This document shows, in pieces, positions 1 to 64,000 of a stretch of DNA of 64,000 nt. The notes beneath the pieces are model-generated. The model had not been told where the DNA came from. It was given only the letters and a program-made list of their open reading frames with translations, and did not search any database. The DNA comes from Armatimonadota bacterium (GTDB taxonomy: Bacteria > Armatimonadota > Fimbriimonadia > Fimbriimonadales > Fimbriimonadaceae), in the NCBI GenBank assembly GCA_018268315.1, contig JAFDWU010000001.1, forward strand, positions 838,324-902,323. The letters are read 5' to 3'. The first letter of the stretch is position 1, and every line of letters begins with the position of its first letter. A program made the translations under genes and the position numbers.

Positions 1-196
1 GGCAACCATTCTGAACGCCCAAAACTACTCAACCGGGCGACTCCTTGCCGGAGTCGCCATTACCGTCGGCTTTCTCAGCCTCTGCTCGTACCTTTCGCCA
101 AGCCTGAATGCCGTCCAGACTCTCATCTGGTCCGGCAATCTCATCTACATTGGCGCGCTGATGGGCTGGATGTTTATCGACTCGATGAAGGCCTAA
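1..196 (+). CDS. Membrane protein, C-terminal fragment
   Basis: The reading frame is open from the left edge of the window to a TAA at 194-196, giving 64 residues of a protein whose start lies outside. The visible part is hydrophobic, with two likely membrane-spanning segments (around LLAGVAITVGFLSLCSYL and LIWSGNLIYIGALMGWMF) and a short tail ending in DSMKA. No domain can be named from this fragment. The next gene is convergent and its stop codon (193-195) overlaps this stop codon. Confidence 0.6.
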   Translation, partial: ATILNAQNYSTGRLLAGVAITVGFLSLCSYLSPSLNAVQTLIWSGNLIYIGALMGWMFIDSMKA

Positions 197-3100
197 TTGC
201 CTTCACCGTCTTCCTCGCGCGGCTGAACGCCTTCCCGAGCCTCTCTTGCCATCTGCATGATGCCTTCCTCGCTCTTCTTCTTGCGCTCCACTTCTCGCAG
301 CGGCGCTACCACTAGCGGCGTAGCCTTCTCTGCTTCCAAGAGCTTGTTTGTAGCCACCAAGTCCTCAGCGTAGATCTTGTGAATCACGTCCATCTGAGTC
401 TTAAGGATTGCCTCAAGGTCCCCCAAAAGCTGCTCGATCTGAGGGCTGGAGCTGCCGCCGCCCTGCAGGCGGTTTAGCACCGCGCAAAGTCGATCGTTCA
501 GCATCGCTGGGTAGTTCAACACGTCCTCCGACGCATGAGACTTGGTCTGGTACAGCTGATTCTCGACCGCGCTTAACTTAGTGCGCAGGTCGGCGACTGC
601 CTTCTTCGCCGGACCATCGCCCAGCTTCAACGCATCCATTTGCTTGTACAAGTCGCGAATCTGCACCACGGTGTCGTTCGCCAGGTTGGCGTCGTCGCGC
701 ACCTGACAGGAAAGCTTGAAGGCCTTAAGTGCATCTGCTTCTGTGTTGCCTGAATCCGGATTCAGCTTCCAGTTAACCTTCTGCTCCCAAGTCTGCTTGC
801 CCACAATCATCCGCACCGTGTACTGGCCAGGAGGGGCGTCGATCGAACCATTGGGCTGATCCCAAATCAGCATTCCTGGGAAGCCGACAACGCTTGCGTA
901 GCTCGGGGTCATGTTGACAACACCCACGCCCGGTTCAGCGCCGTGAATCGTCCGGGTGATCAGCTTCTTGCCCGCGCTGTCGATCAGCTTGATTTCAACG
1001 TCCGTCGACTTGGCGACGCTATAGAACACTCGAATGCCAGCGGGCGGATTTTCGCCGCGCGGTCCGGTTTCTCCACGTCCAAATCCGCCGAATCCAGACG
1101 CCACATCCGGCATCGCATCCTTGACCCAAACGATGCCAGTCTCAAGGGTCGGTTTGAGGTTGCGAAGAACGCTGATGTCGTCAAGAATCCAGAACGACCG
1201 ACCGTGGGTTGCAAGGCAGAGATCGTCGCCATGAATGGTGAGATCATGGATCGGCGTGACGGGCAGGTTCGCCTTGAAAGGCTGCCAGTGGTCGCCGTTA
1301 TCCCAACTGATGTAGAGGCCGGTTTCTGTGCCCATATAGAGCATGCCCTTACGGACCGGGTCTTCGCGAACTACCCGAACGAACGCATTGCCTGCGACAC
1401 CATTCGTGATCTTGGTCCAGGTCTTGCCAAAGTCGTCGGTGCGATAAGCGTAAGGAGCAAGGTCGTCGTTCAAGTGGTTATCCACCGCCATATAGGCCGT
1501 CCCTGCCGCAAAAGGCGAAACGGAAATGATGCTGATCTTCGCGTTATGCGGCATCTGTGGCGGCGTCACGTCCACCCAAGTTCGCCCGTCATCCTTCGTC
1601 AGGTGCACAAGCCCGTCATCCGAGCCCGCCCAGATAAGGCCGCGCTGCCTTGCCGAAGGGGCAATCGTGAAGACCGTGGGATAAACCTCAGCCCCTGAAT
1701 TGTCCTTTGTAATTGGCCCGCCTGAGAAAATCTGGGTGGCCGGATCGTTGTGCGTCAAGTCCGGGCTGATGACGTCGAAGGTGACGCCGCCGTTGCGGGA
1801 ACGATGAACGTACTGCGAGCCAACGTAAACCGTGTTCGGATCAAATGGCGAGAAGGCGATCGGGTAGGTCCACTGGAAGCGATACTTCGCATCAATCGAG
1901 CCGTGCCCAATAACCGCATCAGGATAGATTGAGATATCACGGTTAGCGCCAGTTCGGTGGTTTTGCGTATTCAGTGAACCGCCGTAATTTCCGCCGTAAA
2001 CAATGTCGGGATCGTCTGGCTTCGGAACGATATAGCCGCTTTCAAAGCCCGCGGTAGAGTCCCAGTCGTTGCGGCCGATACCTGCGCGCTTGCCCTTTGT
2101 GGCGATGCGAACTGAGCTGTTGTCTTGCTGCGCGCCAAGAAGATGATAGGGGTTGGCATTATCGGCGTAGACGTGATAGAACTGGGCGGTTGCGAAGTTC
2201 TGGGCAGACCACGTTTTGCCGCCATCAATGCTCACGCTGCCGCCGCCATCGTTGCTGTTCACGTAGCAATTGGGATCGTCGGGATTGATCCACAAATCGT
2301 GGTTGTCGCCGTGAGGCGTTCCCAAACTCGTCCAAGTTTTGCCGCCATCCTTCGTTTTCCAGGTTCCGAGGTTCGTGATGTAAACCGTATTGGCGTCCTT
2401 CGGATCCGCGTAGATGTGGTGGAAGTACCAGGGGCGCTGCAGCAGGTCGGGTTTCTTGGTTACCAGCGACCAGGAATCGCCTTTGTCTTCGCTCATGTAA
2501 ACGCCGGTACCGTCATCGGCGGCTTCCACAACCGCCCAAACTCTGCCGTCCTTTGCGCCGGAAGCCGACACGCCAATCTTGCCAAGCAGTCCGGTTGGAA
2601 GCCCCTTATTCCGGCTGATATCGGTCCACGTTGCGCCGCCATTTGTTGACTTATAGAGCTTGCTGCCAGGGCCGCCGGAATTCAGCGTGAAGGCATTTCG
2701 ATACGCCTCCCAAGTGCTGGCATACAACGTTTTCGAGTCCTTCGGATCCATCGAAATATCCACCGCGCCTGCTCGATCGCTTTCGAAGAGAACCTTGCTC
2801 CAGGTTTTGCCGCCGTCCGTGGATTTGAAGACTCCCCGCTGTAAATTCGGCCCATGCGCATGGCCGAGGGCAGCAATGTAAACGATGTCCGGGTTCTTGG
2901 GGTCAACGACGATCTTGGAAATTATCTGCGTGTCCTCAAGCCCGATTCGCGTCCAGGTCTTTCCGGCATCGGTCGACTTGTAAGCGCCATCGCCGGGCGA
3001 AATGTTGCCGCGGATATCGCGCTCACCCGTACCGATGTAAACCACATCCGGATTAGAAGGCGCGGTTGCGATTGCGCCAACTGAAGATGATCCGAGGAAA

Positions 3101-3345
3101 CCATCGGTTACGCACTGCCAGTTCGCCCCGGCATCGGTGGTCTTCCAAAGTCCGCCCCCCGTTGCGCCAAAGTAATACTCCTTCGGCCGACCTACGGAGC
3201 CGGCGCAAGCAACTGATCGCCCACCCCGGAAGGGGCCGATGTTGCGAAAGTGCATATGGGAGAGGGCGCCCTCCGGCACCTGGGCTGGCAAACTTGCTCC
3301 GATTCCAACCAGAGCAAGGGCGACAAAAAGGACACGACTGCGCAT
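193..3345 (-). CDS. Secreted Asp-box (BNR/sortilin-like) beta-propeller protein
   Basis: A 1050-residue exported protein built almost entirely of Asp-box blades. At least eleven S/T-x-D/N-x-G-x-T/S/H-W/F motifs are visible (for example STDAGKTW, STDGGKTW, SEDKGDSW, TKDDGRTW, TDDFGKTW, SWDNGDHW), enough for two propellers as in VPS10/sortilin-type proteins. The C-terminal 300 residues leave the propeller pattern: a beta-rich piece, then a charged helical tail. The start is placed at 3345 because it gives a clean signal peptide (MRSRVLFVALALVGIGASLPAQ is split at the AQ site) and a TATGGT box sits seven bases upstream; an ATG at 3357 is the alternative. It follows hisC by about 40 bases. No catalytic residues can be assigned, so a binding or structural role outside the inner membrane is the safest guess. 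Confidence 0.85.
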   Translation of the reverse strand: MRSRVLFVALALVGIGASLPAQVPEGALSHMHFRNIGPFRGGRSVACAGSVGRPKEYYFGATGGGLWKTTDAGANWQCVTDGFLGSSSVGAIATAPSNPDVVYIGTGERDIRGNISPGDGAYKSTDAGKTWTRIGLEDTQIISKIVVDPKNPDIVYIAALGHAHGPNLQRGVFKSTDGGKTWSKVLFESDRAGAVDISMDPKDSKTLYASTWEAYRNAFTLNSGGPGSKLYKSTNGGATWTDISRNKGLPTGLLGKIGVSASGAKDGRVWAVVEAADDGTGVYMSEDKGDSWSLVTKKPDLLQRPWYFHHIYADPKDANTVYITNLGTWKTKDGGKTWTSLGTPHGDNHDLWINPDDPNCYVNSNDGGGSVSIDGGKTWSAQNFATAQFYHVYADNANPYHLLGAQQDNSSVRIATKGKRAGIGRNDWDSTAGFESGYIVPKPDDPDIVYGGNYGGSLNTQNHRTGANRDISIYPDAVIGHGSIDAKYRFQWTYPIAFSPFDPNTVYVGSQYVHRSRNGGVTFDVISPDLTHNDPATQIFSGGPITKDNSGAEVYPTVFTIAPSARQRGLIWAGSDDGLVHLTKDDGRTWVDVTPPQMPHNAKISIISVSPFAAGTAYMAVDNHLNDDLAPYAYRTDDFGKTWTKITNGVAGNAFVRVVREDPVRKGMLYMGTETGLYISWDNGDHWQPFKANLPVTPIHDLTIHGDDLCLATHGRSFWILDDISVLRNLKPTLETGIVWVKDAMPDVASGFGGFGRGETGPRGENPPAGIRVFYSVAKSTDVEIKLIDSAGKKLITRTIHGAEPGVGVVNMTPSYASVVGFPGMLIWDQPNGSIDAPPGQYTVRMIVGKQTWEQKVNWKLNPDSGNTEADALKAFKLSCQVRDDANLANDTVVQIRDLYKQMDALKLGDGPAKKAVADLRTKLSAVENQLYQTKSHASEDVLNYPAMLNDRLCAVLNRLQGGGSSSPQIEQLLGDLEAILKTQMDVIHKIYAEDLVATNKLLEAEKATPLVVAPLREVERKKKSEEGIMQMAREAREGVQPREEDGEGN

Positions 3346-3385
3346 AGGTGAAACCATACCGCGCCGCAAAAGTGGGATGTGGGAC

Positions 3386-4498
3386 CTAAGCGTGAACTTT
3401 AGTTTGCTCAAGAACGCGAGCAAAAGCCTGGAAGAACCCAGTCATCTCATCGGCAGTACCGACGCTGATGCGCATAAAATTAGGCATACCCAGAACCGTT
3501 CCCGGTCGCGTGACGTATCCCTCCCTCAGAAGGGCGTCAAACACCGGCTGCGAGGGCTGGCCGAGATCCACCATCACGAAGTTCGCATGGCTCGGGATGA
3601 CCTGCAAGCCTTGCTCCTTCAAGAATTCAGTGAGCCTTGCTCGCTCTGCCGCATTGCCCTGGACAGTGCGCTTCAAATGCTCGTCGTCACTCAGGGCAGC
3701 GATTCCGCCAACAAGGGCTAGGTTGTTCACGATGAACGGTTCGCGAATTCGATTCAGCGCCTCAACCATTTCGGTCGGGGCGAATGCATAGCCAAGCCGA
3801 ATGCCGGCAAGGCCGTAAGCCTTACTGAAGGTACGCAGAGTGATAACCGGCATGCCCGCCTTCACGTAATCCAGGCCGTTGGGATAGTCGGCATCGAAGT
3901 CGGCGAACTCGTGATACGCTTCGTCCAGCACAACCGCCGCACCCTTCGGCAAGCGGCCAATCAGGGCGTCTAGCTCTTGACGCTTCATGATGGTGCCGGT
4001 GGGATTGTTGGGGTTTGCGATGAAAACGAGCTTCGTGTTCTCGGTAATTGCGTTAATCAACCCGCCAATATCGTGCCGATGCTCGGCGTCGAGGGGGATT
4101 GTCTTAAGCACGCAATCAGCTAGGAGCGCGGTGCCATCGTATTTCTGGAACGAGGGCGTACTCGTCACCACCTCATCGATCGGTGAGCCAAGGAAGATTT
4201 CGCCAAGCCAGTGGATGATCTGATCGCTTCCGTTGCTGACGATTAAGTGCTCGCTCGGAATATCGAACTTGCGGCTAATCGCCGCCTTTAGATCGAACTG
4301 GGAGGCGTCCGGATAGAGGTTCAGATGGGGCAGGGCTTCCTGCATCGCCTGAAGCGCCTTCGGCGATGGCCCGTACGGGTTCTCGTTGCTCGCCAGTTTG
4401 ACGACTTCGCTTAAGCCAAGCTCACGCTTAACCTCGTCGATCGGCTTGCCCGGCGAGTAAGGGCGCATCTTCAGAACGTTCTTCCGAATCGAAAACAC
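3386..4498 (-). CDS. hisC: Histidinol-phosphate aminotransferase
   Basis: A 370-residue fold-type I PLP enzyme that converts imidazole acetol phosphate and glutamate to histidinol phosphate in histidine synthesis. Family marks seen: N-terminal RPYSPGKPIDEVKRELG, then KLASNENPYGPSP, the aspartate in VVLDEAYHEFADF, and the PLP lysine in TFSKAYGLAGIRLGYA. Length is normal for HisC. The start codon is GTG at 4498, preceded by CACAAT and six bases, close to the leaderless pattern found elsewhere here. No other his genes are adjacent, although a HisN-type phosphatase lies at 36.5 kb. HisC-like enzymes can also serve aromatic amino acid transamination, which cannot be excluded. Confidence 0.9.
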   Translation of the reverse strand: MFSIRKNVLKMRPYSPGKPIDEVKRELGLSEVVKLASNENPYGPSPKALQAMQEALPHLNLYPDASQFDLKAAISRKFDIPSEHLIVSNGSDQIIHWLGEIFLGSPIDEVVTSTPSFQKYDGTALLADCVLKTIPLDAEHRHDIGGLINAITENTKLVFIANPNNPTGTIMKRQELDALIGRLPKGAAVVLDEAYHEFADFDADYPNGLDYVKAGMPVITLRTFSKAYGLAGIRLGYAFAPTEMVEALNRIREPFIVNNLALVGGIAALSDDEHLKRTVQGNAAERARLTEFLKEQGLQVIPSHANFVMVDLGQPSQPVFDALLREGYVTRPGTVLGMPNFMRISVGTADEMTGFFQAFARVLEQTKVHA

Positions 4499-4529
4499 GC
4501 CTTCATTGTGGCAGGTACCCTTCCCCTTA

Positions 4530-5513
4530 GTGAACGTCCGGTCGATTCTCTGGCAACATGACGAGGCTGCGCTCGACCTTCTGGATCAGCGCCTGTTGCC
4601 GGCTCAAGAGCAATGGATGCGGCTGACCCGCTACGAAGCCGTGGTCGAAGCGATCAAGACAATGGCAGTACGGGGCGCTCCCGCCATCGGTATTTCCGCA
4701 GCCTATGGCATGGCGCTTGCCGCACGTTCCGGGGCTGACCGCAACACGGCTCACGCTGCCTTGGCGGGTTCGAGACCGACTGCGGTGAACCTTGTCTGGG
4801 CGCTGGAAAGGCTGCAAAAACTACCCTGGGAATACGAGGCGATCCTCGCCGAAGCCCAAGCCATTGAACGCGAAGACCTTGAGATGAACCTCGCCATCGG
4901 ACGCAACGGGGCTGCGCTCATAACGCCCGGCGCGCGAATTCTAACGATCTGCAACACCGGCGCGATCGCCACCGCCGGGCACGGAACGGCACTTGGGATT
5001 ATCCGCAGCGCCTTTGCAAAAGATCCATCGATTTCTGTATTTGCCTGCGAGACGCGGCCCCGATTGCAGGGTCTGAAGCTGACTGCCTGGGAGCTTGGCA
5101 AGGAGGGTATCCCGTTCCGAATGATCGTCGATTCTGCCGCCGCCTACCTATTGCAGCTGCGGAGGGTGGATTACGTGATCACCGGCGCGGACCGAATCAC
5201 CGCAAACGGAGACACCGCCAACAAGATCGGTACCTACGCGCTGGCGGTGGCCGCCCGCCACCATGGCATCCCCTTCTATGTCGCCGCGCCACGAAGCACC
5301 TTTGATCCCAGCCTGGCGAGCGGCGATCTGATCGAAGTAGAAGAGCGCGATGCCCGGGAGATCACCGAAGTCGATGGCCATCGTATTGCCCCCGCCGAAT
5401 GCCCGGTTTGGAATCCCGCCTTCGACATCACACCGGGCGAACTCATTACCGCGATCATTGACGAAAAGGGCATCTATCGAGCGCCCTACCGCTTTCAGAG
5501 TGATACGGCATGA
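4530..5513 (+). CDS. mtnA: S-methyl-5-thioribose-1-phosphate isomerase
   Basis: Isomerises methylthioribose-1-phosphate to methylthioribulose-1-phosphate in the methionine salvage pathway. The eIF2B-like/MtnA signatures are clear: MAVRGAPAIGISAAYGMALA split across the first domain, the catalytic cysteine in ILTICNTGAIATAGHGTALG, and the catalytic aspartate in VITGADRITANGDTANKIG. About 327 residues, slightly shorter than the usual 340. I place the start at GTG 4530 rather than the in-frame TTG at 4506, because homologues begin near RSILW and a TACCCT box lies eight bases before 4530. The gene diverges from hisC and its stop overlaps the next gene as ATGA. Confidence 0.92.
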   Translation: MNVRSILWQHDEAALDLLDQRLLPAQEQWMRLTRYEAVVEAIKTMAVRGAPAIGISAAYGMALAARSGADRNTAHAALAGSRPTAVNLVWALERLQKLPWEYEAILAEAQAIEREDLEMNLAIGRNGAALITPGARILTICNTGAIATAGHGTALGIIRSAFAKDPSISVFACETRPRLQGLKLTAWELGKEGIPFRMIVDSAAAYLLQLRRVDYVITGADRITANGDTANKIGTYALAVAARHHGIPFYVAAPRSTFDPSLASGDLIEVEERDAREITEVDGHRIAPAECPVWNPAFDITPGELITAIIDEKGIYRAPYRFQSDTA

Positions 5514-6793
5514 ACATGCTGGAATTCATCCAAACCCGCCGCGACGGCGGGCGGCACTCCGAAGAAGATATTAAGGCGTTTGTCGCCGCGTTGACCAAGG
5601 CCGAGCTGCCGGATTACCAAGTCTCGGCTTGGCTGATGGCGGCGTTCTTTCAGCCGCTTAGCCTTGACGAAACCACTTGGCTAACGCAAGCGATGGCGGC
5701 AAGCGGGGAGACGCTGGACTTAACCGGCCTACCCAAACCGTGGGTGGATAAGCACAGTACCGGCGGAGTTGGCGATAAGACCACGATTGTGCTGCTGCCG
5801 CTGCTTGCCGCATGCGGGCTAACGATGGTGAAGATGTCGGGTCGAGGGCTCGGCATCACCGGAGGAACAGTCGACAAGCTGGAATCAATCCCCGGTTTTC
5901 GCACTGATCTTTCGCCGGACGAAATGATTGCGCAAGCAAGGCGTATTGGCATCGCGTGGACTGGTCAAACCCCAAATCTCGCGCCCGCGGACAAGATTCT
6001 TTATGCCCTTCGCGACGCCACCGCCACCGTTGAGAATATTCCGCTGATTGTCAGCAGCATCCTCAGCAAGAAGATCGCGGGCGGGGCAGATGTGATCGAG
6101 CTAGACGTGAAATGCGGAAGCGGCGCGTTCATGAAGGACCTGAAGACCGCGAAAGCCCTTGCCCAAAGCCTTTCCGAAGTGGCGAAACGGTGCGGCAAGG
6201 AGGTCCACGCGGTGGTGACCGACATGGATCAGCCTCTTGGCCGCACGGTTGGGAATGCCTTGGAGATTGTTGAGGCGATCGAAGTGCTGAAAGGCGAAAA
6301 GGGCCGCTTTAGAGACCTCTGCGTGGACCTAGCGCGGCGAACCCTAACCATCACCGGCAAGGACCCGCGTCTCGCTGGGGAGCTGCTTGACAACGGCAAG
6401 GCATTCGCCAAGTTCAAGGAGTGGGTTGAGGCGCAGGGTGGCGACCCGGTGATTGCCGATGATCCTTCACGCCTGCCCGTCGCGCCCGTTATTCAGGAAG
6501 TTCTTTGGCAGGGCGATTCTGGTTACGCGGCGCGGGTGGATGCCGGGGCTGTGGGGCTTGCGGTTGTACGCCTTGGCGGCGGGAGGGAATCGAAGGCGGA
6601 TCGCATCGACCCATCCGTGGGCGTTGAAGTGCGCATCGAGGTGGGCGAGCCGATTAAGCAGGGGCAGCCAGTCTTCAGGGTCCACGCCGCCAGCGAAACG
6701 GCGGCGCAGGAAGCCGCAATCTCGTTAGAAAGCGCAATAAAGGTCTCCCCGCAACCGGTAGAAATGCGGCCCCTTGTCCTTGCCGAATTCTAG
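5510..6793 (+). CDS. deoA: Pyrimidine-nucleoside / thymidine phosphorylase
   Basis: A 427-residue phosphorylase that splits thymidine or uridine with phosphate to the base and (deoxy)ribose-1-phosphate. The nucleoside phosphorylase family II signature is present: VDKHSTGGVGDKTT for phosphate binding and VKMSGRGLGITGGTVDKLES for substrate binding. The alpha domain, the alpha/beta domain and the C-terminal PYNP domain (from about residue 345) are all there. It is translationally coupled to mtnA by a four-base overlap, which makes a small nucleoside and methylthioadenosine scavenging operon. Whether it prefers thymidine (DeoA) or is broad (Pdp) cannot be told from motifs. Confidence 0.9.
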   Translation: MNMLEFIQTRRDGGRHSEEDIKAFVAALTKAELPDYQVSAWLMAAFFQPLSLDETTWLTQAMAASGETLDLTGLPKPWVDKHSTGGVGDKTTIVLLPLLAACGLTMVKMSGRGLGITGGTVDKLESIPGFRTDLSPDEMIAQARRIGIAWTGQTPNLAPADKILYALRDATATVENIPLIVSSILSKKIAGGADVIELDVKCGSGAFMKDLKTAKALAQSLSEVAKRCGKEVHAVVTDMDQPLGRTVGNALEIVEAIEVLKGEKGRFRDLCVDLARRTLTITGKDPRLAGELLDNGKAFAKFKEWVEAQGGDPVIADDPSRLPVAPVIQEVLWQGDSGYAARVDAGAVGLAVVRLGGGRESKADRIDPSVGVEVRIEVGEPIKQGQPVFRVHAASETAAQEAAISLESAIKVSPQPVEMRPLVLAEF

Positions 6794-6799
6794 TATTCT
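6794..6799 (+). promoter_or_regulatory. -10-like TATTCT box, leaderless promoter
   Basis: TATTCT ends exactly six bases before the GTG start at 6806. Transcription starting at or next to the GTG would give a leaderless message. No convincing -35 hexamer at 17 bases is seen; TTGTCC lies at a short spacing of 14. Confidence 0.5.
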
Positions 6800-6805
6800 C
6801 GCAGC

Positions 6806-7216
6806 GTGAACGGCGTGAGGGTGCGACTGATATCGGTCTTCCTTGCCCTTTCTTGCGCGCTATTCTCCAGCCTGTACGGCATCGCGCCGACCGCTGAAGG
6901 CGTTCAATGCCCCACCGCAACGGTCCAGCAAATCACCGTTCCCATCAAATCCACGTGCGGATGCGTCGTCGGCTACCAAACCCGCGCCCCCAAGCCCGGC
7001 GAGAAGGGATTCATGCAGTGCCGATGCAATGAGAAGCGCTCAGAGCAGCAAGCCACTACTGGTTCGCAAAAGGTGACCTGGTTCCCTGCGCCGCACGATG
7101 TCGCGCTCACCCTTAGCCAGCCGATACGTGAGCAAGAAATGCCACAACCGCTAGTTAAGCGGAATTCCCGTTGGATTAACCCTCCCGAGCACCCGCCCGC
7201 TGCCCGCCTCCACTAA
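6806..7216 (+). CDS. Small secreted cysteine-containing protein, unknown function
   Basis: A 136-residue protein with a GTG start. The N-terminus is a signal peptide (basic MNGVRVR, then a hydrophobic stretch ending near SSLYG). The mature part holds four closely spaced cysteines (KSTCGCVVGY and MQCRCNEK) that could form disulphides or bind a metal, followed by a polar proline-rich tail. I do not recognise the family. It lies just after deoA and before the pilin-like gene, and has its own TATTCT box, so it is probably not part of the mtnA-deoA operon. Confidence 0.65.
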   Translation: MNGVRVRLISVFLALSCALFSSLYGIAPTAEGVQCPTATVQQITVPIKSTCGCVVGYQTRAPKPGEKGFMQCRCNEKRSEQQATTGSQKVTWFPAPHDVALTLSQPIREQEMPQPLVKRNSRWINPPEHPPAARLH

Positions 7217-7271
7217 GCAACCGCCCGGCGCCCTGCGCGACGGCCCGACCGCTTAGCCAAAGGAGGCTAAT

Positions 7272-8000
7272 TTGAAATCCGCATTTACGCTCATTGAACT
7301 GCTCGTGGTGATTGCTATCATCGCGATCCTCGCCGCCATTCTGTTTCCGGTCTTTGCTCAGGCCAAAGCACAGGCGAAGCAAACCGCTTGTCTCAGCAAT
7401 GGCAAGCAGATTGGAACCGCCCTCACGATGTACTTGAACGACTGGGACGACAAATACCCGCAAGAGCATCCAAGCACGGACAATCCGGTGGTCGAGGATA
7501 GCTCTGGCCAACTTGAAACCGAGGATTACGGATCGCCCTTCGACAAGATCTTGCCCTACGTCTCATCCAAGGATTCGAGCAAGACGAACCTGTATATTTG
7601 CCCCACCGACCTCGATCCTCACGGGCTGAAGAATCTTAACCCAGACGGCACCTGCATCGTTGGCGGCGAGTTGCCGCCCGGCCACCTTAGCAGCTACATT
7701 CTGAACGCCTACTATCTCTTCGGGGCCACCAGTTCTGATCTTTCAGAGCCCGCCCGCAGCATCTACATCAGCGAGCGGCGGGACAACTTCTGCGACGTCC
7801 ACTACCATCCATGGTTCGGCGAAACTGAACGCGCGATGGGGATTGGAGATGGCGCGAACCCCATCGCGATCGACGCGAGGCGGCACAACGGCGGCTCCAA
7901 CCACGTTTACGCCGACGGCCATGTGCATTTCAGCCCGTTCGACCGGGTTAGAATGCCGTTTGATGGTCACCAGCTCTTCGGAGAGTTCCAAGCGTTCTGA
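7272..8000 (+). CDS. Type IV pilin-like / H-X9-DG protein (DUF1559-type)
   Basis: A 242-residue prepilin-like protein. The N-terminus is the classic methylation motif, [20 protein letters not shown], with the prepilin peptidase site just before the Phe and the conserved Glu five residues later. The C-terminal half has the motif H-X9-DG ([12 protein letters not shown]), typical of the very expanded pilin-like families of Planctomycetes, Armatimonadota and Lentisphaerae. The start is TTG, fixed by a perfect AAAGGAGG site five bases upstream and by the short basic leader. It probably uses the type IV pilus or type II machinery, whose PilM-Q genes lie at 22-28 kb. The glycosylase gene starts inside its last 38 bases. 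Confidence 0.92.
7949..7954 (+). promoter_or_regulatory. -10-like TAGAAT box inside the pilin-like gene
   Basis: TAGAAT lies eight bases before the ATG at 7963, inside the coding end of the pilin-like gene. It supports independent, near-leaderless expression of the DNA glycosylase. Confidence 0.4.
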
Positions 8001-8580
8001 GGCGCTTCGCGACCTCCTAACGCAAGATGTGCTGGCCGGGGCGCGAGAACTTCTCGGCTGGCGTCTTGTTTTGCGCCTGCCCGACGGTCAGGAGCTGGCG
8101 GCGCAGATTGTCGAGACGGAAGCTTATCGCACTCCCGATGACCCGGGAAGCCACGCCCACCGCGGCCGCACCCCGCGTAACGCCATCATGTTCGGCCCCG
8201 CTGGCCTTGCTTACACCTACTTCGTGTACGGCAATCACTGGATGCTGAACGTAACGGCTCACGAGGAGGGAAACGCCGCCGCCGTCCTCATCAGGGCGGC
8301 AAAGCCTCTGTTCGATGGCGAGCCAAAGAACCTGATGAACGGCCCCGGAAAGCTATGCCGGTCGCTTGGCATCAATGGCGCCTCCAACGGCCTGGACTTA
8401 CTCGCGCCAGAATCTATCTTGCGTCTGGAGCCAGGGCAGCCTATCAAAGGCGTTCTCTTTGGCCCTCGGATCGGCCTTGCCGAAGGCAAAGGCCGCGAAC
8501 ATCTCTGGCGATATGCCCGCGCGGATATGCTGGCACATGTTTCCAAGCCCATCAATTCGCTGCTGCCAGAGTCCAAATAG
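7963..8580 (+). CDS. DNA-3-methyladenine glycosylase (AAG/MPG family)
   Basis: A 205-residue base-excision repair enzyme of the eukaryote-like AAG family, which removes 3-methyladenine, hypoxanthine and related lesions. Family marks: [24 protein letters not shown] (split), with the catalytic Glu in VETEAY, then [33 protein letters not shown], and [12 protein letters not shown]. Length is normal. The frame is open much further upstream but that is pilin coding sequence; 7963 is the first sensible start, giving a 38-base overlap with the pilin-like gene in another frame. Downstream is an S41 peptidase gene on the same strand, 71 bases away. Confidence 0.92.
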
Positions 8581-8651
8581 GCACAAGGACCTCTCCACAA
8601 AAGTGAACTGCCCACACTCTTTCCAGCCAATGCCTGGCGCCGGTCATCAAC

Positions 8652-9953
8652 ATGCGAATACCCATTAGCCTCACCCTCTCACTCCTTTCAGCGGCATCAT
8701 TTGCCGCCAGCGCGCAGGTTCAAGAAGGACCCACCGCCGCCGACTGGAAAGAAGATATCAAGCTGTTTGCCACCAAGTTCCCAGCCCTCCACGTCAAGCC
8801 TTTTCACAAAATGACAAGGGCCGAATTTGATGCCGCAATCAACCGCCTCTTGGCGAACATCGACACGATGACCCAGGATCAGCGCCTATGCGGTCTTCAG
8901 GCGATTACCGCCGCCATTGGAGATTCGCACACCGGCATTAACCGCCTCCCGCCCGCACTTGGAAGGCGCAACTTCCGGTTCAAGCTCACATGTTATGCCG
9001 ATGGCGTTTTCGTCGAAACTGCTGCGCCAGAGTGCAAGCACCTTTTGGGGGCAAAACTTCTGGCGGTCGAGAGGATGCCAATAAGCAAGGTATTGCCCAA
9101 GCTGCTGGCGGTGACCGAAGGCACCACTATGTCCGGCCGGAGGGCCGACGTTTCCTTTAGATTTGGGCCAGACACCCTACACGGCGTCGGCATCAGCAAG
9201 TCTCTCGATGGAGCAACCTTCCGCTTTGAAAAAGACGGCAAGATTTGGGATGAAAAAGCCACGCCGCTGCCGCGCGGGCCCAAGGGCCCCATTCGAGAGG
9301 GATTCTTTTACTTTCCTGGCGTTGCGCCGGGCTCGAACTGGCTAGACGCGGCATCGGGCTCCAAGCCCCTGTACCTTCAGAATTGGGACAAGCCCTTCAC
9401 CCCGACGTTTCTGAGTAAGGAAGGCATCTATTACATCCAATGCAACGAAGTTGAGAACGACGGAGGATCGTTCTCGGATAGGTTCCTGAAGGCATACGCG
9501 GAGGCAGAGAAGCTGCCCATCAAGAAGTTCGTCATCGATCTTCGCCTCAACGGCGGCGGAAACAACGAGCTATTGCCGCCGGTAATCCAGGCGTTGGCCA
9601 AGTCCTCTAAGCTCAACAAGAAAGGCGTACTCTTCGCGATCATAGGCGGACGAACGCAATCCGCCGCCCAGAACTTCACGAACCAATTGCAGCTTCACAC
9701 GAACGTAACCTTCGTTGGCGACCCGACCGGTGAGAGCCCGAATCACTACGGCGATCCGGTTGAGTTACAGTTGCCGAAGACCGGGATCGTAATCCATATC
9801 TCATCGATTCGCTGGCACGAGTTTCCTGATTCAGATAAGCGAAACCAGACAACGCCCGACATCCCAGCGCCGCTCACCTTCGCGCAGTATCGCCAAGGAA
9901 GGGACCCTGCGATGGAAGCAATCATCCGGTATCCGCGCAAACCTAAAAGTTGA
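8652..9953 (+). CDS. Secreted S41-family peptidase
   Basis: A 433-residue exported protein with a signal peptide (MRIPISLTLSLLSAASFAASA). The C-terminal half shows the tail-specific protease fold: FVIDLRLNGGGNNELLPP, a nucleophile region GGRTQSAAQNFTNQL, and GDPTGESPNHYGD. The N-terminal helical part with GDSHTGI is also typical. No PDZ domain is obvious, so this resembles the tricorn/IRBP-like branch rather than CtpA. The serine in TQSAA is the probable nucleophile; the usual lysine partner is not clearly seen, so activity is inferred. The 3' end overlaps the convergent GYF-domain gene by 11 bases. Confidence 0.82.
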   Translation: MRIPISLTLSLLSAASFAASAQVQEGPTAADWKEDIKLFATKFPALHVKPFHKMTRAEFDAAINRLLANIDTMTQDQRLCGLQAITAAIGDSHTGINRLPPALGRRNFRFKLTCYADGVFVETAAPECKHLLGAKLLAVERMPISKVLPKLLAVTEGTTMSGRRADVSFRFGPDTLHGVGISKSLDGATFRFEKDGKIWDEKATPLPRGPKGPIREGFFYFPGVAPGSNWLDAASGSKPLYLQNWDKPFTPTFLSKEGIYYIQCNEVENDGGSFSDRFLKAYAEAEKLPIKKFVIDLRLNGGGNNELLPPVIQALAKSSKLNKKGVLFAIIGGRTQSAAQNFTNQLQLHTNVTFVGDPTGESPNHYGDPVELQLPKTGIVIHISSIRWHEFPDSDKRNQTTPDIPAPLTFAQYRQGRDPAMEAIIRYPRKPKS

Positions 9954-10476
9954 AGCCGCCACCGTTGCGAAACATTTGCATCGCGCCAAAACCGATGATC
10001 TTCATCAGGACCACGAGGCCGAGCGCAAAGAACGCCACAAACATCGCCGTCCGCGCGTTTGGATGCCCCTTCTGCTTTGCCATCACCGCAAGAACGAGTG
10101 CAAGAATTGACGTCACCATTCCGATCCCGCCGCCGCAGCAAATCATTGAAAACCCGCTCAGCACCAGAGAAGCGGTGTATTCGCCGCTGCCGTAACCCGG
10201 CGCTGGGTACGGATTCTGGCCGTAACCGCGCGGATACTGGTTGAACGCGCTGGGAACGTTGTGGCCGGCAGGAAACTGGCTGCCGGGCATTTGCGGATTC
10301 TGCGCAAACGTCATCTGCAGCATCGGCACGTCCATCGCCCTTACCTGCTGCCCGGTCGCGGCATCCACCAGGATGGTGGTCGGCACAATTCGGCCCTCCG
10401 CCACCCACTTATCAAGCGTGGCGATGTCCGCCGGTCCGTACCGGTTCCCCTGCTGGTCAAGGACGAAGTAGTTCAA
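9943..10476 (-). CDS. GYF_2-domain membrane protein
   Basis: A 177-residue protein with two parts. Residues 1-50 form a GYF_2-like domain (MNYFVLDQQGNRYGPADIATL, with the typical W in DKWVAEGRI). After a Pro/Gln/Gly/Tyr-rich linker there are two membrane segments with the small-residue pattern of DUF4190-type proteins (SLVLSGFSMICCGGGIGMV and AMFVAFFALGLVVLMKIIG). Such proteins are common in Planctomycetes-like bacteria and have no firm function. The start codon is TTG, with TAACAT eight bases upstream on this strand. It converges on the S41 peptidase gene. Confidence 0.75.
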   Translation of the reverse strand: MNYFVLDQQGNRYGPADIATLDKWVAEGRIVPTTILVDAATGQQVRAMDVPMLQMTFAQNPQMPGSQFPAGHNVPSAFNQYPRGYGQNPYPAPGYGSGEYTASLVLSGFSMICCGGGIGMVTSILALVLAVMAKQKGHPNARTAMFVAFFALGLVVLMKIIGFGAMQMFRNGGGFNF

Positions 10477-10591
10477 TTGTCAAAATGTTATCGCATGGAG
10501 TGGGGGTATTGACGCCTATGACGCCATTTATGGGGCCAATCGGGATTTTTGGCTCATTCCGGGCTTAGGTTCTGCCCTTCAAAACGTCAGA

Positions 10592-11344
10592 ATGAAGGTA
10601 ATGCTGGAAGATTTTCAGCGATCTGTTCGAAGGGCAGGCGCGCCGGTAACAACAGGGCTCATCGCAGCCATTAGTATTGGCTTCCTAGGCGTCTTTTTTC
10701 TAAAAGCACCGTTCTACGACGCCTTGGCGCTCGGCCCTAGTTGGTTGAGCCAACCCTGGACCCTGATTACCTACCCGTTCGTCTTCGGCGGATTCCTCTC
10801 GGCGCTATTTCTCGGTCTCATGCTCTGGATGATCGTCCGATTTGTCGAGAGCGACATGGGCAGCAATCGCTTTGCCGCACTGTTCGTCGGCATCACGCTT
10901 TTCAACGCCTTTGCTTTTCTTGTGATGATGAGCCTGATGGGGTTTCCGCCGCAAATGGCGAGCTATGTCCCGTTCTCGGCGCTTTTCGTAACGTGGTGCT
11001 CACGAAACCCCAATGCCGAAATTCGGCTCTATGGGATCATTCCCATCCAAGCGAAATGGCTTGCCTTGATCGACGCAGGCTTTACGTTCTTCGGCATCGG
11101 CTCAGTTCATCCCTTGCTTGGCGCCGTCGCCCTTCTGCCGCTCATCTTCTGCTGGTTCTTTGCCGCCAACCAAATCCCGGGCCTCAGCTACCGCGCCCAA
11201 TACAAGAAATCAAAGGCGGAAGTCCAGAAGGAGAATGCTTTCTTTGACGATGTCCGCAAGCGAAAGCAAGAACGCGAGGAGCGCGAGAGACTGCGTAAAC
11301 TGTTCGAATCTAGCCTCGAAGACGATGCTAGCAACGACAGATGA
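10592..11344 (+). CDS. Rhomboid-like membrane protein, probably inactive
   Basis: A 250-residue polytopic membrane protein with about six hydrophobic segments. The layout recalls rhomboids: a first segment at VTTGLIAAISIGFLGVFF, then SQPWTLITYPFVFGG (the rhomboid W-x-L-x-T-Y-x-F motif), and NAEIRLYGIIPIQAKWLALI, which matches the rhomboid region after the catalytic serine. The canonical GxSG is missing (the spot reads VPFSALF), and the HxxxN of the second segment is absent. A charged coiled tail (about residues 205-250) follows. It is best read as a pseudo-rhomboid. Its TGA overlaps the ATG of the NanE-ROK fusion (ATGA), so the two are co-translated. Confidence 0.65.
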   Translation: MKVMLEDFQRSVRRAGAPVTTGLIAAISIGFLGVFFLKAPFYDALALGPSWLSQPWTLITYPFVFGGFLSALFLGLMLWMIVRFVESDMGSNRFAALFVGITLFNAFAFLVMMSLMGFPPQMASYVPFSALFVTWCSRNPNAEIRLYGIIPIQAKWLALIDAGFTFFGIGSVHPLLGAVALLPLIFCWFFAANQIPGLSYRAQYKKSKAEVQKENAFFDDVRKRKQEREERERLRKLFESSLEDDASNDR

Positions 11345-12765
11345 CGATCCACGATTTCCGCGCCGCCCTTCTTCAATGCCCCCTCATCCCAAGCGTCCAG
11401 GCTGATCCTGGCACTCCGCTTGATGACCCCGCCACCATCGTCCGTTTGGCGCAAGCCAGCTTGGTTGAAGGGGTCACGATGATCCGCCTTCAGGGCGTTG
11501 GCGACATCAAGGCGGTTAAAGCGGCACTCACAGTTCCGGTTATTGCGCTGATCAAGCGACACTTCGACACTTCCGAGGTTTACATCACCCCGACGCGCAA
11601 GGAGGTCGAGGACACCATCGCCGCAGGCGCGGACATTATCGGCTTGGACGGCACCCCCCGCCCCCGCCCGGATGGCGATCAACTGAAGGACTTGGTGGAG
11701 TTGATTCACAAAAGCGGGCGGCTCGCCCTTGCCGATATCGATAATCTTGAATCGGCAAAGTATGCCGAACAGTGCGGGGTCGACATCCTCAGCACCACCC
11801 TTTCCGGCTATACCCTGGAGAGCCGCAAGAGCGATCTGCCTGATCTCGATTTGGTGGAAGCCCTTGTTCCGCAGACAAAGCTGCCAGTGCTGGCCGAGGG
11901 ACGGTATCGCCACCGCTGGCAAGCCGAAGCCGCGCTTTCGCGCGGCGCGAATGGCGTGGTGGTTGGCGGCGCGATCAACGACCCGATCAAGCAGACCCGC
12001 ATGCTCAAGCCGATGGTCGCCAAAGGACGAGTTGGCGCGGTCGACCTCGGCGCGACCAACCTTCGCTTCGCCATTTTTGAATCTGACGGAGCACCCCGGC
12101 TCGTTGAGAAACGTTCCATTCCCTTGCCTGCCACCGCTGAAACCCGCATTGAGTTCATCCGGTTGTCCGCGCGCGAATTCGGCGTCGACCATATCGGCCT
12201 CAGTTGCGCAGGCACACTGCATCCCTCAACCGGCGAAGTTTGGGAGACCAAGCCGACTATTGGCGATCATCAAGGCACGCGGTTCTGCCAGGAAGAGATC
12301 GGCGCGAAATGCCTTGCCTTGAACGACGGCCTTGCCAGCGCATGGGGCGTCTCGCGTCATCCGCAATACCAGGGGCGGCGGATTGCGGTCATTGCGATGG
12401 GATCCGGGGTTGGCTTTGGTTACGTGAATGAAGGCAAGCTGGGGATGGGGTCACGGGGGGAGTATCCCCGCCTGAACGATCTTTACCTGCCGAACGGCGA
12501 GACGGTTGAGCAAGCGATGGGCGGGCTGAACGTGGATTGGGAGTCTCCCGAATCCCGGCTGGAAATCGAAGTCGCGCTCAACTACTGCGCGAAGGCGATA
12601 AGAGAACTGCTATTCCCTGAGAAGATCGTGGTGTGCGGCGGTGCTGCCAGCCGTCCGGAGATGACGCCGATATTCGCTAAGCTAGGTATCGAAAGAAGCC
12701 CATACGGGGAAGATACCGGCCTATGGGGAGCCGCGATGCTCGCCTATTCGCCGCCAGAATTTTGA
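11341..12765 (+). CDS. Fusion: ManNAc-6-phosphate 2-epimerase (NanE) plus ROK-family kinase
   Basis: A 474-residue two-domain protein. Residues 1-225 match NanE, which turns N-acetylmannosamine-6-phosphate into GlcNAc-6-phosphate: LIPSVQADPG, PVIALIKRHF, YITPTRKEV, AGADIIGLDGTPRPRP, PVLAEGRYRH and GANGVVVGGAIN. From about residue 230 a ROK-type sugar kinase begins (VGAVDLGATNLRFAIFES) and continues through MGSGVGFGYV to VVCGGAASRPE. The usual ROK zinc motif CxCGxxGC and the GEIGH motif are not present; the matching place reads SRGEYPRLND. So the first half is confident, while the kinase half is atypical and its activity uncertain. Catabolism of sialic acid or ManNAc is the likely pathway, though no nanA is in the window. 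Confidence 0.87.
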   Translation: MTIHDFRAALLQCPLIPSVQADPGTPLDDPATIVRLAQASLVEGVTMIRLQGVGDIKAVKAALTVPVIALIKRHFDTSEVYITPTRKEVEDTIAAGADIIGLDGTPRPRPDGDQLKDLVELIHKSGRLALADIDNLESAKYAEQCGVDILSTTLSGYTLESRKSDLPDLDLVEALVPQTKLPVLAEGRYRHRWQAEAALSRGANGVVVGGAINDPIKQTRMLKPMVAKGRVGAVDLGATNLRFAIFESDGAPRLVEKRSIPLPATAETRIEFIRLSAREFGVDHIGLSCAGTLHPSTGEVWETKPTIGDHQGTRFCQEEIGAKCLALNDGLASAWGVSRHPQYQGRRIAVIAMGSGVGFGYVNEGKLGMGSRGEYPRLNDLYLPNGETVEQAMGGLNVDWESPESRLEIEVALNYCAKAIRELLFPEKIVVCGGAASRPEMTPIFAKLGIERSPYGEDTGLWGAAMLAYSPPEF

Positions 12766-13244
12766 TCAAGTTTCGGCGTATTTTCTTTTACTTTTGAAAT
12801 TGATTCCTGCAAGGTATCCCACTGCTTCTTTAAGGCATCGCTAGATTCTCGCAGTCGCTTTGAAGCCTGATCGTACGTCTCGCCGTTCTTCTGAATGCCC
12901 TTGACTGCGTCATCCCACTTGGCCTGCATGTCCTTTGCCGCTAGGCCAAGATCAACGCTTTTGATCTTCTCGCCGATTTCGTCAAGTTTTTTGCCAGCAT
13001 CCTTTACATTCGGATCCTTTTCGAGTCTCTTTTGGGCTTCCACCAATTGCTTGCGAGCTTCTTCCCACTTCGCCTTTGGCTGGCTCCAATCTAGGTTCTC
13101 AAGCTGCTTTCGCCAGGCATCCCATTGAAGGCTCACCGCCTGCTGCGCATGACCGGCCGCGACTTCCGCTTCCTTGGAAGCCTTCTTATCGCACCCGACA
13201 ATGAGCGCAAAAGAGCAAACGACGAAGAGCGCAACAAACTTCAT
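12744..13244 (-). CDS. Lipoprotein with coiled-coil repeats, unknown function
   Basis: A 166-residue protein starting MKFVALFVVCSFALIVGC, a clean lipoprotein signal with the lipobox LIVGC. The mature part is very rich in Lys, Glu, Ala and Trp, and looks like a long helical bundle (WDAWRKQLENLDWSQPKAKW, WDTLQESISKVKE). An in-frame start further upstream at 13283 would add a non-signal stretch and overlap the next gene, so 13244 is preferred; TAAGAT sits seven bases upstream. The 3' end overlaps the convergent NanE-ROK gene by 22 bases. No family recognised. Confidence 0.7.
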   Translation of the reverse strand: MKFVALFVVCSFALIVGCDKKASKEAEVAAGHAQQAVSLQWDAWRKQLENLDWSQPKAKWEEARKQLVEAQKRLEKDPNVKDAGKKLDEIGEKIKSVDLGLAAKDMQAKWDDAVKGIQKNGETYDQASKRLRESSDALKKQWDTLQESISKVKENTPKLDQNSGGE

Positions 13245-13251
13245 GTAAAGA

Positions 13252-13257
13252 ATCTTA
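13252..13257 (-). promoter_or_regulatory. -10-like TAAGAT box, leaderless promoter
   Basis: On the minus strand TAAGAT is followed by seven bases and then the ATG at 13244. It also supports that start over the longer one at 13283. Confidence 0.45.
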
Positions 13258-13272
13258 CGCGCGATCGCCCAA

Positions 13273-14199
13273 TCAGGCTTCATCGGAATAGCGAATTACG
13301 TCCGCAAGTCCTGAGGCCGACGTCACTTCGCCCGCCAGAATCGCGTGCCGGATGGGGCCCTGCACGTGAACTTTCGCCCCCGGCATCACCACGGAATCCT
13401 CAATCGATTCGCACCCGACCTGCGCGCCTGCGCCGATAACCACGCTTTCGCCGACCTTGCCCACAACTTGCGCCGTCGGGTCGATCATATTGCCGCCCGC
13501 CAGGAATGCGCTGGTTTCTAGGAATGAATCAAGGGTGCCGGTATCGAACCACTCACCTTCGTAAACCCCCGCCAGCACAGTCTCACCCATGTCGACCAAC
13601 CGCTGAATCGCGTCGGTGATCTCGTACTCCCCGCGCCCGCTCGGCTCCAAGCCATCGATCGCCTTCCAAATCTTAGGCCCGAAGAAATAGAGCCCCGCCA
13701 TCGCCAGGTTTGTGGGCGGGTTCACCGGCTTCTCCACCAGCTTGGTGATCCTCTCGCCCTCAGTAAATGCGATACCAAAGCGAGAGGGATCGGGCACAAC
13801 CTTCACGATATTCAAATTCGCGCAGCCCGATTCCTGAAACCGCTTGGCAAACCGCACCATGCTTTGGCTGTAAATGGCATCGCCCAGGTACAGGCAGAAG
13901 CTGTCGCCATCCACAAACTCCTCGGTAAAGCTCACCGCATGAGCCAAGCCCTTCGGTTCAGTTTGGCGAGCAAATGCCAGCTTCAGCCCGAACTGAGAGC
14001 CGTCCCCGAGCGCGGACTTCATTTCCTGCTCGTTCTCGCCCACCACCACGCACACCTCGCTGATGCCCATCTCCTTCAGCCGATCGAATGCGTAGTGCAT
14101 CGTCGGGCGATTAGCCAGCGGCAGCAGCGGCTTTGCCATGTGGTGGGTGATGGGGTACAGCCGGCTCCCCTTGCCGGCCGCCAAAATTACTCCTTTCAA
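13273..14199 (-). CDS. Sugar-1-phosphate nucleotidyltransferase (RmlA/GlmU-like)
   Basis: A 308-residue enzyme of the glucose-1-phosphate thymidylyltransferase family, joining a sugar-1-phosphate to a nucleotide. Seen: the nucleotide-binding start MKGVILAAGKGSRLYPITHH, KPLLPLANRPTMHYAFDRL, the metal-binding LYLGDAIY, KLVEKPVNPPTN, and EWFDTGTLDSFL. After residue 235 come hexapeptide-like repeats (VIGAGAQVGCESIEDSVVM) of a left-handed beta helix, as in the long-form RmlA group. Substrate cannot be read from sequence; dTDP-glucose for rhamnose or other surface sugars is most likely. The start codon is TTG with a GGGAGAG-like site upstream. It diverges from the lipoprotein-ruvAB operon. Confidence 0.85.
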   Translation of the reverse strand: MKGVILAAGKGSRLYPITHHMAKPLLPLANRPTMHYAFDRLKEMGISEVCVVVGENEQEMKSALGDGSQFGLKLAFARQTEPKGLAHAVSFTEEFVDGDSFCLYLGDAIYSQSMVRFAKRFQESGCANLNIVKVVPDPSRFGIAFTEGERITKLVEKPVNPPTNLAMAGLYFFGPKIWKAIDGLEPSGRGEYEITDAIQRLVDMGETVLAGVYEGEWFDTGTLDSFLETSAFLAGGNMIDPTAQVVGKVGESVVIGAGAQVGCESIEDSVVMPGAKVHVQGPIRHAILAGEVTSASGLADVIRYSDEA

Positions 14200-14231
14200 A
14201 CTAGGTTCACTCTCCCTTCGAAATCCTCCTG

Positions 14232-14252
14232 GATAGTATAGGCGGTACTATC
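14232..14252. promoter_or_regulatory. Inverted repeat in divergent promoter region
   Basis: GATAGTA and TACTATC form a perfect 7-base inverted repeat with seven bases between, in the 60-base gap between the divergent nucleotidyltransferase and lipoprotein genes. The right arm contains TACTAT, eight bases before the ATG at 14260, so the repeat overlaps a probable -10 box. It could be an operator or simply two back-to-back -10 boxes. Confidence 0.35.
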
Positions 14253-14259
14253 TGCAAAA

Positions 14260-15525
14260 ATGGCAGGTCGGCAAGGCATTTCATGGACCGTCTTGGCCGT
14301 GCTTCTGGCTGGCTGCAACCGGACCGCGCCTGAATTCCGCCCCTACCTGACCCCAAGGCGAGCGGTGGCGATGGAATCAAACGGCTACGCCGATTACATT
14401 GCTGCCGCGCAATCGGTTGAATCCAAGTCGAACGCACTTGACCTCCAGAATCCGAAGGCCCCTGCTAAGCTGCTGGATCGCACCGCCTACGACGGCCCTG
14501 CGCAAAAGGCTGCCCTTGCAATGTGCGAGGATGCCATCAAGCTTATTCGCGGCGCGGCTTCTAAGCGCTTTGAGTGGGATTACGTGCCCGTCGGCCCGTT
14601 CTCTGCCCCGCCCTATGCCAAAGGCTGGCGGCTGATTGGCCGCTGCATGGCGTGGAAGATTCAAAAGGCGGTCAACGCGGGCGACGACGCCTCCGCCATA
14701 AACTGGTTTGGCATCGCCACCACCTACGGCTTTCGCCTGACCCAAGGCGGCACCAGCGAGGCATCGCTTGGGCTGGTTATCGCGAACGAGGCAAGGCAGG
14801 CGATCGTGCCCCGTCTGCCAGCGATGAGCCCGGAAGCCCTGCGTAAGCTTGCCGATACCACCGTGAAGTGCCTGGAAGCTAAGGGAACGTTGGAGAATGC
14901 GATGGCGCACGAGGGCGACAACATGATCGCCGCCGTGGATTACATCCAGGAGCAATACCAAAAGAACGACCTTGGACCGGTGCTCACTGAACTCGGCCCG
15001 CCCAGCCGTGAAGCGGTCACGTTCCTACAGGAACTGAACCCGAACAGCCCCAAGCGCAAAGAGTATTTCGATGGCTTCGCTGCCGAAGCCCAGGATGAGG
15101 AAAAGCTCATCTACGCCTGCGCCCGAAAGAGCGGCGAGGCGAGAACAAAGCTTTACGCAGAGCGCGATGAGCAGCTTAAGAAAGCCAGTTGGCGGCCCTG
15201 GAAGCGCTTCTCAATGTCCTTCTTCAGCGCCGGACGCTCGTTGCTGAGCATGAACGACGAATGCCTTGCGCGAACCCGCCTGCTCGGCCTCGAAGCCCTG
15301 CTGCGCGCGGAAGTCATCGTGAACAAGACAGCCCCTGCTTCGCTGGGCGGATTGCCCACCGCGCTACGGCAAGACCCTTACACCGGCAAGCCATTCTTCT
15401 ACCGAGTCGATGGGCGAACGTATCACATTTACAGCGCAGGCGAAAACTTCAAGGACGATGCGGGACTATCCGACGACAGCGACACGTCTCCTGATTTACT
15501 TCTGGAGAAAGTAGACAAAAAATGA
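14260..15525 (+). CDS. Lipoprotein, unknown function, in operon with ruvAB
   Basis: A 421-residue lipoprotein: signal MAGRQGISWTVLAVLLAGC with lipobox LLAGC, then N. The mature part is mostly alpha-helical. The last 60 residues carry a motif seen at the ends of many Planctomycetes and Armatimonadota secreted proteins, D-P-Y-T-G-K-P-F-x-Y-R followed by Y-H-I-Y-S-A-G-E-N and D-D-A-G, which resembles the C-terminal part of pseudopilin-like proteins. I cannot name its function. The stop overlaps the ruvA start (ATGA), so it is co-expressed with the Holliday-junction genes, perhaps only as the promoter-proximal gene. Confidence 0.7.
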   Translation: MAGRQGISWTVLAVLLAGCNRTAPEFRPYLTPRRAVAMESNGYADYIAAAQSVESKSNALDLQNPKAPAKLLDRTAYDGPAQKAALAMCEDAIKLIRGAASKRFEWDYVPVGPFSAPPYAKGWRLIGRCMAWKIQKAVNAGDDASAINWFGIATTYGFRLTQGGTSEASLGLVIANEARQAIVPRLPAMSPEALRKLADTTVKCLEAKGTLENAMAHEGDNMIAAVDYIQEQYQKNDLGPVLTELGPPSREAVTFLQELNPNSPKRKEYFDGFAAEAQDEEKLIYACARKSGEARTKLYAERDEQLKKASWRPWKRFSMSFFSAGRSLLSMNDECLARTRLLGLEALLRAEVIVNKTAPASLGGLPTALRQDPYTGKPFFYRVDGRTYHIYSAGENFKDDAGLSDDSDTSPDLLLEKVDKK

Positions 15526-16124
15526 TTAGTCGTCTGCGGGGAACCCTGCTTGATATTGAAAATGGCGCCGCAGTAGTAGACGTGCAGGGCGTTGGCTACT
15601 TGGTTAACCTGCCCGAGGCGGTGCTGCTAACCCTGCCTGAGCCGGGCGCGGAGCTATCGCTTTATATCCGCCAAATCGTCCGCGAGGACGACCTGTTGCT
15701 TTACGGCTTTGCCACCGCCTTTCAGCGCCGATTCTTCGATTTGCTCACCACCGTGAACGGCTGCGGCCCCAAGGTGGCGCTCGCCGTCATCGGCGTGGTG
15801 GGCGAGGAACCCGCCGCCTCTGCGATCATCCGCCAGGATGCCAAGTTCCTGACGAAAGCGCCGGGAGTGGGCGCGAAGCTGGCCGAGCGCATCGTGGTGG
15901 ACCTGAAAGACAAGATGGGACAGGAAACGTTCGCCGCCAAGTTGGAAAGCCTTTCCATCCCAACCCAGCGCACCAGCAGCGCCCCCGCCGATGAGCTGGT
16001 AGACGCCCTGATGAACCTGGGCTACCGCCGACCGGAGGCCGAGCAGGCCGCCATCACCGCCCGCGAAAGCTCTTCTGAAATCAGCGAGCAATTAAGACTT
16101 GCCCTGCGGAGCCTGACGAAATGA
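15522..16124 (+). CDS. ruvA: Holliday junction branch migration protein RuvA
   Basis: A 200-residue DNA-binding subunit of the RuvAB complex, which tetramerises on four-way junctions and loads RuvB. It starts [20 protein letters not shown] and has the OB-fold domain (1-65), the tandem helix-hairpin-helix region ([14 protein letters not shown] and [20 protein letters not shown]), and the C-terminal UBA-like domain III ([17 protein letters not shown]) that contacts RuvB. Length is standard. It overlaps the upstream lipoprotein gene and the downstream ruvB by four bases each. Confidence 0.97.
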
Positions 16125-17146
16125 GGAAAAGCGAAGTCGATCCTGAACTCCATACTGATGACGACGATCTTTCGCTTCGCCCGCGGCGGCTCAGCGAGTT
16201 CATCGGCCAAGAGCGGCTGAAAGAGAACCTGACGATATTCCTGAAAGCGGCCAAACAGCGCGAAGAGCCGCTGGATCACCTACTGCTTTACGGCCCGCCC
16301 GGCCTTGGCAAAACCACGCTGGCGCACATCGTGGCGCTGGAAATGGATGTGCCCATCCACGTAACCAGCGGACCCGCAATCGAGCGCCCCGGCGACCTGG
16401 TGGGCGTCCTGACGAACCTAGAACCCGGCGCGGTGCTGTTCATCGACGAAATCCACCGCCTCGCGCGCCCGGTTGAGGAGATTCTTTACCCGGCGATGGA
16501 GGACAACAAGGTGGATGTGATGATCGGCAAGGGGCCCGCCGCGCGCTCCATCCGGCTTGATCTGCCCAAGTTCTGTGTGGTCGGCGCGACGACTCGTCAG
16601 GGCCTGCTTACCGGTCCGCTGCGAGATCGTTTCGGCATCGTCAACCACTTCCAGTATTACGAGAAGGACGCGCTTTTCCAGATCATCACCCGCTCCGCGC
16701 GCATCCTTGGCTACAGCATCGAAACCGCAGGCGCGGAGGAAATCGCGCGGCGAAGCCGCGGTACGCCGCGAATCGCCAACCGCTTGCTTCGGCGCGTGAG
16801 AGACTTCGCTCAGGTTGAAAACCTGCCCGCCATCGGCGCGGCGATTGCCGATAAGGCGCTGGCGGCGCTGGAGATCGACCATATGGGGCTGGACCGCATC
16901 GACCGCACGATCCTGCTCACCATCATCGACAAGTTTAAGGGAGGCCCGGTGGGCCTTGACACCATCGCTGCGAGCACCGGCGAGGACTCCCAGACGATCG
17001 AGGATGTGTACGAGCCGTATCTGCTTCAGCTTGGCTTCCTGCAGCGCACGCCCCGCGGGCGCATCGCCGCGCCGGACGCCTATCAGCACCTGGGAAAGCC
17101 GATGGGGACTCCGAAAGCGGATGATCGTAGCCTGTTCGAGGGCTAA
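16121..17146 (+). CDS. ruvB: Holliday junction branch migration helicase RuvB
   Basis: A 341-residue AAA+ motor that pulls DNA through the RuvA-bound junction. Seen: [19 protein letters not shown], Walker [17 protein letters not shown], Walker [11 protein letters not shown], sensor 1 [20 protein letters not shown], the arginine finger region and sensor 2 in [20 protein letters not shown], then the winged-helix domain ([20 protein letters not shown], followed by [17 protein letters not shown]). All key residues look intact. It is coupled to ruvA by ATGA. RuvC is not adjacent; the RuvX-like nuclease is at 36 kb. Confidence 0.98.
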
Positions 17147-17151
17147 GTCGG

Positions 17152-17157
17152 TATAAC
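17152..17157 (+). promoter_or_regulatory. -10-like TATAAC box, leaderless promoter
   Basis: TATAAC ends six bases before the ATG at 17164. The six bases GGAGCC could also act as a very close ribosome site, but the spacing favours a leaderless start for the esterase gene. Confidence 0.45.
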
Positions 17158-17163
17158 GGAGCC

Positions 17164-18069
17164 ATGTCGCTGAGCTTGCGGATATTGGCCTTTGCCCTAT
17201 TTTGCGTTTCCGCCATTGCGGGCGCGCAGATTCCCCGCATCACGTCGGGCACGATCTCGCACTACGAGAAGTTCGACAGCAAGTATGTGGATGCCCGCAA
17301 CATCGATGTGTGGCTGCCGGAAGGGTACGGCCCCGGCGAGAAGTACAGCGTGATCTACATGCAAGATGGCCAAACGCTGTTCGACGATCAGGACGCGGAC
17401 CATCCCGGTTGGAAGATCGACGAACGCATTTCCGAATTGGTGAGTGAGCGGCGGCTGGGTAAGTGCATTGTGGTGGCAATCGCCTCCAGCCCCAAGTGGC
17501 GCTGGAGCGAGTACTTCCCGCAGGGCGCGCTGAAGTACATGGCCCCCGATGTGCGCGCGGACGTGTTCGAGACTTCGCTGATGAGTCTGCCGCAGTCGGA
17601 CAACTACCTGCACTTCCTGACGAAAGAGCTGATGCCCTTCATCGGCAAGCGCTTCAATGTTTACAAGGACCCCAAGCACAACATCCTGGCGGGCTCCAGC
17701 ATGGGAGCTTTGATTAGCCTGACCGCGCTTTGCGAGTATCCGAAGCTGTTTGGCGGCGCAATTTGCATGTCCACCCACTGGCAGGGGACTCAGAAGAATA
17801 GCGACGCGGTCGCGCAGGCAATTCAGGACTACTTCCGCGCGAAGCTGCCTAAGGGGAAGGAGCATCGGCTGTACTTCGACCACGGGACGGTTGACATGGA
17901 CGCCGGCTACAAGCCGTGGCAGGACATGATGGATTTGAATTCGCTGCGACTGGGCTATGGGCTGAAGAACTACGCCTCACGAACGTTTGAAGGTGAGGGG
18001 CATAGTGCGGCGTTTTGGGGCAAGCGGTTCCACTACGCGCTGGAGTTCATGCTCGGTGCTGCGAGATAA
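17164..18069 (+). CDS. Secreted esterase, alpha/beta hydrolase (EstD-like)
   Basis: A 301-residue exported hydrolase of the putative esterase (Fes/enterochelin esterase-like) group. The signal peptide is MSLSLRILAFALFCVSAIAGA. The fold is seen in RNIDVWLPEGY, YSVIYMQDGQTLFDD, the nucleophile elbow ILAGSSMGALISL (Ser in GSSMG), and a C-terminal histidine in FEGEGHSAAFW; the acid is probably one of the Asp residues in YFDHGTVDMDAGY. Many relatives are annotated as tributyrin or feruloyl esterases; the natural substrate is unknown. It begins 17 bases after ruvB but has its own TATAAC box. Confidence 0.85.
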   Translation: MSLSLRILAFALFCVSAIAGAQIPRITSGTISHYEKFDSKYVDARNIDVWLPEGYGPGEKYSVIYMQDGQTLFDDQDADHPGWKIDERISELVSERRLGKCIVVAIASSPKWRWSEYFPQGALKYMAPDVRADVFETSLMSLPQSDNYLHFLTKELMPFIGKRFNVYKDPKHNILAGSSMGALISLTALCEYPKLFGGAICMSTHWQGTQKNSDAVAQAIQDYFRAKLPKGKEHRLYFDHGTVDMDAGYKPWQDMMDLNSLRLGYGLKNYASRTFEGEGHSAAFWGKRFHYALEFMLGAAR

Positions 18070-18097
18070 CCAACAATCACGGCCCGTCCCTCTTAGC

Positions 18098-18351
18098 GCC
18101 GTTGCCGTGGGAGGAAGCCGCGTAGCGGCTGCCGAGGGTGGGTGGGTAAATGGCAACGGCGAGAAAACCACCGCTGTCGACCCTATTTTGAACCTAACAA
18201 CGTACCGAAACGGGACGCCGCCTCTTACCCACCCGCCCTCGGCAGGGGCTGACGCCCCTTCCTCCCTCGGCGACGTCCCGCTAAGCGGGCGACATGCGGG
18301 AAGGCAAGATCAGGGGAAGTCAGCAATTCAGAACGGCGGCGTAAGCCGCCG
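18098..18351. repeat. Cluster of REP-like palindromes
   Basis: This gap between the esterase and SDR genes holds at least four hairpins with very short loops: AGCCGC-GTA-GCGGCT (18116-18130), AGGGGC-TGAC-GCCCCT (18244-18259), CCCGC-TAA-GCGGG (18277-18289), and CGGCGGC-GTAA-GCCGCCG (18334-18351). The first is enclosed by a 9-base perfect inverted repeat (18098-18106 with 18152-18160). The regions 18109-18149 and 18222-18268 are imperfect inverted copies of one another, sharing GGGAGGAAG...GCCGAGGG.GGGTGGGTAA. This looks like REP/BIME-type repetitive DNA, which often sits between convergent genes as here. No gene is seen in it. Confidence 0.7.
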
Positions 18352-18357
18352 CAGTCG

Positions 18358-19137
18358 CTACGCCATACCCTTCGTCAAACCGCCATCCACCAACAAGCTC
18401 ACGCCGTTGATGTACCCCGCCGGCTGAGAGCAAAGGAACGCCACTGCTGCGGCGATCTCGCTGGCATCGGCGAGCCGCCGTAGCGGAATCTCCAACGCCG
18501 TCTGCGCCAAAACCGCCTCCGGCGAGATCCCCTGCTCCTTCGAGCGGATATCCGCCAGATGCAGCTGCCGATCGGTCAGCGTGTGGCCGGGCAAAACGCC
18601 ATTCACCGTCACCCCATCCGGCCCGAACTCCGCGCCCTGCAAGCGAGTCAACGCCATGATCCCCGCGCGCAAAGTCGAGCTGATCGTCAGCAGGCGGTTC
18701 GGCTCCTTCGCCACCAGCGAGGTGATGTGCACCACGCGCCCCCATTTGCGCTCGCGCATGGTGGGGATGACGAGGCGGCTGAGGCGCTCGATATTCAGCA
18801 GCGTGGAATCCACGCCAAGCTGCCACTGCTCGTCGGTCAGGGATCCCGGCGCGCCGGCGGGGGGACCGCCGGTGTTAGTGACCAAGATGTCGACGGGGCC
18901 GAGGTCGGCAACCGTCTGCTCATGCCACCAGGCCAGGTCTTCGGCCTGAGTTACGTCCACCACGTAGCTGCGCGTATCGGGGCTGATCGACTCGGCGGCG
19001 GCTTCCAGGGTCTCCTCGTTGCGCCCGCAAATCGATATCTGGCACCCCTCGGCGGCAAGCGCCCTCGCGGTGGCAAGCCCGATTCCCTTGCTGGCGGCGG
19101 CAACCATCGCCACCCGTCCGGTTATTCCGAAATCCAT
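18358..19137 (-). CDS. Short-chain dehydrogenase/reductase family protein, atypical
   Basis: A 259-residue SDR with a clear Rossmann start: VAMVAAASKGIGLATARAL (the TGxxxGIG place reads AASKGIG), DVTQAEDL, VDILVTNTGGPPAG (NNAG place) and VNGVLPGHTLTDR, ending in INGVSLLVDGGLTKGMA. The active site is unusual: the expected YxxxK is absent, and the matching stretch reads LLTISSTLRAGIMALT. This is the pattern of the divergent BKR-like SDR group that lacks the catalytic tyrosine. It is usually annotated as 3-oxoacyl-ACP reductase, but that reaction should not be assumed. TAACCT lies seven bases before the ATG on this strand. Confidence 0.85.
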   Translation of the reverse strand: MDFGITGRVAMVAAASKGIGLATARALAAEGCQISICGRNEETLEAAAESISPDTRSYVVDVTQAEDLAWWHEQTVADLGPVDILVTNTGGPPAGAPGSLTDEQWQLGVDSTLLNIERLSRLVIPTMRERKWGRVVHITSLVAKEPNRLLTISSTLRAGIMALTRLQGAEFGPDGVTVNGVLPGHTLTDRQLHLADIRSKEQGISPEAVLAQTALEIPLRRLADASEIAAAVAFLCSQPAGYINGVSLLVDGGLTKGMA

Positions 19138-19144
19138 GCTGGGA

Positions 19145-19150
19145 AGGTTA
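19145..19150 (-). promoter_or_regulatory. -10-like TAACCT box, leaderless promoter
   Basis: Minus strand TAACCT, seven bases, then the ATG of the SDR gene at 19137. The next feature upstream is tRNA-Ser, so this is an independent promoter position. Confidence 0.45.
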
Positions 19151-19204
19151 CCGCGCCATTCGAAGATCAGCCCAAGCTAGGCACTTGCGGATCAGTGAGT
19201 TGCC

Positions 19205-19292
19205 TGGCGGAGGGAAGGGGATTCGAACCCCTGAAGGTTTGACCCTTGGCGGTTTTCAAGACCGCTGCATTAAACCGCTCTGCCATCCCTCC
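19205..19292 (-). tRNA. tRNA-Ser (anticodon UGA)
   Basis: Reading the minus strand, GGAGGGA at the 5' end pairs with TCCCTCC near the 3' end. The D-arm has GAGCGGTTTAATGC, the anticodon loop is CTTGAAA with anticodon TGA for UCA codons, a long class II variable arm follows, and the T arm has GGTTCGAATCC. The discriminator is G and the CCA is encoded (19205-19207). Length is 88 with CCA, as expected for a serine tRNA. Confidence 0.97.
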
Positions 19293-19387
19293 GACAGCTA
19301 TTGTGCCTGAAACCAGCCGCGAGATTCCCGGTCCCAAAAACGCAGAAGGGGCCGCTGACGCGGCCCCATCCAAACCCTGCGAAAGCC

Positions 19388-19807
19388 TTACGCCTTCAAA
19401 TCGACAATGCCGCTAACCGCGACGCCGTCGACCTTCTTGATCCCCTTCAGCACATTCTCATCCGAAACCGGAATCAAACCGCGAATGGTGATCTCGCCGA
19501 AGAACACGCCTTCCGGCGCGGCAACCGCCTTCACCTGATCCACCTTCGATTTCGGACCCATAATCTGGGCCGCGCCGATCGCGGTGCGGTCGTTAATCGT
19601 AATTCGCAGAATCGGCACCACCCGCGTCGAAGAAGAAGCGGTGTCCGAATGCTTGGTCAACTTGTTGATCTCGCGATTGATGTCGGGGCCGAATTGCTTG
19701 ACCACCGCGCCAATGCCAAGAATCTTCAAAACTTGCTTAACTTGGCTGCCGGCGGTGGCGCCAATCACCAGGCAACTAACGGCAACAAGGGCTGTCTTAT
19801 TCATCAT
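19388..19807 (-). CDS. Small secreted protein, unknown function
   Basis: A 139-residue protein with an N-terminal export signal (MMNKTALVAVSCLVIGATAG). The mature part is Lys/Val/Ile-rich, with an early amphipathic stretch (VKQVLKILGIGAVVKQFGPD) and a beta-rich remainder. I do not recognise the family. The start could be 19807 or 19804 (two adjacent ATGs); an AAAGGTTCG stretch upstream may serve as a weak ribosome site. It follows the TauE exporter gene by 29 bases on the same strand and may be co-transcribed with ribH and tauE. Confidence 0.65.
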   Translation of the reverse strand: MMNKTALVAVSCLVIGATAGSQVKQVLKILGIGAVVKQFGPDINREINKLTKHSDTASSSTRVVPILRITINDRTAIGAAQIMGPKSKVDQVKAVAAPEGVFFGEITIRGLIPVSDENVLKGIKKVDGVAVSGIVDLKA

Positions 19808-19836
19808 GGTACGAACCTTTAGACGACTGAAACCGC

Positions 19837-20595
19837 CTAGCCGTGCCAGAAGAAGTATCCGGCCATAAAGAAGCCGTAGGCGGCAATCAGGGGTCGGGCA
19901 ATGCGGTCCGGAACCCGCTGCGCGTACTTCGCGCCCAAGAACCCGCCCAGCAGGGAGCCAAGGATCATCCAAAGCGAGACTATCCAAATAACCTTGCCGC
20001 TAAGCGCAAACACGATGGTGGCGAAGAAGTTGATAACCATCGCGAGCGCGTTCTTCACCGCGTTCAGCTCGTTCAGGGTGCCATCAAGGGCGATAGCGAA
20101 CACCGCCAGCATCATAATCCCCATCCCCGCGCCGAAATATCCGCCGTATACGCTGACCAAGAACTGCAGCACGATGCCGGTCACCGGGTGAACCTCGCGC
20201 TCGCCGCGATCCAGCCACCCTTTAATGCGTGGCTGAAGGAATATCGCCAGCGCGGCAATCAGGATCAGCCACGGCACCACCTTCTGAAACGTGGCAGAGG
20301 TGGTCGAAACCAGCAAATACGAGCCTAGAACCGAGCCGATACAGGTGGGCACGAGGAACAGGATGAGTTGCTTCTTCAGCTTGCCAAGATGCTCTCGATA
20401 GCCCCAGAAACCGGTCGCGGAGCCGGGCCATAGCGCCACGCTGTTGGTGGCATTCGCTATCTTGGAATCCAGCCCAAAACCCACAAACAAGGCGGGAAAA
20501 CTCACGAGGCTTCCACCCCCGGCCACAGAGTTGATGGCGGCGGCAATCGCCCCCAGAAGAATGAGGATTAGCGGGTTGATGTGCGGATCAGTCAA
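19837..20595 (-). CDS. TauE/SafE-family anion exporter (membrane)
   Basis: A 252-residue inner membrane protein with about eight hydrophobic segments and the internal two-fold repeat of the TauE/SafE (DUF81) family: AAAINSVAGGGSLVSFPAL in the first half and FLVSVYGGYFGAGMGIMML in the second, with the N-A-T-N-S/K-N-A-L-A-M-V-I-N equivalents after each. Relatives export sulfite, sulfoacetate or other organic anions; the substrate is not predictable. Its first eight bases overlap the end of ribH, so it belongs to the ribH transcript. Confidence 0.9.
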   Translation of the reverse strand: MTDPHINPLILILLGAIAAAINSVAGGGSLVSFPALFVGFGLDSKIANATNSVALWPGSATGFWGYREHLGKLKKQLILFLVPTCIGSVLGSYLLVSTTSATFQKVVPWLILIAALAIFLQPRIKGWLDRGEREVHPVTGIVLQFLVSVYGGYFGAGMGIMMLAVFAIALDGTLNELNAVKNALAMVINFFATIVFALSGKVIWIVSLWMILGSLLGGFLGAKYAQRVPDRIARPLIAAYGFFMAGYFFWHG

Positions 20596-21049
20596 GCTGC
20601 TCCAGCACGTTCGCCATCTCCAAAGCGGCCAGCGCGGCCTCGCGCCCCTTGTTGCCCATCTTCATGCCCGCGCGGTCCATCGCATCGTCCAAATTGTTCG
20701 GGGTCAGCACGCCCCAGGCGATGGGCACGCCATGCTCGGCCTGCAGCATCATCAGCGCGGTGGAGACATCCGCCCCCAGCATCTTGGCGTGAGCGGTCGC
20801 GCCTTGCAGAATGCAGCCCAGCGCGATGACGGCATCGGGCTTTTCTTTGGCAGTCACAAGCTGACGCGCAACCGGTGGCATCTCCCACGTACCGGGCACG
20901 TGGATCACTTTGATGTCCTCGATGCCGTGCGCCCTCAGTTCGTCCAGCGCGCCTTCCAGCAGCGCCTTGGTCACCAGCTCGTTCCAGCGGCTTACCAGAA
21001 CGGCGATTCGGTATTTGCCTTTCCCCAAACGGGCGCGAACTTCCTGCAC
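20588..21049 (-). CDS. ribH: 6,7-dimethyl-8-ribityllumazine synthase
   Basis: A 153-residue enzyme of riboflavin synthesis that joins the ribityl-amino-pyrimidine to 3,4-dihydroxy-2-butanone 4-phosphate. Seen: VLVSRWNELVTKALLEGALDEL split, VIHVPGTWEMPPVA, VIALGCILQGATAHAKM (with the active-site His after the GxT), PIAWGVLTPNN and RAGMKMGNKGREAALAALEM. Substitutions against common family residues (GATAHA for GETDHF) are mild. Start is GTG, with TACTTT five bases upstream on this strand. No other rib genes are near. Confidence 0.93.
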   Translation of the reverse strand: MQEVRARLGKGKYRIAVLVSRWNELVTKALLEGALDELRAHGIEDIKVIHVPGTWEMPPVARQLVTAKEKPDAVIALGCILQGATAHAKMLGADVSTALMMLQAEHGVPIAWGVLTPNNLDDAMDRAGMKMGNKGREAALAALEMANVLEQLD

Positions 21050-21107
21050 GGCTTAAAGTATGGCGAATAACCAGTCGATGGAGCGAGGCGAACCACAACG
21101 CAAGAGC

Positions 21108-21608
21108 CTATGAAGGTGCTGCCGCGGTATTTGGCAGATCCCTCGCCATCGAGAGGTCCATACCGCTCTCACACATCCGAGTGACGAGGTCCGGATAGTC
21201 GTTTATCCAATCGGTAAAGCGGTACTTCCCAGCCGTCCACTTGATTGTATAGTCACCGCCCGACCCAATGACCTTGCTCGCGCGTAACTCGCTTGGCGAC
21301 AAACGACGAGCTTTGCCTTTCCAATCAATGAGTTCCATACCCCCGTTCGGAAGAACATGCACCCTTCTCACGAAAACTTGGCCCAGGAGGACGAACAGGA
21401 GGATGCTAAAGAAGATGGTTCCGAGGATGCAAAGGAGCCGGAGATACCACGGGATTATTCCAACGCTGCCATCTAGGTATTGAATGTCAATTGAATAATC
21501 CGTTAGGAATACATAAAGCAAGTAGGGACTGCCGCTGAGAATAAGGACAATTGGCGAGGCCTGAACCACATTCCTGACGTTGCGGTAGGTGAATTTCTTC
21601 ATCGCCAT
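21108..21608 (-). CDS. Small membrane protein with PH-like tail, unknown function
   Basis: A 166-residue protein with two membrane segments (about 17-33, VVQASPIVLILSGSPYLL region, and 50-75, LRLLCILGTIFFSILLFVLL region) and a cytoplasmic C-terminal half that reads like a small beta-barrel (VLPNGGMELIDWKGKARRL, then SGGDYTIKWTAGKYRFTDW). I do not recognise a named family. It sits alone between ribH and the pilus operon terminator on the minus strand. The start could be Met1 or Met3. Confidence 0.6.
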   Translation of the reverse strand: MAMKKFTYRNVRNVVQASPIVLILSGSPYLLYVFLTDYSIDIQYLDGSVGIIPWYLRLLCILGTIFFSILLFVLLGQVFVRRVHVLPNGGMELIDWKGKARRLSPSELRASKVIGSGGDYTIKWTAGKYRFTDWINDYPDLVTRMCESGMDLSMARDLPNTAAAPS

Positions 21609-21653
21609 ACCATTTGAACCGGGACACGATAAGTATGGCGAATTAAAGCAGAA

Positions 21654-21679
21654 CGGGCAAGGCTGTATCGCCTTGCCCG
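21654..21679 (-). terminator. Terminator hairpin after the pilus operon
   Basis: CGGGCAAGGC and GCCTTGCCCG form a perfect 10-base stem with a 6-base loop. On the minus strand the stem is followed by TTCTGCTTTAATT, a moderately T-rich tail. It stands just after the stop of the last pilus-operon gene (21703). Confidence 0.75.
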
Positions 21680-21702
21680 CCTGTATCTGACTCTCTCTAA
21701 GG

Positions 21703-22113
21703 TTAGCCCGCTGCGGGAGCGAGATCGGCCGTGGTTGCGTAACCCTGGCCGTTCCAGGTCAGCACAAAGTTCACGGTCTGGTGGCCGTTTGAAGCCAGCG
21801 CCGTATTGCCAACCATTGTGTAGTTGCCAATTGCGCCCATGCCGGAGTTCCAGTTCAGGGAGCCCTGGTTATCCACCGTGCCCACCACGTTGCCCGTGAT
21901 GTTCTGGTTCGTATTCACCATGGTGCCGATCACCGAGCCGTTCGGAAATATCTGAACGGTGAACGTGCCCGACTGTCCGAGAGTGACGCTGGTCCATGGG
22001 CCGGTCCAATTACCCTGGTAGGGGATGTTGAGGCCGGTTTGGTTACCGGAGCCTCCGCAGCCCGCCAGAATCATCAGCGGCGCGAGGACGAGAAGATTTT
22101 TGTATCGCTTCAT
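21703..22113 (-). CDS. Lipoprotein, last gene of the pilus operon
   Basis: A 136-residue lipoprotein with signal MKRYKNLLVLAPLMILAGC (lipobox LAGC). The mature part is Gly/Asn/Thr-rich beta structure with repeated short strands (GTFTVQIFPNGSVIGTM, NITGNVVGTVDNQGSLNW, GNYTMVGNTAL), as in small beta-barrel or avidin-like secreted lipoproteins. Its ATG overlaps the pilQ stop (TAATG), so it is the tail of the pilus operon. It could act as a PilF/PilW-like or secretin-associated lipoprotein by position, but nothing in the sequence proves this. Confidence 0.7.
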   Translation of the reverse strand: MKRYKNLLVLAPLMILAGCGGSGNQTGLNIPYQGNWTGPWTSVTLGQSGTFTVQIFPNGSVIGTMVNTNQNITGNVVGTVDNQGSLNWNSGMGAIGNYTMVGNTALASNGHQTVNFVLTWNGQGYATTADLAPAAG

Positions 22114-25100
22114 TACGAACCCACCTTCTTATCGTTCTTGCTGTCTTTCTTTGCCGTCTTGCCCTTGGTGTCCTTCGTCGGTTCCGGATCGCGCATCGGC
22201 AGAACCGGGCTACCGGAGCCCAGCGCGCCGTCGATCTGGCGGACGGTGACGAACACTACAAGCTCGGTGCGAACTCGATCGTTGGTCGTGCGTCGGAACA
22301 GGGATCCGATGATCGGGAGATCACCGAGAATCGGCAGACCCTGCCAATCCTTTCGATCCTGATCCTGGATGAGGCCGCCGACCGCGATGGTTTCGCCGTT
22401 AGCGATCGTCAGGGTTTCCTGCGCGGTTCGCTCGCTGGTCTGCGGGAGCTGACCGCCGATCTGCGGAACCTGGACATAGCCCTTCAGGAAGCTGACCGCC
22501 GGCCGCATTTCCATAAGGATGTTGCCGCCTGCGCCGATTCGCGGCATTACCGCAAGCCGGACGCCGACGCGGACGGTGCCGGTGGTGACGTTTACACCGT
22601 TCGAGCTGGAAGTGATCGACTCAACGTATCGAATCGCGTCACCCACAAAGAGCTCGGTCTGTCGGCCGTCGGTGGCAATCACGTTCGGCCTTGCGATCAG
22701 GTTCGTGTTGTTCGAGATCTTATCGAGCTGAGCAACCACGTCGCCGTTGATGCCGTTGCCGTTGATGTTGAACGTCGCGGAGTTGTTCGTGCCGGCGCCC
22801 TGCGAGTTGTTCAGGCGAATGAACTTCACCGAACCGCCCGTAAAGAGGTTCCAGTCGATACCTGCGTTAATGGCGTCTTCCTTCGAAAGCTCCATGACGC
22901 GCATTTCAATCGCTACCTGCTTCGGCGCAGTGTCCACTAGCTGCAGATACTGAACCGCTTTCTGAATCTGCGAGGCGTTGCCGCGCATCACCAGTCGCAT
23001 CGGAACCGCGAACATTTCCTTATCGGTGTAAGGAAGCGTCAGCGCGCCGCCGCTAAGGGCGTCTCCGGTTGCCGTACTGGTGGTAGTGCTGGTCGTGGTT
23101 GTAGAGCTCGTGCTCGTGGAGCTTTGAGCGCTTGCGCCACCGCCTTCAGCACCCTTGCCGGCCTGAGCCTGCCACGGGGTCATCTGGGTAATCGCGTCGG
23201 TTCGAGCCTCGCCCTTCTTGTAGATGTAAGGGTTGCCTGCCGATGCCGGCGGGACCGTTACCAGAAGGCCCGGGAACTGAATGGCGAGATCATCCTTCAG
23301 CGCTCGCGGATCGAGATACTTGACCTCGTAGACCACGGCTGCGCTCTGGTTCATGCCAGGTACGTCCAGCTCGCTCAGGGTGCCAATGAGCTTTTCAACT
23401 TCGCTCTTCGGACCGGAGAGCAGGATCACGCCGTCAGCGTTTCCGTTGGCGGTGGAGGCGAATGCCTTCACGTGGCCAACCGTCGTCTGGTTCGGCTGAA
23501 GCTCAAGGTCCTTGACTCGCGCCGGCTCGCAGATCGACTTGAGAAGCGACTGCGCGGTGCTGTTCTTCGAAGCGTAAGACATTGCGATCGGCTCGGAGTC
23601 GTCATCCGGAACCGTGATCATCAGCGAGTGCGCGATCTCACGGTCCAGACGTCGGACTTCGGTCTCGATCTCAGCGATGCGAGACTTGGTGCCAACGATC
23701 AGCACATAGTTATCCTTCTGGCCGTTGTTGGAGCTCTTGCTTTCGATGCTCGCCTTGTTCGCGTCGTCCTTTGCGCCTTCCTTAGGCGGATTCTCTGGGT
23801 TCAGAGATTCCGACTTAGTCACGGTAGTCTGATCGCTCGGAAGGATGAGATCGTACTTGCCGGTCTCGGTTTCCATCGGCTCGGACTTATAGATGGCGGT
23901 CTTAATTTGGCCACCCATACCGCTGTAAAGCGGGACGACGATGGTTTCCGAGTCGGCGGCTGCCGTTCCGGAGACCTGTCGAACCATATCTGCATATCGC
24001 GCCGGCGTGGTTACCACAAACGTGTGGCCAACCTTCGCATAGCGGATATCCGCCATCGCGGTAACCAGATCAAGCGCGTCCTTGACGCTCACCTGATCCA
24101 GCGATACCGTTACCACGCCCTTTACCTCAGGCGAAGTGACGATATTGACTCCGGCCTGAAGCGAGAGCGCCTTCAACACTTGCACCACATCGGTGTTCGT
24201 GAAGTCGAGGCTTACCTTCTGGTCCATCTCCGACTTGACCTTCGTCAAGGCGGTCGTTGTATAACCTACGATCTTCTGCGGGGCAGAATTCTTAATCGGC
24301 GCAGGAGCGGTTTGCTTCTTTGCCGTGGTGGTCGGCGCTACCGTGGCGGCGGGGTTAACCGTAACCTGGAGCACCGGCGCCTTCGGCTCTTTAGCCGTCT
24401 TTACCGGCGCAGACGTTGGAGCAACCGTCGGGGTAACCGTCGCCACAAGGGCGGTGGTTGCATTCACCGTCGGAGCTACATTCGTTGCCGTCAATGCAGC
24501 CTTCGTTGCGGCAACCGGTTTCTTGGGCTCTTTGCCCGTCTTTACCGGAGCGACTTCGGACTGCATGTCCTTGCTCAGGAGAACTGGAGAGGTCACAAGC
24601 TGCTCGCTACCCGGTTCGTTTAGGAAAGCCTGATGGGTTGTGCCAAGAGGCAGCCACGTCGAGTGTGCCTCATCGTGAGCCGTGAACGGCTTTGCATCGA
24701 AGGTCTTAGTGGCAACCTTCTTTGCCGGAGCATCCGCCTTGACCACGGGAGCGGTGTGGACGTGAATCGTCCAGCCGTCTGCGGTCTGGGTAAGGATCGG
24801 CTCCTTGTCGTCCTTGAGCTTTACGTGAAGGCGAACCTTATCAGGGCGGTTTGACCACCAGCCCCAATTGTAATAGCTCACGCCTCCTACGCCTACGTAG
24901 TGGCGTCCGCCTCTACCTGCGAGCGCAGCCTTGAACTCAAGGATGTACGAAGTGTTCGCATTCACCTTGATAATTCGCGGCATTGTGAGTCCAGTGCCTT
25001 TAACATAGACTTCCACGCCCTCGCCCACCGTCGCAGAGGTGAAGCGGGTAATCGTAGCGTCGGACCAGCCGCATGCGGTCGCTCCGATCGCTGCGAGCAT

Positions 25101-25130
25101 GGTCGCCCATCGCATCGATTTACTTGCCAT
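22113..25130 (-). CDS. pilQ: Type IV pilus secretin PilQ
   Basis: A 1005-residue outer membrane secretin through which pili or pseudopili pass. Domains in order: signal peptide and an AMIN-like domain (to about 150), a long Ala/Thr/Pro/Val-rich linker with two similar blocks (PVKTGKEPKKPV and PVKTAKEPKAPV), an STN-type domain (VSLDFTNTDVVQVLKALSLQ), N-type ring domains with inserts, one a Ser/Thr homopolymer run near 640-660, and the secretin core (PKQVAIEMRVMELSKEDA, TELFVGDAIRYV, GETIAVGGLIQDQDRKD, GDLPIIGSLFR). The start at 25130 is preferred over 25136 because GGAGG lies eight bases before it. It overlaps the pilP-like stop by 11 bases. The length is well above the usual 650-750 because of the linkers. 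Confidence 0.93.
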   Translation of the reverse strand: MASKSMRWATMLAAIGATACGWSDATITRFTSATVGEGVEVYVKGTGLTMPRIIKVNANTSYILEFKAALAGRGGRHYVGVGGVSYYNWGWWSNRPDKVRLHVKLKDDKEPILTQTADGWTIHVHTAPVVKADAPAKKVATKTFDAKPFTAHDEAHSTWLPLGTTHQAFLNEPGSEQLVTSPVLLSKDMQSEVAPVKTGKEPKKPVAATKAALTATNVAPTVNATTALVATVTPTVAPTSAPVKTAKEPKAPVLQVTVNPAATVAPTTTAKKQTAPAPIKNSAPQKIVGYTTTALTKVKSEMDQKVSLDFTNTDVVQVLKALSLQAGVNIVTSPEVKGVVTVSLDQVSVKDALDLVTAMADIRYAKVGHTFVVTTPARYADMVRQVSGTAAADSETIVVPLYSGMGGQIKTAIYKSEPMETETGKYDLILPSDQTTVTKSESLNPENPPKEGAKDDANKASIESKSSNNGQKDNYVLIVGTKSRIAEIETEVRRLDREIAHSLMITVPDDDSEPIAMSYASKNSTAQSLLKSICEPARVKDLELQPNQTTVGHVKAFASTANGNADGVILLSGPKSEVEKLIGTLSELDVPGMNQSAAVVYEVKYLDPRALKDDLAIQFPGLLVTVPPASAGNPYIYKKGEARTDAITQMTPWQAQAGKGAEGGGASAQSSTSTSSTTTTSTTTSTATGDALSGGALTLPYTDKEMFAVPMRLVMRGNASQIQKAVQYLQLVDTAPKQVAIEMRVMELSKEDAINAGIDWNLFTGGSVKFIRLNNSQGAGTNNSATFNINGNGINGDVVAQLDKISNNTNLIARPNVIATDGRQTELFVGDAIRYVESITSSSNGVNVTTGTVRVGVRLAVMPRIGAGGNILMEMRPAVSFLKGYVQVPQIGGQLPQTSERTAQETLTIANGETIAVGGLIQDQDRKDWQGLPILGDLPIIGSLFRRTTNDRVRTELVVFVTVRQIDGALGSGSPVLPMRDPEPTKDTKGKTAKKDSKNDKKVGS

Positions 25131-25767
25131 TGTCATTTCCTCCAGCGGAAAGGGTTGTAGTTCTATTTCCAGTTCGAATCGTTACTTTGTTCTTTTGAAT
25201 CGACACCACGCGGGTCTCCTTATCGAGCTTTGCGCCCACAGCGACCATTCGCTGGTGGCCCTCAGAATCGCTAATCACAGCAACCGTGCGCTCACCTATG
25301 AGCACACCGTTAAGCGTAAACATGGGCTTAACCTCTTCCTTCGGCATGCCAGGCTGAGAGCCGGCGGCCGGATTAAGGGGCGGAACCTGTCGGGAAGGAT
25401 CGGGCAGCTTGCCAACCATCGGGTCCGGTCCCGCGCCCAAGATGCTTGGGCGGGTAAGCGGTCGCGATTGCTGGCTATTTGCCGCAGGGCTAGAAGTCGG
25501 GGGTACCGGGTCGATCCTAGGACCGTCGCCGATGGGCTCCGTCTTGAACGGGTCGCGCTTGGGAAGCAGGGCCGCGACCTGCGGGTTCTTTGGCCCGCTG
25601 TCGTCTGCCTTCTTCTCCGTTACGGCAACCGCTTTGTCGTCACTCTTAACCTTCGTTGAGGTTGCAGCCTTGCTGCCATCCGATTTCGTGAATTGGAAGA
25701 CTCCAACCCCGATCATCAGGAAGAAGAGAGCGCCGACGATGACTAATTTCTTCTTTTCGCCGTTCAT
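25120..25767 (-). CDS. Pilus assembly protein, PilP/GspC-like
   Basis: A 215-residue inner membrane protein: short cytoplasmic MNGEKKK, one membrane segment (LVIVGALFFLMIGVGVF), a Lys/Asp/Pro-rich periplasmic linker, then a small beta domain (FTLNGVLIGERTVAVISDSE, then VGAKLDKETRVVSIQKNKV) that matches the homology region of PilP and GspC. This domain links the PilN-PilO platform to the secretin. Position between pilO and pilQ agrees. Unlike classical PilP it is not a lipoprotein but membrane-anchored. ATGA overlap with pilO. Confidence 0.82.
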   Translation of the reverse strand: MNGEKKKLVIVGALFFLMIGVGVFQFTKSDGSKAATSTKVKSDDKAVAVTEKKADDSGPKNPQVAALLPKRDPFKTEPIGDGPRIDPVPPTSSPAANSQQSRPLTRPSILGAGPDPMVGKLPDPSRQVPPLNPAAGSQPGMPKEEVKPMFTLNGVLIGERTVAVISDSEGHQRMVAVGAKLDKETRVVSIQKNKVTIRTGNRTTTLSAGGNDNGK

Positions 25768-26378
25768 GACGTGGGTACTCCAGCGGCTTCAACCTTTTCG
25801 CCCCGCTTAAGCGGGAAGACAAAAGCCTTCAAGTTGATCTGAACATCCAGCGTGTCCATCCCCTTGGCTTGCGCCTCAACTTTCGGGGTCATCGTGATCA
25901 TGCGAACAGCAACGATCTTCGGGAAGGTCTGCAATGCGGCGATGAACCGCTCAACGGATTCATAGTTGCCTTTGCCCTTAACCTCGATTTCCTGCTCTTC
26001 GTAAGCCTTCTTGCGTTCGGTTCCGTCGACCGGTTTAGGAGCGATCGGCTTCTTGCTGATCACCGGTCGAACGCCCGTAACCTCAATGCCGCACTTGTTC
26101 CCAACGGACTCAAGTTCGGTCAGCAAGGTAGGAACGTATGCCATGTCCGGCACGCCAAGCTCCAAATGCTTCAGTTCCATCGAACACTGCTTGACCTTGG
26201 CTTCCGCCGCGTCCAAGTCGCCTCGAATCTGCTTCTCGTCGCGAGCGTCTTTCTTCAGGTTGTGTACTCGAGCTTCAAGGTCCGCAACGTCGGACCAGCC
26301 CTTGTACATGAGGCCTGCGCCGCCTATGCCGGCGACAACCGTCAGCATGAGGAACGTCTTAAATCGATTTTCAGCCAT
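25764..26378 (-). CDS. pilO: Type IV pilus alignment protein PilO
   Basis: A 204-residue bitopic protein: one N-terminal membrane segment (FLMLTVVAGIGGAGLMYKG), a coiled coil (about 30-75, with repeated K and E, as in VHNLKKDARDEKQIRGDLD), then a ferredoxin-like domain (VGNKCGIEVTGVRPVI, EIEVKGKGNYESVERFIAAL). That is the PilO layout, which dimerises with PilN in the inner membrane. Its ATG overlaps the pilN stop by one base (TAATG). Confidence 0.88.
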   Translation of the reverse strand: MAENRFKTFLMLTVVAGIGGAGLMYKGWSDVADLEARVHNLKKDARDEKQIRGDLDAAEAKVKQCSMELKHLELGVPDMAYVPTLLTELESVGNKCGIEVTGVRPVISKKPIAPKPVDGTERKKAYEEQEIEVKGKGNYESVERFIAALQTFPKIVAVRMITMTPKVEAQAKGMDTLDVQINLKAFVFPLKRGEKVEAAGVPTS

Positions 26379-26971
26379 TATTTCTGCTCCTTCGGCTTAT
26401 CCGAGCTAGCAGTTGCCGAATCCTTGATGTTGCCGGCAATCTCAAACTCGATTGCGTGGGCATCCTGCAGCACCTTCTCTTGCGTGAAGCGCAGCGACAC
26501 ATCGGTCATGTCATCGGAGTTCTGCAAGCGCATGATCAACTCGCCAACCGGCTCCTGCATCTTCGCAACGCCAACAAAGGAAACCTCGATCGGCTTTTCC
26601 GGATCGGAGTTCTGGCAGCGCATTGAAGTTAGCCAGGTGGATTCGGGAACGTTTCGCGAGACATGATCCAGAATTCGTCCCCAGCGCGACGTTACAAGCG
26701 TTGCGTCCTGAAGAGTCTTCAGTCGGGGCATGAGCTCCGCGTATTGGTCCTCGTTCTCCTTGATGGAGTTCAAGAGAGGTTCCACCTCCTTGATCTGTGC
26801 CTTCAGCCGCGATTCTTGGCCCACCAGCCGTTCCTGATCAATCAGGCATCCGGTGAAACCAAGGGTGGTGACGGCAAGGACCCCAAGGAACGTCATGAAC
26901 ATGGCCCGGGCGCGGTGCGCCTCTCGGCGGATCGAAATCCTTTGCTCTTCGATGAGATTAATGAATGGCAT
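26378..26971 (-). CDS. pilN: Type IV pilus alignment protein PilN
   Basis: A 197-residue bitopic protein that starts PFINLIEEQRISIRREA, the short N-terminal motif that docks onto PilM. A membrane segment follows (MFMTFLGVLAVTTLGFTGCL), then a coiled coil and a ferredoxin-like periplasmic domain (TWLTSMRCQNSDPEKPIEV, FVGVAKMQEPVGELIMRLQN). Layout and place in the operon identify it as PilN. A cysteine in the membrane segment is not a lipobox because it sits inside the helix. It begins 11 bases after pilM. Confidence 0.9.
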   Translation of the reverse strand: MPFINLIEEQRISIRREAHRARAMFMTFLGVLAVTTLGFTGCLIDQERLVGQESRLKAQIKEVEPLLNSIKENEDQYAELMPRLKTLQDATLVTSRWGRILDHVSRNVPESTWLTSMRCQNSDPEKPIEVSFVGVAKMQEPVGELIMRLQNSDDMTDVSLRFTQEKVLQDAHAIEFEIAGNIKDSATASSDKPKEQK

Positions 26972-26982
26972 AACGTTGTCCT

Positions 26983-28056
26983 TTAGGCAGCCTTTACGTG
27001 GCTTCGCATGGCGAGGCCGGTTGCCACCGAAAAGTCGAGGGCTTGGTCGGGGCTCATCGGGAGTTCCTGATAATTCGGGTTCTCCATCAAGCCGAGCGTG
27101 AACGTCGGAATGCCAAGCTTCGCTTCGAGATACTTCGCAATGCCCTGAAGGCGAGCGCCACCGCCGGTCAGCAGAATCGAATTGACCTGCCGATTATCGG
27201 TGTCGCCCTGTTGGGACTGGAAGTAGTTAAGCGATCGCCGGACTTCACGAATGAGATCGTCGAGATGCGGCTGAACCACCCTCAGCGGAGGGTTCTCGTG
27301 AGGAACCTCCTCGAGGAGGTCGGTTACGTCCAGCTGAGCCTTGCCAGACTCGGCATCCGCATCGGAAAGCTTGAAATAGTTCTTAAGGGCGTCGGATAGC
27401 ACCTGCCCGCCATTGCTGATCGAGCGGCTCATCACAAACGTGTTCTTTTGAATCACGCTCATGTTGGTGGTGGAGGCTCCGATGTCGACAAGCGCCACCG
27501 TGGAATCACCGTAGTCTCGATCCTGGTTGAATTCAATCAGCGACCGATAGCTGGCAAATGCCTCGATATCGACCGCCTCAACTTCCAACCCGATGGATTC
27601 GCACGTGCGAATGCGAGAGGTAACAAGCTCGCGCGGCGCAGCCACGACGAGAACGTCCATCTGCGCCTCGTCCGCATCGCCAAGAATTTCGAATTCGATG
27701 AAGCTGTCTTCAACGCTGTTCGGAACGTAGCGGCTAGCCTCAAACTTGATCGACTTGCGAAGCGTCTGCTCACTCATCTTCGGGATGCGGATGTTTCGCA
27801 CCACAACCGAGCCACCGGAAACGGCGACGCTGCAGTTCGTGCCATGAATCCCGGTATCGCGCAGAAGCTGCTTAATCGCAAAGCCGATGCCGTCCTGATC
27901 AACAACAACGCCATCGCGCAGGGCATCCGGCGGAGTGGGGACCTCGCCAAAGCGAACGACCTTCCACTGGTTACCAATGCGCTCAGCTTGCACAACCTTG
28001 ATGGCGTGGTGGCCGATATCGATGCCAAAACTGGGGGATTTTGCAAACAAGCCCAC
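26983..28056 (-). CDS. pilM: Type IV pilus actin-like protein PilM
   Basis: A 357-residue cytoplasmic FtsA/actin-like ATPase of the pilus machine. Seen: FGIDIGHHAIKVVQAER (phosphate 1), VSGGSVVVRNIRIPKMSEQ, the second phosphate loop VALVDIGASTTNMSVI, RSISNGGQVLSDALKNYF, and ILLTGGGARLQGIAKYLE (adenosine site). The start is placed at GTG 28056: GGGAGG lies ten bases upstream and homologues begin near this GLFAKSP. The longer reading to 28098 would overlap the HTH gene. It starts two bases after the stop of that gene. Confidence 0.92.
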   Translation of the reverse strand: MGLFAKSPSFGIDIGHHAIKVVQAERIGNQWKVVRFGEVPTPPDALRDGVVVDQDGIGFAIKQLLRDTGIHGTNCSVAVSGGSVVVRNIRIPKMSEQTLRKSIKFEASRYVPNSVEDSFIEFEILGDADEAQMDVLVVAAPRELVTSRIRTCESIGLEVEAVDIEAFASYRSLIEFNQDRDYGDSTVALVDIGASTTNMSVIQKNTFVMSRSISNGGQVLSDALKNYFKLSDADAESGKAQLDVTDLLEEVPHENPPLRVVQPHLDDLIREVRRSLNYFQSQQGDTDNRQVNSILLTGGGARLQGIAKYLEAKLGIPTFTLGLMENPNYQELPMSPDQALDFSVATGLAMRSHVKAA

Positions 28057-28058
28057 GG

Positions 28059-28535
28059 TTACGAAGCCTCCCGAAGGTGACCCTGGCTGGAAACCCACTC
28101 GTCGAGGGCGGCACGGCTAAAGCGCCACTTGCCATCGACCTTGAATGCGGGAATCGCACCGGATTCAGCTTCCTTCTCAAGCGTTGCAGCGGGCATTCTC
28201 AGCTGATGAGAAGCCTCGCGCAGGGTAAGGACCGAATGCTGCTGGGCGGCAATGCCCCGGAAGAACTGGCTAAGCTGTTCCGGAGTTAGAACTAACTCCA
28301 ACTTAACCAGCGCTGGGCCATGGCCATCGCTCTCGTAATTTTTCGGATCCATATTCAACTCCTTTGCGGCTGATTGGGCCTTATCGTTATTCGTCGGCAC
28401 GTCGGACCCCTTTTCCTCAGAGAAATGCGGGGTATTTTGCGAACTTTCGTGTGCGAATGCAGCGGGCGCCTCCGGCTCGGCGTCACGCTCCGCATGTCGC
28501 AGCGAAGCAAATCGGATGGCGTCGGCTAAGTTCAC
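28059..28535 (-). CDS. Helix-turn-helix (excisionase-like) protein in the pilus operon
   Basis: A 158-residue protein. Residues 1-80 are polar and probably disordered. The C-terminal 55 residues form a MerR/excisionase-type winged helix (VLTLREASHQLRMPAATLEK, then PAFKVDGKWRFSRAALDEWV), the same fold as many helix_turn_helix_17 proteins. The start is GTG 28535, where GGGAGG stands seven bases upstream and GTGA overlaps the ATPase stop. It lies between the ExeA-like ATPase and pilM, an unusual place for a DNA-binding protein; it may regulate the operon or act as a protein adaptor. No direct evidence for either. Confidence 0.82.
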   Translation of the reverse strand: MNLADAIRFASLRHAERDAEPEAPAAFAHESSQNTPHFSEEKGSDVPTNNDKAQSAAKELNMDPKNYESDGHGPALVKLELVLTPEQLSQFFRGIAAQQHSVLTLREASHQLRMPAATLEKEAESGAIPAFKVDGKWRFSRAALDEWVSSQGHLREAS

Positions 28536-29353
28536 GCTGCTGCCTCCCGGCCGCAATACTCTTCAATCACGTTGTGGATGAAGAAGCCGTCGATCATGCG
28601 AAGCTTCTGCGCCATTGCAAGGAGCAACGCGTTATCGGCAACTTGACTGATGAGGCGCGGAACGCCGTTAGTGAACTTGTGGATTTCGAAGATCGCATCC
28701 GGAGTGAACGGGCTGCATTCACCGGTGTAGCCAGCTACTCGGAGGCGATGAAGGATCATCTCGCCGGTGTCGTTAACATCCAGCGGCTTAATCTGATATC
28801 GAACGGCAATTCTCTGCTCAAGCGCAGGCGCCTTGGCGATTTTGCCGCGAAGCTCCTGCTGGCCGAAAAGGATGAGCGACATCAGGAACTGGTCGTTCAT
28901 TTGGCAGTTCAGGAGCAGGCGAAGCTCTTCGAAGGTGTTGGTGCTTCGAATAAGGTGCGCTTCGTCGATCATCAGCACGACTCGCTCGCCGCGTTCGTAG
29001 CAGTGCAATAGCTGGTCGTGAAGCGCGCTAACCAGAACCTGGCGATTGCGCGACGTGGTCGGATTGCCGAGCTGATCCAGCACTTCCTGCAGGATCTGGA
29101 CCGGCGTTAAAATCGGATTAACGATGAGCGCGATGCGGTTCTTAACCGGATCAAGCAGATCGAGCAGCTTTCGGCTGATGGTGGTCTTGCCCAAGCCGAT
29201 TTCACCCCATAGCATCGCAGCGCCCTTGTTGCGCGTGATGGCGTAATGCATCATCATCAGCGCGTCTTGGTGCTTCGAGCTCATATAGAGAAAGCGCGGG
29301 TCCGGCGTTAGGCTGAACGGCGATTCCAGAAGGCCCCAATAAGATTCGTACAT
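28532..29353 (-). CDS. ExeA/GspA-like AAA+ ATPase
   Basis: A 273-residue ATPase of the ExeA/MSHA MshM type. It begins with the family mark MYESYWGLLESPFSLTPDPR, then FLYMSSKHQDALMMMHYAI, Walker A LWGEIGLGKTT, Walker B RVVLMIDEAHLI, and the lid region FTNGVPRLISQVADNALLLA. Relatives with an added peptidoglycan-binding domain help insert secretins; this version has the ATPase domain only. As first gene of the pilus operon it probably assists secretin or machine assembly. GGAG lies eight bases before the ATG. No PilB or PilT motor is encoded in the window. Confidence 0.88.
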   Translation of the reverse strand: MYESYWGLLESPFSLTPDPRFLYMSSKHQDALMMMHYAITRNKGAAMLWGEIGLGKTTISRKLLDLLDPVKNRIALIVNPILTPVQILQEVLDQLGNPTTSRNRQVLVSALHDQLLHCYERGERVVLMIDEAHLIRSTNTFEELRLLLNCQMNDQFLMSLILFGQQELRGKIAKAPALEQRIAVRYQIKPLDVNDTGEMILHRLRVAGYTGECSPFTPDAIFEIHKFTNGVPRLISQVADNALLLAMAQKLRMIDGFFIHNVIEEYCGREAAA

Positions 29354-29432
29354 TGTTTAACTCCGCGGATCGAACACGGTAAATTTTCGGGGGTTCTTGG
29401 CAAAACCTTAGGTCGCCAAAACCAAACGCGTC

Positions 29433-29460
29433 GTGGGAGGGCGTCAGAGCGCCTTCTCCT
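29433..29460. repeat. Possible single REP-like copy
   Basis: The piece GGGAGG-GCGTCAG-AGCGCC-TTCTCC forms a short hairpin (AGGGCG with CGCCTT) and resembles part of the palindromes at 18.1 kb, with which it shares GGGAGG and GGCGTCAG. It lies in the 240-base gap between the envC-like gene and the pilus operon. The likeness is short, so this is tentative. Confidence 0.35.
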
Positions 29461-29469
29461 TCCAAGAAA

Positions 29470-29530
29470 AGGCCGCCAACGGGGGCGGTCAAAACATCAA
29501 CAAATCAAACAAAGAGCCTTTCGGCTCGAC
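29470..29530 (-). terminator. Terminator hairpins after the envC-like gene
   Basis: Two hairpins in tandem on the minus strand. The first, GAGCC-GAAA-GGCTC (29514-29527), is followed by TTTGTTTGATTTG. The second, CCGCC-CCCGTT-GGCGG (about 29472-29490), is followed by CCTTTTCTTGG. Together they should end the long ftsE-ftsX-envC transcript before the pilus operon begins. Confidence 0.65.
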
Positions 29531-29593
29531 ATGTTGATTTCCGCGTTGGGGAGGAGAAGTTGTTGCGGAATATTGCCGGTTTCGCTGGCCCGA

Positions 29594-30721
29594 TCACATC
29601 TTGGTCAGCGGATTGACAGCATGCCCGTTCACGCGCACCTCGAAGTGCAAGTGAGGAGCGGTGGCAAGCCCGGTGGCGCCGACGGCGGCAATCCCTTGGC
29701 CACGCCGCACACTCTGCCCGCTGTGAACGAATATCCGCGAGCAGTGAGCGTAAACCGTCGAGAGTCCGTTGCCGTGATCCACAATCACTACGTTTCCGAA
29801 GCCGGACATCCGAGTGGCGCTGATCACCACTCCATCCGCCGCCGCGTGAATCGTCGTGCCGTAAGACGCTCCGAAATCGACACCCGCATGCAGCCGGGTG
29901 ATGTGCAAAATCGGGTGATAGCGCATGCCAAACGTGCTCGTGATGGGCGCGCTGACCGGCGCAGATAGCCGACCCGCGGGCGGAAGTCGGACCGGGTTGC
30001 GAGAATTCCCCTGCGAGGCCATGTAAGCGTGAATCTGGTCCTCAATGTCCCGCTCATCCCGCTCGAACTTATCAAGCAGCTCTTCAAGCTCGCCCTTGCG
30101 ATCCTGCAGCTCGCCCATGTACTCCTTCTTCTTCACTTTCTCGTGCGAGAGGTCGGCTTCCTGCTGCTTCTGCTCCTCGGCCAGCGATTGCGTGTGCTTC
30201 ACGAGGTCGGTCACTCGGTCTTGCCGAATCTTGGCAAGCACGCTTAGCTCGCGGTAGTTCGAGAACACCTGGTGGTCCTTCTCGGAAACCTTCTGGAACA
30301 GCAACTGCCGGGAAGCGATATCGCCTACGGACTGCGCCCCCATGATTGCCGAAAGCATGGTTGGGCTTTGGGATTTATACATGGTGCGGAACCGGCGCAC
30401 CACCATCCCCTTCGCCCCTTCCAGTTTCTTCTGGGTCTCGGCAAGCTCCCTTCGGGCCTGCGCCTGCTCGATCCTCGCCGCGACTAAATTTGCAGCGGTG
30501 ATCTTGCGGCGGTGTTCAAGGCCGGTAATCCGGGTTTCAACGCCACGAATGTCTTCCACCACAAGGCCAAGCTCGCGCTTGGTTCGGTGGAGCTCTTTCT
30601 GGACCTGATGCTTGCGCTGCCGGACGGTTTCCAGCTTGGAGCGCATGCCCCGCACGTTCTTAACCGGCGGCTTCGCGAAGCCGACCGCCGAAACCAGAAG
30701 AACGGCTACAACCAGCTTCAT
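29594..30721 (-). CDS. EnvC-like murein hydrolase activator / M23 peptidase
   Basis: A 375-residue exported protein: signal peptide (MKLVVAVLLVSAVGFA), long coiled coil (about 25-245), then an M23/LytM domain (HAGVDFGASYGTTIHAAADG, VDHGNGLSTVYAHC, HLHFEVRVNGHAVNP). The metal ligands H-x3-D, and H-x-H in HLHFE, are present, so it may be an active endopeptidase and not only an activator as in E. coli EnvC. Direct coupling to ftsX (ATGA) fits the FtsEX-EnvC system, in which the transporter controls septal wall hydrolysis through the coiled coil. Confidence 0.9.
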   Translation of the reverse strand: MKLVVAVLLVSAVGFAKPPVKNVRGMRSKLETVRQRKHQVQKELHRTKRELGLVVEDIRGVETRITGLEHRRKITAANLVAARIEQAQARRELAETQKKLEGAKGMVVRRFRTMYKSQSPTMLSAIMGAQSVGDIASRQLLFQKVSEKDHQVFSNYRELSVLAKIRQDRVTDLVKHTQSLAEEQKQQEADLSHEKVKKKEYMGELQDRKGELEELLDKFERDERDIEDQIHAYMASQGNSRNPVRLPPAGRLSAPVSAPITSTFGMRYHPILHITRLHAGVDFGASYGTTIHAAADGVVISATRMSGFGNVVIVDHGNGLSTVYAHCSRIFVHSGQSVRRGQGIAAVGATGLATAPHLHFEVRVNGHAVNPLTKM

Positions 30722-31587
30722 GCGGATTCTCGGCGCAAGGCGGCGGTGGAGCAGACAAGGCCGTAGGCGCCTCCTGCAAGGCTCAGCGCTCCGAGCATGA
30801 AGAGCATAGGATAGGCGGGAAGCGTAGCCTGAATCTTAACGGAATCTAAGAACTGGATTAGCCCCCGCTGCGCGGCCAAGATCATGAAGCTGGCAACCAC
30901 TCCACCAAGCAACCCTTGCACCATGCCCTCGATCATAAACGGCGCTTTAATCATCGCCCGCGATGCGCCCACGAGCTCCATAATCCGCACCTCGTTCCGG
31001 CGCGAGAGCGCCGCCATGCGGATCGCATTGTAAATGAGGATGCCTGCGGTGGCAAGCAGGATGCTTCCGAAGAGAATGCCAAGCCAGCGGATGAGTTGGA
31101 GCGATTGATCGGCAAACCGTTGCTCATCCTTCAGATACGAAACCCCGCCGTCGGGATCGACCAGCGCGAGACCGCGAATATTATCCGCAACGCTATCGGC
31201 GTTAGTAAGCGCTTTCAACTTAACCTTCAGCGCATCGGGCAGCGGATTTTCGATGCCTTCCGTGAGGTCGGGATGCTCCCGCTTTTGCTTCGCCCAGGCC
31301 AGATCGCGCGGAATCCAGGTGACGGTGGCGACATCGGGCATCTTGCGGATGGCTTCCGCCGTACGCGAAATCTCTCCTTCCTTCACGCCGGAGCGGAGGA
31401 ACACGCGCATTTCGAACTTGCCAGGCAGGGTTTGCCCATACTCCTGAACGCGGAAATAGGCATAACTCAGACCTCCGATGAGGAAGAGCGAAACCGCCGA
31501 GGTGGTGATGGCAGCAAGCGTCATCATGCCGTTGCGCCTGAGCGCGGTTAGCGCCTCGCCAAGCAGGAATTCAATTCGATCAAGCAT
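30718..31587 (-). CDS. ftsX: Cell division ABC transporter permease FtsX
   Basis: A 289-residue membrane subunit of FtsEX. Topology is that of the family: a basic cytoplasmic start ([19 protein letters not shown]), first membrane segment (AITTSAVSLFLIGGLSYAYF), a periplasmic loop (about 55-165) that would bind the EnvC coiled coil, and three more segments from LIRWLGILFGSILLATAGIL to the C-terminus. The conserved RRNEVRIMELVGASRAMIKAPF coupling loop is clear (split here). The ATG at 31587 overlaps the ftsE end by eight bases; a longer reading at 31611 lies inside ftsE. Confidence 0.93.
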   Translation of the reverse strand: MLDRIEFLLGEALTALRRNGMMTLAAITTSAVSLFLIGGLSYAYFRVQEYGQTLPGKFEMRVFLRSGVKEGEISRTAEAIRKMPDVATVTWIPRDLAWAKQKREHPDLTEGIENPLPDALKVKLKALTNADSVADNIRGLALVDPDGGVSYLKDEQRFADQSLQLIRWLGILFGSILLATAGILIYNAIRMAALSRRNEVRIMELVGASRAMIKAPFMIEGMVQGLLGGVVASFMILAAQRGLIQFLDSVKIQATLPAYPMLFMLGALSLAGGAYGLVCSTAALRRESA

Positions 31588-32302
31588 CGACCACCGCCGT
31601 CTCAAGCACAATCGGCTCCGGAACCACGTCGGAAATCACGCGCCCCTTCTCCATCGTCACCACTCGCTTGCGCATACGCTCGACGACCGGCATATCGTGG
31701 GTTGCCACAATCACGGTCGCCCCACGCTGATTGATCCGCTCCAGAACCTCCATGATCTCGATCGAGAACTCGGGGTCGAGGTTGCCGGTCGGCTCGTCGG
31801 CGAGAAGAATGGGAGGGTCGTTGATCAGCGCGCGGGCGATCGCTACGCGCTGCTGCTCGCCACCGCTCAGCTGATTCGGAAAGGCGTCGGCGCGATGGGC
31901 TATTCCCACCAAGTCAAGAATCTCTGGCGCCCGGGCGCGAATTTCGCGCTTCGTCGCCCCCACCGCGCGCATGGCGTAACCCACGTTCTCCCAGATGTTC
32001 TTCTTGGGAAGCAGAGCGAAGTCCTGCGGCACTATGCCCAGTCGGCGGCGGTGCAAGTGAACTTTATTTCGGGGGATGCGACTGATGCTATTCCCTTCCA
32101 GCAGCACGTCCCCGGTGGTAACGTTGGCCTCGCGGCTCAACAGCTTAAGGATGGTGCTCTTGCCCGCCCCGGTTTTACCGACGAGGAAGACGAACTCGCC
32201 GCGCGCGATCTGCAGATTGACGTCGCGCAACGCGCAAACGTCGCGGTTGTAAACCACCTCGACGTTCTTTAGCTCGATATAAGGGGTGAGGATGCTTTGC
32301 AA
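31580..32302 (-). CDS. ftsE: Cell division ABC transporter ATPase FtsE
   Basis: A 240-residue ABC ATPase. Walker A is [16 protein letters not shown], the Q-loop is VPQDFALLP, the signature [15 protein letters not shown], Walker [16 protein letters not shown], and the H-loop [14 protein letters not shown]. The sequence VGKTGAGKS with EPTGNLDPE is typical of FtsE. The start is TTG at 32302 with no good ribosome site, so it may be off by a few codons. It lies 19 bases after sua5 and overlaps ftsX. Confidence 0.94.
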
Positions 32303-32321
32303 ATCGGCGCTTTTAGGTTAG

Positions 32322-33227
32322 TTATTCGCTTTGTGCGGCGCGCCGGAGCCGATCGTGGATAGCTTCCCATTCGACTCCATCAGGAGGAAGCTCCACAAAC
32401 GCCAACGGCAAGTCCATTTTGTCCAATTCAATGAGTGCGCTGTAAAGACGTTTGGCATAGGCCTCTGGATTGCGCTGCATTTCCAGTTGGTGTAGATTGC
32501 GCGGTTTGCCGAAAACAAGCCCCGGCTCTTCTGGAGTGACGTTCGGTTTTAGGATGAGTTTTGTGCGGGGGGCATAATGGCGCGGATGGGTTCCTGGCGA
32601 TCTTGCAAGATCCTCCGGTTCACCGACCTTCACGCCAAGAACGGCTTCAATCTGCGCTCTTGAAATCATTCCCGGCCTGAGAATGGCTGGCTGTTCGCCG
32701 GTGAGGTCCACCACCGTGCTTTCAATGCCCACTTGGCACGGCCCCCCATCGACGACCCCACAGGCTTTGGACCGGATGGCTCCATCAAGGTCTTCCACGG
32801 TGGTGGGGGAGACCGACATAAAGCGGTTCGCGCTGGGAGCGGCAAGCGGAAAGTCCAGCATCTCCAATAAGGCGAGCGCAATAGGGTGGTTCGGCGCGCG
32901 TAGAGCGACGGTGTCGCGCCTACCGGTGGTGATGGCGGGCACCCCGGGGCTCTTGCGCAGCACCATCGTCAGCGGTCCCGGCCAAAACGCTTTGCGAAGC
33001 CGGTTGGCGCTCTCGGGAACCTGGGCTGCGAATTGCGATAGGTCCGCATCGGGCCGTACATGCACGATCAAGGGGTGATCCGCGGGCCTACCCTTGACCT
33101 CGAATATCTTACTAACCGCCTGCGCGTTCAGCGCGTTGGCGGCAAGGCCATACACCGTCTCCGTTGGGATAACCGCCAACTCCCCACGCCGCAGGCAATC
33201 CGCCGCCTGCTCCAGCGTATCGCTCAC
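32322..33227 (-). CDS. L-threonylcarbamoyladenylate synthase (Sua5/TsaC)
   Basis: A 301-residue enzyme that makes threonylcarbamoyl-AMP from Thr, bicarbonate and ATP for the t6A37 modification of tRNAs. The YrdC domain fills residues 1-185: RRGELAVIPTETVYGLAANA, KIFEVKGRPADHPLIVHV, FWPGPLTMVL, PLAAPSANRFMSVSPTTVED and STVVDLTGEQPAILRPGMIS. The rest is the smaller Sua5 domain (HPRHYAPRTKLILK linker), so this is the long Sua5/YwlC form. Start is GTG 33227, giving a GTGA overlap with aroE; longer readings lie in aroE. Confidence 0.92.
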   Translation of the reverse strand: MSDTLEQAADCLRRGELAVIPTETVYGLAANALNAQAVSKIFEVKGRPADHPLIVHVRPDADLSQFAAQVPESANRLRKAFWPGPLTMVLRKSPGVPAITTGRRDTVALRAPNHPIALALLEMLDFPLAAPSANRFMSVSPTTVEDLDGAIRSKACGVVDGGPCQVGIESTVVDLTGEQPAILRPGMISRAQIEAVLGVKVGEPEDLARSPGTHPRHYAPRTKLILKPNVTPEEPGLVFGKPRNLHQLEMQRNPEAYAKRLYSALIELDKMDLPLAFVELPPDGVEWEAIHDRLRRAAQSE

Positions 33228-34036
33228 AGCTTGGCCTCTAGAAGGCACGAAAGCATGGCATCGCGAGGGGCGGGAAGCCCAAGCCACCATTCAAAGGCGA
33301 GCGCGCCCTGCTCCATCAGCATCATCAGCCCATCCACGCACATCCGTGTGTGGGCGGCGGCATCATCGAGGAACTTCAACTGCATGCCATAGGCAAGATC
33401 GTAAGCCACTGCGTCCGGGTCGCAACGCCCCCACAAAACTGGAAGGCTCTCGCCAAACAGCGAGGCGGGAGTAGCGTTCACTAACATTCCCACCCCTTTC
33501 GGATCAAGCTCCACGCTAACGCTTGCCTGATCTCCTAACCGCGCGGCCAGCCGCGCGGCGTTATTTGGGTCACGGCTCCATATCCGCAAGTTGAAGCCGA
33601 TATCCACCAACGCAAGCCCAATCGAAGCGGCGCTTCCGCCGGAGCCGATGAGGAGGACGTCCTTCCTTTCGTCGATTTCCAGGTCGTGCAAGGTCTCGAT
33701 GAAGCCGGGGCCATCGGTGTTGATGCCGGTGTAATCGTCCAGCCGAATGCAATTCGCCGCCCCGCAGGCAAGGGCGAAGTCTTCGACGTTATCAAGCAGC
33801 GGCATCACCGCTTCCTTCAGCGGCACCGTCAGATTCACGCCCTCATAGCCCTTGTCGCGCAGGAAATCCAGCGCCGGCGCCAGTTCTTCCGGCTCAACCT
33901 CTAGCGCCACATAGCGGTACTCCAAACCCAAGACTTGGAAGGCGGCCCCATGCATCATGGGCGAGAGGGAGTGCGCGATGGGCTTGCCGAGGACGGCAAA
34001 GTCCGCCTGAGGGGCGTCCTGCCAGCGGGTGGTCAT
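33224..34036 (-). CDS. aroE: Shikimate dehydrogenase
   Basis: A 270-residue NADPH-dependent enzyme reducing 3-dehydroshikimate in aromatic amino acid synthesis. Seen: FAVLGKPIAHSLSPMMHGAAF (shikimate serines), GVNLTVPLKEAVMPLLD with the catalytic Lys, GAANCIRLDDYTGINTDGPGF with the catalytic Asp, and the Rossmann motif VLLIGSGGSAASIGLAL. The pattern GAANC instead of the common GAVNT is a mild variation. The ATG at 34036 overlaps the previous stop as TGATG. Longer frame to 34081 belongs to the upstream gene. Confidence 0.93.
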   Translation of the reverse strand: MTTRWQDAPQADFAVLGKPIAHSLSPMMHGAAFQVLGLEYRYVALEVEPEELAPALDFLRDKGYEGVNLTVPLKEAVMPLLDNVEDFALACGAANCIRLDDYTGINTDGPGFIETLHDLEIDERKDVLLIGSGGSAASIGLALVDIGFNLRIWSRDPNNAARLAARLGDQASVSVELDPKGVGMLVNATPASLFGESLPVLWGRCDPDAVAYDLAYGMQLKFLDDAAAHTRMCVDGLMMLMEQGALAFEWWLGLPAPRDAMLSCLLEAKL

Positions 34037-35097
34037 CAGGTCTTTTTGAATGCCCACAGCTTTTGTCCGCCAAAATTCCACACTGCCACCACCCCAGTGG
34101 CGACGACTTTAGCAATCGTATAGCTCAGCTTCGCGTGGCCTGGGATGAGGTGGCTCAGCACGTTGGTGATCAGCCAGTTGAAGAAGAGGCCCGCAAGTGA
34201 GATGATGACGAAGCGCTTGAATTGGCCCCGGTGGTCCTCGCCATCGGCGACCTCGAACGTCCACCTTCGGTTCCAGAAGTAGCTGTTTAGGATCGCGATG
34301 CTGCTGGCGACCGCTGAGAAGACGGGAAGCGAGGCATCGGCGGTCGATTTGGCGTATGCAAACAGGTTCGGAAAGCTGGTTTGCAGGAACGAGCCCATCG
34401 AGTTTGCGAACTGCTCGTGATAGCCAAACCGCAGTATCCATGTGATGCCGAAGTCGATTAGGAAGGAGAGGCCGCCCACCACCGCGAAGCGCATGAACTG
34501 CCTGCCGGTGGAATCGTTGGGTTTTGCGCTCTCTTCTTCGCCGCCGATATCATCCAGAGCTCGCAGAGCCGGATAAAGGAAGCGAAGTATCAGTTTCTCC
34601 AAAATGCGATTCGCCCGCGTCCCGATAAATTCGCGATCGGAAATCTTGTGGCACCAGATGCCCTCAATACCCGCGCGATTCGCGCCGAGGATGTCGGTCA
34701 GGAGCTGGTCGCCAACCATCACCGCATTCGCAGGCTGGATTCCAAACTTCTCACACGCAAGCTCGTACATGCGCGGACTTGGCTTAAAGCGATCGCGGAT
34801 CGTGGGGATGCCGAGCTTTTCGCTGATGCGGCCGAGCCGCTCCGGATGGCGCGTATTGCTTAAAATGCACAACTTGAAGCCCATCTTCTTGGCTTCTTCC
34901 AGCCAGTGCAGCACTTCGTCTTCGAAATTCTCGCGCTTCCATTCGACTAGCGTGTTGTCCACATCCAGCAGGATCAGACGCTTGCCGTCGTCCCACAATT
35001 TTTGCAGCGGCACCGCTTGCAATCGGTGATAAGCCGACACCGGGCAAAACGGGCGCAGGACGCCTGTTTTGTGCAATTGGAAGTGGCCGGTTCTCAT
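34036..35097 (-). CDS. Fusion: YqeG-type HAD phosphatase plus GtrA membrane domain
   Basis: A 353-residue protein of two parts. Residues 20-185 match the YqeG/HAD IIIA phosphatase group: RLILLDVDNTLVEWKRENFE with nucleophile Asp and DxD, KLCILSNTRHPERL, and KPSPRMYELACEKFGI, then VMVGDQLLTDILGANRAGI. Residues 200-350 form a GtrA-like domain with four membrane segments: FMRFAVVGGLSFLIDFGITW, a second at FSAVASSIAILNSYFWNRRW with the family's N-x-x-W-T-F pattern, and two more. GtrA proteins help move undecaprenyl-linked sugars. The two are normally separate genes; YqeG relatives include phosphatidylglycerophosphate phosphatases. So a lipid-phosphate or lipid-linked sugar role is a fair guess. 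It overlaps mltG and aroE. Confidence 0.85.
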   Translation of the reverse strand: MRTGHFQLHKTGVLRPFCPVSAYHRLQAVPLQKLWDDGKRLILLDVDNTLVEWKRENFEDEVLHWLEEAKKMGFKLCILSNTRHPERLGRISEKLGIPTIRDRFKPSPRMYELACEKFGIQPANAVMVGDQLLTDILGANRAGIEGIWCHKISDREFIGTRANRILEKLILRFLYPALRALDDIGGEEESAKPNDSTGRQFMRFAVVGGLSFLIDFGITWILRFGYHEQFANSMGSFLQTSFPNLFAYAKSTADASLPVFSAVASSIAILNSYFWNRRWTFEVADGEDHRGQFKRFVIISLAGLFFNWLITNVLSHLIPGHAKLSYTIAKVVATGVVAVWNFGGQKLWAFKKT

Positions 35098-36128
35098 GGG
35101 TTTTGTTTCTGCGCCATCAGTTTTCGACGTAAAGCGACGTTCTTCAGGTGCTGCTGATAGTCCGATGTGAATACCTGATGTCCGTCCGGCATCGCCACGT
35201 AGTACAGATAATCGCCCTCCGCGGGCTTAAGAGCAGCCTGAATGCTGCGCAGTCCCGGCGAGCAGATGGGACCGGGCGGCAGACCGGTGTGCAAGTAGGT
35301 GTTGAATGGCGATTTCACGCTGTGATACTCCGATTGCTTTAGCGGACGCCATTCTTGGAGCGCGTAGTTAACCGTTGCATCGATCTGAAGCGGCATGCCT
35401 TTGGCAATGCGGTTGTAGATCACCCGTGCCACCTTCGGTCGCTCGCTATCGCGCATCGTCTCAAGTTCCACCATTGAAGCAACGATCACCGCCTGCCGCA
35501 AATTCCCAGGCTTGCCCAAAGGGAGCCAGACCTTCTTGTTAAAGGCGGCGAGCTGCTTGGCAATCACCTCCTGTGGTGCGGATTTCGGCGCAAAGTTGTA
35601 CCGATCCGGATAAAGATAACCTTCCAGGGAGCCGGATGGCAATTTGAATTCCACAAACGGCTGATAGGTTTCCGTGTCTTGGGTAGCGGCGATGAAATCT
35701 TCGGCGCTTACCACCTCCTGCGCCTGTAGCATCTTTGCCTTGCGGGCAATCCAGAAGTTCTCGGGAAGGTAAAGACTCACGATGATGGGGTGGCGGCACG
35801 CAATTGCGATCTCTGCCGCAGACATGCCGGGATGAAACTGGTAGGTTCCAGGCGTCATCCGGTTGATTCGCCGCGCCAGAAGGTAGAGCTTTAACGCGAA
35901 GGCGCTTCTGGCGACTCCCTTCTCCTCAAGCTGATCCGCCACGGTTGCGCTTGTTTGGTTATCGCCAACTTTAAGATAGAAAGGCTCTCCTTTAGCGGTG
36001 CGCGAAAGAGCAGAGCCGAAGAAGACCGTGATGACGGCAAGCGCCACCACAAGGGCCAACAACATCCGCCGGAGACGCTTAATGAGCCGCAAAATACCGC
36101 TCCAGTATCTTGGCCGCCGCCTCGCCAT
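35094..36128 (-). CDS. mltG: Endolytic murein transglycosylase MltG (YceG)
   Basis: A 344-residue inner membrane enzyme that cuts nascent glycan strands and sets their length. It has a basic cytoplasmic start, one membrane segment (MLLALVVALAVITVFFGSAL), a LysM-like region (FYLKVGDNQTSATVADQLEE), and the YceG domain with the catalytic Glu in VIVASMVELETMRDSERPKV and LQIDATVNYAL, YNTYLHTGLPPGPICSPG equivalents. The start at 36128 overlaps ruvX by 50 bases but gives the expected basic n-region; ATG 36065 is the alternative. Its partner ruvX is adjacent, as in many genomes. Confidence 0.92.
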   Translation of the reverse strand: MARRRPRYWSGILRLIKRLRRMLLALVVALAVITVFFGSALSRTAKGEPFYLKVGDNQTSATVADQLEEKGVARSAFALKLYLLARRINRMTPGTYQFHPGMSAAEIAIACRHPIIVSLYLPENFWIARKAKMLQAQEVVSAEDFIAATQDTETYQPFVEFKLPSGSLEGYLYPDRYNFAPKSAPQEVIAKQLAAFNKKVWLPLGKPGNLRQAVIVASMVELETMRDSERPKVARVIYNRIAKGMPLQIDATVNYALQEWRPLKQSEYHSVKSPFNTYLHTGLPPGPICSPGLRSIQAALKPAEGDYLYYVAMPDGHQVFTSDYQQHLKNVALRRKLMAQKQNP

Positions 36129-36486
36129 CGCGCGCCTTGCGCTTATCGCTGCCCTTCAGGTCCAACCGGTTCAGTTGTTGCTCCGCCTCCACGCTGGTAA
36201 ACGCCTCATCTTGCAGTTCCACGGTTACTCCTTTCTCCCGAATGAGGTCCGCCAGCTTTTCGCAAACCCCGCTCAGGCGGGATGGGGAGCCGTCTGGCTG
36301 CAAGGGATGACCAAGCACAACCAAGTCAACTCCTTCATCGCGGGCTTTTGCGGCAATCGTCTCGGCGTCAAGCGATAGCTTGCCAAGCGCCTTTAAGGCG
36401 GGGCGAGGGGTCACGATGCCAAATTCCTTCTCGCCAACCGCGATCCCGATACGAGTCGTGCCAAGGTCCACGCCAAGCGCTCTCAA
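36079..36486 (-). CDS. ruvX: RuvX / YqgF RNase H-like nuclease
   Basis: A 135-residue RNase H-fold protein, the putative Holliday junction resolvase that also matures the 16S rRNA 3' end in some bacteria. Seen: MRALGVDLGTTRIGIAVGEK with the first catalytic Asp, VDLVVLGHPLQPDGSPS, and VELQDEAFTSVEAEQQL with catalytic Glu, ending in DGEAAAKILERYF with the last Asp. Full length. GTG/ATG overlap of four bases with hisN; its end runs inside the mltG reading frame. Confidence 0.94.
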   Translation of the reverse strand: MRALGVDLGTTRIGIAVGEKEFGIVTPRPALKALGKLSLDAETIAAKARDEGVDLVVLGHPLQPDGSPSRLSGVCEKLADLIREKGVTVELQDEAFTSVEAEQQLNRLDLKGSDKRKARDGEAAAKILERYFAAH

Positions 36487-37232
36487 TTTGCCCGCATCGC
36501 CTCCACAAGCTCATCGTGGAAGACGCCATTAGAGCTTATGAGTTCTTGCCCGAGAACGTCGTTACCCGCGAAGTCGGTGACCTTGCCGCCCGCCTCGCGG
36601 ACGATGAGCGAAACCGCGGAAATGTCCCACCGGCTCACAATTGGGTCGAGCATTGCGGTCGCCCTGCCGGTCGCCACAAGCGCGTGACCATAGGCATCGC
36701 ACCACGTCCGTAGCGCCATCGCCTTTTCCGACAGCTTCATCAAGCCATCCAGGCACCCGCGTGTATGAAAGGTTTTGAGACTGCCCGAAACCACCAGCGA
36801 GTCTTGCAAGGACTTCGTGCTGACCCGGCACGCGCGGCCATTGAACGTACAGCCCGCGCCTTTCTCGGCTAAGAGAATTTCTTCAAGAGCGGGAAAGTAC
36901 GCCGCGCCAATCACCGGCTCCCCATCGCGTTCATAGGAAAGCAGGCAGCCGTAAAGCGGGACCCCCGCTACAAACGACTTCGTGCCGTCAATGGGATCAA
37001 TCACCCAACGGTCGTCGCCGACGCCGGACAGACCTTCTTCCTCGCCAAGAATCGCCTCTCCAGGGAATGATTGTGAGATCAGCTTGCGCAATAGCGCCTC
37101 CGCTTCGCGGTCCGCGATGGTGACGGGCGTGTTGTCGGATTTGAGGTCGTACCCCACCCTGCCGAAGTAGCCGAGCGTGAGGCGTCCTGCTTGGAAGATT
37201 GCGTCGGCGGCAAAGCTGAGCCGGGGTGACAT
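36483..37232 (-). CDS. Inositol monophosphatase-family protein, HisN-like histidinol-phosphatase
   Basis: A 249-residue lithium-sensitive-type phosphatase. Metal sites: ILGEEEGLSG (Glu), WVIDPIDGTKSFVAGVPLYG (DPIDGT), and SRWDISAVSLIVREAGGKV (WD). The stretch ALRTWCDAYGHALVATGRA is the mark of the HisN/histidinol-phosphatase branch rather than SuhB. That would supply the dephosphorylation step after hisC at 3.4 kb. Inositol or other phosphates remain possible. It overlaps ruvX (ATGA) and follows pfkA by ten bases. Confidence 0.87.
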   Translation of the reverse strand: MSPRLSFAADAIFQAGRLTLGYFGRVGYDLKSDNTPVTIADREAEALLRKLISQSFPGEAILGEEEGLSGVGDDRWVIDPIDGTKSFVAGVPLYGCLLSYERDGEPVIGAAYFPALEEILLAEKGAGCTFNGRACRVSTKSLQDSLVVSGSLKTFHTRGCLDGLMKLSEKAMALRTWCDAYGHALVATGRATAMLDPIVSRWDISAVSLIVREAGGKVTDFAGNDVLGQELISSNGVFHDELVEAMRAN

Positions 37233-37242
37233 TGGCCAGAGT

Positions 37243-38205
37243 TTACTGCGCCATCATTTCCATCAACCGGAGCTTCTCGAGGTCGAGCTTGCACTCCATC
37301 TCAAGAACCTCCTTGATTGGCGTTGCCACCGGCATGTTGTTCTGCAAGCCAGCCAGCTCTCCGCTATGCCCTGCCAGCAATCTCTCGGTGGCAAAGGAGC
37401 CCAGCCGCGAAGCCAGCGCGCGATCAAACGCGGTGGGAATTCCGCCTCGCTGCATGTGACCAAGCACCAGATACCGCACTTCAAGCCCCATACGCTCCTT
37501 GATTTGCTCCTTTAGCACCGCCGCCGAGGCCGCGCCTTCTGCCACCACCACGATGCATGAAAGCCGACCCATGTCCTGGGCCTTCTGCAAGGCTGTGCAA
37601 ACATCGTCGAGCGTGTATGGGTGCTCCGGCACAAGCGTGATTTCCGCGCCTGCGGCAAGACCGGCTTCGGCTGCGATGTAGCCGTGGTGCCGACCCATCA
37701 CTTCGATAACAAAGATGCGGTCGTGCGAGTAGGCAGTGTCCCTCACCCGGTCGATCGCGTCAATGGCGGCGTTGATTGCGGTGTCGAACCCGATCGAGTA
37801 GTCGGTGCCAGGCACATCGTTGTCGATAGTTCCGGGAACCCCATTGATGGCAGTACCGAATTCGTCAAAGAGGCATTGCGCGCCCCGCAGCGTGCCATCG
37901 CCGCCGATTACGATGAGCCCTTCGATCCCATATTTCACAAGCGAGGCATGCGCCATCGCCCTGCCCTCAGGCAGCAGGAACTCGTTGCATCGAGATGTCC
38001 GCAGGAACGTGCCTCCGCGATTGATGACGCCGCCAACATCGCGCGAAGTTAGAAGCGCGCACTCACCGCGAATGAGGCCGGCAAAGCCATGGCGAATCCC
38101 ATAAGTCTCGACGCCGTGCGAGATGGCGGTTCGCACGATCGCGCGGATAGCGGCATTCATACCGCTCGAGTCTCCGCCGCTCGTCAATACGCCGATTCGC
38201 TTCAT
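37243..38205 (-). CDS. pfkA: ATP-dependent 6-phosphofructokinase
   Basis: A 320-residue glycolytic enzyme. Seen: MKRIGVLTSGGDSSGMNAAI, GLIVIGGDGTLRGAQCLF for ATP binding, and the catalytic GTIDNDVPGTDYSIGFDTA, followed by IFVIEVMGRHHGYIAAEAGL and YLVLGHMQRGGIPTAFDRAL. Length is that of bacterial PfkA. The Gly after GGD at the ATP site supports ATP over pyrophosphate. AGGAAGGG precedes the ATG. It opens the enzyme part of a long minus-strand array and follows the 38.2 kb lipoprotein gene by 12 bases. Confidence 0.95.
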   Translation of the reverse strand: MKRIGVLTSGGDSSGMNAAIRAIVRTAISHGVETYGIRHGFAGLIRGECALLTSRDVGGVINRGGTFLRTSRCNEFLLPEGRAMAHASLVKYGIEGLIVIGGDGTLRGAQCLFDEFGTAINGVPGTIDNDVPGTDYSIGFDTAINAAIDAIDRVRDTAYSHDRIFVIEVMGRHHGYIAAEAGLAAGAEITLVPEHPYTLDDVCTALQKAQDMGRLSCIVVVAEGAASAAVLKEQIKERMGLEVRYLVLGHMQRGGIPTAFDRALASRLGSFATERLLAGHSGELAGLQNNMPVATPIKEVLEMECKLDLEKLRLMEMMAQ

Positions 38206-38217
38206 AACCCTTCCTGA

Positions 38218-38871
38218 CTACGGCCGCTTCTTCTGCCCCTTTGCATTCACGACCCTCGCCTCATAGCTTGCGAGGGTCACATCGAGGTCCGCCGGGATTG
38301 AGCCGCCTAAAGCCACGATCTTGTTGATTCCCGCCTTGCGATACTGCGGAAAGTCTTCCTTCATCCCTTCGACGGTTGCTTTGATGTCAAAAGATGGGTC
38401 CTTGACGTCTTCGCCGCGGCAAGCGGCCCTTGCCATCCAGCCAATTTGAAGCGCCGCGAAGAGGTACGCCTTGGCCCCTTTGGCAGTATTAAAAACCGTC
38501 AGCGAAGCTGGGAGTACGACCTGCTGGTTCGGCGACTTGAAATGCAGAGTGAACTGCGCCTGCTCGTTTTCGAGACCGCTCGCGGGGTCCGTTCCCGGCT
38601 GGGAGGATACAAACTCAACCTTATCGATGCTGGCAGCGACGGGTTTCAACGTGATCTGAAACATCGCTTCGACGTTCGCTTTTGTCAAGCCTGGGTACAG
38701 TTCATCCGGATTAACGTAGGGGTAGAAGGCATCCGCGTTCGCAGTCTGGATCTCCTTCATGCGCTCCTTCGCGAAGTCACCTAGCCCGCCGCCCATTGAG
38801 AGCTTCCCGCTACATCCAGCGAGGGCAACAACCGACAAAGTGGCGATCAAGCCACGAGAGCGAGAGATCAT
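38218..38871 (-). CDS. Lipoprotein of an unnamed paralogous family (member A)
   Basis: A 217-residue lipoprotein: signal MISRSRGLIATLSVVALAGC with lipobox ALAGC. It is a paralogue of the three genes at 62.0-64.0 kb. Common marks: an N-terminal helix then a Y or F (ADAFYPYV), D/E-L-x-x-G-L-T (DELYPGLTKANVEAM), I/F-x-I-T-L-K-P, a tryptophan followed by R-A-x-C-R-G-E (WMARAACRGED), and GMKEDFPQYRKAGI. The function is unknown; I do not recognise a named domain. TAGCCT stands seven bases before the ATG, and pfkA begins 12 bases after the stop, so it heads that operon. Confidence 0.75.
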   Translation of the reverse strand: MISRSRGLIATLSVVALAGCSGKLSMGGGLGDFAKERMKEIQTANADAFYPYVNPDELYPGLTKANVEAMFQITLKPVAASIDKVEFVSSQPGTDPASGLENEQAQFTLHFKSPNQQVVLPASLTVFNTAKGAKAYLFAALQIGWMARAACRGEDVKDPSFDIKATVEGMKEDFPQYRKAGINKIVALGGSIPADLDVTLASYEARVVNAKGQKKRP

Positions 38872-38878
38872 TTGTGGA

Positions 38879-38884
38879 AGGCTA
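38879..38884 (-). promoter_or_regulatory. -10-like TAGCCT box, leaderless promoter
   Basis: Minus strand TAGCCT, seven bases, ATG at 38871. It is the likely promoter of the lipoprotein A-pfkA-hisN-ruvX-mltG array. Confidence 0.45.
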
Positions 38885-38892
38885 CCGGAAAG

Positions 38893-40263
38893 TTAGTCGC
38901 AAGGTGCTGTAGCGGGTTCGCCTGGTTTCAATATGCGCAGGCCAATCAGCCAGCCAAGGGTGATGCAGATAGCGCAGCAAACGAACGGCGAATACCGCCC
39001 GAAATCCGGCCCTAAGCCGATCTGCTCCCCCACCGGCTGAAGCCGCTCGTAAGCAAGGCCGCCAAGTGAGGTGCCGATAATCGCACCGAGACCCTGCGCG
39101 GTCATCACCGCGCCGAGGTTGGCCGCGCGACGATTGCAGTCAACATCGCTGACGCTTGCCATCCACGCCGGAATGGCGAGCAGGAAGCCAAAGCCGACCG
39201 GAATGCCCGCAAGCGCCAGAAGCCATGCCTGGCGCATCAACGGCACAAATGCGCCGGAGCCAATAAGAATCATGCCCAACGCGCAGCTTCCCATCCCAAA
39301 ATGCACCGCCTTCACCCGCCCCAACCTCTCGCCGAGCTTGGACATTGGCACACTGAACGCCGCCATCATAAGCGCCGCGGGCAGAACGAGGAATCCGAAC
39401 TGGGTTTCGCTGAAATGGAACTGGTCGTTAGCAAACAGCTTGATGATGGGCATCGGGAAGCCAATGCCGGCAAACGTGATGACTGCCAGCGCCAGGTATG
39501 ACGGAATTTGCTTCAGACTGCTGAGCAGCAGGTGCCATTCCGGACCTGCATGTTCATCCGCAACCTTGTGGGTGGACACTGTTTTGGGCTGGCGAACCGC
39601 GCTGATCATGACCGCGGCAAACAGACCCGAAGCCAAGTAAAAGCTTGCGGCATGGCTGTGAAACGTGTCGTTCACGAGGCCCGCGATGGGCAGGGCGAGC
39701 GCAACGCCGAGCAGATAGCAAAGGTTCAGCAGGGACATTGCCTGCTGCCGCTCACTGTCATCGGTGGCATCGCCCATCGCCGCGAAAAGCGAGGGCCACA
39801 GCATCGCCGCGCCGATTCCATCGAAAACGCGCAAGAAAAGTATGCTCACCGTCTCGAGCCTGCCCCAGTGATGAGGCACCAGGAACGTCAGGAGGGGTGT
39901 GGCGATGCAGATAGCAGGGCCCACAATCATGAAGGTTCTGCGACCGAAGCGGTCGGCCAGCATGCCCATCGGGCTCTTGAATACAGCTTCGCTTAAGAGG
40001 AAGCCAACAAGAATTAGGGCAATGAGTGACTCGCCAAACTGGCGATCTTCGCGTAAGTACACCGGCATGGTGCCGATGTTCAGCGCAGCGTAGCCGATCT
40101 CCGCAAACAGCGCGGTGATTAGCAGCATCAAGACAGGGCGCTTAGACAGCACCTTCTTGCTGCTAAGCGCGCCTACTTCAAGTTCTGCGAATTCGATAGG
40201 TGAAGGCGTACTGGGATCGTTCTTCTTGGAATCCTCCCTCGGCTCATTCACGATTGTGCCCAT
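38893..40263 (-). CDS. Major facilitator superfamily transporter
   Basis: A 456-residue membrane protein with a 40-residue hydrophilic N-terminal tail and twelve predicted membrane segments. The MFS motif A is present between segments 2 and 3 (GMLADRFGRRTFMIVGP), and a weaker copy in the second half (SKLGERLGRVKAVHFG). It resembles drug or sugar-phosphate exporters of the DHA1 type; substrate unknown. It begins directly after the AbrB-like gene, whose TAG ends at 40264, so the two are a unit driven from the TATAAT box at 40471-40476. Confidence 0.88.
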   Translation of the reverse strand: MGTIVNEPREDSKKNDPSTPSPIEFAELEVGALSSKKVLSKRPVLMLLITALFAEIGYAALNIGTMPVYLREDRQFGESLIALILVGFLLSEAVFKSPMGMLADRFGRRTFMIVGPAICIATPLLTFLVPHHWGRLETVSILFLRVFDGIGAAMLWPSLFAAMGDATDDSERQQAMSLLNLCYLLGVALALPIAGLVNDTFHSHAASFYLASGLFAAVMISAVRQPKTVSTHKVADEHAGPEWHLLLSSLKQIPSYLALAVITFAGIGFPMPIIKLFANDQFHFSETQFGFLVLPAALMMAAFSVPMSKLGERLGRVKAVHFGMGSCALGMILIGSGAFVPLMRQAWLLALAGIPVGFGFLLAIPAWMASVSDVDCNRRAANLGAVMTAQGLGAIIGTSLGGLAYERLQPVGEQIGLGPDFGRYSPFVCCAICITLGWLIGLRILKPGEPATAPCD

Positions 40264-40461
40264 CTAGTCGTCTTTTCGTGCCTTCTTACCCTTGGACGGT
40301 TTCTTATCACTATCTTCCTCAACTTCGGAAGGGTTTCGGAGAACAATAGAACTCTTCTTAAACTGGATCTCAACTTCGCTTGTTATCCCCAGGTGGTCCC
40401 TCATTTCCCGAGTGATGATCAGCGCTTTGCTATTACCCGTTTGGACTAGGTTTCGTTTCAT
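40264..40461 (-). CDS. AbrB/MazE-type (SpoVT) DNA-binding protein
   Basis: A 65-residue protein with a swapped-hairpin AbrB domain at the start: NLVQTGNSKALIITREMRDH, LGITSEVEIQFKKSSIVL. A 20-residue basic and acidic tail follows. MazE-like antitoxins have this layout, but no toxin (PemK, VapC) is next to it; the neighbour is an MFS transporter in the same operon. It may be a transcription regulator of that transporter, or an orphan antitoxin. Confidence 0.8.
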   Translation of the reverse strand: MKRNLVQTGNSKALIITREMRDHLGITSEVEIQFKKSSIVLRNPSEVEEDSDKKPSKGKKARKDD

Positions 40462-40470
40462 CGGTGCACC

Positions 40471-40476
40471 ATTATA
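40471..40476 (-). promoter_or_regulatory. -10 box TATAAT of the abrB-like/MFS unit
   Basis: A perfect TATAAT on the minus strand ends nine bases before the ATG at 40461. No good -35 box is seen at 17 bases. Confidence 0.5.
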
Positions 40477-40522
40477 GTGTCAGAGATCCGAAGGCGATGA
40501 GTCTTTATTCCCCCCCTCTTGA

Positions 40523-40951
40523 CTAGTGTAACCGTTCGTACACCGTTGGATCACGTTCTAAAAACTCGTTTACAAAAATTGGAATACTCACTGCCTTCCT
40601 TTTTTCGCGGCTCATTGTAACGTGCCAGGTGTAGCCGGTGGTCACCACTTTGCCGTGATTCAGTACTTCGTACTTGAACTGTATGGACGCCCGGCGCTTC
40701 TCCGCAAGCCAGATCCGCACCACCACGTCATCGTCATACTTCACCTCGCCGCGATACTCAGCGTGAGCCTCCACCACCGGCAGCATGATCCCCATTTCCT
40801 CAATCGACTTGTAAGTGACCCCTCGATCCCGCAGCCATGCGCCGCGGGCGACCTCGAACCAGTAAAAATAGTTCGCGTAGTAGGCATGGCCCATCTGGTC
40901 GGTCTCGCCGTACCGAACCCGGATCGTTGTTTCCGTTACTGCTTCGATCAT
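40523..40951 (-). CDS. Hotdog-fold acyl-CoA thioesterase (YbgC/FcbC type)
   Basis: A 142-residue hotdog thioesterase. Seen: VRYGETDQMGHAYYANYFYWFEVARGAWL, with the catalytic Asp in ETDQMGH and the Y-x-x-W-x-E/F-x-x-R helix (the motif is split here to its core TDQMGHAYYANYF). Substrate is likely a short acyl-CoA or an acyl-ACP; Tol-Pal-linked YbgC is the nearest well-known group but no tol genes are here. It follows the big GH18-GT2 gene by seven bases on the same strand. Confidence 0.9.
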   Translation of the reverse strand: MIEAVTETTIRVRYGETDQMGHAYYANYFYWFEVARGAWLRDRGVTYKSIEEMGIMLPVVEAHAEYRGEVKYDDDVVVRIWLAEKRRASIQFKYEVLNHGKVVTTGYTWHVTMSREKRKAVSIPIFVNEFLERDPTVYERLH

Positions 40952-40958
40952 CGGAAGG

Positions 40959-43900
40959 TTAAGTTTGACTGATTCGTACCGAGGCCTTTCGGTCCAGCTT
41001 GCCCCAGCCTTGGCGAACGCCCGCCAGCGCCATCAGCAGCGAGCGATAGATCACGGCGTACATAAGCTGGCGATAGAAGAAACGCTGCACCAGCAACGTC
41101 CACAATCCGCCACTCTTCAGGCGGTCCATCTTGAATGCGATCCAAGCGGTTAGATACTCGATGACGAAAAAGAGCCCGTACAGCTCCAGCACTTGGCGCA
41201 GATTGCTCGTGGCGGTTGCGTAGTTGTCGTACTCGCTGGGATGGTAGTGATGGGTGTACCAAGTGGAGGCAAAGCCCGCCACGCTTACGATCATCTGAAG
41301 GTCGATCAGCGGCGCAATCGCTTGGAACCCAATCTGGAACACCCAAAGGGCAGGTAATGCCAGCCGTCCAAAGTATCCGTGCTTCCCAACCGACCGTCGG
41401 TGCTTCCACAGGCATTGCAGGGTTCCATAAGCCCAGCGGAATCGCTGCTTGAAGAATGTCTTTACGGTATCAGGGGCTTCCGTGTGGGCCTTGGCGTCCG
41501 GCTCAGTTTCAAGGCGATACCCAGCTTCGCGTAATCGCCAAGTGAGGTCCATGTCTTCCGCTAGCGTATCGCTGGAGTAACCACCCACCGCCAGCACGGC
41601 TTCCCTGCGCCATGCCCCAATCGCGCCCGGCACGACTGTGATCGCATTCAAGAGCGCATAGGCTCGCCGGTCAAGGTTCTGGCTCGCGGTGTACTCAATG
41701 TGCTGCCACAAAGTGAGCAAGTTATGCACATTGCCGACCAGCACGTTTCCCGCCACCGAAGCAATCTGGGGGTCATTAAAGTGCGAAGCCATCAAGCCAA
41801 CGGCATCCGGGTTTAGCTGGGTGTCCGCGTCGATGCAGACCACCACATCCGCATCCGTCTCCTTGAGAGCGCGATTTAGCGCCGCTGCCTTGCCGGCATT
41901 CTCCTGATGGATAACCAGCACCCGCGGTTCTGCGGCAAACGCCTCACTCAGCACGCGAAGGGTCTCATCCTTGCTGCCATCGTCTACCACGACAACTTGG
42001 TGAACGGGAAATGTGGAAGCCAAGATGGACTGCACCGTGGCAACGATCACCTTCTCTTCGTTATAGGCGGCAATCAGGGCCGAAACCTTGCCTTCAAATG
42101 GCTCACGAACCGTGTCTTTGCGACGCCACTCATGGAGTGCCGCCAACGGCACAATGAGACCGATGCGAGCGATACCAAGTCCGATTGCGAACACAAACAA
42201 CACCGCCAGGAGAGCATCCGCATTGAACACAAAATCGAACACCAAACGGTCGAGCCCTACGAGCAACACATCCTTGCGCGAGAGCAAGGGCATCACCCTG
42301 TCGCGATCCACCCCGACAAGTTCGGAAACCCCGACGAACCGATAGCCTTGTGCTCGCAGCTGGGGGACAATGATGTCCAAGACCTGTAGCGTTCGCGAAC
42401 GATCCTCGCCACCGCCATCGTGTAGCAGGATGACGTTCCCCTCTCCCCTTGCAACCTCCTGCATCACGATGCGCGCCATCAGCTCTGGGCTGCGCTCGTG
42501 GACTCTGCCTGCATCATCTTGATACTCCAGCAGCCAGTCCTGAGGATCAATGAGTTCACCAATGGTTAGGTAGCCAAGGCGAGCGGCAATCCGCACCGGC
42601 TCGACTTCCATAGGGCTTGTTGGCTCGGCATCGGCGTTGTAGGGCGGCCGGAAGAGGATCGTGCTGCGGCCAAGAATCGCTTGGATCGCTCGCTGAGACG
42701 TGTTAATTTCAAGTTCAGCGCGATCCGGCGAAATGAGCCCAAGGTTTGGATGGGAAAATGTGTGGCTTCCCACTTCATGGCCCTCCGCAACCATCCGTCT
42801 TACAAGTTCCGGCGACTGCTCGGCGTTCTTGCCAATGACGAAGAACGTGGCGGGGACGTCCAACTCCTTCAGTTTGTCCAGAATCGGTGCGGTGTAGGTT
42901 CCATCGGGGCCATCGTCGAAGGTCAGCGCGACGGTCTTGGGTTTGTAACCTGACCTCTTTATGACGATTGGCGAAGGAAAGACTGAGTACGACTCATCCA
43001 CTATCTCGCCATCGGTATCCACCTCGAGCGACCGCGTACCAGGCGCGGGATTCTGGGCGACTTCCATCACCTCGCCCTTGCCAGAAAAGTCGACTTCGTA
43101 AGGATAAGTCACTCGCTGCAAGACCGTCGCCGAGGGAATCTTGCCCAGTTTGTTGCGGTCATAGAACAGCCACATTGAGGGATCTTCCGAGCCCAATGCC
43201 CAAAGCGCGGTACCGCGAATGCCCGACGCCCAGCCAAGCCGCCACTGGTTGTAGGCAGAAGCCGCATCGGTCATCCAGACCTGATGGTTCACGCCCTGAT
43301 CGTCGTCGTACTCGAAATGAGGGTTGAGGGTCTCGGCGTCAAAGTCGATGACATCCTGAGGCGGCTCGCTATCGCGATATCCCTTTGCCGCGGCAATCGC
43401 TTCCTGGTAGGTGAGAGATTCGGCAGTTTTGGCGCCCTTCGCCCAATCGTAGCTGTAGTTGGCGATGCCCATCACCAGCTTGTGTTCAGGTATCTGCTGC
43501 TTCGCATCTTCCAGGTTTTGCTCAACCCAATCAATCGAGGCGATGGGACCCGGTTCATCCTCTTGGGCATGCTGGTCGTACAGCATCAGAGTCACCCAGT
43601 TGCACGCCTCCGCGATAGCTTTAAATGGCAGGGGGCTATCGGTTAGTTCCAGGGCCGCCGTCAGTCCAAGGTTCGAGCCGGTAAATTCCTTTTGAATCAC
43701 GCCAAGAAAGCTAGGAAGCACGGCGGCATCCTCTTTGTGGAGGTTCTCAAAGTCAATTTGAATTCCCTGGTAACGGTTCCTCAACAGCCATGTTCGCAGG
43801 TCCGACGCAATCTTTTTTTGAAGCTCCGGGTTTGACAGCAACTTGTGCGCCCGCTCAGGGTCAAACGCGCCCATCGACGCGTTATTGAGGATTGGCACGA

Positions 43901-44408
43901 TCCGAATCCCGTTCGCCCTAGCGATTTGGATTACTTCCACGTTATGGGGCGTCACCTCAGGGTCAAAGTCGCTCTGATCCAGTTCTCTTCCATCTGGCGA
44001 TAGGTGCAGCCACTCCGGGAGCAAATCGGTGATCTTGGAAGCGTTGGCCTCCAGCGAATGGAGCCCGGTTTCCTGCCAGGGCGCGTAATAAGCGGCAACA
44101 ATGGGTTCCCCTCGAGCACGAAGTGCAGTAGGGGGCTTCTCAGCGGCAATACGCTCCGCAAGCTGCGCTTTGGATTTTGCCAGCAGCACCTGCGCCTTTT
44201 CACTGAGCTTGCTTTGGGTGGTGGGAATAAAGCTGCGCCGCTTCGCTTCGGCATTTACACCCGGCAGCTGGGGAAGGAGCGGGGGAATGAGCACGCTTAC
44301 GGTGAACCCCGCGCCTAGTACCGCCGAGACGGCGATTGCCGCAAGAACACCCCTTGATAGGAGCTTCTGACGACGCCCTTTGGGGTCAAAGAAGATGGGT
44401 TTGCTCAC
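40959..44408 (-). CDS. GH18-like / polysaccharide deacetylase / family 2 glycosyltransferase fusion
   Basis: A 1149-residue membrane protein with three enzyme modules. Residues 20-45: membrane anchor. Residues 100-425: GH18-type barrel, with catalytic-site RYQGIQIDFEN (D219, E221) and AYYAPWQE. Residues 490-700: NodB deacetylase with VALTFDDGPDG (D498, D499), SHTFSHP (H549, H553), FRPPYNAD and VILLHDGGGED. Residues 712-755: membrane segments. Residues 775-1010: GT2 with SALIAAYNEE, VVVDDGSKDE, CIDADTQLN, EDMDLTWRLREAGY and QRFRWAYGTLQ, followed by more membrane segments. This is PgaB- and PgaC-like chemistry in one chain, so it probably makes and trims a beta-1,4/1,6 N-acetylglucosamine-type polymer. 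GTG start, with TAATTA six bases upstream. Confidence 0.9.
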   Translation of the reverse strand: MSKPIFFDPKGRRQKLLSRGVLAAIAVSAVLGAGFTVSVLIPPLLPQLPGVNAEAKRRSFIPTTQSKLSEKAQVLLAKSKAQLAERIAAEKPPTALRARGEPIVAAYYAPWQETGLHSLEANASKITDLLPEWLHLSPDGRELDQSDFDPEVTPHNVEVIQIARANGIRIVPILNNASMGAFDPERAHKLLSNPELQKKIASDLRTWLLRNRYQGIQIDFENLHKEDAAVLPSFLGVIQKEFTGSNLGLTAALELTDSPLPFKAIAEACNWVTLMLYDQHAQEDEPGPIASIDWVEQNLEDAKQQIPEHKLVMGIANYSYDWAKGAKTAESLTYQEAIAAAKGYRDSEPPQDVIDFDAETLNPHFEYDDDQGVNHQVWMTDAASAYNQWRLGWASGIRGTALWALGSEDPSMWLFYDRNKLGKIPSATVLQRVTYPYEVDFSGKGEVMEVAQNPAPGTRSLEVDTDGEIVDESYSVFPSPIVIKRSGYKPKTVALTFDDGPDGTYTAPILDKLKELDVPATFFVIGKNAEQSPELVRRMVAEGHEVGSHTFSHPNLGLISPDRAELEINTSQRAIQAILGRSTILFRPPYNADAEPTSPMEVEPVRIAARLGYLTIGELIDPQDWLLEYQDDAGRVHERSPELMARIVMQEVARGEGNVILLHDGGGEDRSRTLQVLDIIVPQLRAQGYRFVGVSELVGVDRDRVMPLLSRKDVLLVGLDRLVFDFVFNADALLAVLFVFAIGLGIARIGLIVPLAALHEWRRKDTVREPFEGKVSALIAAYNEEKVIVATVQSILASTFPVHQVVVVDDGSKDETLRVLSEAFAAEPRVLVIHQENAGKAAALNRALKETDADVVVCIDADTQLNPDAVGLMASHFNDPQIASVAGNVLVGNVHNLLTLWQHIEYTASQNLDRRAYALLNAITVVPGAIGAWRREAVLAVGGYSSDTLAEDMDLTWRLREAGYRLETEPDAKAHTEAPDTVKTFFKQRFRWAYGTLQCLWKHRRSVGKHGYFGRLALPALWVFQIGFQAIAPLIDLQMIVSVAGFASTWYTHHYHPSEYDNYATATSNLRQVLELYGLFFVIEYLTAWIAFKMDRLKSGGLWTLLVQRFFYRQLMYAVIYRSLLMALAGVRQGWGKLDRKASVRISQT

Positions 44409-44476
44409 GGCTCGTAATTAGCCAACAAGACGAATGTTGCCTAAGTGCCGGTTCCAGCGCGGAAGACCTAGCGCGA

Positions 44477-44716
44477 TCAGTCCTTGATCATGTTGCCGAC
44501 GATGTCCAAGACCACCATCATGCCCATGAAGCTGAGGCCGGTGTACAGGGTTACTTTGGAAATGAGATCGTCAATACTTGCCTTGCCTTTGAAGGTGGTT
44601 CGAATGGCTCCGCCACCACTCATCGCATCACCCTTTCCGGTGAAGTACACGAGGGCGACAAACATCAGCGCGATAATTACCGCGGCGCCTAACAGGATGT
44701 TGTAGAAGATCTTCAA
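44477..44716 (-). CDS. secG: Protein translocase subunit SecG
   Basis: A 79-residue protein with two membrane segments (YNILLGAAVIIALMFVALVY and TLYTGLSFMGMMVVLDIVG) and the SecG core between them (GDAMSGGGAIRTTFKGKAS), where G-G-x-x-x-x-x-F-x-x-K-G is the family pattern. It joins SecY and SecE in the Sec channel. TTG start with TATCCT eleven bases upstream on this strand. It stands alone between the CBS-DUF1385 gene and the GH18-GT2 gene. Confidence 0.88.
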   Translation of the reverse strand: MKIFYNILLGAAVIIALMFVALVYFTGKGDAMSGGGAIRTTFKGKASIDDLISKVTLYTGLSFMGMMVVLDIVGNMIKD

Positions 44717-44768
44717 GGCAGTCAGAGAGGATACCTCAAGGGAGTCTGCAGGCAGGACTTAAGGCGCT

Positions 44769-45923
44769 TTACGAGACATCGATGAACGGGAGATGAAGCC
44801 AAGTTGCCAGCAGGTAGAAGACGAACCCAGCTGCTGTCGAGCCGATCAGCACATGGATCATCCCACTGTTCCACAGCCTCGCGATCGGCGAAACGTGAAT
44901 GCGACGAGCAACCCTCGAGCGACTAATCAGCTCATCGGCAGCCTTGATTCCATTCTGAATTTGGCGCGACGTTGGTCGCTTAGTGGTCACGAACTGTTGC
45001 GCCATTGCCCCTAACGGACGCCAGGTGAACAGGGTGAACAAGATTGCGATCATGATATCGGCATCATTTGCCTTCTCGATGTGCCCACTGAGTTGGGTTG
45101 CAATCCAACTTACCGGCTCCAGGCTGAAAGCGATTGCGAAGAAGATGCTGACCGCCACCGCCAGGTTGGTGCCGCAGCGCGGATGAACGCGGGGCATGCG
45201 CCGCACCGATTCAACGGTAAGCGGCTGCCCGCGCTCCACCGCATGGACAACCATATGCTCCGCGGCGTGGGTTCCTGAGAGCGGCATAAGCTGGAAACTG
45301 ATGGCAAAAAGCGCAACGGAGACCAGATTGGAAATTGCATTGACTGCGCCTTCCTTCGCACCTTGGTGCATTGCAAGCTGGGCGGCTTGATCGCCAAGAA
45401 TTGAGCACACGAGCAGAACGCTGGCCAGGGTTGCCCCGGTGGCTATCAAAGCGAGTTTGCTGGCGCCGCCGCTAGAGATTCCATCGGTCAAATACACGCC
45501 GAACGGGGTTGCCATGCCACCGATTAACTTTGGCGCCATGCGCTCTGGCGGCTTGGGCACGAGGTCGGCGGGAGTAATGACGCCAACATAGCGGCCATCA
45601 TCATCGGCGACGACCAACTGGGCAATGCCTTGATCCGCGAACTGTCTAAGCGCCTCAGCGCCGGAAACATAAGGGGCAATCCGAACCGCGGGAGAAGCGA
45701 TCGATTCCACCGGATCCTCTAAAGAGACCCCTTCCACGAGCGCCCTCAGAAACTCAGTTTGAGTTACAAGGCCAACAACCTCGTGAGATCCTTCGTGCAC
45801 CACTACCACGAAACCGGCAGCCCGCAACATCGGCGCCACGGTCGATAGCGTGTCGCCTCGCAGAGCCGGCTCGGCCTGCGCCATTAAGTAACCAACTGGT
45901 TCAGAAAGCGGATTCGGGTTCAT
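44769..45923 (-). CDS. CBS-domain plus DUF1385 membrane protein
   Basis: A 384-residue protein. Residues 8-125 form a pair of CBS domains (VVVHEGSHEVVGLVTQTEFL and LVVADDDGRYVGVITPADLV), which commonly bind adenine nucleotides. Residues 130-375 match the DUF1385 membrane family: LIGGMATPFGVYLTDG in the place of the usual GGQAVxEGVMMR, then SGTHAAEHMVVHAVERGQPL and MPRVHPRCGTNLAVAVSI, the two strongly conserved H/E and HPRCGT marks. DUF1385 proteins have no settled function, though a metal-dependent role has been proposed. A CBS sensor fused to it suggests control by energy status. Not in an obvious operon. Confidence 0.82.
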   Translation of the reverse strand: MNPNPLSEPVGYLMAQAEPALRGDTLSTVAPMLRAAGFVVVVHEGSHEVVGLVTQTEFLRALVEGVSLEDPVESIASPAVRIAPYVSGAEALRQFADQGIAQLVVADDDGRYVGVITPADLVPKPPERMAPKLIGGMATPFGVYLTDGISSGGASKLALIATGATLASVLLVCSILGDQAAQLAMHQGAKEGAVNAISNLVSVALFAISFQLMPLSGTHAAEHMVVHAVERGQPLTVESVRRMPRVHPRCGTNLAVAVSIFFAIAFSLEPVSWIATQLSGHIEKANDADIMIAILFTLFTWRPLGAMAQQFVTTKRPTSRQIQNGIKAADELISRSRVARRIHVSPIARLWNSGMIHVLIGSTAAGFVFYLLATWLHLPFIDVS

Positions 45924-46047
45924 TCAAAGAGTGAGCGATTGCTATTCTAACTTACGCCCGCACTACAAAGATTGGCTGCAAGAGACAAAACACGAAGGGC
46001 GGGTCGGCCCGAAAGCCTCCCGCCCTCCAACTTCTGACAAACGACTC

Positions 46048-46182
46048 TTACTTCTTGTCTGCGCCTGCCGTATCAGCTGCAGGCTTCTTAGTATCCGCAG
46101 CTGCATCGCCGCCGCTGCCGCAGCCGGCGAGAACAACTCCAAGAGTCGCAAGTGCTAGGAAAATCGTGATGGTTTTTTTCAA
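46048..46182 (-). CDS. Very small lipoprotein (44 residues)
   Basis: A 44-residue lipoprotein starting at a TTG: signal LKKTITIFLALATLGVVLAGC with lipobox VLAGC, then an Asp/Ala/Lys/Thr-rich tail of about 23 residues with no structure. GGAGGTG lies ten bases before the TTG and decides the start. It resembles the lipid-anchored short tails often called entericidin-like or small stress lipoproteins, but no family can be named. A good promoter is seen upstream (46247-46275). Confidence 0.75.
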   Translation of the reverse strand: MKKTITIFLALATLGVVLAGCGSGGDAAADTKKPAADTAGADKK

Positions 46183-46246
46183 GTTTAGTACACCTCCAAT
46201 GTTGGACCGGCCTGTCGACCGTGGACCGCAAGCGATCTTGCGATCA

Positions 46247-46275
46247 ATTATAGATGACGCATTTGTTCTGCGCAA
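46247..46275 (-). promoter_or_regulatory. Promoter of the small lipoprotein gene
   Basis: On the minus strand TTGCGC (46270-46275) is followed by 17 bases and a perfect TATAAT (46247-46252), a housekeeping sigma type promoter. The predicted leader of nearly 60 bases begins with a hairpin CGCAAG-ATCG-CTTGCG (46227-46242), then reaches the GGAGGTG ribosome site. Confidence 0.75.
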
Positions 46276-46387
46276 TCGTTTCGACCACTTTTTGCCTTAA
46301 GGCTACAAAAATGAGCAATTTGGTCTAGAAATTCAGCCTTACCTCACCAAGATTGCGATGGGAACTAGGCCTTGCGCCGAAACGTTC

Positions 46388-46393
46388 TATAAT
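46388..46393 (+). promoter_or_regulatory. -10 box TATAAT of ssrA
   Basis: A perfect TATAAT lies 12 bases before the mature 5' end of tmRNA at 46406. A few bases of 5' leader would be removed by RNase P. No clear -35 hexamer at 17 bases. Confidence 0.6.
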
Positions 46394-46405
46394 ATGTAGA
46401 TTCAA

Positions 46406-46757
46406 GGGGGCGACAGAGTTCGACAGAGCTGGTTCGGCCTAGAATTGCGAGTCGAGGCGCCGTTGGCCTCGTAAAAAGCGGCAACAAAGTAACTGCGGAA
46501 AATCAGTACGCATACGCAGCCTAAGCGCTGTGGGTCCGTTCTCTCCTAGCCGGTTGGAGGGAGTACGGGTCTAAAAAAATCCGGATCGCGTAAGCGCTCT
46601 TCTGTTCGTAGAACGCCTCGCTAAAATAATCGAACTGGACGTCCGCCCAGGTTAGCCCTGACAGAGGACGGCGTCGAGAAAAGTAGAGAGGGAGACACTC
46701 GTGGTAGTTCGGGTACGATAGTTTTGGAAGAGGGTTTAATTCCCTCCGCCTCCACCA
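46406..46757 (+). ncRNA. ssrA: tmRNA (transfer-messenger RNA)
   Basis: The RNA begins GGGGGCGACAGAGTTCGAC and ends with a T-arm-like GGTTTAATTCCCTCC and CGCCTCCACCA. The first seven bases GGGGGCG pair with CGCCTCC at the 3' end (one G-T pair), the discriminator is A, and CCA is encoded. The tag frame starts at GCG 46495 and ends at TAA 46522-46524, spelling AENQYAYAA. With SmpB this RNA frees stalled ribosomes and tags the peptide for proteolysis. Length is about 352 bases, normal for a one-piece tmRNA. Confidence 0.96.
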
Positions 46758-46794
46758 AATCCCTTAATTCGCCCTGATAGGGCTTTGCCCGAAG

Positions 46795-46800
46795 TATCAT
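46795..46800 (+). promoter_or_regulatory. -10-like TATCAT box, leaderless promoter
   Basis: TATCAT ends six bases before the ATG at 46807. There is no ribosome site in the six-base gap CTGGCT, so a leaderless message is likely. Confidence 0.5.
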
Positions 46801-46806
46801 CTGGCT

Positions 46807-47367
46807 ATGCCGGATGAAATCGAGGTCGAAACTAAAGAGCTTCAGGAAGCTATTCGAGAGGTCCACGACGAGGCCGCTGAACTCAAAGAAGGCTCCACGT
46901 GGCTCAAGTACATCGGAATTAGCACCGCCATTCTTGCCGTCTTTGCCGCCATCGGCGCGCTCCAGGCGGGACACATTGCCAATGAGGCAATGGTCAGCCG
47001 AATGGAAAGTGTCGACCTTTGGAACGAGTACCAGGCGAAGCGCATCAAGGCCACGATGTATATGCTGCAGGTGAACGATATCAAAGACCGCGCCGCCTCT
47101 AGCCCTTACATGGATGGCTATGAGAAGAAGCGCGTCGAGGAAGAGTCCGACGCCAATGACATCAAGCCGAAAGCTGAGCGCCTAGCAAAGGACTCGGAAC
47201 ACCTCATGCGCACCCACGGTCTGTTTGCGATGGCGGTAACGATGACGCAGATTGCAGTAGCCGGGGGCGCGATTGCCGCACTCACACGGATGAAGAGCAT
47301 CTGGATTGGCGGCATGCTGCTTGGGCTCATCGGCATCGGCATGATTTTGATGGGTATGTTTTCCTGA
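46807..47367 (+). CDS. DUF4337 membrane protein
   Basis: A 186-residue protein matching the DUF4337 layout: acidic N-terminus (MPDEIEVETKELQEAIREVHDEA, quoted in part), a membrane segment (YIGISTAILAVFAAIGALQ), a middle helix with the marks SVDLWNEYQAKRIKATMY and KDSEHLMRTHGLFAMAVT, and two closing membrane segments. DUF4337 has no known role. It stands between ssrA and the Asp-box triplet with its own promoter. Confidence 0.85.
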   Translation: MPDEIEVETKELQEAIREVHDEAAELKEGSTWLKYIGISTAILAVFAAIGALQAGHIANEAMVSRMESVDLWNEYQAKRIKATMYMLQVNDIKDRAASSPYMDGYEKKRVEEESDANDIKPKAERLAKDSEHLMRTHGLFAMAVTMTQIAVAGGAIAALTRMKSIWIGGMLLGLIGIGMILMGMFS

Positions 47368-47435
47368 CACCGAACCCGCAAATTTAACAGCCTTAGCTAC
47401 CACTGTTTAGGTTATCCTGAAGATAGGGATCCTAA

Positions 47436-48911
47436 ATGAAATCTAAGCTATTTATACTTGCGGGCGTCCTTGCCCTTTCTTCGATTGCTTTCTCGCAGGA
47501 AAAGGAGCACGTGCAGCGTGGTCCCGTTCATGAAGAGGAAAACGTCCAACCGCTTTTCAAGTTGCCCTACGCCACCGCAGTGGGCCAGCCCGCGCTTACG
47601 GTGACCTACGGCAACTTCACCGCCTATCAGGTCAACGTAAATGCTGACCAACACGACATCGTCGGAGATGCCGCCAACGAGCCTTCGATTGCCGTCAATC
47701 CTCACAATCCGCTTGAAATGGCGATCGGCTGGAGGCAATTCGGCACGATTACCTCGGACTTTCGGCAAGGTGGGAACGCGTGGTCGAACGATGGTGGCCA
47801 TACCTGGCACAACATGCCTCCGCTCACAGATATCAACGGTCCTCAGTTCCGAAGCGACCCCGTTTTAACATTCGACAGTAACGGGCAGTTCTTCTATGAC
47901 AGCCTGATCATTCCGAACAACAACTTCATTTGCCAAGTTTGGAACTCCACGGATCATCAGAATTGGCTTGGCCCAGTCTATGCCTGGGGTGGCGACAAGT
48001 CTTGGATCGTTTCCGACAACATTCTGACGAGCGCAGGCAACGGCAACCTTTACCAGTGCTGGAGCGACTACGCAGGCACGGCGGGTGACAACACTTTCTC
48101 GCGATCGATCCCAAATGCGGCTGGGTTCCATGCAAGCTGGGAAACGCCGGTTCTACCGACGGGCGATCCGACATTTGGAACCGTAGACGTCGGCCCTGGT
48201 GGCGAAGTCTATGACGCGGGTATGCGCCCGGATCAGACGAATATGGTGATTACGCGGTCCGATGACGCGAAGAACAAGTTCTCGACCCCGGTTCACTTCG
48301 GCCCGAGTCACGATTTTGACATGGGCGGCATGCTGGTTACGACCAACATCAACCCGGTTGGCTTGGATGGACAGCTCTACTGCAAGGTGGCAGGCCCATT
48401 CTCGCCTTTCCACGGTACCGTTTACTGCCTTGCCTCGGTAGGCCTGTGGGATCAGTTCCGCAACGTTACCGATAACGTTCATGTAATGTTCGTGAAGTCG
48501 CCGGACGGCGGCCAGACATTCTCTCCGCCAGTGCGGGTTGATGCAGTCCCGCCATCGGGCCAGAACAACATCGCTTGGTTTGGAACGATGTCGGTCTCTC
48601 CTAATGGTCGAATTGACTGTGTTTACAACTCCACCGGTTACTCAAACGCTTTCGGTCCTTTGACAACGGTGACCCTGTACACCTTCTCGTTCGATAACGG
48701 AAACCACTGGGCGAATCCAATCCAGATAACTCCGGCGTGGAATCCCTCAATCGGCTGGCCAATCCAGCAGAAGATTGGCGACTACTACACGACCATTTCC
48801 GCACTGGACCACGTTGACCTGGCCTTCTCGGCTACATTCAGCGGCGGTCAGGATGTTTATTACATGCGGATCCCAGCCCCGCTTAGCCGCACCCCTCGAC
48901 AGGGCACCTAA
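47436..48911 (+). CDS. Secreted Asp-box (sialidase-like fold) protein, paralogue 1 of 3
   Basis: A 491-residue exported protein with signal MKSKLFILAGVLALSSIAFS. Three Asp boxes are seen (SNDGGHTW, SPDGGQTF, SFDNGNHW), typical of a six-bladed sialidase-like propeller, with the opening ANEPSIAVNPHNPLEMAIGW shared by many BNR proteins. No sialidase arginine triad is evident, so glycosidase activity is not claimed. It is the first of three tandem copies; it is nearer to copy 3 than to copy 2 (both end RIPAPLSRTPR). TATCCT and AGGGA lie upstream. Confidence 0.85.
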   Translation: MKSKLFILAGVLALSSIAFSQEKEHVQRGPVHEEENVQPLFKLPYATAVGQPALTVTYGNFTAYQVNVNADQHDIVGDAANEPSIAVNPHNPLEMAIGWRQFGTITSDFRQGGNAWSNDGGHTWHNMPPLTDINGPQFRSDPVLTFDSNGQFFYDSLIIPNNNFICQVWNSTDHQNWLGPVYAWGGDKSWIVSDNILTSAGNGNLYQCWSDYAGTAGDNTFSRSIPNAAGFHASWETPVLPTGDPTFGTVDVGPGGEVYDAGMRPDQTNMVITRSDDAKNKFSTPVHFGPSHDFDMGGMLVTTNINPVGLDGQLYCKVAGPFSPFHGTVYCLASVGLWDQFRNVTDNVHVMFVKSPDGGQTFSPPVRVDAVPPSGQNNIAWFGTMSVSPNGRIDCVYNSTGYSNAFGPLTTVTLYTFSFDNGNHWANPIQITPAWNPSIGWPIQQKIGDYYTTISALDHVDLAFSATFSGGQDVYYMRIPAPLSRTPRQGT

Positions 48912-48921
48912 GGCAAGCAGA

Positions 48922-48961
48922 TTGCAACCTATCGGGCCAGCAATAGCTCGGTAGGTTGCAA
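48922..48961 (+). terminator. Hairpin after Asp-box paralogue 1
   Basis: TTGCAACCTATCG pairs with CGGTAGGTTGCAA over 13 bases (one G-T pair) around a 14-base loop. A run of five T lies about 16 bases further, so it may be a weak intrinsic terminator or an mRNA-stabilising stem. A second small hairpin, ACCCGT-CTTA-ACGGGT, is at 48984-48999. Nothing else is seen in the 250-base gap to copy 2. Confidence 0.55.
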
Positions 48962-49161
48962 ACCCAGAATTCCCCTTTTTGCTACCCGTCTTAACGGGTT
49001 GGCATGTTAATCGCGCCCAACCGTGGCTCGCGCGAAGCCATGAGCGTTTCCTTCCAAGGCAAATTCGCATCTTAAAACATGTACTGACGTTTTGAAGAAC
49101 CCGCAAAACTACCAGCCTTACGCGGGTCCAAAGTTCACGTCATGCAGTTGGGAACGAATCC

Positions 49162-50637
49162 TTGATGAAGTCAACGCTACTTATCTTTGCTGCCATTACC
49201 GCTCTGTCTTCCGTGGGCTTGGCGCAGAAAATAGAAAACCCAAATGAGAAGTTAATGCGGGAGCAGGAGGGGACTCAGTCTCTGCTTCAAGCCCAAACAA
49301 CCACCGGCCTTGGTCAACCTGCCCTCGTCGTGAGTTACGGCGGATTTCGGGCATATCAGGTCAATGTGACCCCTGGCCAGCAAGACACCATCGGAGACGC
49401 CGCCAACGAGCCATCGATCGCGGTAAATCCGCGCAATCCGTTGGCAATGGAGATTGGCTGGAGGCAGTTCGATAACGCGATTTCCGGTTTCCGCCAGGCC
49501 GGATGCGCTTGGTCAAGCGACGGCGGTCGCACTTGGCACAGCATGCCGCCTCTATCCGACAGCAATGAGCCCCAGTTTAGGAGCGATCCCGTGCTTACGT
49601 GTGACGCCAACGGCCACTTCTATTACGATAGCTACTTCTGCCAGCAGAACCGCTGCCAGATATGGAATACCGAAAACGACCCGAACTGGCTCGGCCCGAT
49701 CAACGCCTGGGGAGGAGATAAGTCCTGGCTGGCCTGCGATACAAACCCCAAGAGTCCCGGCTTTGGCAATCTCTATCAATGCTGGAGCGACTTTGAAAGC
49801 AGCTCCGGCCATTGCACGTTCTCCCGATCCGTTCCAAATGCGGTTGGAATTCACAGTGGTTGGGATATGCCGGTACCGCCTAGCGGCTTTCCTTCGTTTG
49901 GGATGGTTGCTGTAGGACCCAGCGGCGAAGTCTACGATGCCGGGATCAGTCCTGATTGGAGGAGCTGCGTCATCACGCGCTCCGACAACGCAAAGGATAA
50001 GTTTGCCATGCAAGTCAATTTCGGCCCGGGACACAACTTTGACCTAGGGGGAATGCTTGTCGCTCCAGAAGTCAACTCAGCTGGCCTTGCCGGGATGACT
50101 TATTGTCAGGTTGCGGGCCCGGCCTCTCCATTTCATGGAACGGTTTATTGCCTGGCGTCGGTCGGGCTTTGGGATCAGTCGGGAAAGCCGGATGCAACGA
50201 ATGTTCACACCATGTTTGTGAAATCGCTGGATGGCGGGCGCACGTTTACAGAGCCGGTTCGTGTTGATGCGCCTTCGCCATCGGGCCCGAACAACACGGC
50301 CTGGTTCGGCACGCTGTCCATTGCCCCGAATGGCCGCCTCGATGTGGTTTACAACTCCACCGGCTATTCCGATTCCTACGGTCCAAACACATGCGTGACG
50401 CTCTACACATATTCGCTGGATAGCGGTGACCACTGGTCGAAACCAGTTCGCCTCACTCCGGCTTGGGACCCCAGCCGCGGCTACCCTGGCGGGCAATCAA
50501 AAATCGGCGATTACTACACGACCTCCTCTGCCAACGACCATGTCGATCTGGCTTTCTCGGCAACGTTTAGCGGCGGGCAGGACGTGTATTACATGCGCAT
50601 CCCCGCACCGGCAAACTCAGCCCCGAAAAGCAACTAA
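49162..50637 (+). CDS. Secreted Asp-box protein, paralogue 2 of 3
   Basis: A 491-residue exported protein (signal MMKSTLLIFAAITALSSVGLAQ cut before Q), with the same fold as copies 1 and 3. Asp boxes: SSDGGRTW, SLDGGRTF, SLDSGDHW. It is the most diverged copy and is richer in cysteine (for example GCAWSSDG, TCDANGH, FCQQNRCQIW and LACDTN), where copies 1 and 3 have few; these may form disulphides. The C-terminus differs (RIPAPANSAPKSN). Function unknown. Confidence 0.85.
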   Translation: MMKSTLLIFAAITALSSVGLAQKIENPNEKLMREQEGTQSLLQAQTTTGLGQPALVVSYGGFRAYQVNVTPGQQDTIGDAANEPSIAVNPRNPLAMEIGWRQFDNAISGFRQAGCAWSSDGGRTWHSMPPLSDSNEPQFRSDPVLTCDANGHFYYDSYFCQQNRCQIWNTENDPNWLGPINAWGGDKSWLACDTNPKSPGFGNLYQCWSDFESSSGHCTFSRSVPNAVGIHSGWDMPVPPSGFPSFGMVAVGPSGEVYDAGISPDWRSCVITRSDNAKDKFAMQVNFGPGHNFDLGGMLVAPEVNSAGLAGMTYCQVAGPASPFHGTVYCLASVGLWDQSGKPDATNVHTMFVKSLDGGRTFTEPVRVDAPSPSGPNNTAWFGTLSIAPNGRLDVVYNSTGYSDSYGPNTCVTLYTYSLDSGDHWSKPVRLTPAWDPSRGYPGGQSKIGDYYTTSSANDHVDLAFSATFSGGQDVYYMRIPAPANSAPKSN

Positions 50638-50759
50638 CCGCTGGACTGAAGGGAGATTCCCCTCATCAGTGTTGACGATTTCGCGCATCTTCTTCTCTTT
50701 TTCGTTCAAAAGTTGCCGTCGACCGAAATCTGGATTACCATAAAAATAGGTGGTTCAAA

Positions 50760-52226
50760 ATGAAATCTAAACTGTTCATCCTCGCAGGAATGCTTGCCCT
50801 TTGTTCGGTTGCGCTGGCGCAAGGAGGCGGACGAGAGAAGGGAGATCTCAATGTTCAACCTCTGTTCACAATGCCGTACGCCACCGCCGTTGGCCAACCG
50901 GCGCTCACCGTCACCTATGGCGGATTTACTGCGCGTCAGGTGAATGTGACTCCTGATCAGCACGACACGGTTGGAGATGCTGCGCAGGAGCCCGCCATTG
51001 CCGTCAATCCGAAGAACCCGGCGCAGATGGCGATCGGGTTTATCCAATTTGACTCGGTCACCAACGCTTTCCGGCAGGCTGGCAATGCCTGGACTAACGA
51101 TGGCGGGCAGACTTGGCAGAATATGCCTCCGTTGACCGACAGCGGGAAGCCCCAATATAGAACTGATCCCGACCTCGCCACCGACAGCAACGGTCAGTTC
51201 TTCTACTTGGACTTTCATCTCTTCAACGCTGGGCAGACCGAACTCTTCAACGCAGTAAACAACCAGAACTGGCTCGGAACGGTTTTCGCTTGGGGCGGGC
51301 AAAAGCCGTGGCTGACCTGCGATACGCACCTAAACAGCCCTGGCAATGGCAATCTTTACGAGGGCTGGACTCAAGCTAACAGCTCAACGGGCGATCATAC
51401 ATTTTCGCGGTCGATTCCGAATGCCATCGGCCAGCACACAGGGTGGGAGGCCCCGGTACTGCCAACCGGCGCCCCAACCAGCGGGATGATCGCCGTCGGA
51501 CCGGGCGGCGAAGTCTACGATGCCGGCTCCGCCGCAGATGGGACGGTTTTCCTTATCACCCGATCCGATAACGCCAAGGACAAGTTCTCTTCACCCGTCG
51601 TTTTTGGGCCAAGCCACGAATTCAGTCTCGGGGGCGGGTTGGCTTATTATCCGGCAGTAAACCCATGGGGGGCAGCGGGCAAGCTCTCCTGCCAGGTGGC
51701 CGGTCCGTTCTCGCCAAATCGCGGCACGGTTTACGTCCTGTCGTCGGTTGGGCTCTGGGATCAATCTGGAAACGCTGACGCCACCAACGTCCATGTGATG
51801 TTTGCTAGATCTTCTGATGGTGGTCAGACCTTCTCAGCACCGATACGGGTAGATGCAGTCCCGCCATCCGGACAAAATAACCTCGCATGGTTCGGCAGGC
51901 TTTCGGTCTCACCGAACGGGCGATTGGACGTTACTTACAACTCCACTGGCTACTCGAGCCAATTCGGCGCAAACACGTCGGTGACCATGTACACCTTCTC
52001 GCTGGATAACGGCAACCATTGGTCTGCCCCGGTGCAGCTCACTCCAGCGTGGGACCCCAACATTGGATACCCAGATAACTACATGAAGATCGGCGGACAC
52101 AGTGCCATGATCTCGGCCCTGGATCATGTTGACTTTACTTTCACCGCCACCTTCACGGGCGGCCAAGATGTGTACTACATGCGCATCCCGGCTCCGCTTA
52201 GCCGAACGCCGCGCAAGGGCGTCTAA
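50760..52226 (+). CDS. Secreted Asp-box protein, paralogue 3 of 3
   Basis: A 488-residue exported protein with signal MKSKLFILAGMLALCSVALAQ cut after LA. Asp boxes: TNDGGQTW, SSDGGQTF and SLDNGNHW. Signal peptide and C-terminus (RIPAPLSRTPRKG) are almost those of copy 1, so these two arose by the later duplication. AGGTGG lies upstream of the ATG. It converges on polA, leaving eight bases between the two stop codons. Function unknown; exposed or extracellular binding or a carbohydrate role is possible. Confidence 0.85.
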   Translation: MKSKLFILAGMLALCSVALAQGGGREKGDLNVQPLFTMPYATAVGQPALTVTYGGFTARQVNVTPDQHDTVGDAAQEPAIAVNPKNPAQMAIGFIQFDSVTNAFRQAGNAWTNDGGQTWQNMPPLTDSGKPQYRTDPDLATDSNGQFFYLDFHLFNAGQTELFNAVNNQNWLGTVFAWGGQKPWLTCDTHLNSPGNGNLYEGWTQANSSTGDHTFSRSIPNAIGQHTGWEAPVLPTGAPTSGMIAVGPGGEVYDAGSAADGTVFLITRSDNAKDKFSSPVVFGPSHEFSLGGGLAYYPAVNPWGAAGKLSCQVAGPFSPNRGTVYVLSSVGLWDQSGNADATNVHVMFARSSDGGQTFSAPIRVDAVPPSGQNNLAWFGRLSVSPNGRLDVTYNSTGYSSQFGANTSVTMYTFSLDNGNHWSAPVQLTPAWDPNIGYPDNYMKIGGHSAMISALDHVDFTFTATFTGGQDVYYMRIPAPLSRTPRKGV

Positions 52227-52234
52227 GGTAATCC

Positions 52235-54859
52235 TTATACTGGGACGGGGCGACCAACTTCGGTCATCTCGTCCCAGTTGAGACCGACCTTCGCGTCGAC
52301 TTCTACCGGCACGTTCAGCGGCAAGGCGTTCTCCATCTTCTCGCGGAGCCTTTCAATAATTTCATCCTCACCTGCAGCGAGCTCGAAAACAAGTTCGTCG
52401 TGGACATTCAGCAACATGCGCGTCTTGGCCCCCTGAAGAACCTCCCGGGCATGCACCATCGCAAGCTTTAGCATATCTGCCGCCGTGCCCTGGATCGGGG
52501 CGTTCATCGCCTGACGCTCGGCGTACTTCCTCTCGTTGAACTTGGCGTTGTGGATGTCCGGGAAGTAGCGCCGCCTGCCGCTCAGGGTAGTGGTAAAGCC
52601 TTTGCTTCTGGCTTCTTGCACAATCGCCTCCGTAAACGCTTTCACGCGCGGGAACCGCTCGTTGTATTGAAGGATCAGAGCCTTCGCCTCGGCGATCGAG
52701 AAGCCCGCGCCAAGCTGGTTAGCAAGGCCAAAGTCGGTAACGCCGTACAGCACCGCGTAATTCAGCATCTTGGCCAGCCGCCGCTGCTCCTTCGTAACAT
52801 TGCCTTCACCGAACATCTGCTGGGCGGTTACGGTGTGAACATCCTGCCGCGTCTCAAACGCCCTCACCAGCGCCTCATCGCGGCACATGTGGGCAAGCAC
52901 CCGCAGCTCAATTTGGGAGTAGTCCAGCGAAGCAAGGCGGTAGCCTGCGCCTGCCCGGAACGCCTTGCGAATGCCGCGCCCAAGTTCCGTTCTAATCGGG
53001 ATGTTCTGCAAATTGGGGTCGTTCGAGCTTAACCGTCCGGTGGCCGCGCCAATCTGGTTGTAGGTTGTGTGTATCCGTCCGTCTGGTCCGATTAGCCGCT
53101 CAAGGGCATCGGTGTAGGTGGATTTCAGTTTGGAAAGCTCTCGCCAATTCAAAACCTCCGCGCAAATCTCATAGTTCGGGGCAAGCTGGCTCAATATCTC
53201 CACGCCGGTGGCATAGCCGGTCTTCGTCTTCGCCCCAACGCCGGGGATTTCCAACTTCTCGAACAGGATTTCTCCAAGCTGCTTCGGGGAGCCGATGTTG
53301 AACTCCTGCCCCGCCAGCTCATGCACCTTGGTAGTAGTGATCGCAATCTGTTGCTCCAACTGCTTGCTAAATTCGCGAAGGGCCGGCGCGCTTACCTCAA
53401 TGCCGTAGTTCTCCATCTCCGCCAGCAGTGGGATAAGCGGCATCTCGATCTCCTGCATCACGGGAACTTGCGATTCCCTCTCCAGGCGAGTGTTCAGGAC
53501 ATCCTTGAGCAGGAAAACAGAGGCGGCCAAGGAAGCGGCATCGGTGGGAGATTGAATTTCGAGATAACCCTGCACTAAATCGGTGAGCGCGTAATTGCTG
53601 CGCCCCGATTGCAGCACGTACCCGCCAATCATGGTGTCGAATGCGGGCGTATCGGTGAACCACTTGTGCTTGCGATACAGTGGTTTGGAATCGTGCAGGA
53701 TGGCCTTCGCACGGTTAGCAGCCAGAAATTCCAGCCCAACAGCTTCCGGCGCGACCACCACGTCGCGGCCCCGCGCGATAAAGGCTTGCTGAAGGGGAGG
53801 CTCGTCGAACAAATCCTTCTGCGGCTTCGCCTCCGTGAGGAAGATAAGCGAGTACTCCTTACCTTCCGTAAACGCCCCAATCTCCGCCGTGGAAGACACT
53901 GGCTTCAGGGAGACCTCGAGTCGCTCCAGCACGACTTGAGCATTGGCCGCCTCCGCCATTTCTTCGGTTTGGCCCTCCACGTATCGACCAAGAACCTGCG
54001 CGGTGCGGCGGGCAAGGCTGCGAAACTCAAGCCATTCAAATATCTTTCTCGTCGATTCGATCTGCTCGGGCGTCAGCTTGAAATCGCCGAACGGAACCTG
54101 AATCGGTACATGGCGATCGATCGTAGCCAGCCAGCGCGACTTGCGCATCTGCTCCTCATTGCCGATGATCTTCTTGCGAAGCTTCTCCGGGACCTCATCA
54201 ATGCGCGCCAGGATCGATTCCACGCCGCCAAAAGTGGTTATCAGCTCCGCAGCGCCTTTCGCGCCGATGCCAGGAACGCCGGGGATGTTATCGCTGGTGT
54301 CTCCGACGATGGCTTTGTAATCGGGCACGAACTCCGGCCCGAAGCCATACCGCTCCACCACCGCCGCTGTGTTGTAGGTCACGGTGTCCGAGACGCCTTG
54401 ACGGGTAGTAAGCACAGAAACCCAATCGTCCACAAGCTGCAAGGAGTCCAGATCGCCGGTCACGATGGTGGTCAGGTAACCATTCTCCTCCGCTTGGCGA
54501 CTGATGGTTCCGATAACGTCGTCGGCTTCGTATCCGGTTACTTCCAGCGAGGGAATTCCAAGCGCGGCGCAAAGATCGCGAGCGACTGGAAACTGAGCCT
54601 TCAACTCCGGCGCGGTTTCTTTGCGGGTGCCCTTGTATTCGGCGTAATCGGCATGGCGGAAGGTCTTGCCGGGCGCATCGAACGCCACCATGATCGAGTC
54701 CGGCTTGGCCTCCATCAGGTTGAACAGCATGTTCGTGAAGCCAAGCAGCGCGTTCGTCGGCCTGCCGTCCGCCGTGCTTAAAAAGCGGGTTGCAAAGAAC
54801 GCCCGATACAGCAGGCTATAGCCATCCAGAATCACTAGCCGCTTGGGCTCTTGCGCCAT
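52235..54859 (-). CDS. polA: DNA polymerase I
   Basis: An 874-residue repair polymerase. The 5'-3' exonuclease domain (1-290) is complete: LVILDGYSLLYRAFFA, VAFDAPGKTFRH, YEADDVIGTISRQAEE, IVTGDLDSLQLV and GVPGIGAKGAAELI. The middle domain lacks the proofreading signature (no D-x-E; the place reads YSLIFLTEAKPQKDLFDE), so 3'-5' exonuclease is probably inactive, as in Thermus. The polymerase domain is intact: motif A SLDYSQIELRVLAHM, motif B RRLAKMLNYAVLYG, and motif C LNVHDELVFE. TAACGT six bases before the ATG. Confidence 0.96.
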   Translation of the reverse strand: MAQEPKRLVILDGYSLLYRAFFATRFLSTADGRPTNALLGFTNMLFNLMEAKPDSIMVAFDAPGKTFRHADYAEYKGTRKETAPELKAQFPVARDLCAALGIPSLEVTGYEADDVIGTISRQAEENGYLTTIVTGDLDSLQLVDDWVSVLTTRQGVSDTVTYNTAAVVERYGFGPEFVPDYKAIVGDTSDNIPGVPGIGAKGAAELITTFGGVESILARIDEVPEKLRKKIIGNEEQMRKSRWLATIDRHVPIQVPFGDFKLTPEQIESTRKIFEWLEFRSLARRTAQVLGRYVEGQTEEMAEAANAQVVLERLEVSLKPVSSTAEIGAFTEGKEYSLIFLTEAKPQKDLFDEPPLQQAFIARGRDVVVAPEAVGLEFLAANRAKAILHDSKPLYRKHKWFTDTPAFDTMIGGYVLQSGRSNYALTDLVQGYLEIQSPTDAASLAASVFLLKDVLNTRLERESQVPVMQEIEMPLIPLLAEMENYGIEVSAPALREFSKQLEQQIAITTTKVHELAGQEFNIGSPKQLGEILFEKLEIPGVGAKTKTGYATGVEILSQLAPNYEICAEVLNWRELSKLKSTYTDALERLIGPDGRIHTTYNQIGAATGRLSSNDPNLQNIPIRTELGRGIRKAFRAGAGYRLASLDYSQIELRVLAHMCRDEALVRAFETRQDVHTVTAQQMFGEGNVTKEQRRLAKMLNYAVLYGVTDFGLANQLGAGFSIAEAKALILQYNERFPRVKAFTEAIVQEARSKGFTTTLSGRRRYFPDIHNAKFNERKYAERQAMNAPIQGTAADMLKLAMVHAREVLQGAKTRMLLNVHDELVFELAAGEDEIIERLREKMENALPLNVPVEVDAKVGLNWDEMTEVGRPVPV

Positions 54860-54865
54860 GGGTCA

Positions 54866-54871
54866 ACGTTA
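54866..54871 (-). promoter_or_regulatory. -10-like TAACGT box, leaderless promoter of polA
   Basis: Minus strand TAACGT, six bases, ATG at 54859. The HIT gene's TATAAC box faces the other way only 28 bases off, so both starts are fired from a 51-base gap. Confidence 0.45.
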
Positions 54872-54898
54872 CCAAATTATTCGCACCCATAAATCGTC

Positions 54899-54904
54899 TA
54901 TAAC
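54899..54904 (+). promoter_or_regulatory. -10-like TATAAC box, leaderless promoter
   Basis: TATAAC ends six bases before the ATG at 54911. No ribosome site stands between. Confidence 0.5.
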
Positions 54905-54910
54905 CCTAAC

Positions 54911-55402
54911 ATGACGGAGATTCTGTGGGCGCCCTGGAGGCTTGAATACATCGAATCGGAATCTCCTGACACCGGCAGCAAAGATATCTTCCTTGATCTG
55001 CCTGCCGAGAACCAAGATGAAAAGAACTTGATCGTGTATCGAGGCAAGCATGCGTTCGTGATCCTGAACGCTTACCCGTACACGAATGGGCACCTACTCA
55101 TCGCGCCCTATCGCCAAGTTGCAGAACTTGAGCAACTGAACGATGACGAGCTTTTGGAGATCAATCAGCTTCTCGCCAAAACATCTGTTTGGCTGAAGAA
55201 ATGCTACAAGCCGGATGGCTTCAATGTAGGCGTAAACCTTGGCAAAGCCGCCGGAGCGGGCATCCCGATCCACATTCATTGGCATATCGTGCCGCGATGG
55301 GCAGGCGATACCAATTTCACCACCACCGTCGGTAAAGTGAGGGTAATGCCGCAGAGCCTAGAGGACAGCTATCGCCGCCTGAAGGAGGTCGCAAGCCAAT
55401 GA
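54911..55402 (+). CDS. HIT-family hydrolase / Ap4A phosphorylase-like
   Basis: A 163-residue protein of the histidine triad family. It starts ILWAPWRLEYIES, a mark of the bacterial Ap4A phosphorylase-like branch, and has FVILNAYPYTNGHLLIAPYR and the triad AGIPIHIHWHIVPRW. It likely cleaves dinucleoside polyphosphates or AMP-linked substrates. Its stop overlaps the UDG gene as ATGA. Confidence 0.92.
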   Translation: MTEILWAPWRLEYIESESPDTGSKDIFLDLPAENQDEKNLIVYRGKHAFVILNAYPYTNGHLLIAPYRQVAELEQLNDDELLEINQLLAKTSVWLKKCYKPDGFNVGVNLGKAAGAGIPIHIHWHIVPRWAGDTNFTTTVGKVRVMPQSLEDSYRRLKEVASQ

Positions 55403-56028
55403 CCTTGGACGAACTGCGGACTCAGGCACTTCAATGCCACAGTTGCCTATTGGCTTCACGCCGCACCAATGTGGTCTTTGGCGAGGGTAACCCCCTCTCG
55501 CCTCTGGTGCTGGTTGGGGAGGGCCCTGGCGAAACCGAGGACCTGACGGGCCGCCCATTTGTAGGCAGGGCCGGCCAACTGCTGGACCAGGCGCTGGAAG
55601 AAGCCGGAGTGGGCCGCGCTAACGTTTACATCACCAACACGGTTAAATGCCGCGCAGCGGACTGGCAAGGCAGCAAGGCCATCAATCGTGCCCCTACCGA
55701 CGCTGAGGCCGCCGCCTGTCGGCGCTGGCTCGATCCTCAGCTTGCAATCTTGAAACCCCAGGTCATCCTCTGCGTTGGCGCGCCAAGCGCTAAGAACCTT
55801 ATTAAACCGGACTTTAAGATCACGCGGGAACGAGGATTAGTCTTTGAATCTCCCCGCGCCCGGGCCATCCTTGCAACGCTGCATCCTGCCTACATCCTGA
55901 GGCAGCGAAACATGGGCGGCGATGGCGGCTACAAGGAATTCGTTTCCGACATCAGAAAGGCTTGGGGACTCGCGCACAAGTACGTGGAAGAAACCGCCGT
56001 CAAAGTCATCCAGCCAAGTTTGTTTTGA
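55399..56028 (+). CDS. Family 4 uracil-DNA glycosylase (4Fe-4S)
   Basis: A 209-residue glycosylase that removes uracil from DNA. Four cysteine ligands for the iron-sulfur cluster are visible (CHSC near residue 14, TNTVKCRA, and AAACRRWL). Motif 1 is GEGPGETEDLTGRPFVGRAG, in which family 4 has this GEAPG-type pattern, and motif 2 is LATLHPAYILRQ. Coupled to the HIT gene by four bases and followed by the aminopeptidase gene with a gap of seven. Confidence 0.93.
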   Translation: MTLDELRTQALQCHSCLLASRRTNVVFGEGNPLSPLVLVGEGPGETEDLTGRPFVGRAGQLLDQALEEAGVGRANVYITNTVKCRAADWQGSKAINRAPTDAEAAACRRWLDPQLAILKPQVILCVGAPSAKNLIKPDFKITRERGLVFESPRARAILATLHPAYILRQRNMGGDGGYKEFVSDIRKAWGLAHKYVEETAVKVIQPSLF

Positions 56029-56035
56029 GATCGCT

Positions 56036-58408
56036 ATGTATAGAACTCGCTTCTCCGCTGTGCTGCTTGCCCTCAGCGCTCTGGCCGGCGCAGACTTCAC
56101 CCATTGGGCTAAAACGTACGCCCTCGTTAACGTTAATTACAGCATCAGCTTCGAGATGGGCCGGCGCTCGATTGTTGGGGACGTGACGAACACCATCCGC
56201 CCGCTTAAGTCGGGCTTGAAGGAAATCAACTTTGATCTCCACGGATTGAATGTCGATTCAATCACCGTCGATTCCGCTCCGGCAACGTTTCGCCGTGAGG
56301 AAGACGTACTCGTAGTCACCCTTCCAAGACCCAGCGAGGAGGGAAGAAGGCTCGACGTTCGCATCCGGTACTCCGGCATCCCAGAAACCGGCATCTATTT
56401 CGTGCCTAGCCGGAACGGATATCCCGCCACCGTAGACATGGTGTACACGCAGGGAGAAATGATCGATACCCGGTGCTGGCTACCAACCTACGACTGGCCG
56501 GATAACAAAGCAACCATCGAATCGCGCATCGCGGTGCCGAAGGGGCAAACCGCGGTTTCCAACGGCGTTCTGGTCGGGGTTGAGCACGAAGGGGCAAGGG
56601 ATGTGTGGCACTACCGAATGGATCAGCCCACTTCAACCTATCTGATTGCATTTGCCGCGGGGCAGATGGACGAGACGAAGAAGTTCGCAGGAACCTTGCC
56701 GGTTGATTCCTATGTGCCTGATGGGCTTAAGACCTGGGGCGACGTCGCATTTGGGAAGACTCCCGAGATGGTGCAGTTGTTCAACCGCCTAACCGGCCTC
56801 AACTACCCCTTCGAGAAATATGCCCAAATTGCAGTTCCCGACTTCCCCTTTGGGGGCATGGAGAACACCACCTGCACCATCGAAACGGTGAAGCTGCTGC
56901 ACCCCGCCTCCGACGACGACTTTAACAACAAGGAAGGCACCGTCGCTCATGAACTAGCGCATCAGTGGTTTGGAGACACCGTAACCTGCGCGAACTGGCG
57001 CGACGCTTGGCTCCACGAGGGCTTTGCCACCTTTATGCCCCTATTCTGGATTCGCGAGTCGAAGGGCCAGGACGCCTACGACCTAGCCAGATTCGATTTA
57101 CTTGAGACCGCCCGCATCGACCAGGCCAAAGTGCGGCCGGTGGTGTGGGATGGCGGCGCCCACATGATGGACCTCTTCGATGGCGTCCTTTACTCGGGAG
57201 GCGGTGCGCGCCTTTTCACCCTGATGGGGCTGCTTGGAGAAGATGCGTTCTGGAAAGGCATTTCCCACTACCTTCACAAGTTTCAATTCCAGAATGTGAC
57301 AACCGCGGATTTCGTGAACGCGATGAGTGAATCCAGCGGCAAGGACCTCAGCCAGTGGTCCAAGCAATGGCTTTTCGATACGGTGATTCCCACCATCACG
57401 CTATCCCGACATGCCACTGAGATTCACTTCGACTGCGATACCGACCGCTTTTCTTTCTCGCTCCCGGTCTGGCTAATCGACGACACGAAGTGGGTCAAGA
57501 AGAAAGTAGAGATCAAGAACGGTCACGGCGTTCTCGACATCAGCGATCTTGACGGCCCGATTATCGCCGACCCCGAAGCATTCTTGCCATGCGGCTATCG
57601 TTACGGGACTGTGAATTCAGAAGCAGCGTGGATGAGGATCTACCGCAAAGCGAGCAACATAGCGATCCGCGCAAGGATTTACGCCAACCAACGCGATGCC
57701 ATGAGCGAGCAGAACTGGGAGCGGTTCATGGAGGCGGAGACGAACGACACTCTTAAGGCTCGCATGATCCGCAATCTTTCCACGCTCTCGGTGGAATGGC
57801 TCATCGCCCACATGAGGGATTCCGGCCCTCAAACCAAGCTGGCGTGCCTGGAAGTGCTGGTGCGGCACAAGAACGATCCGGATGTCCTTGCCTTATGCGG
57901 ACGCATTTGGGGTGATGTCAACGCGCCTAACACCTACCGCAAGCTCGCCTTTGGCTATCTGCTTACGACCGATGAGTGGATGACCTACGCCGAGGATGGC
58001 TTCCGCATGGATACATACGACGATGGCATAAGATCCCAAGCCCTCGATGCATTCGCGCAGCACGATTCCTTGGAGGGCCGCAAGCGATGCCTCTACATCT
58101 TGCGAGAGCCGTTTGGCCCCATCATCCGCGCCCATGCGGTCGAGCTGCTTGGACGTATGAAGGATGGACCCAGTGAGCGAACGGTTTTCAATGCCCTCAT
58201 GGTCACGATCAAGGAGCGCTCCTTCGCTCCCAGACGCGCTGCCATTCGGGCGCTGGGCGAATACGGAAGCCCAGACGCCATTCCCGTCCTTGAGGAAATG
58301 GCAAAGCACCCGCTCCACTTCTTCCGGGTGGACGCAGAAGCAGCGCTGAAAAAGATAGAAGCACAGGGAGGGCAGTACGCGAATACAATGTCGCATCCCC
58401 AGCCGTAA
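56036..58408 (+). CDS. M1-family metallo-aminopeptidase with HEAT-like repeats
   Basis: A 790-residue exported protein (signal MYRTRFSAVLLALSALAGA). The M1 marks are FPFGGMENTTC (the GxMEN exopeptidase motif, here GGMEN), zinc site VAHELAHQWFGDTVTC with downstream WLHEGFATFM, and a Tyr later in VLYSGGGARLF. After residue 600 come alpha-helical repeats (HEAT/armadillo-like, such as ALDAFAQHDSLEGRKRCL and AAIRALGEYGSPDAIPVLEE). The start at 56036 is chosen because the frame upstream is UDG coding. Exported M1 with a HEAT tail is known in several soil bacteria; substrate unknown. Confidence 0.92.
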   Translation: MYRTRFSAVLLALSALAGADFTHWAKTYALVNVNYSISFEMGRRSIVGDVTNTIRPLKSGLKEINFDLHGLNVDSITVDSAPATFRREEDVLVVTLPRPSEEGRRLDVRIRYSGIPETGIYFVPSRNGYPATVDMVYTQGEMIDTRCWLPTYDWPDNKATIESRIAVPKGQTAVSNGVLVGVEHEGARDVWHYRMDQPTSTYLIAFAAGQMDETKKFAGTLPVDSYVPDGLKTWGDVAFGKTPEMVQLFNRLTGLNYPFEKYAQIAVPDFPFGGMENTTCTIETVKLLHPASDDDFNNKEGTVAHELAHQWFGDTVTCANWRDAWLHEGFATFMPLFWIRESKGQDAYDLARFDLLETARIDQAKVRPVVWDGGAHMMDLFDGVLYSGGGARLFTLMGLLGEDAFWKGISHYLHKFQFQNVTTADFVNAMSESSGKDLSQWSKQWLFDTVIPTITLSRHATEIHFDCDTDRFSFSLPVWLIDDTKWVKKKVEIKNGHGVLDISDLDGPIIADPEAFLPCGYRYGTVNSEAAWMRIYRKASNIAIRARIYANQRDAMSEQNWERFMEAETNDTLKARMIRNLSTLSVEWLIAHMRDSGPQTKLACLEVLVRHKNDPDVLALCGRIWGDVNAPNTYRKLAFGYLLTTDEWMTYAEDGFRMDTYDDGIRSQALDAFAQHDSLEGRKRCLYILREPFGPIIRAHAVELLGRMKDGPSERTVFNALMVTIKERSFAPRRAAIRALGEYGSPDAIPVLEEMAKHPLHFFRVDAEAALKKIEAQGGQYANTMSHPQP

Positions 58409-58411
58409 CAT
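58406..58411 (+). promoter_or_regulatory. -10-like TAACAT box, leaderless promoter
   Basis: TAACAT ends six bases before the ATG at 58418. It overlaps the TAA stop of the aminopeptidase gene. Confidence 0.4.
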
Positions 58412-58417
58412 AAGGAT

Positions 58418-59176
58418 ATGGCCGTATCTTCCGATTGGAACGCATCCCTTTACGACGCCCGCCTGAATTTCGTGACCTCCTATGGCGAGAGCGTCCTTGA
58501 GCTTCTTGAAGTCAAACCCGGCGAGGAGGTTATCGACCTCGGCTGCGGAACCGGCCGTCTGACCGCGGAAATCGCCGACGCGGGCGCTTCGGTCATTGGC
58601 ATCGACGCCAGCCCCGCGATGTTGGAGACCGCGCGTTCTAACTATCCCCAACTTCGCTTCATGCAAGCCGATGCCTCCAACTTCAAGGTGGAACATCCCG
58701 TTGACGCGGTGTTCTCCAACGCCGCCCTTCACTGGGTGCTCGATGCCGAGGGCGCAGTCCGAAGCATCAGCAACGCGCTGAAGCCTGGCGGCAGGCTGGT
58801 CGCCGAGTTTGGCGGCAAGGGCAATATCCGGAGCATTGAGTCCGCTTTCCTGCGCAACCTCATAGGCTGTGGCTGCCACGACGCCGCCCACGCCTGGTAC
58901 TTCCCCAGCATCGGCGAGTACGCCTCGCTGCTTGAGAAGCATGGCTTGGAGCCGGCCACGATGTGGTTGTTCGACCGCCCGACTCCGATGGAAGGCGAAG
59001 ACGGATTGAAAGCGTGGCTCACCCAATTCGGCCATGCGTTTACCGGCTGCTTCACGCCGGAGCAATTCGATGAATCGCTGAACAAGACGGTCGAGGACCT
59101 GAAGCCAACGATGTACCGAGAAGGCGTCTGGACGCTTGATTACCGCAGGCTTCGTGTCATCGCGCGGAAGCTATAG
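58418..59176 (+). CDS. Class I SAM-dependent methyltransferase
   Basis: A 252-residue methyltransferase: motif I VIDLGCGTGRLTAEIADAG, motif II VIGIDASPAMLETAR, then FMQADASNFKVEHPVDAVFS, SNAALHWVLDAEGAVRSISN and LKPGGRLVAEFGGKGN. The S-N-A-x-x-H-W pattern is that of the trans-aconitate methyltransferase (Tam)-like and methyltransf_11 group. Substrate not predictable. Its stop overlaps the convergent acyl-CoA synthetase gene by six bases. Confidence 0.9.
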   Translation: MAVSSDWNASLYDARLNFVTSYGESVLELLEVKPGEEVIDLGCGTGRLTAEIADAGASVIGIDASPAMLETARSNYPQLRFMQADASNFKVEHPVDAVFSNAALHWVLDAEGAVRSISNALKPGGRLVAEFGGKGNIRSIESAFLRNLIGCGCHDAAHAWYFPSIGEYASLLEKHGLEPATMWLFDRPTPMEGEDGLKAWLTQFGHAFTGCFTPEQFDESLNKTVEDLKPTMYREGVWTLDYRRLRVIARKL

Positions 59177-60877
59177 CCGCAAGCTGTCGATGACCGCCTT
59201 ATAGCGATCCTTAACAACTTTGCGCTTCACCTTAAGCGATGGCGTCAGTTCGCCTTCATCGATGCTGAACGGCCTGTCTAGCAGCGCAATCCGCTTAACG
59301 GCCTCATACGGCGCAAGCGTCCTGTTGATCGACTGGATATCGTTCATCACCAGTTTCTTCGCCTCCTGAGACTCAGAAAGATGAGTGTCTTTCGGCAGCT
59401 TCAGCTCAGAGCGGATGTGCTCCTCGTTCGGCACGATGAGCGCCACGCAGTACTCCATCCCATCGCCCAACACCACCGCCTCGCTTACGTAGCGCGAGCT
59501 CTTGATCTTGTTCTCGATAGGCTGCGGGGCAACGTTCTTGCCGTTCCCGAGCACGAGTAGGTCCTTCTTGCGGTCAGTGATCCTGAGATGCTCTCCCTCC
59601 ATCTGACCGATGTCGCCGGTGTGGAACCAACCTTCTGGATCGATAGCTGCCTTGGTGGCTTCCTCCATGTGGTAGTAGCCCTTCATGATCGCGGGACCAC
59701 GCAGAAGAATCTCGCCATCCTCAGCAATCTTAAGCTCCATGCCGGGCAACAGCTTGCCCACCGTCCAATACTTGTTGTCTTGGGGCAGGTTCACCATAAC
59801 GCCGCTTGCGGTTTCCGTTAGCCCGAAACCTTGCAGCACGGTTAATTTGAAAGCGCCGTAGAACTCCGCCACATGCCGCGGCAGCGCTGCGCCACCACTG
59901 ATGAAGAAGCGCATCCGCCCGCCCATCTTGGCGCGAATCTTCTTTCCTACAAGCTGATCGGTAATCGAAAACAGCGGCGCAAATTCGCCTCGAAATCGCT
60001 TCCCACCCTGGATCAGGGCTTGCTCGAAAATCCGCTGGTTTAGCTTCGGCTGCTTGCGCATTTCGTCCATCACACGATCTAGCACCGATTCGAGGAATCG
60101 CGGCACACACAGCACCACGGTGGGGCGGACCATCAGCATGTCCGCGGACAGGCTCTTCAGGCTCCGCGCATATCCGATAGTGGCGCCAAGAGCGATCGGC
60201 ATCATCTGGCCATTTACCCGCTCGAACACGTGAGACATCGGCAGGAAGCTGAAGAACACATCGTTCTTGCCCAGGCTGATGACCTTCGGCACGACCCGCC
60301 CGACCCACATCAGGCTGCCGTGGGTTAGCATCGCGCCTTTTGGCTCGCCGGTGGTGCCGCTAGTGTAAATGAAGGTGGCAACATCGTCGATCTTGGCGGC
60401 GTCGATTTCCTGCTCCCATTGCTCCCTGGTTAGGTCGCCTTCACCCCGTAGCGCCTGGGCTTCGAGGGAATCCACTCCCTTGAGATGCAGCACCTTCATG
60501 CCAGCCATTCCTTGCAGCTTCTTGGTTTGGCTATCGTCGCCGGTAACTGCGAATTTCGCGCCGGCATCTTTGGCGATGTACTGAGCCTGGTCGGCGGGCA
60601 GCGTGGGATAGATGGGGACTACCACGAGGCCAAGGGTTTGGCATGCCCAGTCCGTCATTGCCCATTCCGGGCAGTTTTCACTGAGGATCACAACCCGGTC
60701 GCCCCGCTTCAACCCGTACTTGTGAAGCACTTTGGCAAACGTGTAGGCGCGCTCATACAGCCCGCGATACGAAAGAGACTCCATGCCCTGGTTAATCGGC
60801 ATGTACATTGCCGGGCGGTCGGCATATTCCCGACAGCTTTGTCGCAGCATGGCGCCAAGAGATTGCGGTTCGGTCAC
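59171..60877 (-). CDS. Long-chain acyl-CoA synthetase (AMP-forming)
   Basis: A 568-residue ANL enzyme. AMP-binding motif TFIYTSGTTGEPKGAMLTHG, then FLPMSHVFERVNGQMM, QGFGLTETASGVM, GEILLRGPAIMKGYYH and WFHTGDIGQMEGEHLRITDR with KKDLLVLGNGKNV, and the C-terminal Lys in PSLKVKRKVV. Its layout is FadD15/FAA-like, so the substrate is most likely a long-chain fatty acid. GTG start with no clear -10 box. It diverges from pyrD. Confidence 0.93.
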   Translation of the reverse strand: MTEPQSLGAMLRQSCREYADRPAMYMPINQGMESLSYRGLYERAYTFAKVLHKYGLKRGDRVVILSENCPEWAMTDWACQTLGLVVVPIYPTLPADQAQYIAKDAGAKFAVTGDDSQTKKLQGMAGMKVLHLKGVDSLEAQALRGEGDLTREQWEQEIDAAKIDDVATFIYTSGTTGEPKGAMLTHGSLMWVGRVVPKVISLGKNDVFFSFLPMSHVFERVNGQMMPIALGATIGYARSLKSLSADMLMVRPTVVLCVPRFLESVLDRVMDEMRKQPKLNQRIFEQALIQGGKRFRGEFAPLFSITDQLVGKKIRAKMGGRMRFFISGGAALPRHVAEFYGAFKLTVLQGFGLTETASGVMVNLPQDNKYWTVGKLLPGMELKIAEDGEILLRGPAIMKGYYHMEEATKAAIDPEGWFHTGDIGQMEGEHLRITDRKKDLLVLGNGKNVAPQPIENKIKSSRYVSEAVVLGDGMEYCVALIVPNEEHIRSELKLPKDTHLSESQEAKKLVMNDIQSINRTLAPYEAVKRIALLDRPFSIDEGELTPSLKVKRKVVKDRYKAVIDSLRL

Positions 60878-60962
60878 GGTATTTGTTGTTTACCTAATCG
60901 CAATGCCGCTGCTCTATGTCCCGCCGCTTTTTGGGGCCCGATGGCGTAATGTGTTGAGGCGC

Positions 60963-61997
60963 ATGTCACTTTACGAATCAATCGCAAAGCCGCTCTTCTT
61001 CCGCATGGACCCGGAAGATGCCCACGAGCGAGTGATGCGGCTCATTCGAACCGGGCTGCTGCGCGCGCCGGAGTTCAAGTCGCCGAGATTAGAGCAGACG
61101 CTATTTGGCGTCCAATTTGCGAATCCGCTTGGATTGGCCGCGGGATTCGATAAGAACGCGGTGGCGCTTGCCCAGTGGAGCAATTTTGGTTTTGGCTTCG
61201 TGGAGATCGGGACGGTGACGATGCTCGCACAGCCGGGCAACCCACGCCCGCGCCTTTTCCGGCTGCCGGAAGACCATGCGCTGATCAACAGGATGGGCTT
61301 TAACAACGACGGCGCGGAGACCGTGGCCGCACGCATGCAGGGCCTGAAGCCAACCATTCCCTTCGGGATCAATCTGGGCAAATCAAAGGTGACTCCGCTT
61401 GAGGAGGCTGCCGCCGATTACGAAGGCTCGTTCAAGCTGCTGAACGGCTTTGGAGACTACTTCGTGATCAACGTAAGCTCACCCAATACTCCGGGCTTAC
61501 GCGAGCTGCAGGATAGGGGACCGCTGGAAGAGATCATCGCCAAGATGAAAGCAGTGAATGCCGCGCGGCCGCTGTTTGTTAAGGTCGCGCCGGATCTGGA
61601 GTTTGCCGCACTTGATGAGGTGATTAAGCTGGCCCACGATTCCGGTCTGACGGGCATCATCGCCACCAACACGACATTGAGCCGAGCTGGGCTCTCGCAC
61701 GATCCTGGAGAAGCAGGCGGACTTTCCGGCGCTCCGCTTAAGTCGCGGGCTCTCGAGTTCATGCGCCATCTGGCTGGTTCGTGCGAACCTAACATGGTGC
61801 TGATTGGGGTTGGGGGAATCGAAAGCGGCGACGATCTTTACGACCGTATCCAGGCAGGCGCGCATCTATGCCAACTCTACACGGGCTGGATTTACGGCGG
61901 CCCGCATCTCATTCCGAAAGCGCTGACGAGACTGGATGAGCGCATGCGGCAAGCTGGAATCGACGACCTTAAGGCTTTGCGGAAGGCGCAACCCTAG
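60963..61997 (+). CDS. pyrD: Dihydroorotate dehydrogenase (quinone), class 2
   Basis: A 344-residue FMN enzyme of pyrimidine synthesis. Class 2 marks are the N-terminal membrane-binding helix region (SLYESIAKPLFFRMDPEDAHE), NPLGLAAGFDKNA, FVEIGTVTMLAQPGNPRPR, NRMGFNNDGAETVA, INVSSPNTPGLRELQ with the catalytic Ser, LIGVGGIESGDDLYDRIQAGA and LCQLYTGWIYGGP. The ATG at 60963 is chosen over the open frame upstream because that lies opposite the acyl-CoA synthetase start; TAATGT lies ten bases before it. Confidence 0.95.
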   Translation: MSLYESIAKPLFFRMDPEDAHERVMRLIRTGLLRAPEFKSPRLEQTLFGVQFANPLGLAAGFDKNAVALAQWSNFGFGFVEIGTVTMLAQPGNPRPRLFRLPEDHALINRMGFNNDGAETVAARMQGLKPTIPFGINLGKSKVTPLEEAAADYEGSFKLLNGFGDYFVINVSSPNTPGLRELQDRGPLEEIIAKMKAVNAARPLFVKVAPDLEFAALDEVIKLAHDSGLTGIIATNTTLSRAGLSHDPGEAGGLSGAPLKSRALEFMRHLAGSCEPNMVLIGVGGIESGDDLYDRIQAGAHLCQLYTGWIYGGPHLIPKALTRLDERMRQAGIDDLKALRKAQP

Positions 61998-62028
61998 TTT
62001 TTGCGCCTTACCCGAACGCTTTGACTAA

Positions 62029-62697
62029 CTACCGACGTGGGCCATTGCTTTGTGCCGCGAAATCGCGAAGGGTCTTTCGCAGGGGTGCGAGCCGTTGTCT
62101 GTTTCGCTGGATTGCCAACAGCAATGCATCGGCGAGTGGCATGAACGCGCTTCGTGAAATCGGAACAACCCTGATGTCCGCCTCTCGATAGGCAGGAAAA
62201 TCGCAGTTCATCCCGTAAACTTCGGATTCGATGTAGTTGTTACCCCGGCCCATCGATCTATTCTTCCACGCCTGCTGAATCACGTCGAACAGGTATGCAC
62301 ATGAACCTGAAGGGCCCCGCTCCAGTTCAACTGTGAATGATTCAGTCACGAACGATTCGTGCAAGTTCTTATAGAAAAGATTGCATGTGACGCTCACGCC
62401 CTTGTCGGTCTTTTCCACGGGTTCGTATTCTATGTGGTCGAGATTGTCGAAACACGGCTTTACCGTTGTATTAAGAATTGATTGAACCTGTGCCTCGCTG
62501 AAGTGGGTCCGTTCAGCCGCCCCTAGATGCAGGTAAAGATCATTGCCGTCAAGCTTGAGAATATCGGATAAACACTTAGAAGCTTCTGACTCAAGAGTGG
62601 GAAGCGGACGAACCAGCCTCCATCCTATTGGCGCAGCAACAACAATGACGCCCAAGATAGGCAGAATCCATGCCGCTCGATTCTTCACGGACCCCAT
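62029..62697 (-). CDS. Unnamed paralogous family, member B
   Basis: A 222-residue protein with one membrane segment near the start (AWILPILGVIVVAAPIGW). It shares the family marks of the 38.2 kb lipoprotein and its two upstream neighbours: DILKLDGNDLYLHLG, AQVQSILNTTVKPCFDN, a W followed by G-R-G (WKNRSMGRGNN), and YGMNCDFPAYREADIRVV. Function unknown. Its start overlaps the end of member C by 13 bases. It converges on pyrD, with a 31-base gap. Confidence 0.75.
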   Translation of the reverse strand: MGSVKNRAAWILPILGVIVVAAPIGWRLVRPLPTLESEASKCLSDILKLDGNDLYLHLGAAERTHFSEAQVQSILNTTVKPCFDNLDHIEYEPVEKTDKGVSVTCNLFYKNLHESFVTESFTVELERGPSGSCAYLFDVIQQAWKNRSMGRGNNYIESEVYGMNCDFPAYREADIRVVPISRSAFMPLADALLLAIQRNRQRLAPLRKTLRDFAAQSNGPRR

Positions 62698-63395
62698 AGC
62701 AATTGCTCCGCCAGCTTCGCTTCCTCTGCCCGCACGTACGGCTTCCGCTCCAAAAGGGAATCATAAACAGCGTAAATATCCGAAAGGGGCATTATTCGAT
62801 GGTCATAGTGGTCCTCATACATCGACTTGACTCCGATATTGCCAAGACGAGGGATCGTATTGCGAAGCCCATCGACAGAGACTTTCCAAAACCAATCGCG
62901 ATCAGTCACATCCTTGCCTCCAACGAAGGCGTTTGCAAGCCACATGTTACGCATAACTCCGAACACGGATGTCGTTACAAACCCGTCCTTCCGAGCAAAG
63001 AAGAAGTAGAGATAATGCGCTTCCTCCCTACCGCCGCGGTCCCTCATTACCGAAAGCAAGAGCACGCGCTCTCTCCCTGGTGGCACATGATGCTTCGCAT
63101 TAAAATGCGCAAAATCGTCGGTGCTAATCGAAAACCGCTTAGCCTTCGACACGAAAGGCTTCACCGTCATTTCGAGAATCTTCCCAACTTGTTCCTCGGT
63201 TAAGGTTGCTCGGTCCGCGGAGTCGAGATGCTCATAGACCTCATGTGTCTTGCAATCCAAAATGTCCTGGAGAAGTTGTTCGCTCGTAATCTGATTCTTG
63301 GGTGGATTGGCGGAACCAGCCAGGACCACGGCAACCATGATGATCATGGAGATACCGAGCAGTAAGGTAACACTCAGTTTATCGCGAAGGTTCAT
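62685..63395 (-). CDS. Unnamed paralogous family, member C
   Basis: A 236-residue protein with one membrane segment (LSVTLLLGISMIIMVAVVL). Shared family marks: LLQDILDCKTHEVYEHLD, LTEEQVGKILEMTVKPFV, then a W (NMWLANAFVGGKD) and VDGLRNTIPRLGNIGVKS, where the D-F-P-Q-Y box is degraded to T-I-P-R-L. It is the most diverged copy. It starts 18 bases after member D. Confidence 0.72.
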   Translation of the reverse strand: MNLRDKLSVTLLLGISMIIMVAVVLAGSANPPKNQITSEQLLQDILDCKTHEVYEHLDSADRATLTEEQVGKILEMTVKPFVSKAKRFSISTDDFAHFNAKHHVPPGRERVLLLSVMRDRGGREEAHYLYFFFARKDGFVTTSVFGVMRNMWLANAFVGGKDVTDRDWFWKVSVDGLRNTIPRLGNIGVKSMYEDHYDHRIMPLSDIYAVYDSLLERKPYVRAEEAKLAEQLLWGP

Positions 63396-63413
63396 GCTGT
63401 GCTCCGACGCACT

Positions 63414-64000
63414 TTATGATCCGGTTGCAAGGGTCTTGAAGTAGCCAAGGCAAGAATCAAGGCTCATAAGATGCGCATCCGGCCTTGCCGGATCGATTGA
63501 GTAAACCCCAAGTTGCTTGTACTGAGGAAAGTCCTGCTCCATACCTTTGATACAAGCTCGATAACCCTCCTCATTTGTCTTGATTGATTCACCACGGCAA
63601 ATCGCCCTGCCAAGCCATGATGTGTAGAGTAAACCGAAAAGGCTGGTTCTTGGACCAAGGCGTGAGTCTTTTACGAACATTGTAAGTTCTAGCACCCGTT
63701 TCTCATTCGGATGCTTGAAGTTGATCAGATAGTTCGCGCTTCCTTCTCCCAACCCATCGTCCGTTATCGGCTTATTTGAAGTGCTGGAAAGTTTGGCGGC
63801 CCTGATTTCTGAGAGGAAGGGCCGGACTGTAATCCTGAAGATGCCGGCGAGTTGCTCTCTCGTAAGGCCGCTCTGAAGTTCCTCCGGTCGGATGAAGCTG
63901 TAAAAGCGATTTGAGTCCAGCTTTAGGACGTCATCCATCCGATCCTGCGCAACACGCGCGAAGTTTGGCGGCTCAAGTAAACGCCACCACGCAATTACCG
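63414..64000 (-). CDS. Unnamed paralogous family, member D (5' end outside window)
   Basis: The frame is open from the right edge, so the true start lies outside. The visible 195 residues begin VIAWWRLLEPPNFARVAQDRM, which lines up with APIGWRLVRPLPTLESEAS in member B, proving that the ATG at 63938 is internal. Family marks are strong: MDDVLKLDSNRFYSFI, EELQSGLTREQLAGIFRIT, WLGRAICRGESIKT and GMEQDFPQYKQLGVYSI. It is closest to member A at 38.2 kb. Members D, C and B form one operon. Confidence 0.78.
   Translation of the reverse strand, partial: VIAWWRLLEPPNFARVAQDRMDDVLKLDSNRFYSFIRPEELQSGLTREQLAGIFRITVRPFLSEIRAAKLSSTSNKPITDDGLGEGSANYLINFKHPNEKRVLELTMFVKDSRLGPRTSLFGLLYTSWLGRAICRGESIKTNEEGYRACIKGMEQDFPQYKQLGVYSIDPARPDAHLMSLDSCLGYFKTLATGS

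Follow-up and report, generated by a model that had tools for sequence, protein, structure and literature searches.

A genuine, family-wide gene fusion, probably derived from the merger of two neighbouring genes, joins a YqeG-type HAD phosphatase to a GtrA membrane domain in the Armatimonadota family Fimbriimonadaceae (hereafter f1), whose little-studied members live in soil and water. We investigated the fusion starting from the copy encoded on the minus strand at positions 34036-35097 of the window, by which we mean the whole stretch of 64,000 nucleotides of an f1 contig (JAFDWU010000001.1, assembly GCA_018268315.1) that was analysed. The explanation that we rank first, tentatively and at somewhat short of an even chance, is that the fusion arose from neighbouring genes, that its GtrA half works in a polyprenyl-phosphate-pentofuranose pathway and that fusion keeps the YqeG phosphatase on the same face of the membrane.

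The fusion gene, delimited from its ORF, profile matches, the DNA of relatives and alignment, is a single open frame with an ATG start and no internal stops, coding for a 353 aa protein (P0001). The domain identities read from the sequence in the earlier note were borne out by profile searches, the YqeG-type HAD phosphatase half (residues 1-185, positions 34543-35097) matching TIGR01668 over residues 25-176 with 115.7 bits against a cut-off of 89.1, and the GtrA/DPMS transmembrane half (residues 197-353, positions 34036-34509) matching PF04138, GtrA_DPMS_TM, with 76 bits against a cut-off of 26.1 (E 3.6e-21). A chance ORF is rejected by these domain E-values. The YqeG half also exceeds the cut-off of PF09419, the mitochondrial PGP phosphatase family (36 bits, cut-off 20.4), and no match to the GtrA half of the window was found among NCBIfam models. 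An AlphaFold2 model of the fusion (input 32 sequences; mean pLDDT 92.2, pTM 0.74) predicts a HAD-like alpha/beta domain at residues 1-180, a short low-confidence joint and four long helices at residues 196-224, 257-280, 289-317 and 322-349, whose insertion into the membrane is likewise predicted. The joint corresponds to the linker (residues 186-196, positions 34510-34542, minus strand), where model confidence is lowest (pLDDT 54 in the block 181-190).

Residues characteristic of both domains are retained throughout the fused proteins. In an alignment taking in 33 of the 49 fused ORFs whose DNA was read, D45, D47, T49, S80, K105, D130 and D135 of the HAD half, which we take to be HAD motifs I-IV, are invariant (33/33), and the catalytic residues are also found in 7 aligned standalone YqeG proteins (alignment A2, excluding L126 and L142 with stop codons in the chosen stretch and, as a precaution, L149). 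F204, G208, D215, G235, N276, T280, N341, F342 and F350 of the GtrA half are equally invariant (33/33), core positions of this half being mostly common to the standalone GtrA proteins of sister families. The loop between GtrA helices 1 and 2 (fusion residues ~225-255) is long throughout the order, irrespective of whether the protein is fused or standalone, with G235 an invariant glycine inside this loop of the fused proteins.

Distribution of the fusion was investigated in a phylum set of 291 Armatimonadota genomes, of which 113 belong to the order Fimbriimonadales and 85 to f1, the remaining families of interest, f2, f3, f4 and f5, being sister families of f1. Within f1 the two genes are fused in 75 of 85 genomes, representing 29 of 32 genus codes, separate in 5, present as YqeG only in 2 (G133 and G134, both reduced genomes) and without a full match in 3 (G087, G140 and G147, all incomplete). 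A single match spans both halves in 73 of the 75 fusions; of the other two, G122 has a longer linker, and in G099 the gene is broken between two contigs, one of which carries sequence from both sides of the junction. Inspection of the DNA of 49 fused ORFs and of the 5 unfused gene pairs bore out these counts, linkers in the 49 fused ORFs being mostly 10-30 residues long. Two full-length fused copies were observed on different contigs in one genome (G142). Outside f1, no match spanning both halves was detected in the phylum set among the matches listed (at least ~113 bits), and the GtrA proteins of the sister families are single-domain. The statement in the earlier note that the two halves are normally separate genes is supported. 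A pattern scan of named genomes gave a similar picture, 27 of the best 80 of 583 relatives reaching into GtrA; these loci are assigned to Fimbriimonas, Fimbriimonadaceae/-ales/-ia, Armatimonadetes, 'bacterium' and, in one case, Chthonomonadaceae, the latter apparently an f1 contig. The other 53 of the best 80, many from Alicyclobacillus, Clostridia and other Armatimonadetes, end at or before residue 200.

Separate yqeG and gtrA genes in different frames occur in G092, G139, G141, G148 and G149. In all five, the stop and start codons of the two genes overlap by four bases in an NTGA arrangement (ATGA in L032 and L037, TTGA in L033 and L034, GTGA in L035), and thus the unfused f1 pairs are still encoded in tandem. 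Two 1.5-Mb f1 genomes (L067, L068) keep ruvX-mltG-yqeG with the GtrA half lost; UbiA and DprE1 matches were not detected genome-wide in either, nor was aroE beside yqeG within the stretch read.

Both flanks of the fusion gene, assigned from the ORF list and profile matches, overlap it. mltG, directly upstream (35094-36128, minus strand), shares 4 bases with the fusion gene and the likely ATG of aroE, directly downstream (33224-34036, minus strand), overlaps its stop codon, while ruvX (36079-36486, minus strand; profile match and tblastn) belongs with them to an ancestral ruvX-mltG-yqeG-aroE cluster. In tblastn searches with the window proteins, four loci outside the order (L046-L049) have mltG-yqeG-aroE without gtrA between, preceded by ruvX in three of the four. 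The position that the fusion occupies, with mltG on one side and aroE on the other, is ancestrally that of yqeG across the phylum. The placement reported in the earlier note is therefore correct as gene order, but a wall function read from the mltG/aroE setting is rejected, since the same order exists without GtrA elsewhere in the phylum. A promoter and terminator scan returned fewer sites than in shuffled sequence. Elsewhere in the window, a single 1149-aa chain (40959-44408, minus strand) carries a GT2 domain together with glycosyl hydrolase 18 and polysaccharide deacetylase domains.

Gene order in f2, mltG-yqeG-ubiA-gtrA-aroE, provides the apparent step before fusion, with a UbiA-type protein encoded between yqeG and gtrA. 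The simplest history that we can infer is that a ubiA-gtrA pair was inserted downstream of yqeG, ahead of aroE, that ubiA subsequently left and that gtrA then fused to yqeG. In a YqeG tree constructed by a quick method, with many weak forks, f1 forms one clade (SH-aLRT 92) in which the unfused L037 nests inside the fused group, so that L037 looks like a fission of an earlier fusion. At the base of the family, one early fusion followed by several fissions and more than one fusion both remain compatible with the tree. UbiA and GtrA trees each keep f1 as one clade, which would be compatible with vertical descent (L023, cut at a contig end, was omitted from the GtrA tree and L056, with a stop inside the matched stretch, from the UbiA tree).

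The older partner of gtrA is a DPPR synthase-like UbiA protein. The UbiA-type protein of f2 has decaprenyl-phosphate phosphoribosyltransferase as its best model (222 and 229 bits, cut-off 234), and of the 24 sister-family genomes with both genes, 23 have ubiA next to gtrA (15/15 in f3, 1/1 in f4, 1/1 in f5 and 6/7 in f2). yqeG adjoins ubiA in 7/7 f2 genomes; in f3, f4 and f5 the ubiA-gtrA pair sits elsewhere in the genome, unlinked to yqeG, and in f1 ubiA lies tens of kb or more from gtrA where one contig holds both. A UbiA homologue was detected in 106/113 genomes of the order. Among the 88 good genomes (≥90% complete, ≤5% contaminated), GtrA and UbiA were each detected in 85, both being present in 85 and both absent in 3 (G133, G134 and G170). 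These joint losses represent few independent events, G133 and G134 being sister reduced genomes and the family of G170 having the genes adjoining. Presence of GtrA and UbiA disagrees in 4/113 genomes, all of them incomplete (G087, G140 and G147 without GtrA, G075 without UbiA).

In the genome of the window, UbiA scores 239.6 bits against the DPPR-synthase cut-off of 234 and matches the solved M. tuberculosis enzyme 8j8j at 2.5e-36. Its gene is followed by an SDR and then by a DprE1 homologue (E 1.1e-82; 278.6 bits, below the cut-off of 500; 5.7e-47 to 4fdn), beside an exosortase/EpsI polysaccharide locus. The SDR could be DprE2, but it resembles many SDRs. DprE1 homologues (E≤1e-30) occur in 87/113 genomes of the order, none over the cut-off; they are found in f1 and f2 and, among the matches listed, in none of the f3 genomes. 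Those of f1 fall into two score classes, one of ~425-466 bits unlinked to ubiA and one mostly of ~210-300 bits, usually beside ubiA. In L052 and L053-L056, ubiA(-gtrA) adjoins exosortase EpsH/EpsI and polysaccharide export genes, which suggests that the pentofuranose decorates an exopolysaccharide or a sorted glycoprotein. In M. tuberculosis the GtrA protein Rv3789 is co-expressed with DprE1/E2 and AftA (PMC9810820) and is a proposed exporter of decaprenyl-P-arabinose (PMC11127046). Gene linkage points to a polyprenyl-phosphate-ribose/arabinose for the GtrA half, and it is from the DPPR-synthase linkage that we infer flipping of a polyprenyl-phosphate sugar by GtrA.

Under the explanation that we favour, a UbiA-type DPPR synthase would make polyprenyl-P-ribose-5-phosphate and a phosphatase would remove the 5-phosphate, a step most likely supplied by the YqeG half, which would keep an older housekeeping substrate as well. 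DprE1/DprE2-like enzymes may then convert ribose to arabinose, and the GtrA half would be the membrane component, a flippase or flippase-like scaffold, by which the lipid sugar would reach the outer leaflet. The YqeG half, a phosphatase with intact catalytic residues, is presumably cytosolic and would be held at the membrane face by the fusion; the direction of transport, the phosphatase substrate and the coupling of both steps are proposed here. The earlier note's suggestion that a phosphatase is held at the membrane and acts close to a lipid carrier is supported. In favour of this explanation, gtrA in f1 has parted from ubiA and stayed with yqeG, either fused or with a four-base overlap. Against it, YqeG is kept without GtrA and UbiA, PAP2 phosphatases occur in every genome of the order, yqeG is unlinked in f3-f5 and the DprE1 homologue is below its cut-off. 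A direct hand-over from phosphatase to flippase is doubtful, as DprE1 and DprE2 would have to act between the two in f1 and f2.

YqeG was detected in 113/113 genomes of the order at E≤0.001, 107 over the cut-off, including G133, G134 and G170, and is kept also through the rest of the phylum. Retention of YqeG where GtrA and UbiA are both absent indicates that YqeG has its own job and that its main substrate is not tied to the pentofuranose pathway. In S. sanguinis, yqeG is listed among essential-type genes, deletion giving slow-growing mutants (PMC12691585). PAP2 phosphatases, present in 113/113 genomes of the order, are rival candidates for the 5'-phosphatase step, and the mycobacterial candidate, Rv3807c, is presumably itself of the PAP2 family. 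A role of the HAD half as the missing DPPR 5'-phosphatase is nevertheless plausible, though no more than that, from gene arrangement, given the fusion, the f2 gene order and the absence of a phosphatase gene among the identified conserved neighbours of the f3-f5 ubiA-gtrA loci. PGP and polyprenyl-P-ribose-5-P are both built as lipid-phosphodiester-polyol-phosphomonoester, a likeness of layout that by analogy would count for a ribosyl-lipid substrate of the YqeG half. In the strongest form of this proposal, which we consider unlikely, the HAD-type 5'-phosphatase missing for polyprenyl-phosphate-ribose-5-phosphate would be the YqeG half, which would form with GtrA a single dephosphorylate-and-flip protein, and YqeG enzymes in general would act on lipid-linked polyol phosphates.

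Ranked directly after the favoured explanation, and also a real contender at below even probability, is an operon fusion without functional coupling, in which YqeG and GtrA would keep their own jobs and loss of the stop codon between co-translated neighbours would only equalise their expression and place YqeG at the membrane. The conservation of YqeG irrespective of GtrA and UbiA is as expected here, as are the ancestral mltG-yqeG-aroE order, the sharing of catalytic residues between fused YqeG and the seven standalone proteins, the availability of PAP2 enzymes for other steps and the four-base overlaps in the five unfused genomes, which imply that a small frame change separates the two states. 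Less easily accommodated is the persistence of the arrangement, fusion or tight overlap being kept in 80/82 f1 genomes with a full YqeG match and fusion extending over nearly all genera, with gtrA having left its older partner ubiA but not yqeG.

That GtrA is a mere membrane anchor for a Gep4-like phosphatidylglycerophosphate phosphatase is improbable, although the PF09419 match described above is in its favour and the dolichyl-phosphate mannose synthase (DPMS) structure 5mlz shows a GtrA-type membrane domain beneath a cytosolic enzyme. A yeast mutant in PGP phosphatase is complemented by the Gep4 homologue of Chlamydomonas (PMC5897459). PgpA was over the cut-off in 0/113 genomes of the order, which alone would suggest YqeG as the PGP phosphatase, but the CDP-alcohol phosphatidyltransferase family that includes PGP synthase (PF01066) was also detected in 0/113, with controls positive in 14/14, so that a source of PGP was not found; a very divergent enzyme is possible. 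A role of the YqeG half on PGP, one of the two substrates named for assay in the earlier note, is thus weakened, and nothing found points to the other, undecaprenyl pyrophosphate. In addition, the GtrA core residues are kept and losses of GtrA coincide with those of UbiA while YqeG stays, neither of which favours a simple anchor. As a separate observation, PF01066 is found in only 33/291 genomes of the phylum, although CdsA is present in 103/113 of the order, a puzzle for phospholipid head-group synthesis in Fimbriimonadales.

Still less probable is a role of the phosphatase half in regulation or recycling, in which its target would be no pathway intermediate but either a lipid carrier or a soluble phosphate, of a sugar or a nucleotide, by which GtrA is controlled. 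B. subtilis YqeG does weakly hydrolyse GMP and glucose-6-phosphate, but only at higher substrate concentration, and the same study reports that its physiological function could not be determined (PMC5080769). Gene linkage gives no hint of such a role. A frameshift or assembly error joining two genes, the earlier note's own caveat together with a stop codon between the halves in relatives, can be dismissed: the two genes are indeed separated by a stop codon in 5/85 f1 genomes, yet they overlap there in tandem, and 49 fused ORFs with both halves conserved were read from separate assemblies, single-contig genomes included.

Comparison with known systems places each half in a familiar context. The YqeG half shares its domain, catalytic residues and position near aroE with YqeG/Gep4-PGPP HAD-IIIA phosphatases (TIGR01668, PF09419), yqeG of B. 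subtilis heading an operon with yqeH and aroD (PMC5080769). These proteins are normally free and ~170-190 aa long, whereas the fusion adds a four-helix membrane domain in an order where the usual source of PGP is not detected. The GtrA half (PF04138) has links to DPPR synthase and to a DprE1 homologue that parallel those of Rv3789 with arabinan synthesis in mycobacteria (PMC9810820, PMC11127046). In contrast to the single-domain GtrA of sister families, however, GtrA in f1 forms the C-terminal part of a phosphatase and is encoded away from ubiA. Rv3789, we assume, is likewise single-domain. Three-component pentofuranose systems, consisting of a polyprenyl-P-ribose synthase with a HAD domain, a flippase and a GT-C, would perform the same chemistry; there the synthase, a membrane member of the pathway, carries the HAD phosphatase domain, as in Citrobacter ORF15, and a MATE-family protein acts as flippase (PMC11127046), whereas in f1 it is the proposed flippase that carries a HAD domain, one of the YqeG type. 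The predicted architecture of the fusion resembles that of Pyrococcus dolichyl-phosphate mannose synthase (5mlz), an enzyme acting on a polyprenyl phosphate, in which the catalytic domain is cytosolic and a GtrA-type membrane domain comes after it (Foldseek E 1.1e-5; VIA Z 14.0, 210 aligned, rmsd 11.5), but its catalytic half is a glycosyltransferase and that of the fusion a phosphatase. Searches of a limited literature collection gave no description of YqeG fused to GtrA. Joins between HAD and membrane proteins of pentofuranose pathways and soluble enzymes on GtrA-type domains are known. New here are ubiA as the older partner of gtrA, and their adjacency and co-occurrence.

YqeG is widespread and its substrate unsettled, and fusion to a pathway-specific membrane partner provides a direct pointer to its site of action. 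From the linkage described here, nearly every one of the Fimbriimonadales examined has a polyprenyl-phosphate-ribose/arabinose pathway of the mycobacterial type. Furthermore, the fusion offers, within a single natural protein, a way of deciding between transport of lipid sugars by GtrA and a role as enzyme anchor only. If the 5'-phosphatase reading is true, the fusion would reveal the role of YqeG, an orphan family across Firmicutes and Armatimonadota.

Follow-up and report, generated by a model that had tools for sequence, protein, structure and literature searches.

A widespread bacterial protein with GH18, NodB-type deacetylase, and GT2 modules in one chain: a probable GlcNAc-polymer synthase with its own finishing enzymes

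Introduction

In Streptomyces, the MatB protein consists of a CE4 deacetylase domain outside the cell and a GT2 domain inside it, with a membrane helix between them (PMC5972031). Null mutants of matA or matB lose the PNAG antibody signal, which is also removed by dispersin B; calcofluor staining of beta-1,4 glycans is unaffected, and chitinase is without effect. The authors noted a conflict between the GT2 domain, which is PgaC-like, and the CE4 domain, which resembles beta-1,4 enzymes (PMC5972031). Proteins that add a GH18 module to this pair are already known from two genome papers, where they are listed in a table or a single line and their function was not studied: ZP_09465738 of Acetivibrio cellulolyticus (PMC3413522) and a protein of Sphingobacterium multivorum (PMC7065263). 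In a limited literature search, we found no functional study or biochemistry of any GH18-CE4-GT2 protein. Here, we analyze such a trimodular gene in a window of 64,000 nucleotides from a genome of the phylum Armatimonadota.

Results

Architecture and predicted topology

The original prediction placed a single 1149-residue chain with GH18, NodB deacetylase, and GT2 modules at positions 40959 to 44408. The open reading frame and three Pfam matches bear this out: GH18 at residues 104 to 406 (1.7e-14; 54.7 bits against a cutoff of 29.6), Polysacc_deac_1 at 489 to 592 (2.3e-36), and Glycos_transf_2 at 776 to 938, or to 995 (2.4e-31), the last two also above their curated cutoffs. The interval itself stands, but it is read on the minus strand, from a GTG codon at 44408 down to 40959 (Table 1). 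A plus-strand reading of the interval contains 18 stops and was ruled out.

Table 1. Coordinates in the window of the trimodular gene and its parts
Feature	Position	Strand	Basis or remark
Entire trimodular gene	40959..44408	-	1149 aa, GTG start
N-terminal anchor, aa 5-40: cytoplasmic VFxDPxGRR motif, then transmembrane helix 1	44289..44396	-	motif common to actinobacterial MatA-type gene
GH18 barrel, aa 100-425, SleL/YaaH/YdhD type	43134..44111	-	Pfam, solved-fold matches
GH18 motif QGIQIDFE, aa 214-221; D219 and E221 retained	43746..43769	-	alignment
Connector rich in beta strands between GH18 and CE4, aa 437-486	42951..43100	-	predicted model
CE4/NodB deacetylase, aa 487-702; canonical order TFDDGP, HxxxH, RPPY, DxxDW, LHD	42303..42950	-	Pfam, motifs
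Long helix including transmembrane segment 2, aa 711-763	42120..42278	-	predicted model, hydropathy
GT2 synthase, cytoplasmic, aa 773-1002; DDGS, DAD, AED, QRFRW	41403..42092	-	Pfam, motifs, tree
Three C-terminal membrane/interface helices, aa 1012-1129, hyaluronan-synthase-like	41022..41375	-	predicted model, fold matches

The originally given order of anchor, GH18, deacetylase, membrane part, GT2, and membrane part was confirmed. Hydropathy places transmembrane helix 1 (TM1) at about residues 15 to 48 behind a basic N terminus, TM2 at about 738 to 760, and more hydrophobic helices past the GT2 domain. Structure prediction, which had been proposed as a check, gave an AlphaFold2 model of the full chain (40 sequences) with a mean pLDDT of 89.2 and a pTM of 0.76, in which each module matches a solved fold: (i) residues 101 to 425 match a Chromobacterium chitinase (Z 35.7) and SleL (Z 34.2), (ii) the CE4 module matches the Bacillus cereus peptidoglycan deacetylase Bc1960 (Foldseek TMt 0.84), and (iii) residues 733 to 1149 match Chlorella virus hyaluronan synthase (Z 33.9; hyaluronan synthase matches range from Z 32 to 34). 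In a simple reading of the model, the N terminus would be inside, the GH18 and CE4 modules outside, and the GT2 module inside; the positive charges ahead of TM1 fit this N-in topology. Because E. coli PgaC likewise shows two hydrophobic helices ahead of its GT2 domain, the trimodular protein resembles a PgaC with processing enzymes between TM1 and TM2.

Distribution

The genome of origin (2.8 Mb, 9 contigs) carries one trimodular gene. A search for the same domain order, also proposed earlier as a check, was fruitful: matches at E <= 1e-60 occur in 48 of the phylum's 291 genomes and are mostly full length, with 41 to 52% identity, and the architecture is found in many other phyla. Its conservation in the 48 genomes argues that it is not a frame artifact, an assembly error, or the product of chance. 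A scan of named genomes, several of which are metagenome-assembled, yielded full-length relatives in Sphingomonas and other Alphaproteobacteria, Bacteroidota, Acidobacteria, Gemmatimonadetes, Verrucomicrobia, Bacillota, a cyanobacterium, Desulfobulbus, and Competibacteraceae. Further members occur in plasmid records of Deinococcus and Prevotella, a Chthonomonadaceae match (L104) is among the relatives, and no relatives were found in viral contigs. Judged by this recurrence, the trimodular enzyme is a real and widespread bacterial protein. Since its members are annotated in the records just as "glycosyltransferase," what appears to be a surface-polymer system spanning many phyla has been largely invisible.

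With one exception, actinobacterial genomes in the named-genome scan encode CE4-GT2 proteins without GH18. The exception (L051), titled Arthrobacter sp. TPD3018, has a Sphingomonas-like trimodular gene, which may reflect a wrong name or contamination of the record.

The GT2 module and kinship with MatB

The GT2 module has the features of a processive synthase, namely, DDGS, DxD, TED/AED, and QxxRW motifs with membrane helices on both flanks. D810, D862, E951, D952, and QxxRW are invariant among 30 homologues, as are the CE4 residues D498, D499, H549, H553, R587, D624, W625, and H663 among 30 homologues from the phylum, so that the deacetylase and GT2 motifs are intact as originally predicted; across about 75 homologues from many phyla, the key residues of both modules are essentially invariant. 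The best NCBIfam model for the GT2 domain is PgaC_IcaA (TIGR03937), with 197.9 bits (200.9 in the genome search) against an equivalog cutoff of 422.3, and the NodC equivalog model gives 102.6 bits against a cutoff of 550. In an IQ-TREE phylogeny of GT2 domains, for which the outside sequences are a small sample, trimodular and actinobacterial proteins form one group (support, 93), which is joined by a haloarchaeal protein and the PgaC/IcaA-like clade to the exclusion of NodC (support, 100).

The haloarchaeal sequence, the nearest outgroup to the trimodular clade, belongs to a pair of genes for a DUF2334 protein and a glycosyltransferase on a Halorussus plasmid (L133, 1119 to 3646), possibly an archaeal poly-GlcNAc system.

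The CE4-GT2 half is about 36 to 42% identical to MatB-type proteins, and homology at 34 to 40% extends over about residues 490 to 1144. MatB, which is needed for PNAG in Streptomyces, is the nearest characterized relative. The trimodular protein has the CE4-TM-GT2 arrangement and the MatA-type anchor (see below) that mark the MatB type, with the anchor fused in the same chain and a GH18 module added. The poly-GlcNAc product originally proposed gains indirect support from this: the GT2 domain groups with PgaC, the CE4-GT2 half is MatB-like, and MatB is required for PNAG.

The deacetylase and the linkage of the product

All five CE4 motifs, with the metal-binding D-H-H and the catalytic base and acid, occur in the canonical order (TFDDGP at 496, H549/H553, R587, D624-W625, and H663-D664). 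E. coli PgaB is permuted, with the WHN motif (His55) ahead of TFDDG (Asp114/115) (residue roles are from PMC7112194). BLASTP with the CE4 module gives 2e-35 for NodB and 0.005 for PgaB across a 36-residue match. Given this motif order and this BLASTP preference, the deacetylase is of the ordinary, nonpermuted NodB/PgdA type; GHL13, the hydrolase that accompanies the permuted deacetylase in PgaB, is absent from both the protein and the genome. Therefore, the claim that the PgaB and PgaC activities are united in one protein stands as regards a synthase with processing enzymes but not as regards modules of the PgaB kind.

Characterized CE4 relatives (NodB and PgdA) and GH18 enzymes have beta-1,4 GlcNAc chains as substrates. 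The modules therefore conflict on linkage, the GT2 module pointing to beta-1,6 by way of PgaC and MatB and the relatives of the CE4 and GH18 modules pointing to beta-1,4, and the polymer may be of either kind. A chitin- or chitosan-like beta-1,4 glycan made by the GT2 module, the nascent chain of which would be deacetylated by CE4, serving as a chitin deacetylase, and cut by GH18, serving as a chitinase, is a real possibility, though we lean against it. The affinity of the CE4 module to NodB/PgdA agrees with such a product, as do the kinship of the GH18 module with SleL, YaaH, and chitinases and its being the sole GH18 in the genome. However, the GT2 domain sits with PgaC and away from NodC, and MatB has the same CE4 type, yet its product responded to dispersin B but not to chitinase (PMC5972031).

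The GH18 module

The GH18 module is a TIM barrel that retains the catalytic Glu (E221) and the preceding Asp (D219) of the DxxDxDxE motif. These two residues and D498, D499, H549, and H553 of the deacetylase lie at the positions originally given, and the reported replacement of the two earlier Asp residues of the GH18 motif by Gln was confirmed (Q214 and Q217). The nearest solved chains, YdhD, YaaH/SleL, and the Chromobacterium chitinase, have the aligned motifs GVTIDFE, DIHFDFE, and GINVDFE, none of which contains the first two Asp residues. The Gln residues are thus a normal variant of the subfamily, and decay of the module as the reason for the Asp-to-Gln changes was ruled out. Position 217 is mostly Asn in relatives from the phylum (30 homologues), Gln being a local variant.

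In several lineages outside the phylum, the catalytic Glu is replaced: by Asp in Mucilaginibacter; by Gln in Desulfobulbus, "Candidatus Udaeobacter," and one Verrucomicrobia metagenome-assembled genome; and by Pro or Ser in Methylobacterium, Rhizobium albus, and Limimaricola. These lineages keep the key CE4 and GT2 residues essentially unchanged, and their proteins (L057, L070, L071, L076, L077, L080, and L085) are candidates for naturally hydrolase-dead forms. Of the three modules, GH18 is the least conserved (41% versus 54% and 61% for the other two). Hydrolysis therefore seems not to be essential everywhere. One might go further and suppose that GH18 mainly holds or guides the carbohydrate, with hydrolysis unimportant; the loss of Glu beside retained CE4 and GT2 motifs, the rapid change of this module, and the actinobacterial relatives entirely without GH18 would suit such a role. 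We think this unlikely in view of the invariance of D219, E221, M275, Y277, D278, and W403 in 30 of 30 members from the phylum and the retention of E221 in most homologues outside it. We favor a GH18 that is active in most lineages.

A first, GT2-only tree placed the actinobacterial CE4-GT2 proteins next to members that have lost the GH18 Glu (support, 95). Decay and subsequent loss of GH18 in the actinobacterial line, as that tree would have it, was not upheld by a longer CE4-GT2 tree, in which the actinobacterial group falls outside all trimodular members; neither placement is supported by the longer tree, and for this reason, we make no claim about the direction of change between the forms.

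A role in peptidoglycan remodeling, with GH18 and CE4 acting on cell wall strands, is very unlikely, because the GT2 module is a processive, hyaluronan-synthase-like enzyme with a channel in the model, and we know of no part played by such channel-type GT2 enzymes in peptidoglycan polymerization. The best solved CE4 and GH18 relatives do include peptidoglycan and spore cortex enzymes, and a link to peptidoglycan was suggested in the 2015 MatAB paper (PMC4391728), but later MatAB work found PNAG (PMC5972031).

The N-terminal anchor and MatA

Members of the trimodular family share, within their first 50 residues, a conserved P-V/I-F-x-D-P-x-G-R-R motif followed by TM1. An HMM of this region was run on 4,490 ORFs from 32 actinobacterial loci, which are taken as mat-like from their gene order and coupling and not from the S. 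lividans sequence. In 26 of the 32 loci, it matches the ORF that immediately precedes the CE4-GT2 gene (E values of 4e-13 to 5e-4). In one further locus, of Arthrobacter sp. SPG23 (L090, 5197 to 7914), anchor and CE4-GT2 are joined in a single ORF of 906 aa without GH18, possibly an intermediate form. Apart from these, no match among the 4,490 ORFs falls below 0.18. The remaining five loci have no anchor match, and the sequence available upstream is shorter than 80 bases in four of them and 1.1 kb in L112. In 16 loci, a start codon of the CE4-GT2 gene overlaps or directly adjoins the stop codon of the preceding ORF, a coupling of the kind reported for matA-matB (PMC4391728), and in L093 an Acyl_transf_3 gene lies directly downstream of the MatB-type gene, as was also reported for the mat cluster.

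From the position of the motif directly upstream of MatB-type genes in 26 loci and its fusion in one, we infer that MatA looks like a separate, split-off form of the trimodular anchor. Two MatA-type upstream proteins that were scanned received no Pfam name, and a GH18 remnant was sought in MatA-type genes and not found. The motif was absent from the E. coli pga, rhizobial nod, L. plantarum, and Halorussus loci (best E value, 0.18). In the genome of origin, it clearly matches only the trimodular gene (1.4e-18; next, 0.02), and among 61 near relatives, convincing anchor matches are confined to genomes that carry a trimodular gene. As far as our limited literature search shows, both the link between anchor and MatA and the natural GH18-dead variants are new and testable.

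Genome context

No other pga gene had been noted nearby, and the whole-genome search (GHL13, PgaA, PgaC-like, and GH18) extends this: no GHL13-type hydrolase, no PgaA above its cutoff, and no second GH18 were found, and the best PgaC-like match, below the cutoff, is the trimodular gene itself. No outer membrane exporter for the product was identified. When neighbors were clustered over 62 homologous loci, including a few near-duplicates, the trimodular gene recurred in all and the next family in 6. Because no partner gene recurs, the original description of the protein as self-contained is reasonable at the gene level, with the reservation that our crude ORF caller could miss short partner genes.

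A gene for a YbgC/FadM-type acyl-CoA thioesterase (40523 to 40951, minus strand) starts 7 bases past the trimodular stop and may be cotranscribed with it; thioesterases were not recurrent neighbors in the 62 loci. The Halorussus GT2 gene is likewise followed by a thioesterase gene, which is probably a coincidence. The gene immediately upstream of the trimodular one (44769 to 45923, minus strand) encodes a CBS domain together with a DUF1385 membrane part. Farther away, a tandem pair of clearly similar 491-aa ORFs with signal-like N-terminal stretches (47436 to 48911 and 49162 to 50637, plus strand) is present, the first of which has weak BNR-repeat similarity.

Discussion

Proposed mechanism and significance

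Our computations reveal the modules, their conserved catalytic residues, a fold and topology model, and kinship with MatB and the PgaC clade; as to substrate, product, order of steps, and GH18 role, we infer the following. The trimodular protein is probably an inner membrane, processive GlcNAc-polymer synthase equipped with enzymes that finish its product. A large extracytoplasmic part with GH18 and CE4 would lie between TM1, whose cytoplasmic side bears the VFxDPxGRR motif, and TM2, a layout equivalent to PgaC with processing enzymes inserted in its first extracytoplasmic loop. The GT2 domain would use UDP-GlcNAc in the cytoplasm and combine with TM2 and the C-terminal helices into a hyaluronan-synthase-like channel through which the chain passes outward. 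CE4 would then strip acetyl groups from some residues of the emerging chain. The GH18 family mechanism is substrate assisted and depends on an N-acetyl group where the chain is cut; GH18 may thus cut where residues stay acetylated, either setting chain length or freeing the chain. More tentatively, and with considerable doubt, we envisage widespread single-chain glycan factories in which GH18 cuts the emerging chain solely at residues that CE4 has not deacetylated, thereby coupling length to the degree of deacetylation, with a product that may be chitosan-like and with MatA as the split-off anchor.

If the mechanism holds, a single gene could make a poly-GlcNAc glycan, move it across the membrane, deacetylate it, and trim it, and it could be useful for producing defined chitosan or PNAG oligomers. 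Natural variants in which GH18 is dead or absent offer a ready comparison for the role of the hydrolase, and the anchor link gives MatA, which has no recognized domain and is needed for Streptomyces PNAG, a testable role.

Comparison with known systems

The Acetivibrio (ZP_09465738) and Sphingobacterium multivorum proteins have the same three modules, a likeness taken from their listing and not from sequence. Bacillus SleL/YaaH and YdhD share the GH18 subfamily and its motif form, in which the last Asp and the Glu alone are retained, but are stand-alone cortex or sporulation enzymes with no synthase fused. E. coli PgaB and PgaC provide the same set of activities, with a GT2 domain in the same broad clade; however, PgaB has a permuted deacetylase and a GHL13 hydrolase where the trimodular protein has a canonical CE4 and a GH18, and PgaB works near the outer membrane whereas the trimodular protein is tied to the inner membrane. 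In the GT2-deacetylase fusions of divergent pga operons (PMC7112194), glycosyltransferase and deacetylase are fused as they are here, and pgaA and pgaD were not detected there, but the glycosyltransferase is N-terminal to a PgaB/IcaB-type deacetylase and there is no hydrolase, in contrast to the C-terminal GT2 and the GH18 module of the trimodular protein. Streptomyces MatB and MatA (SCO2962/SCO2963) differ in that GH18 is absent, anchor and enzyme are two genes, and an acyltransferase is encoded downstream (in L093, as reported for mat). Like the trimodular protein, they join a NodB-type CE4 to a PgaC-like GT2 through a membrane helix, and the CE4 of the MatB-type protein in the mat-like cluster L093 is 41% identical to the trimodular CE4.
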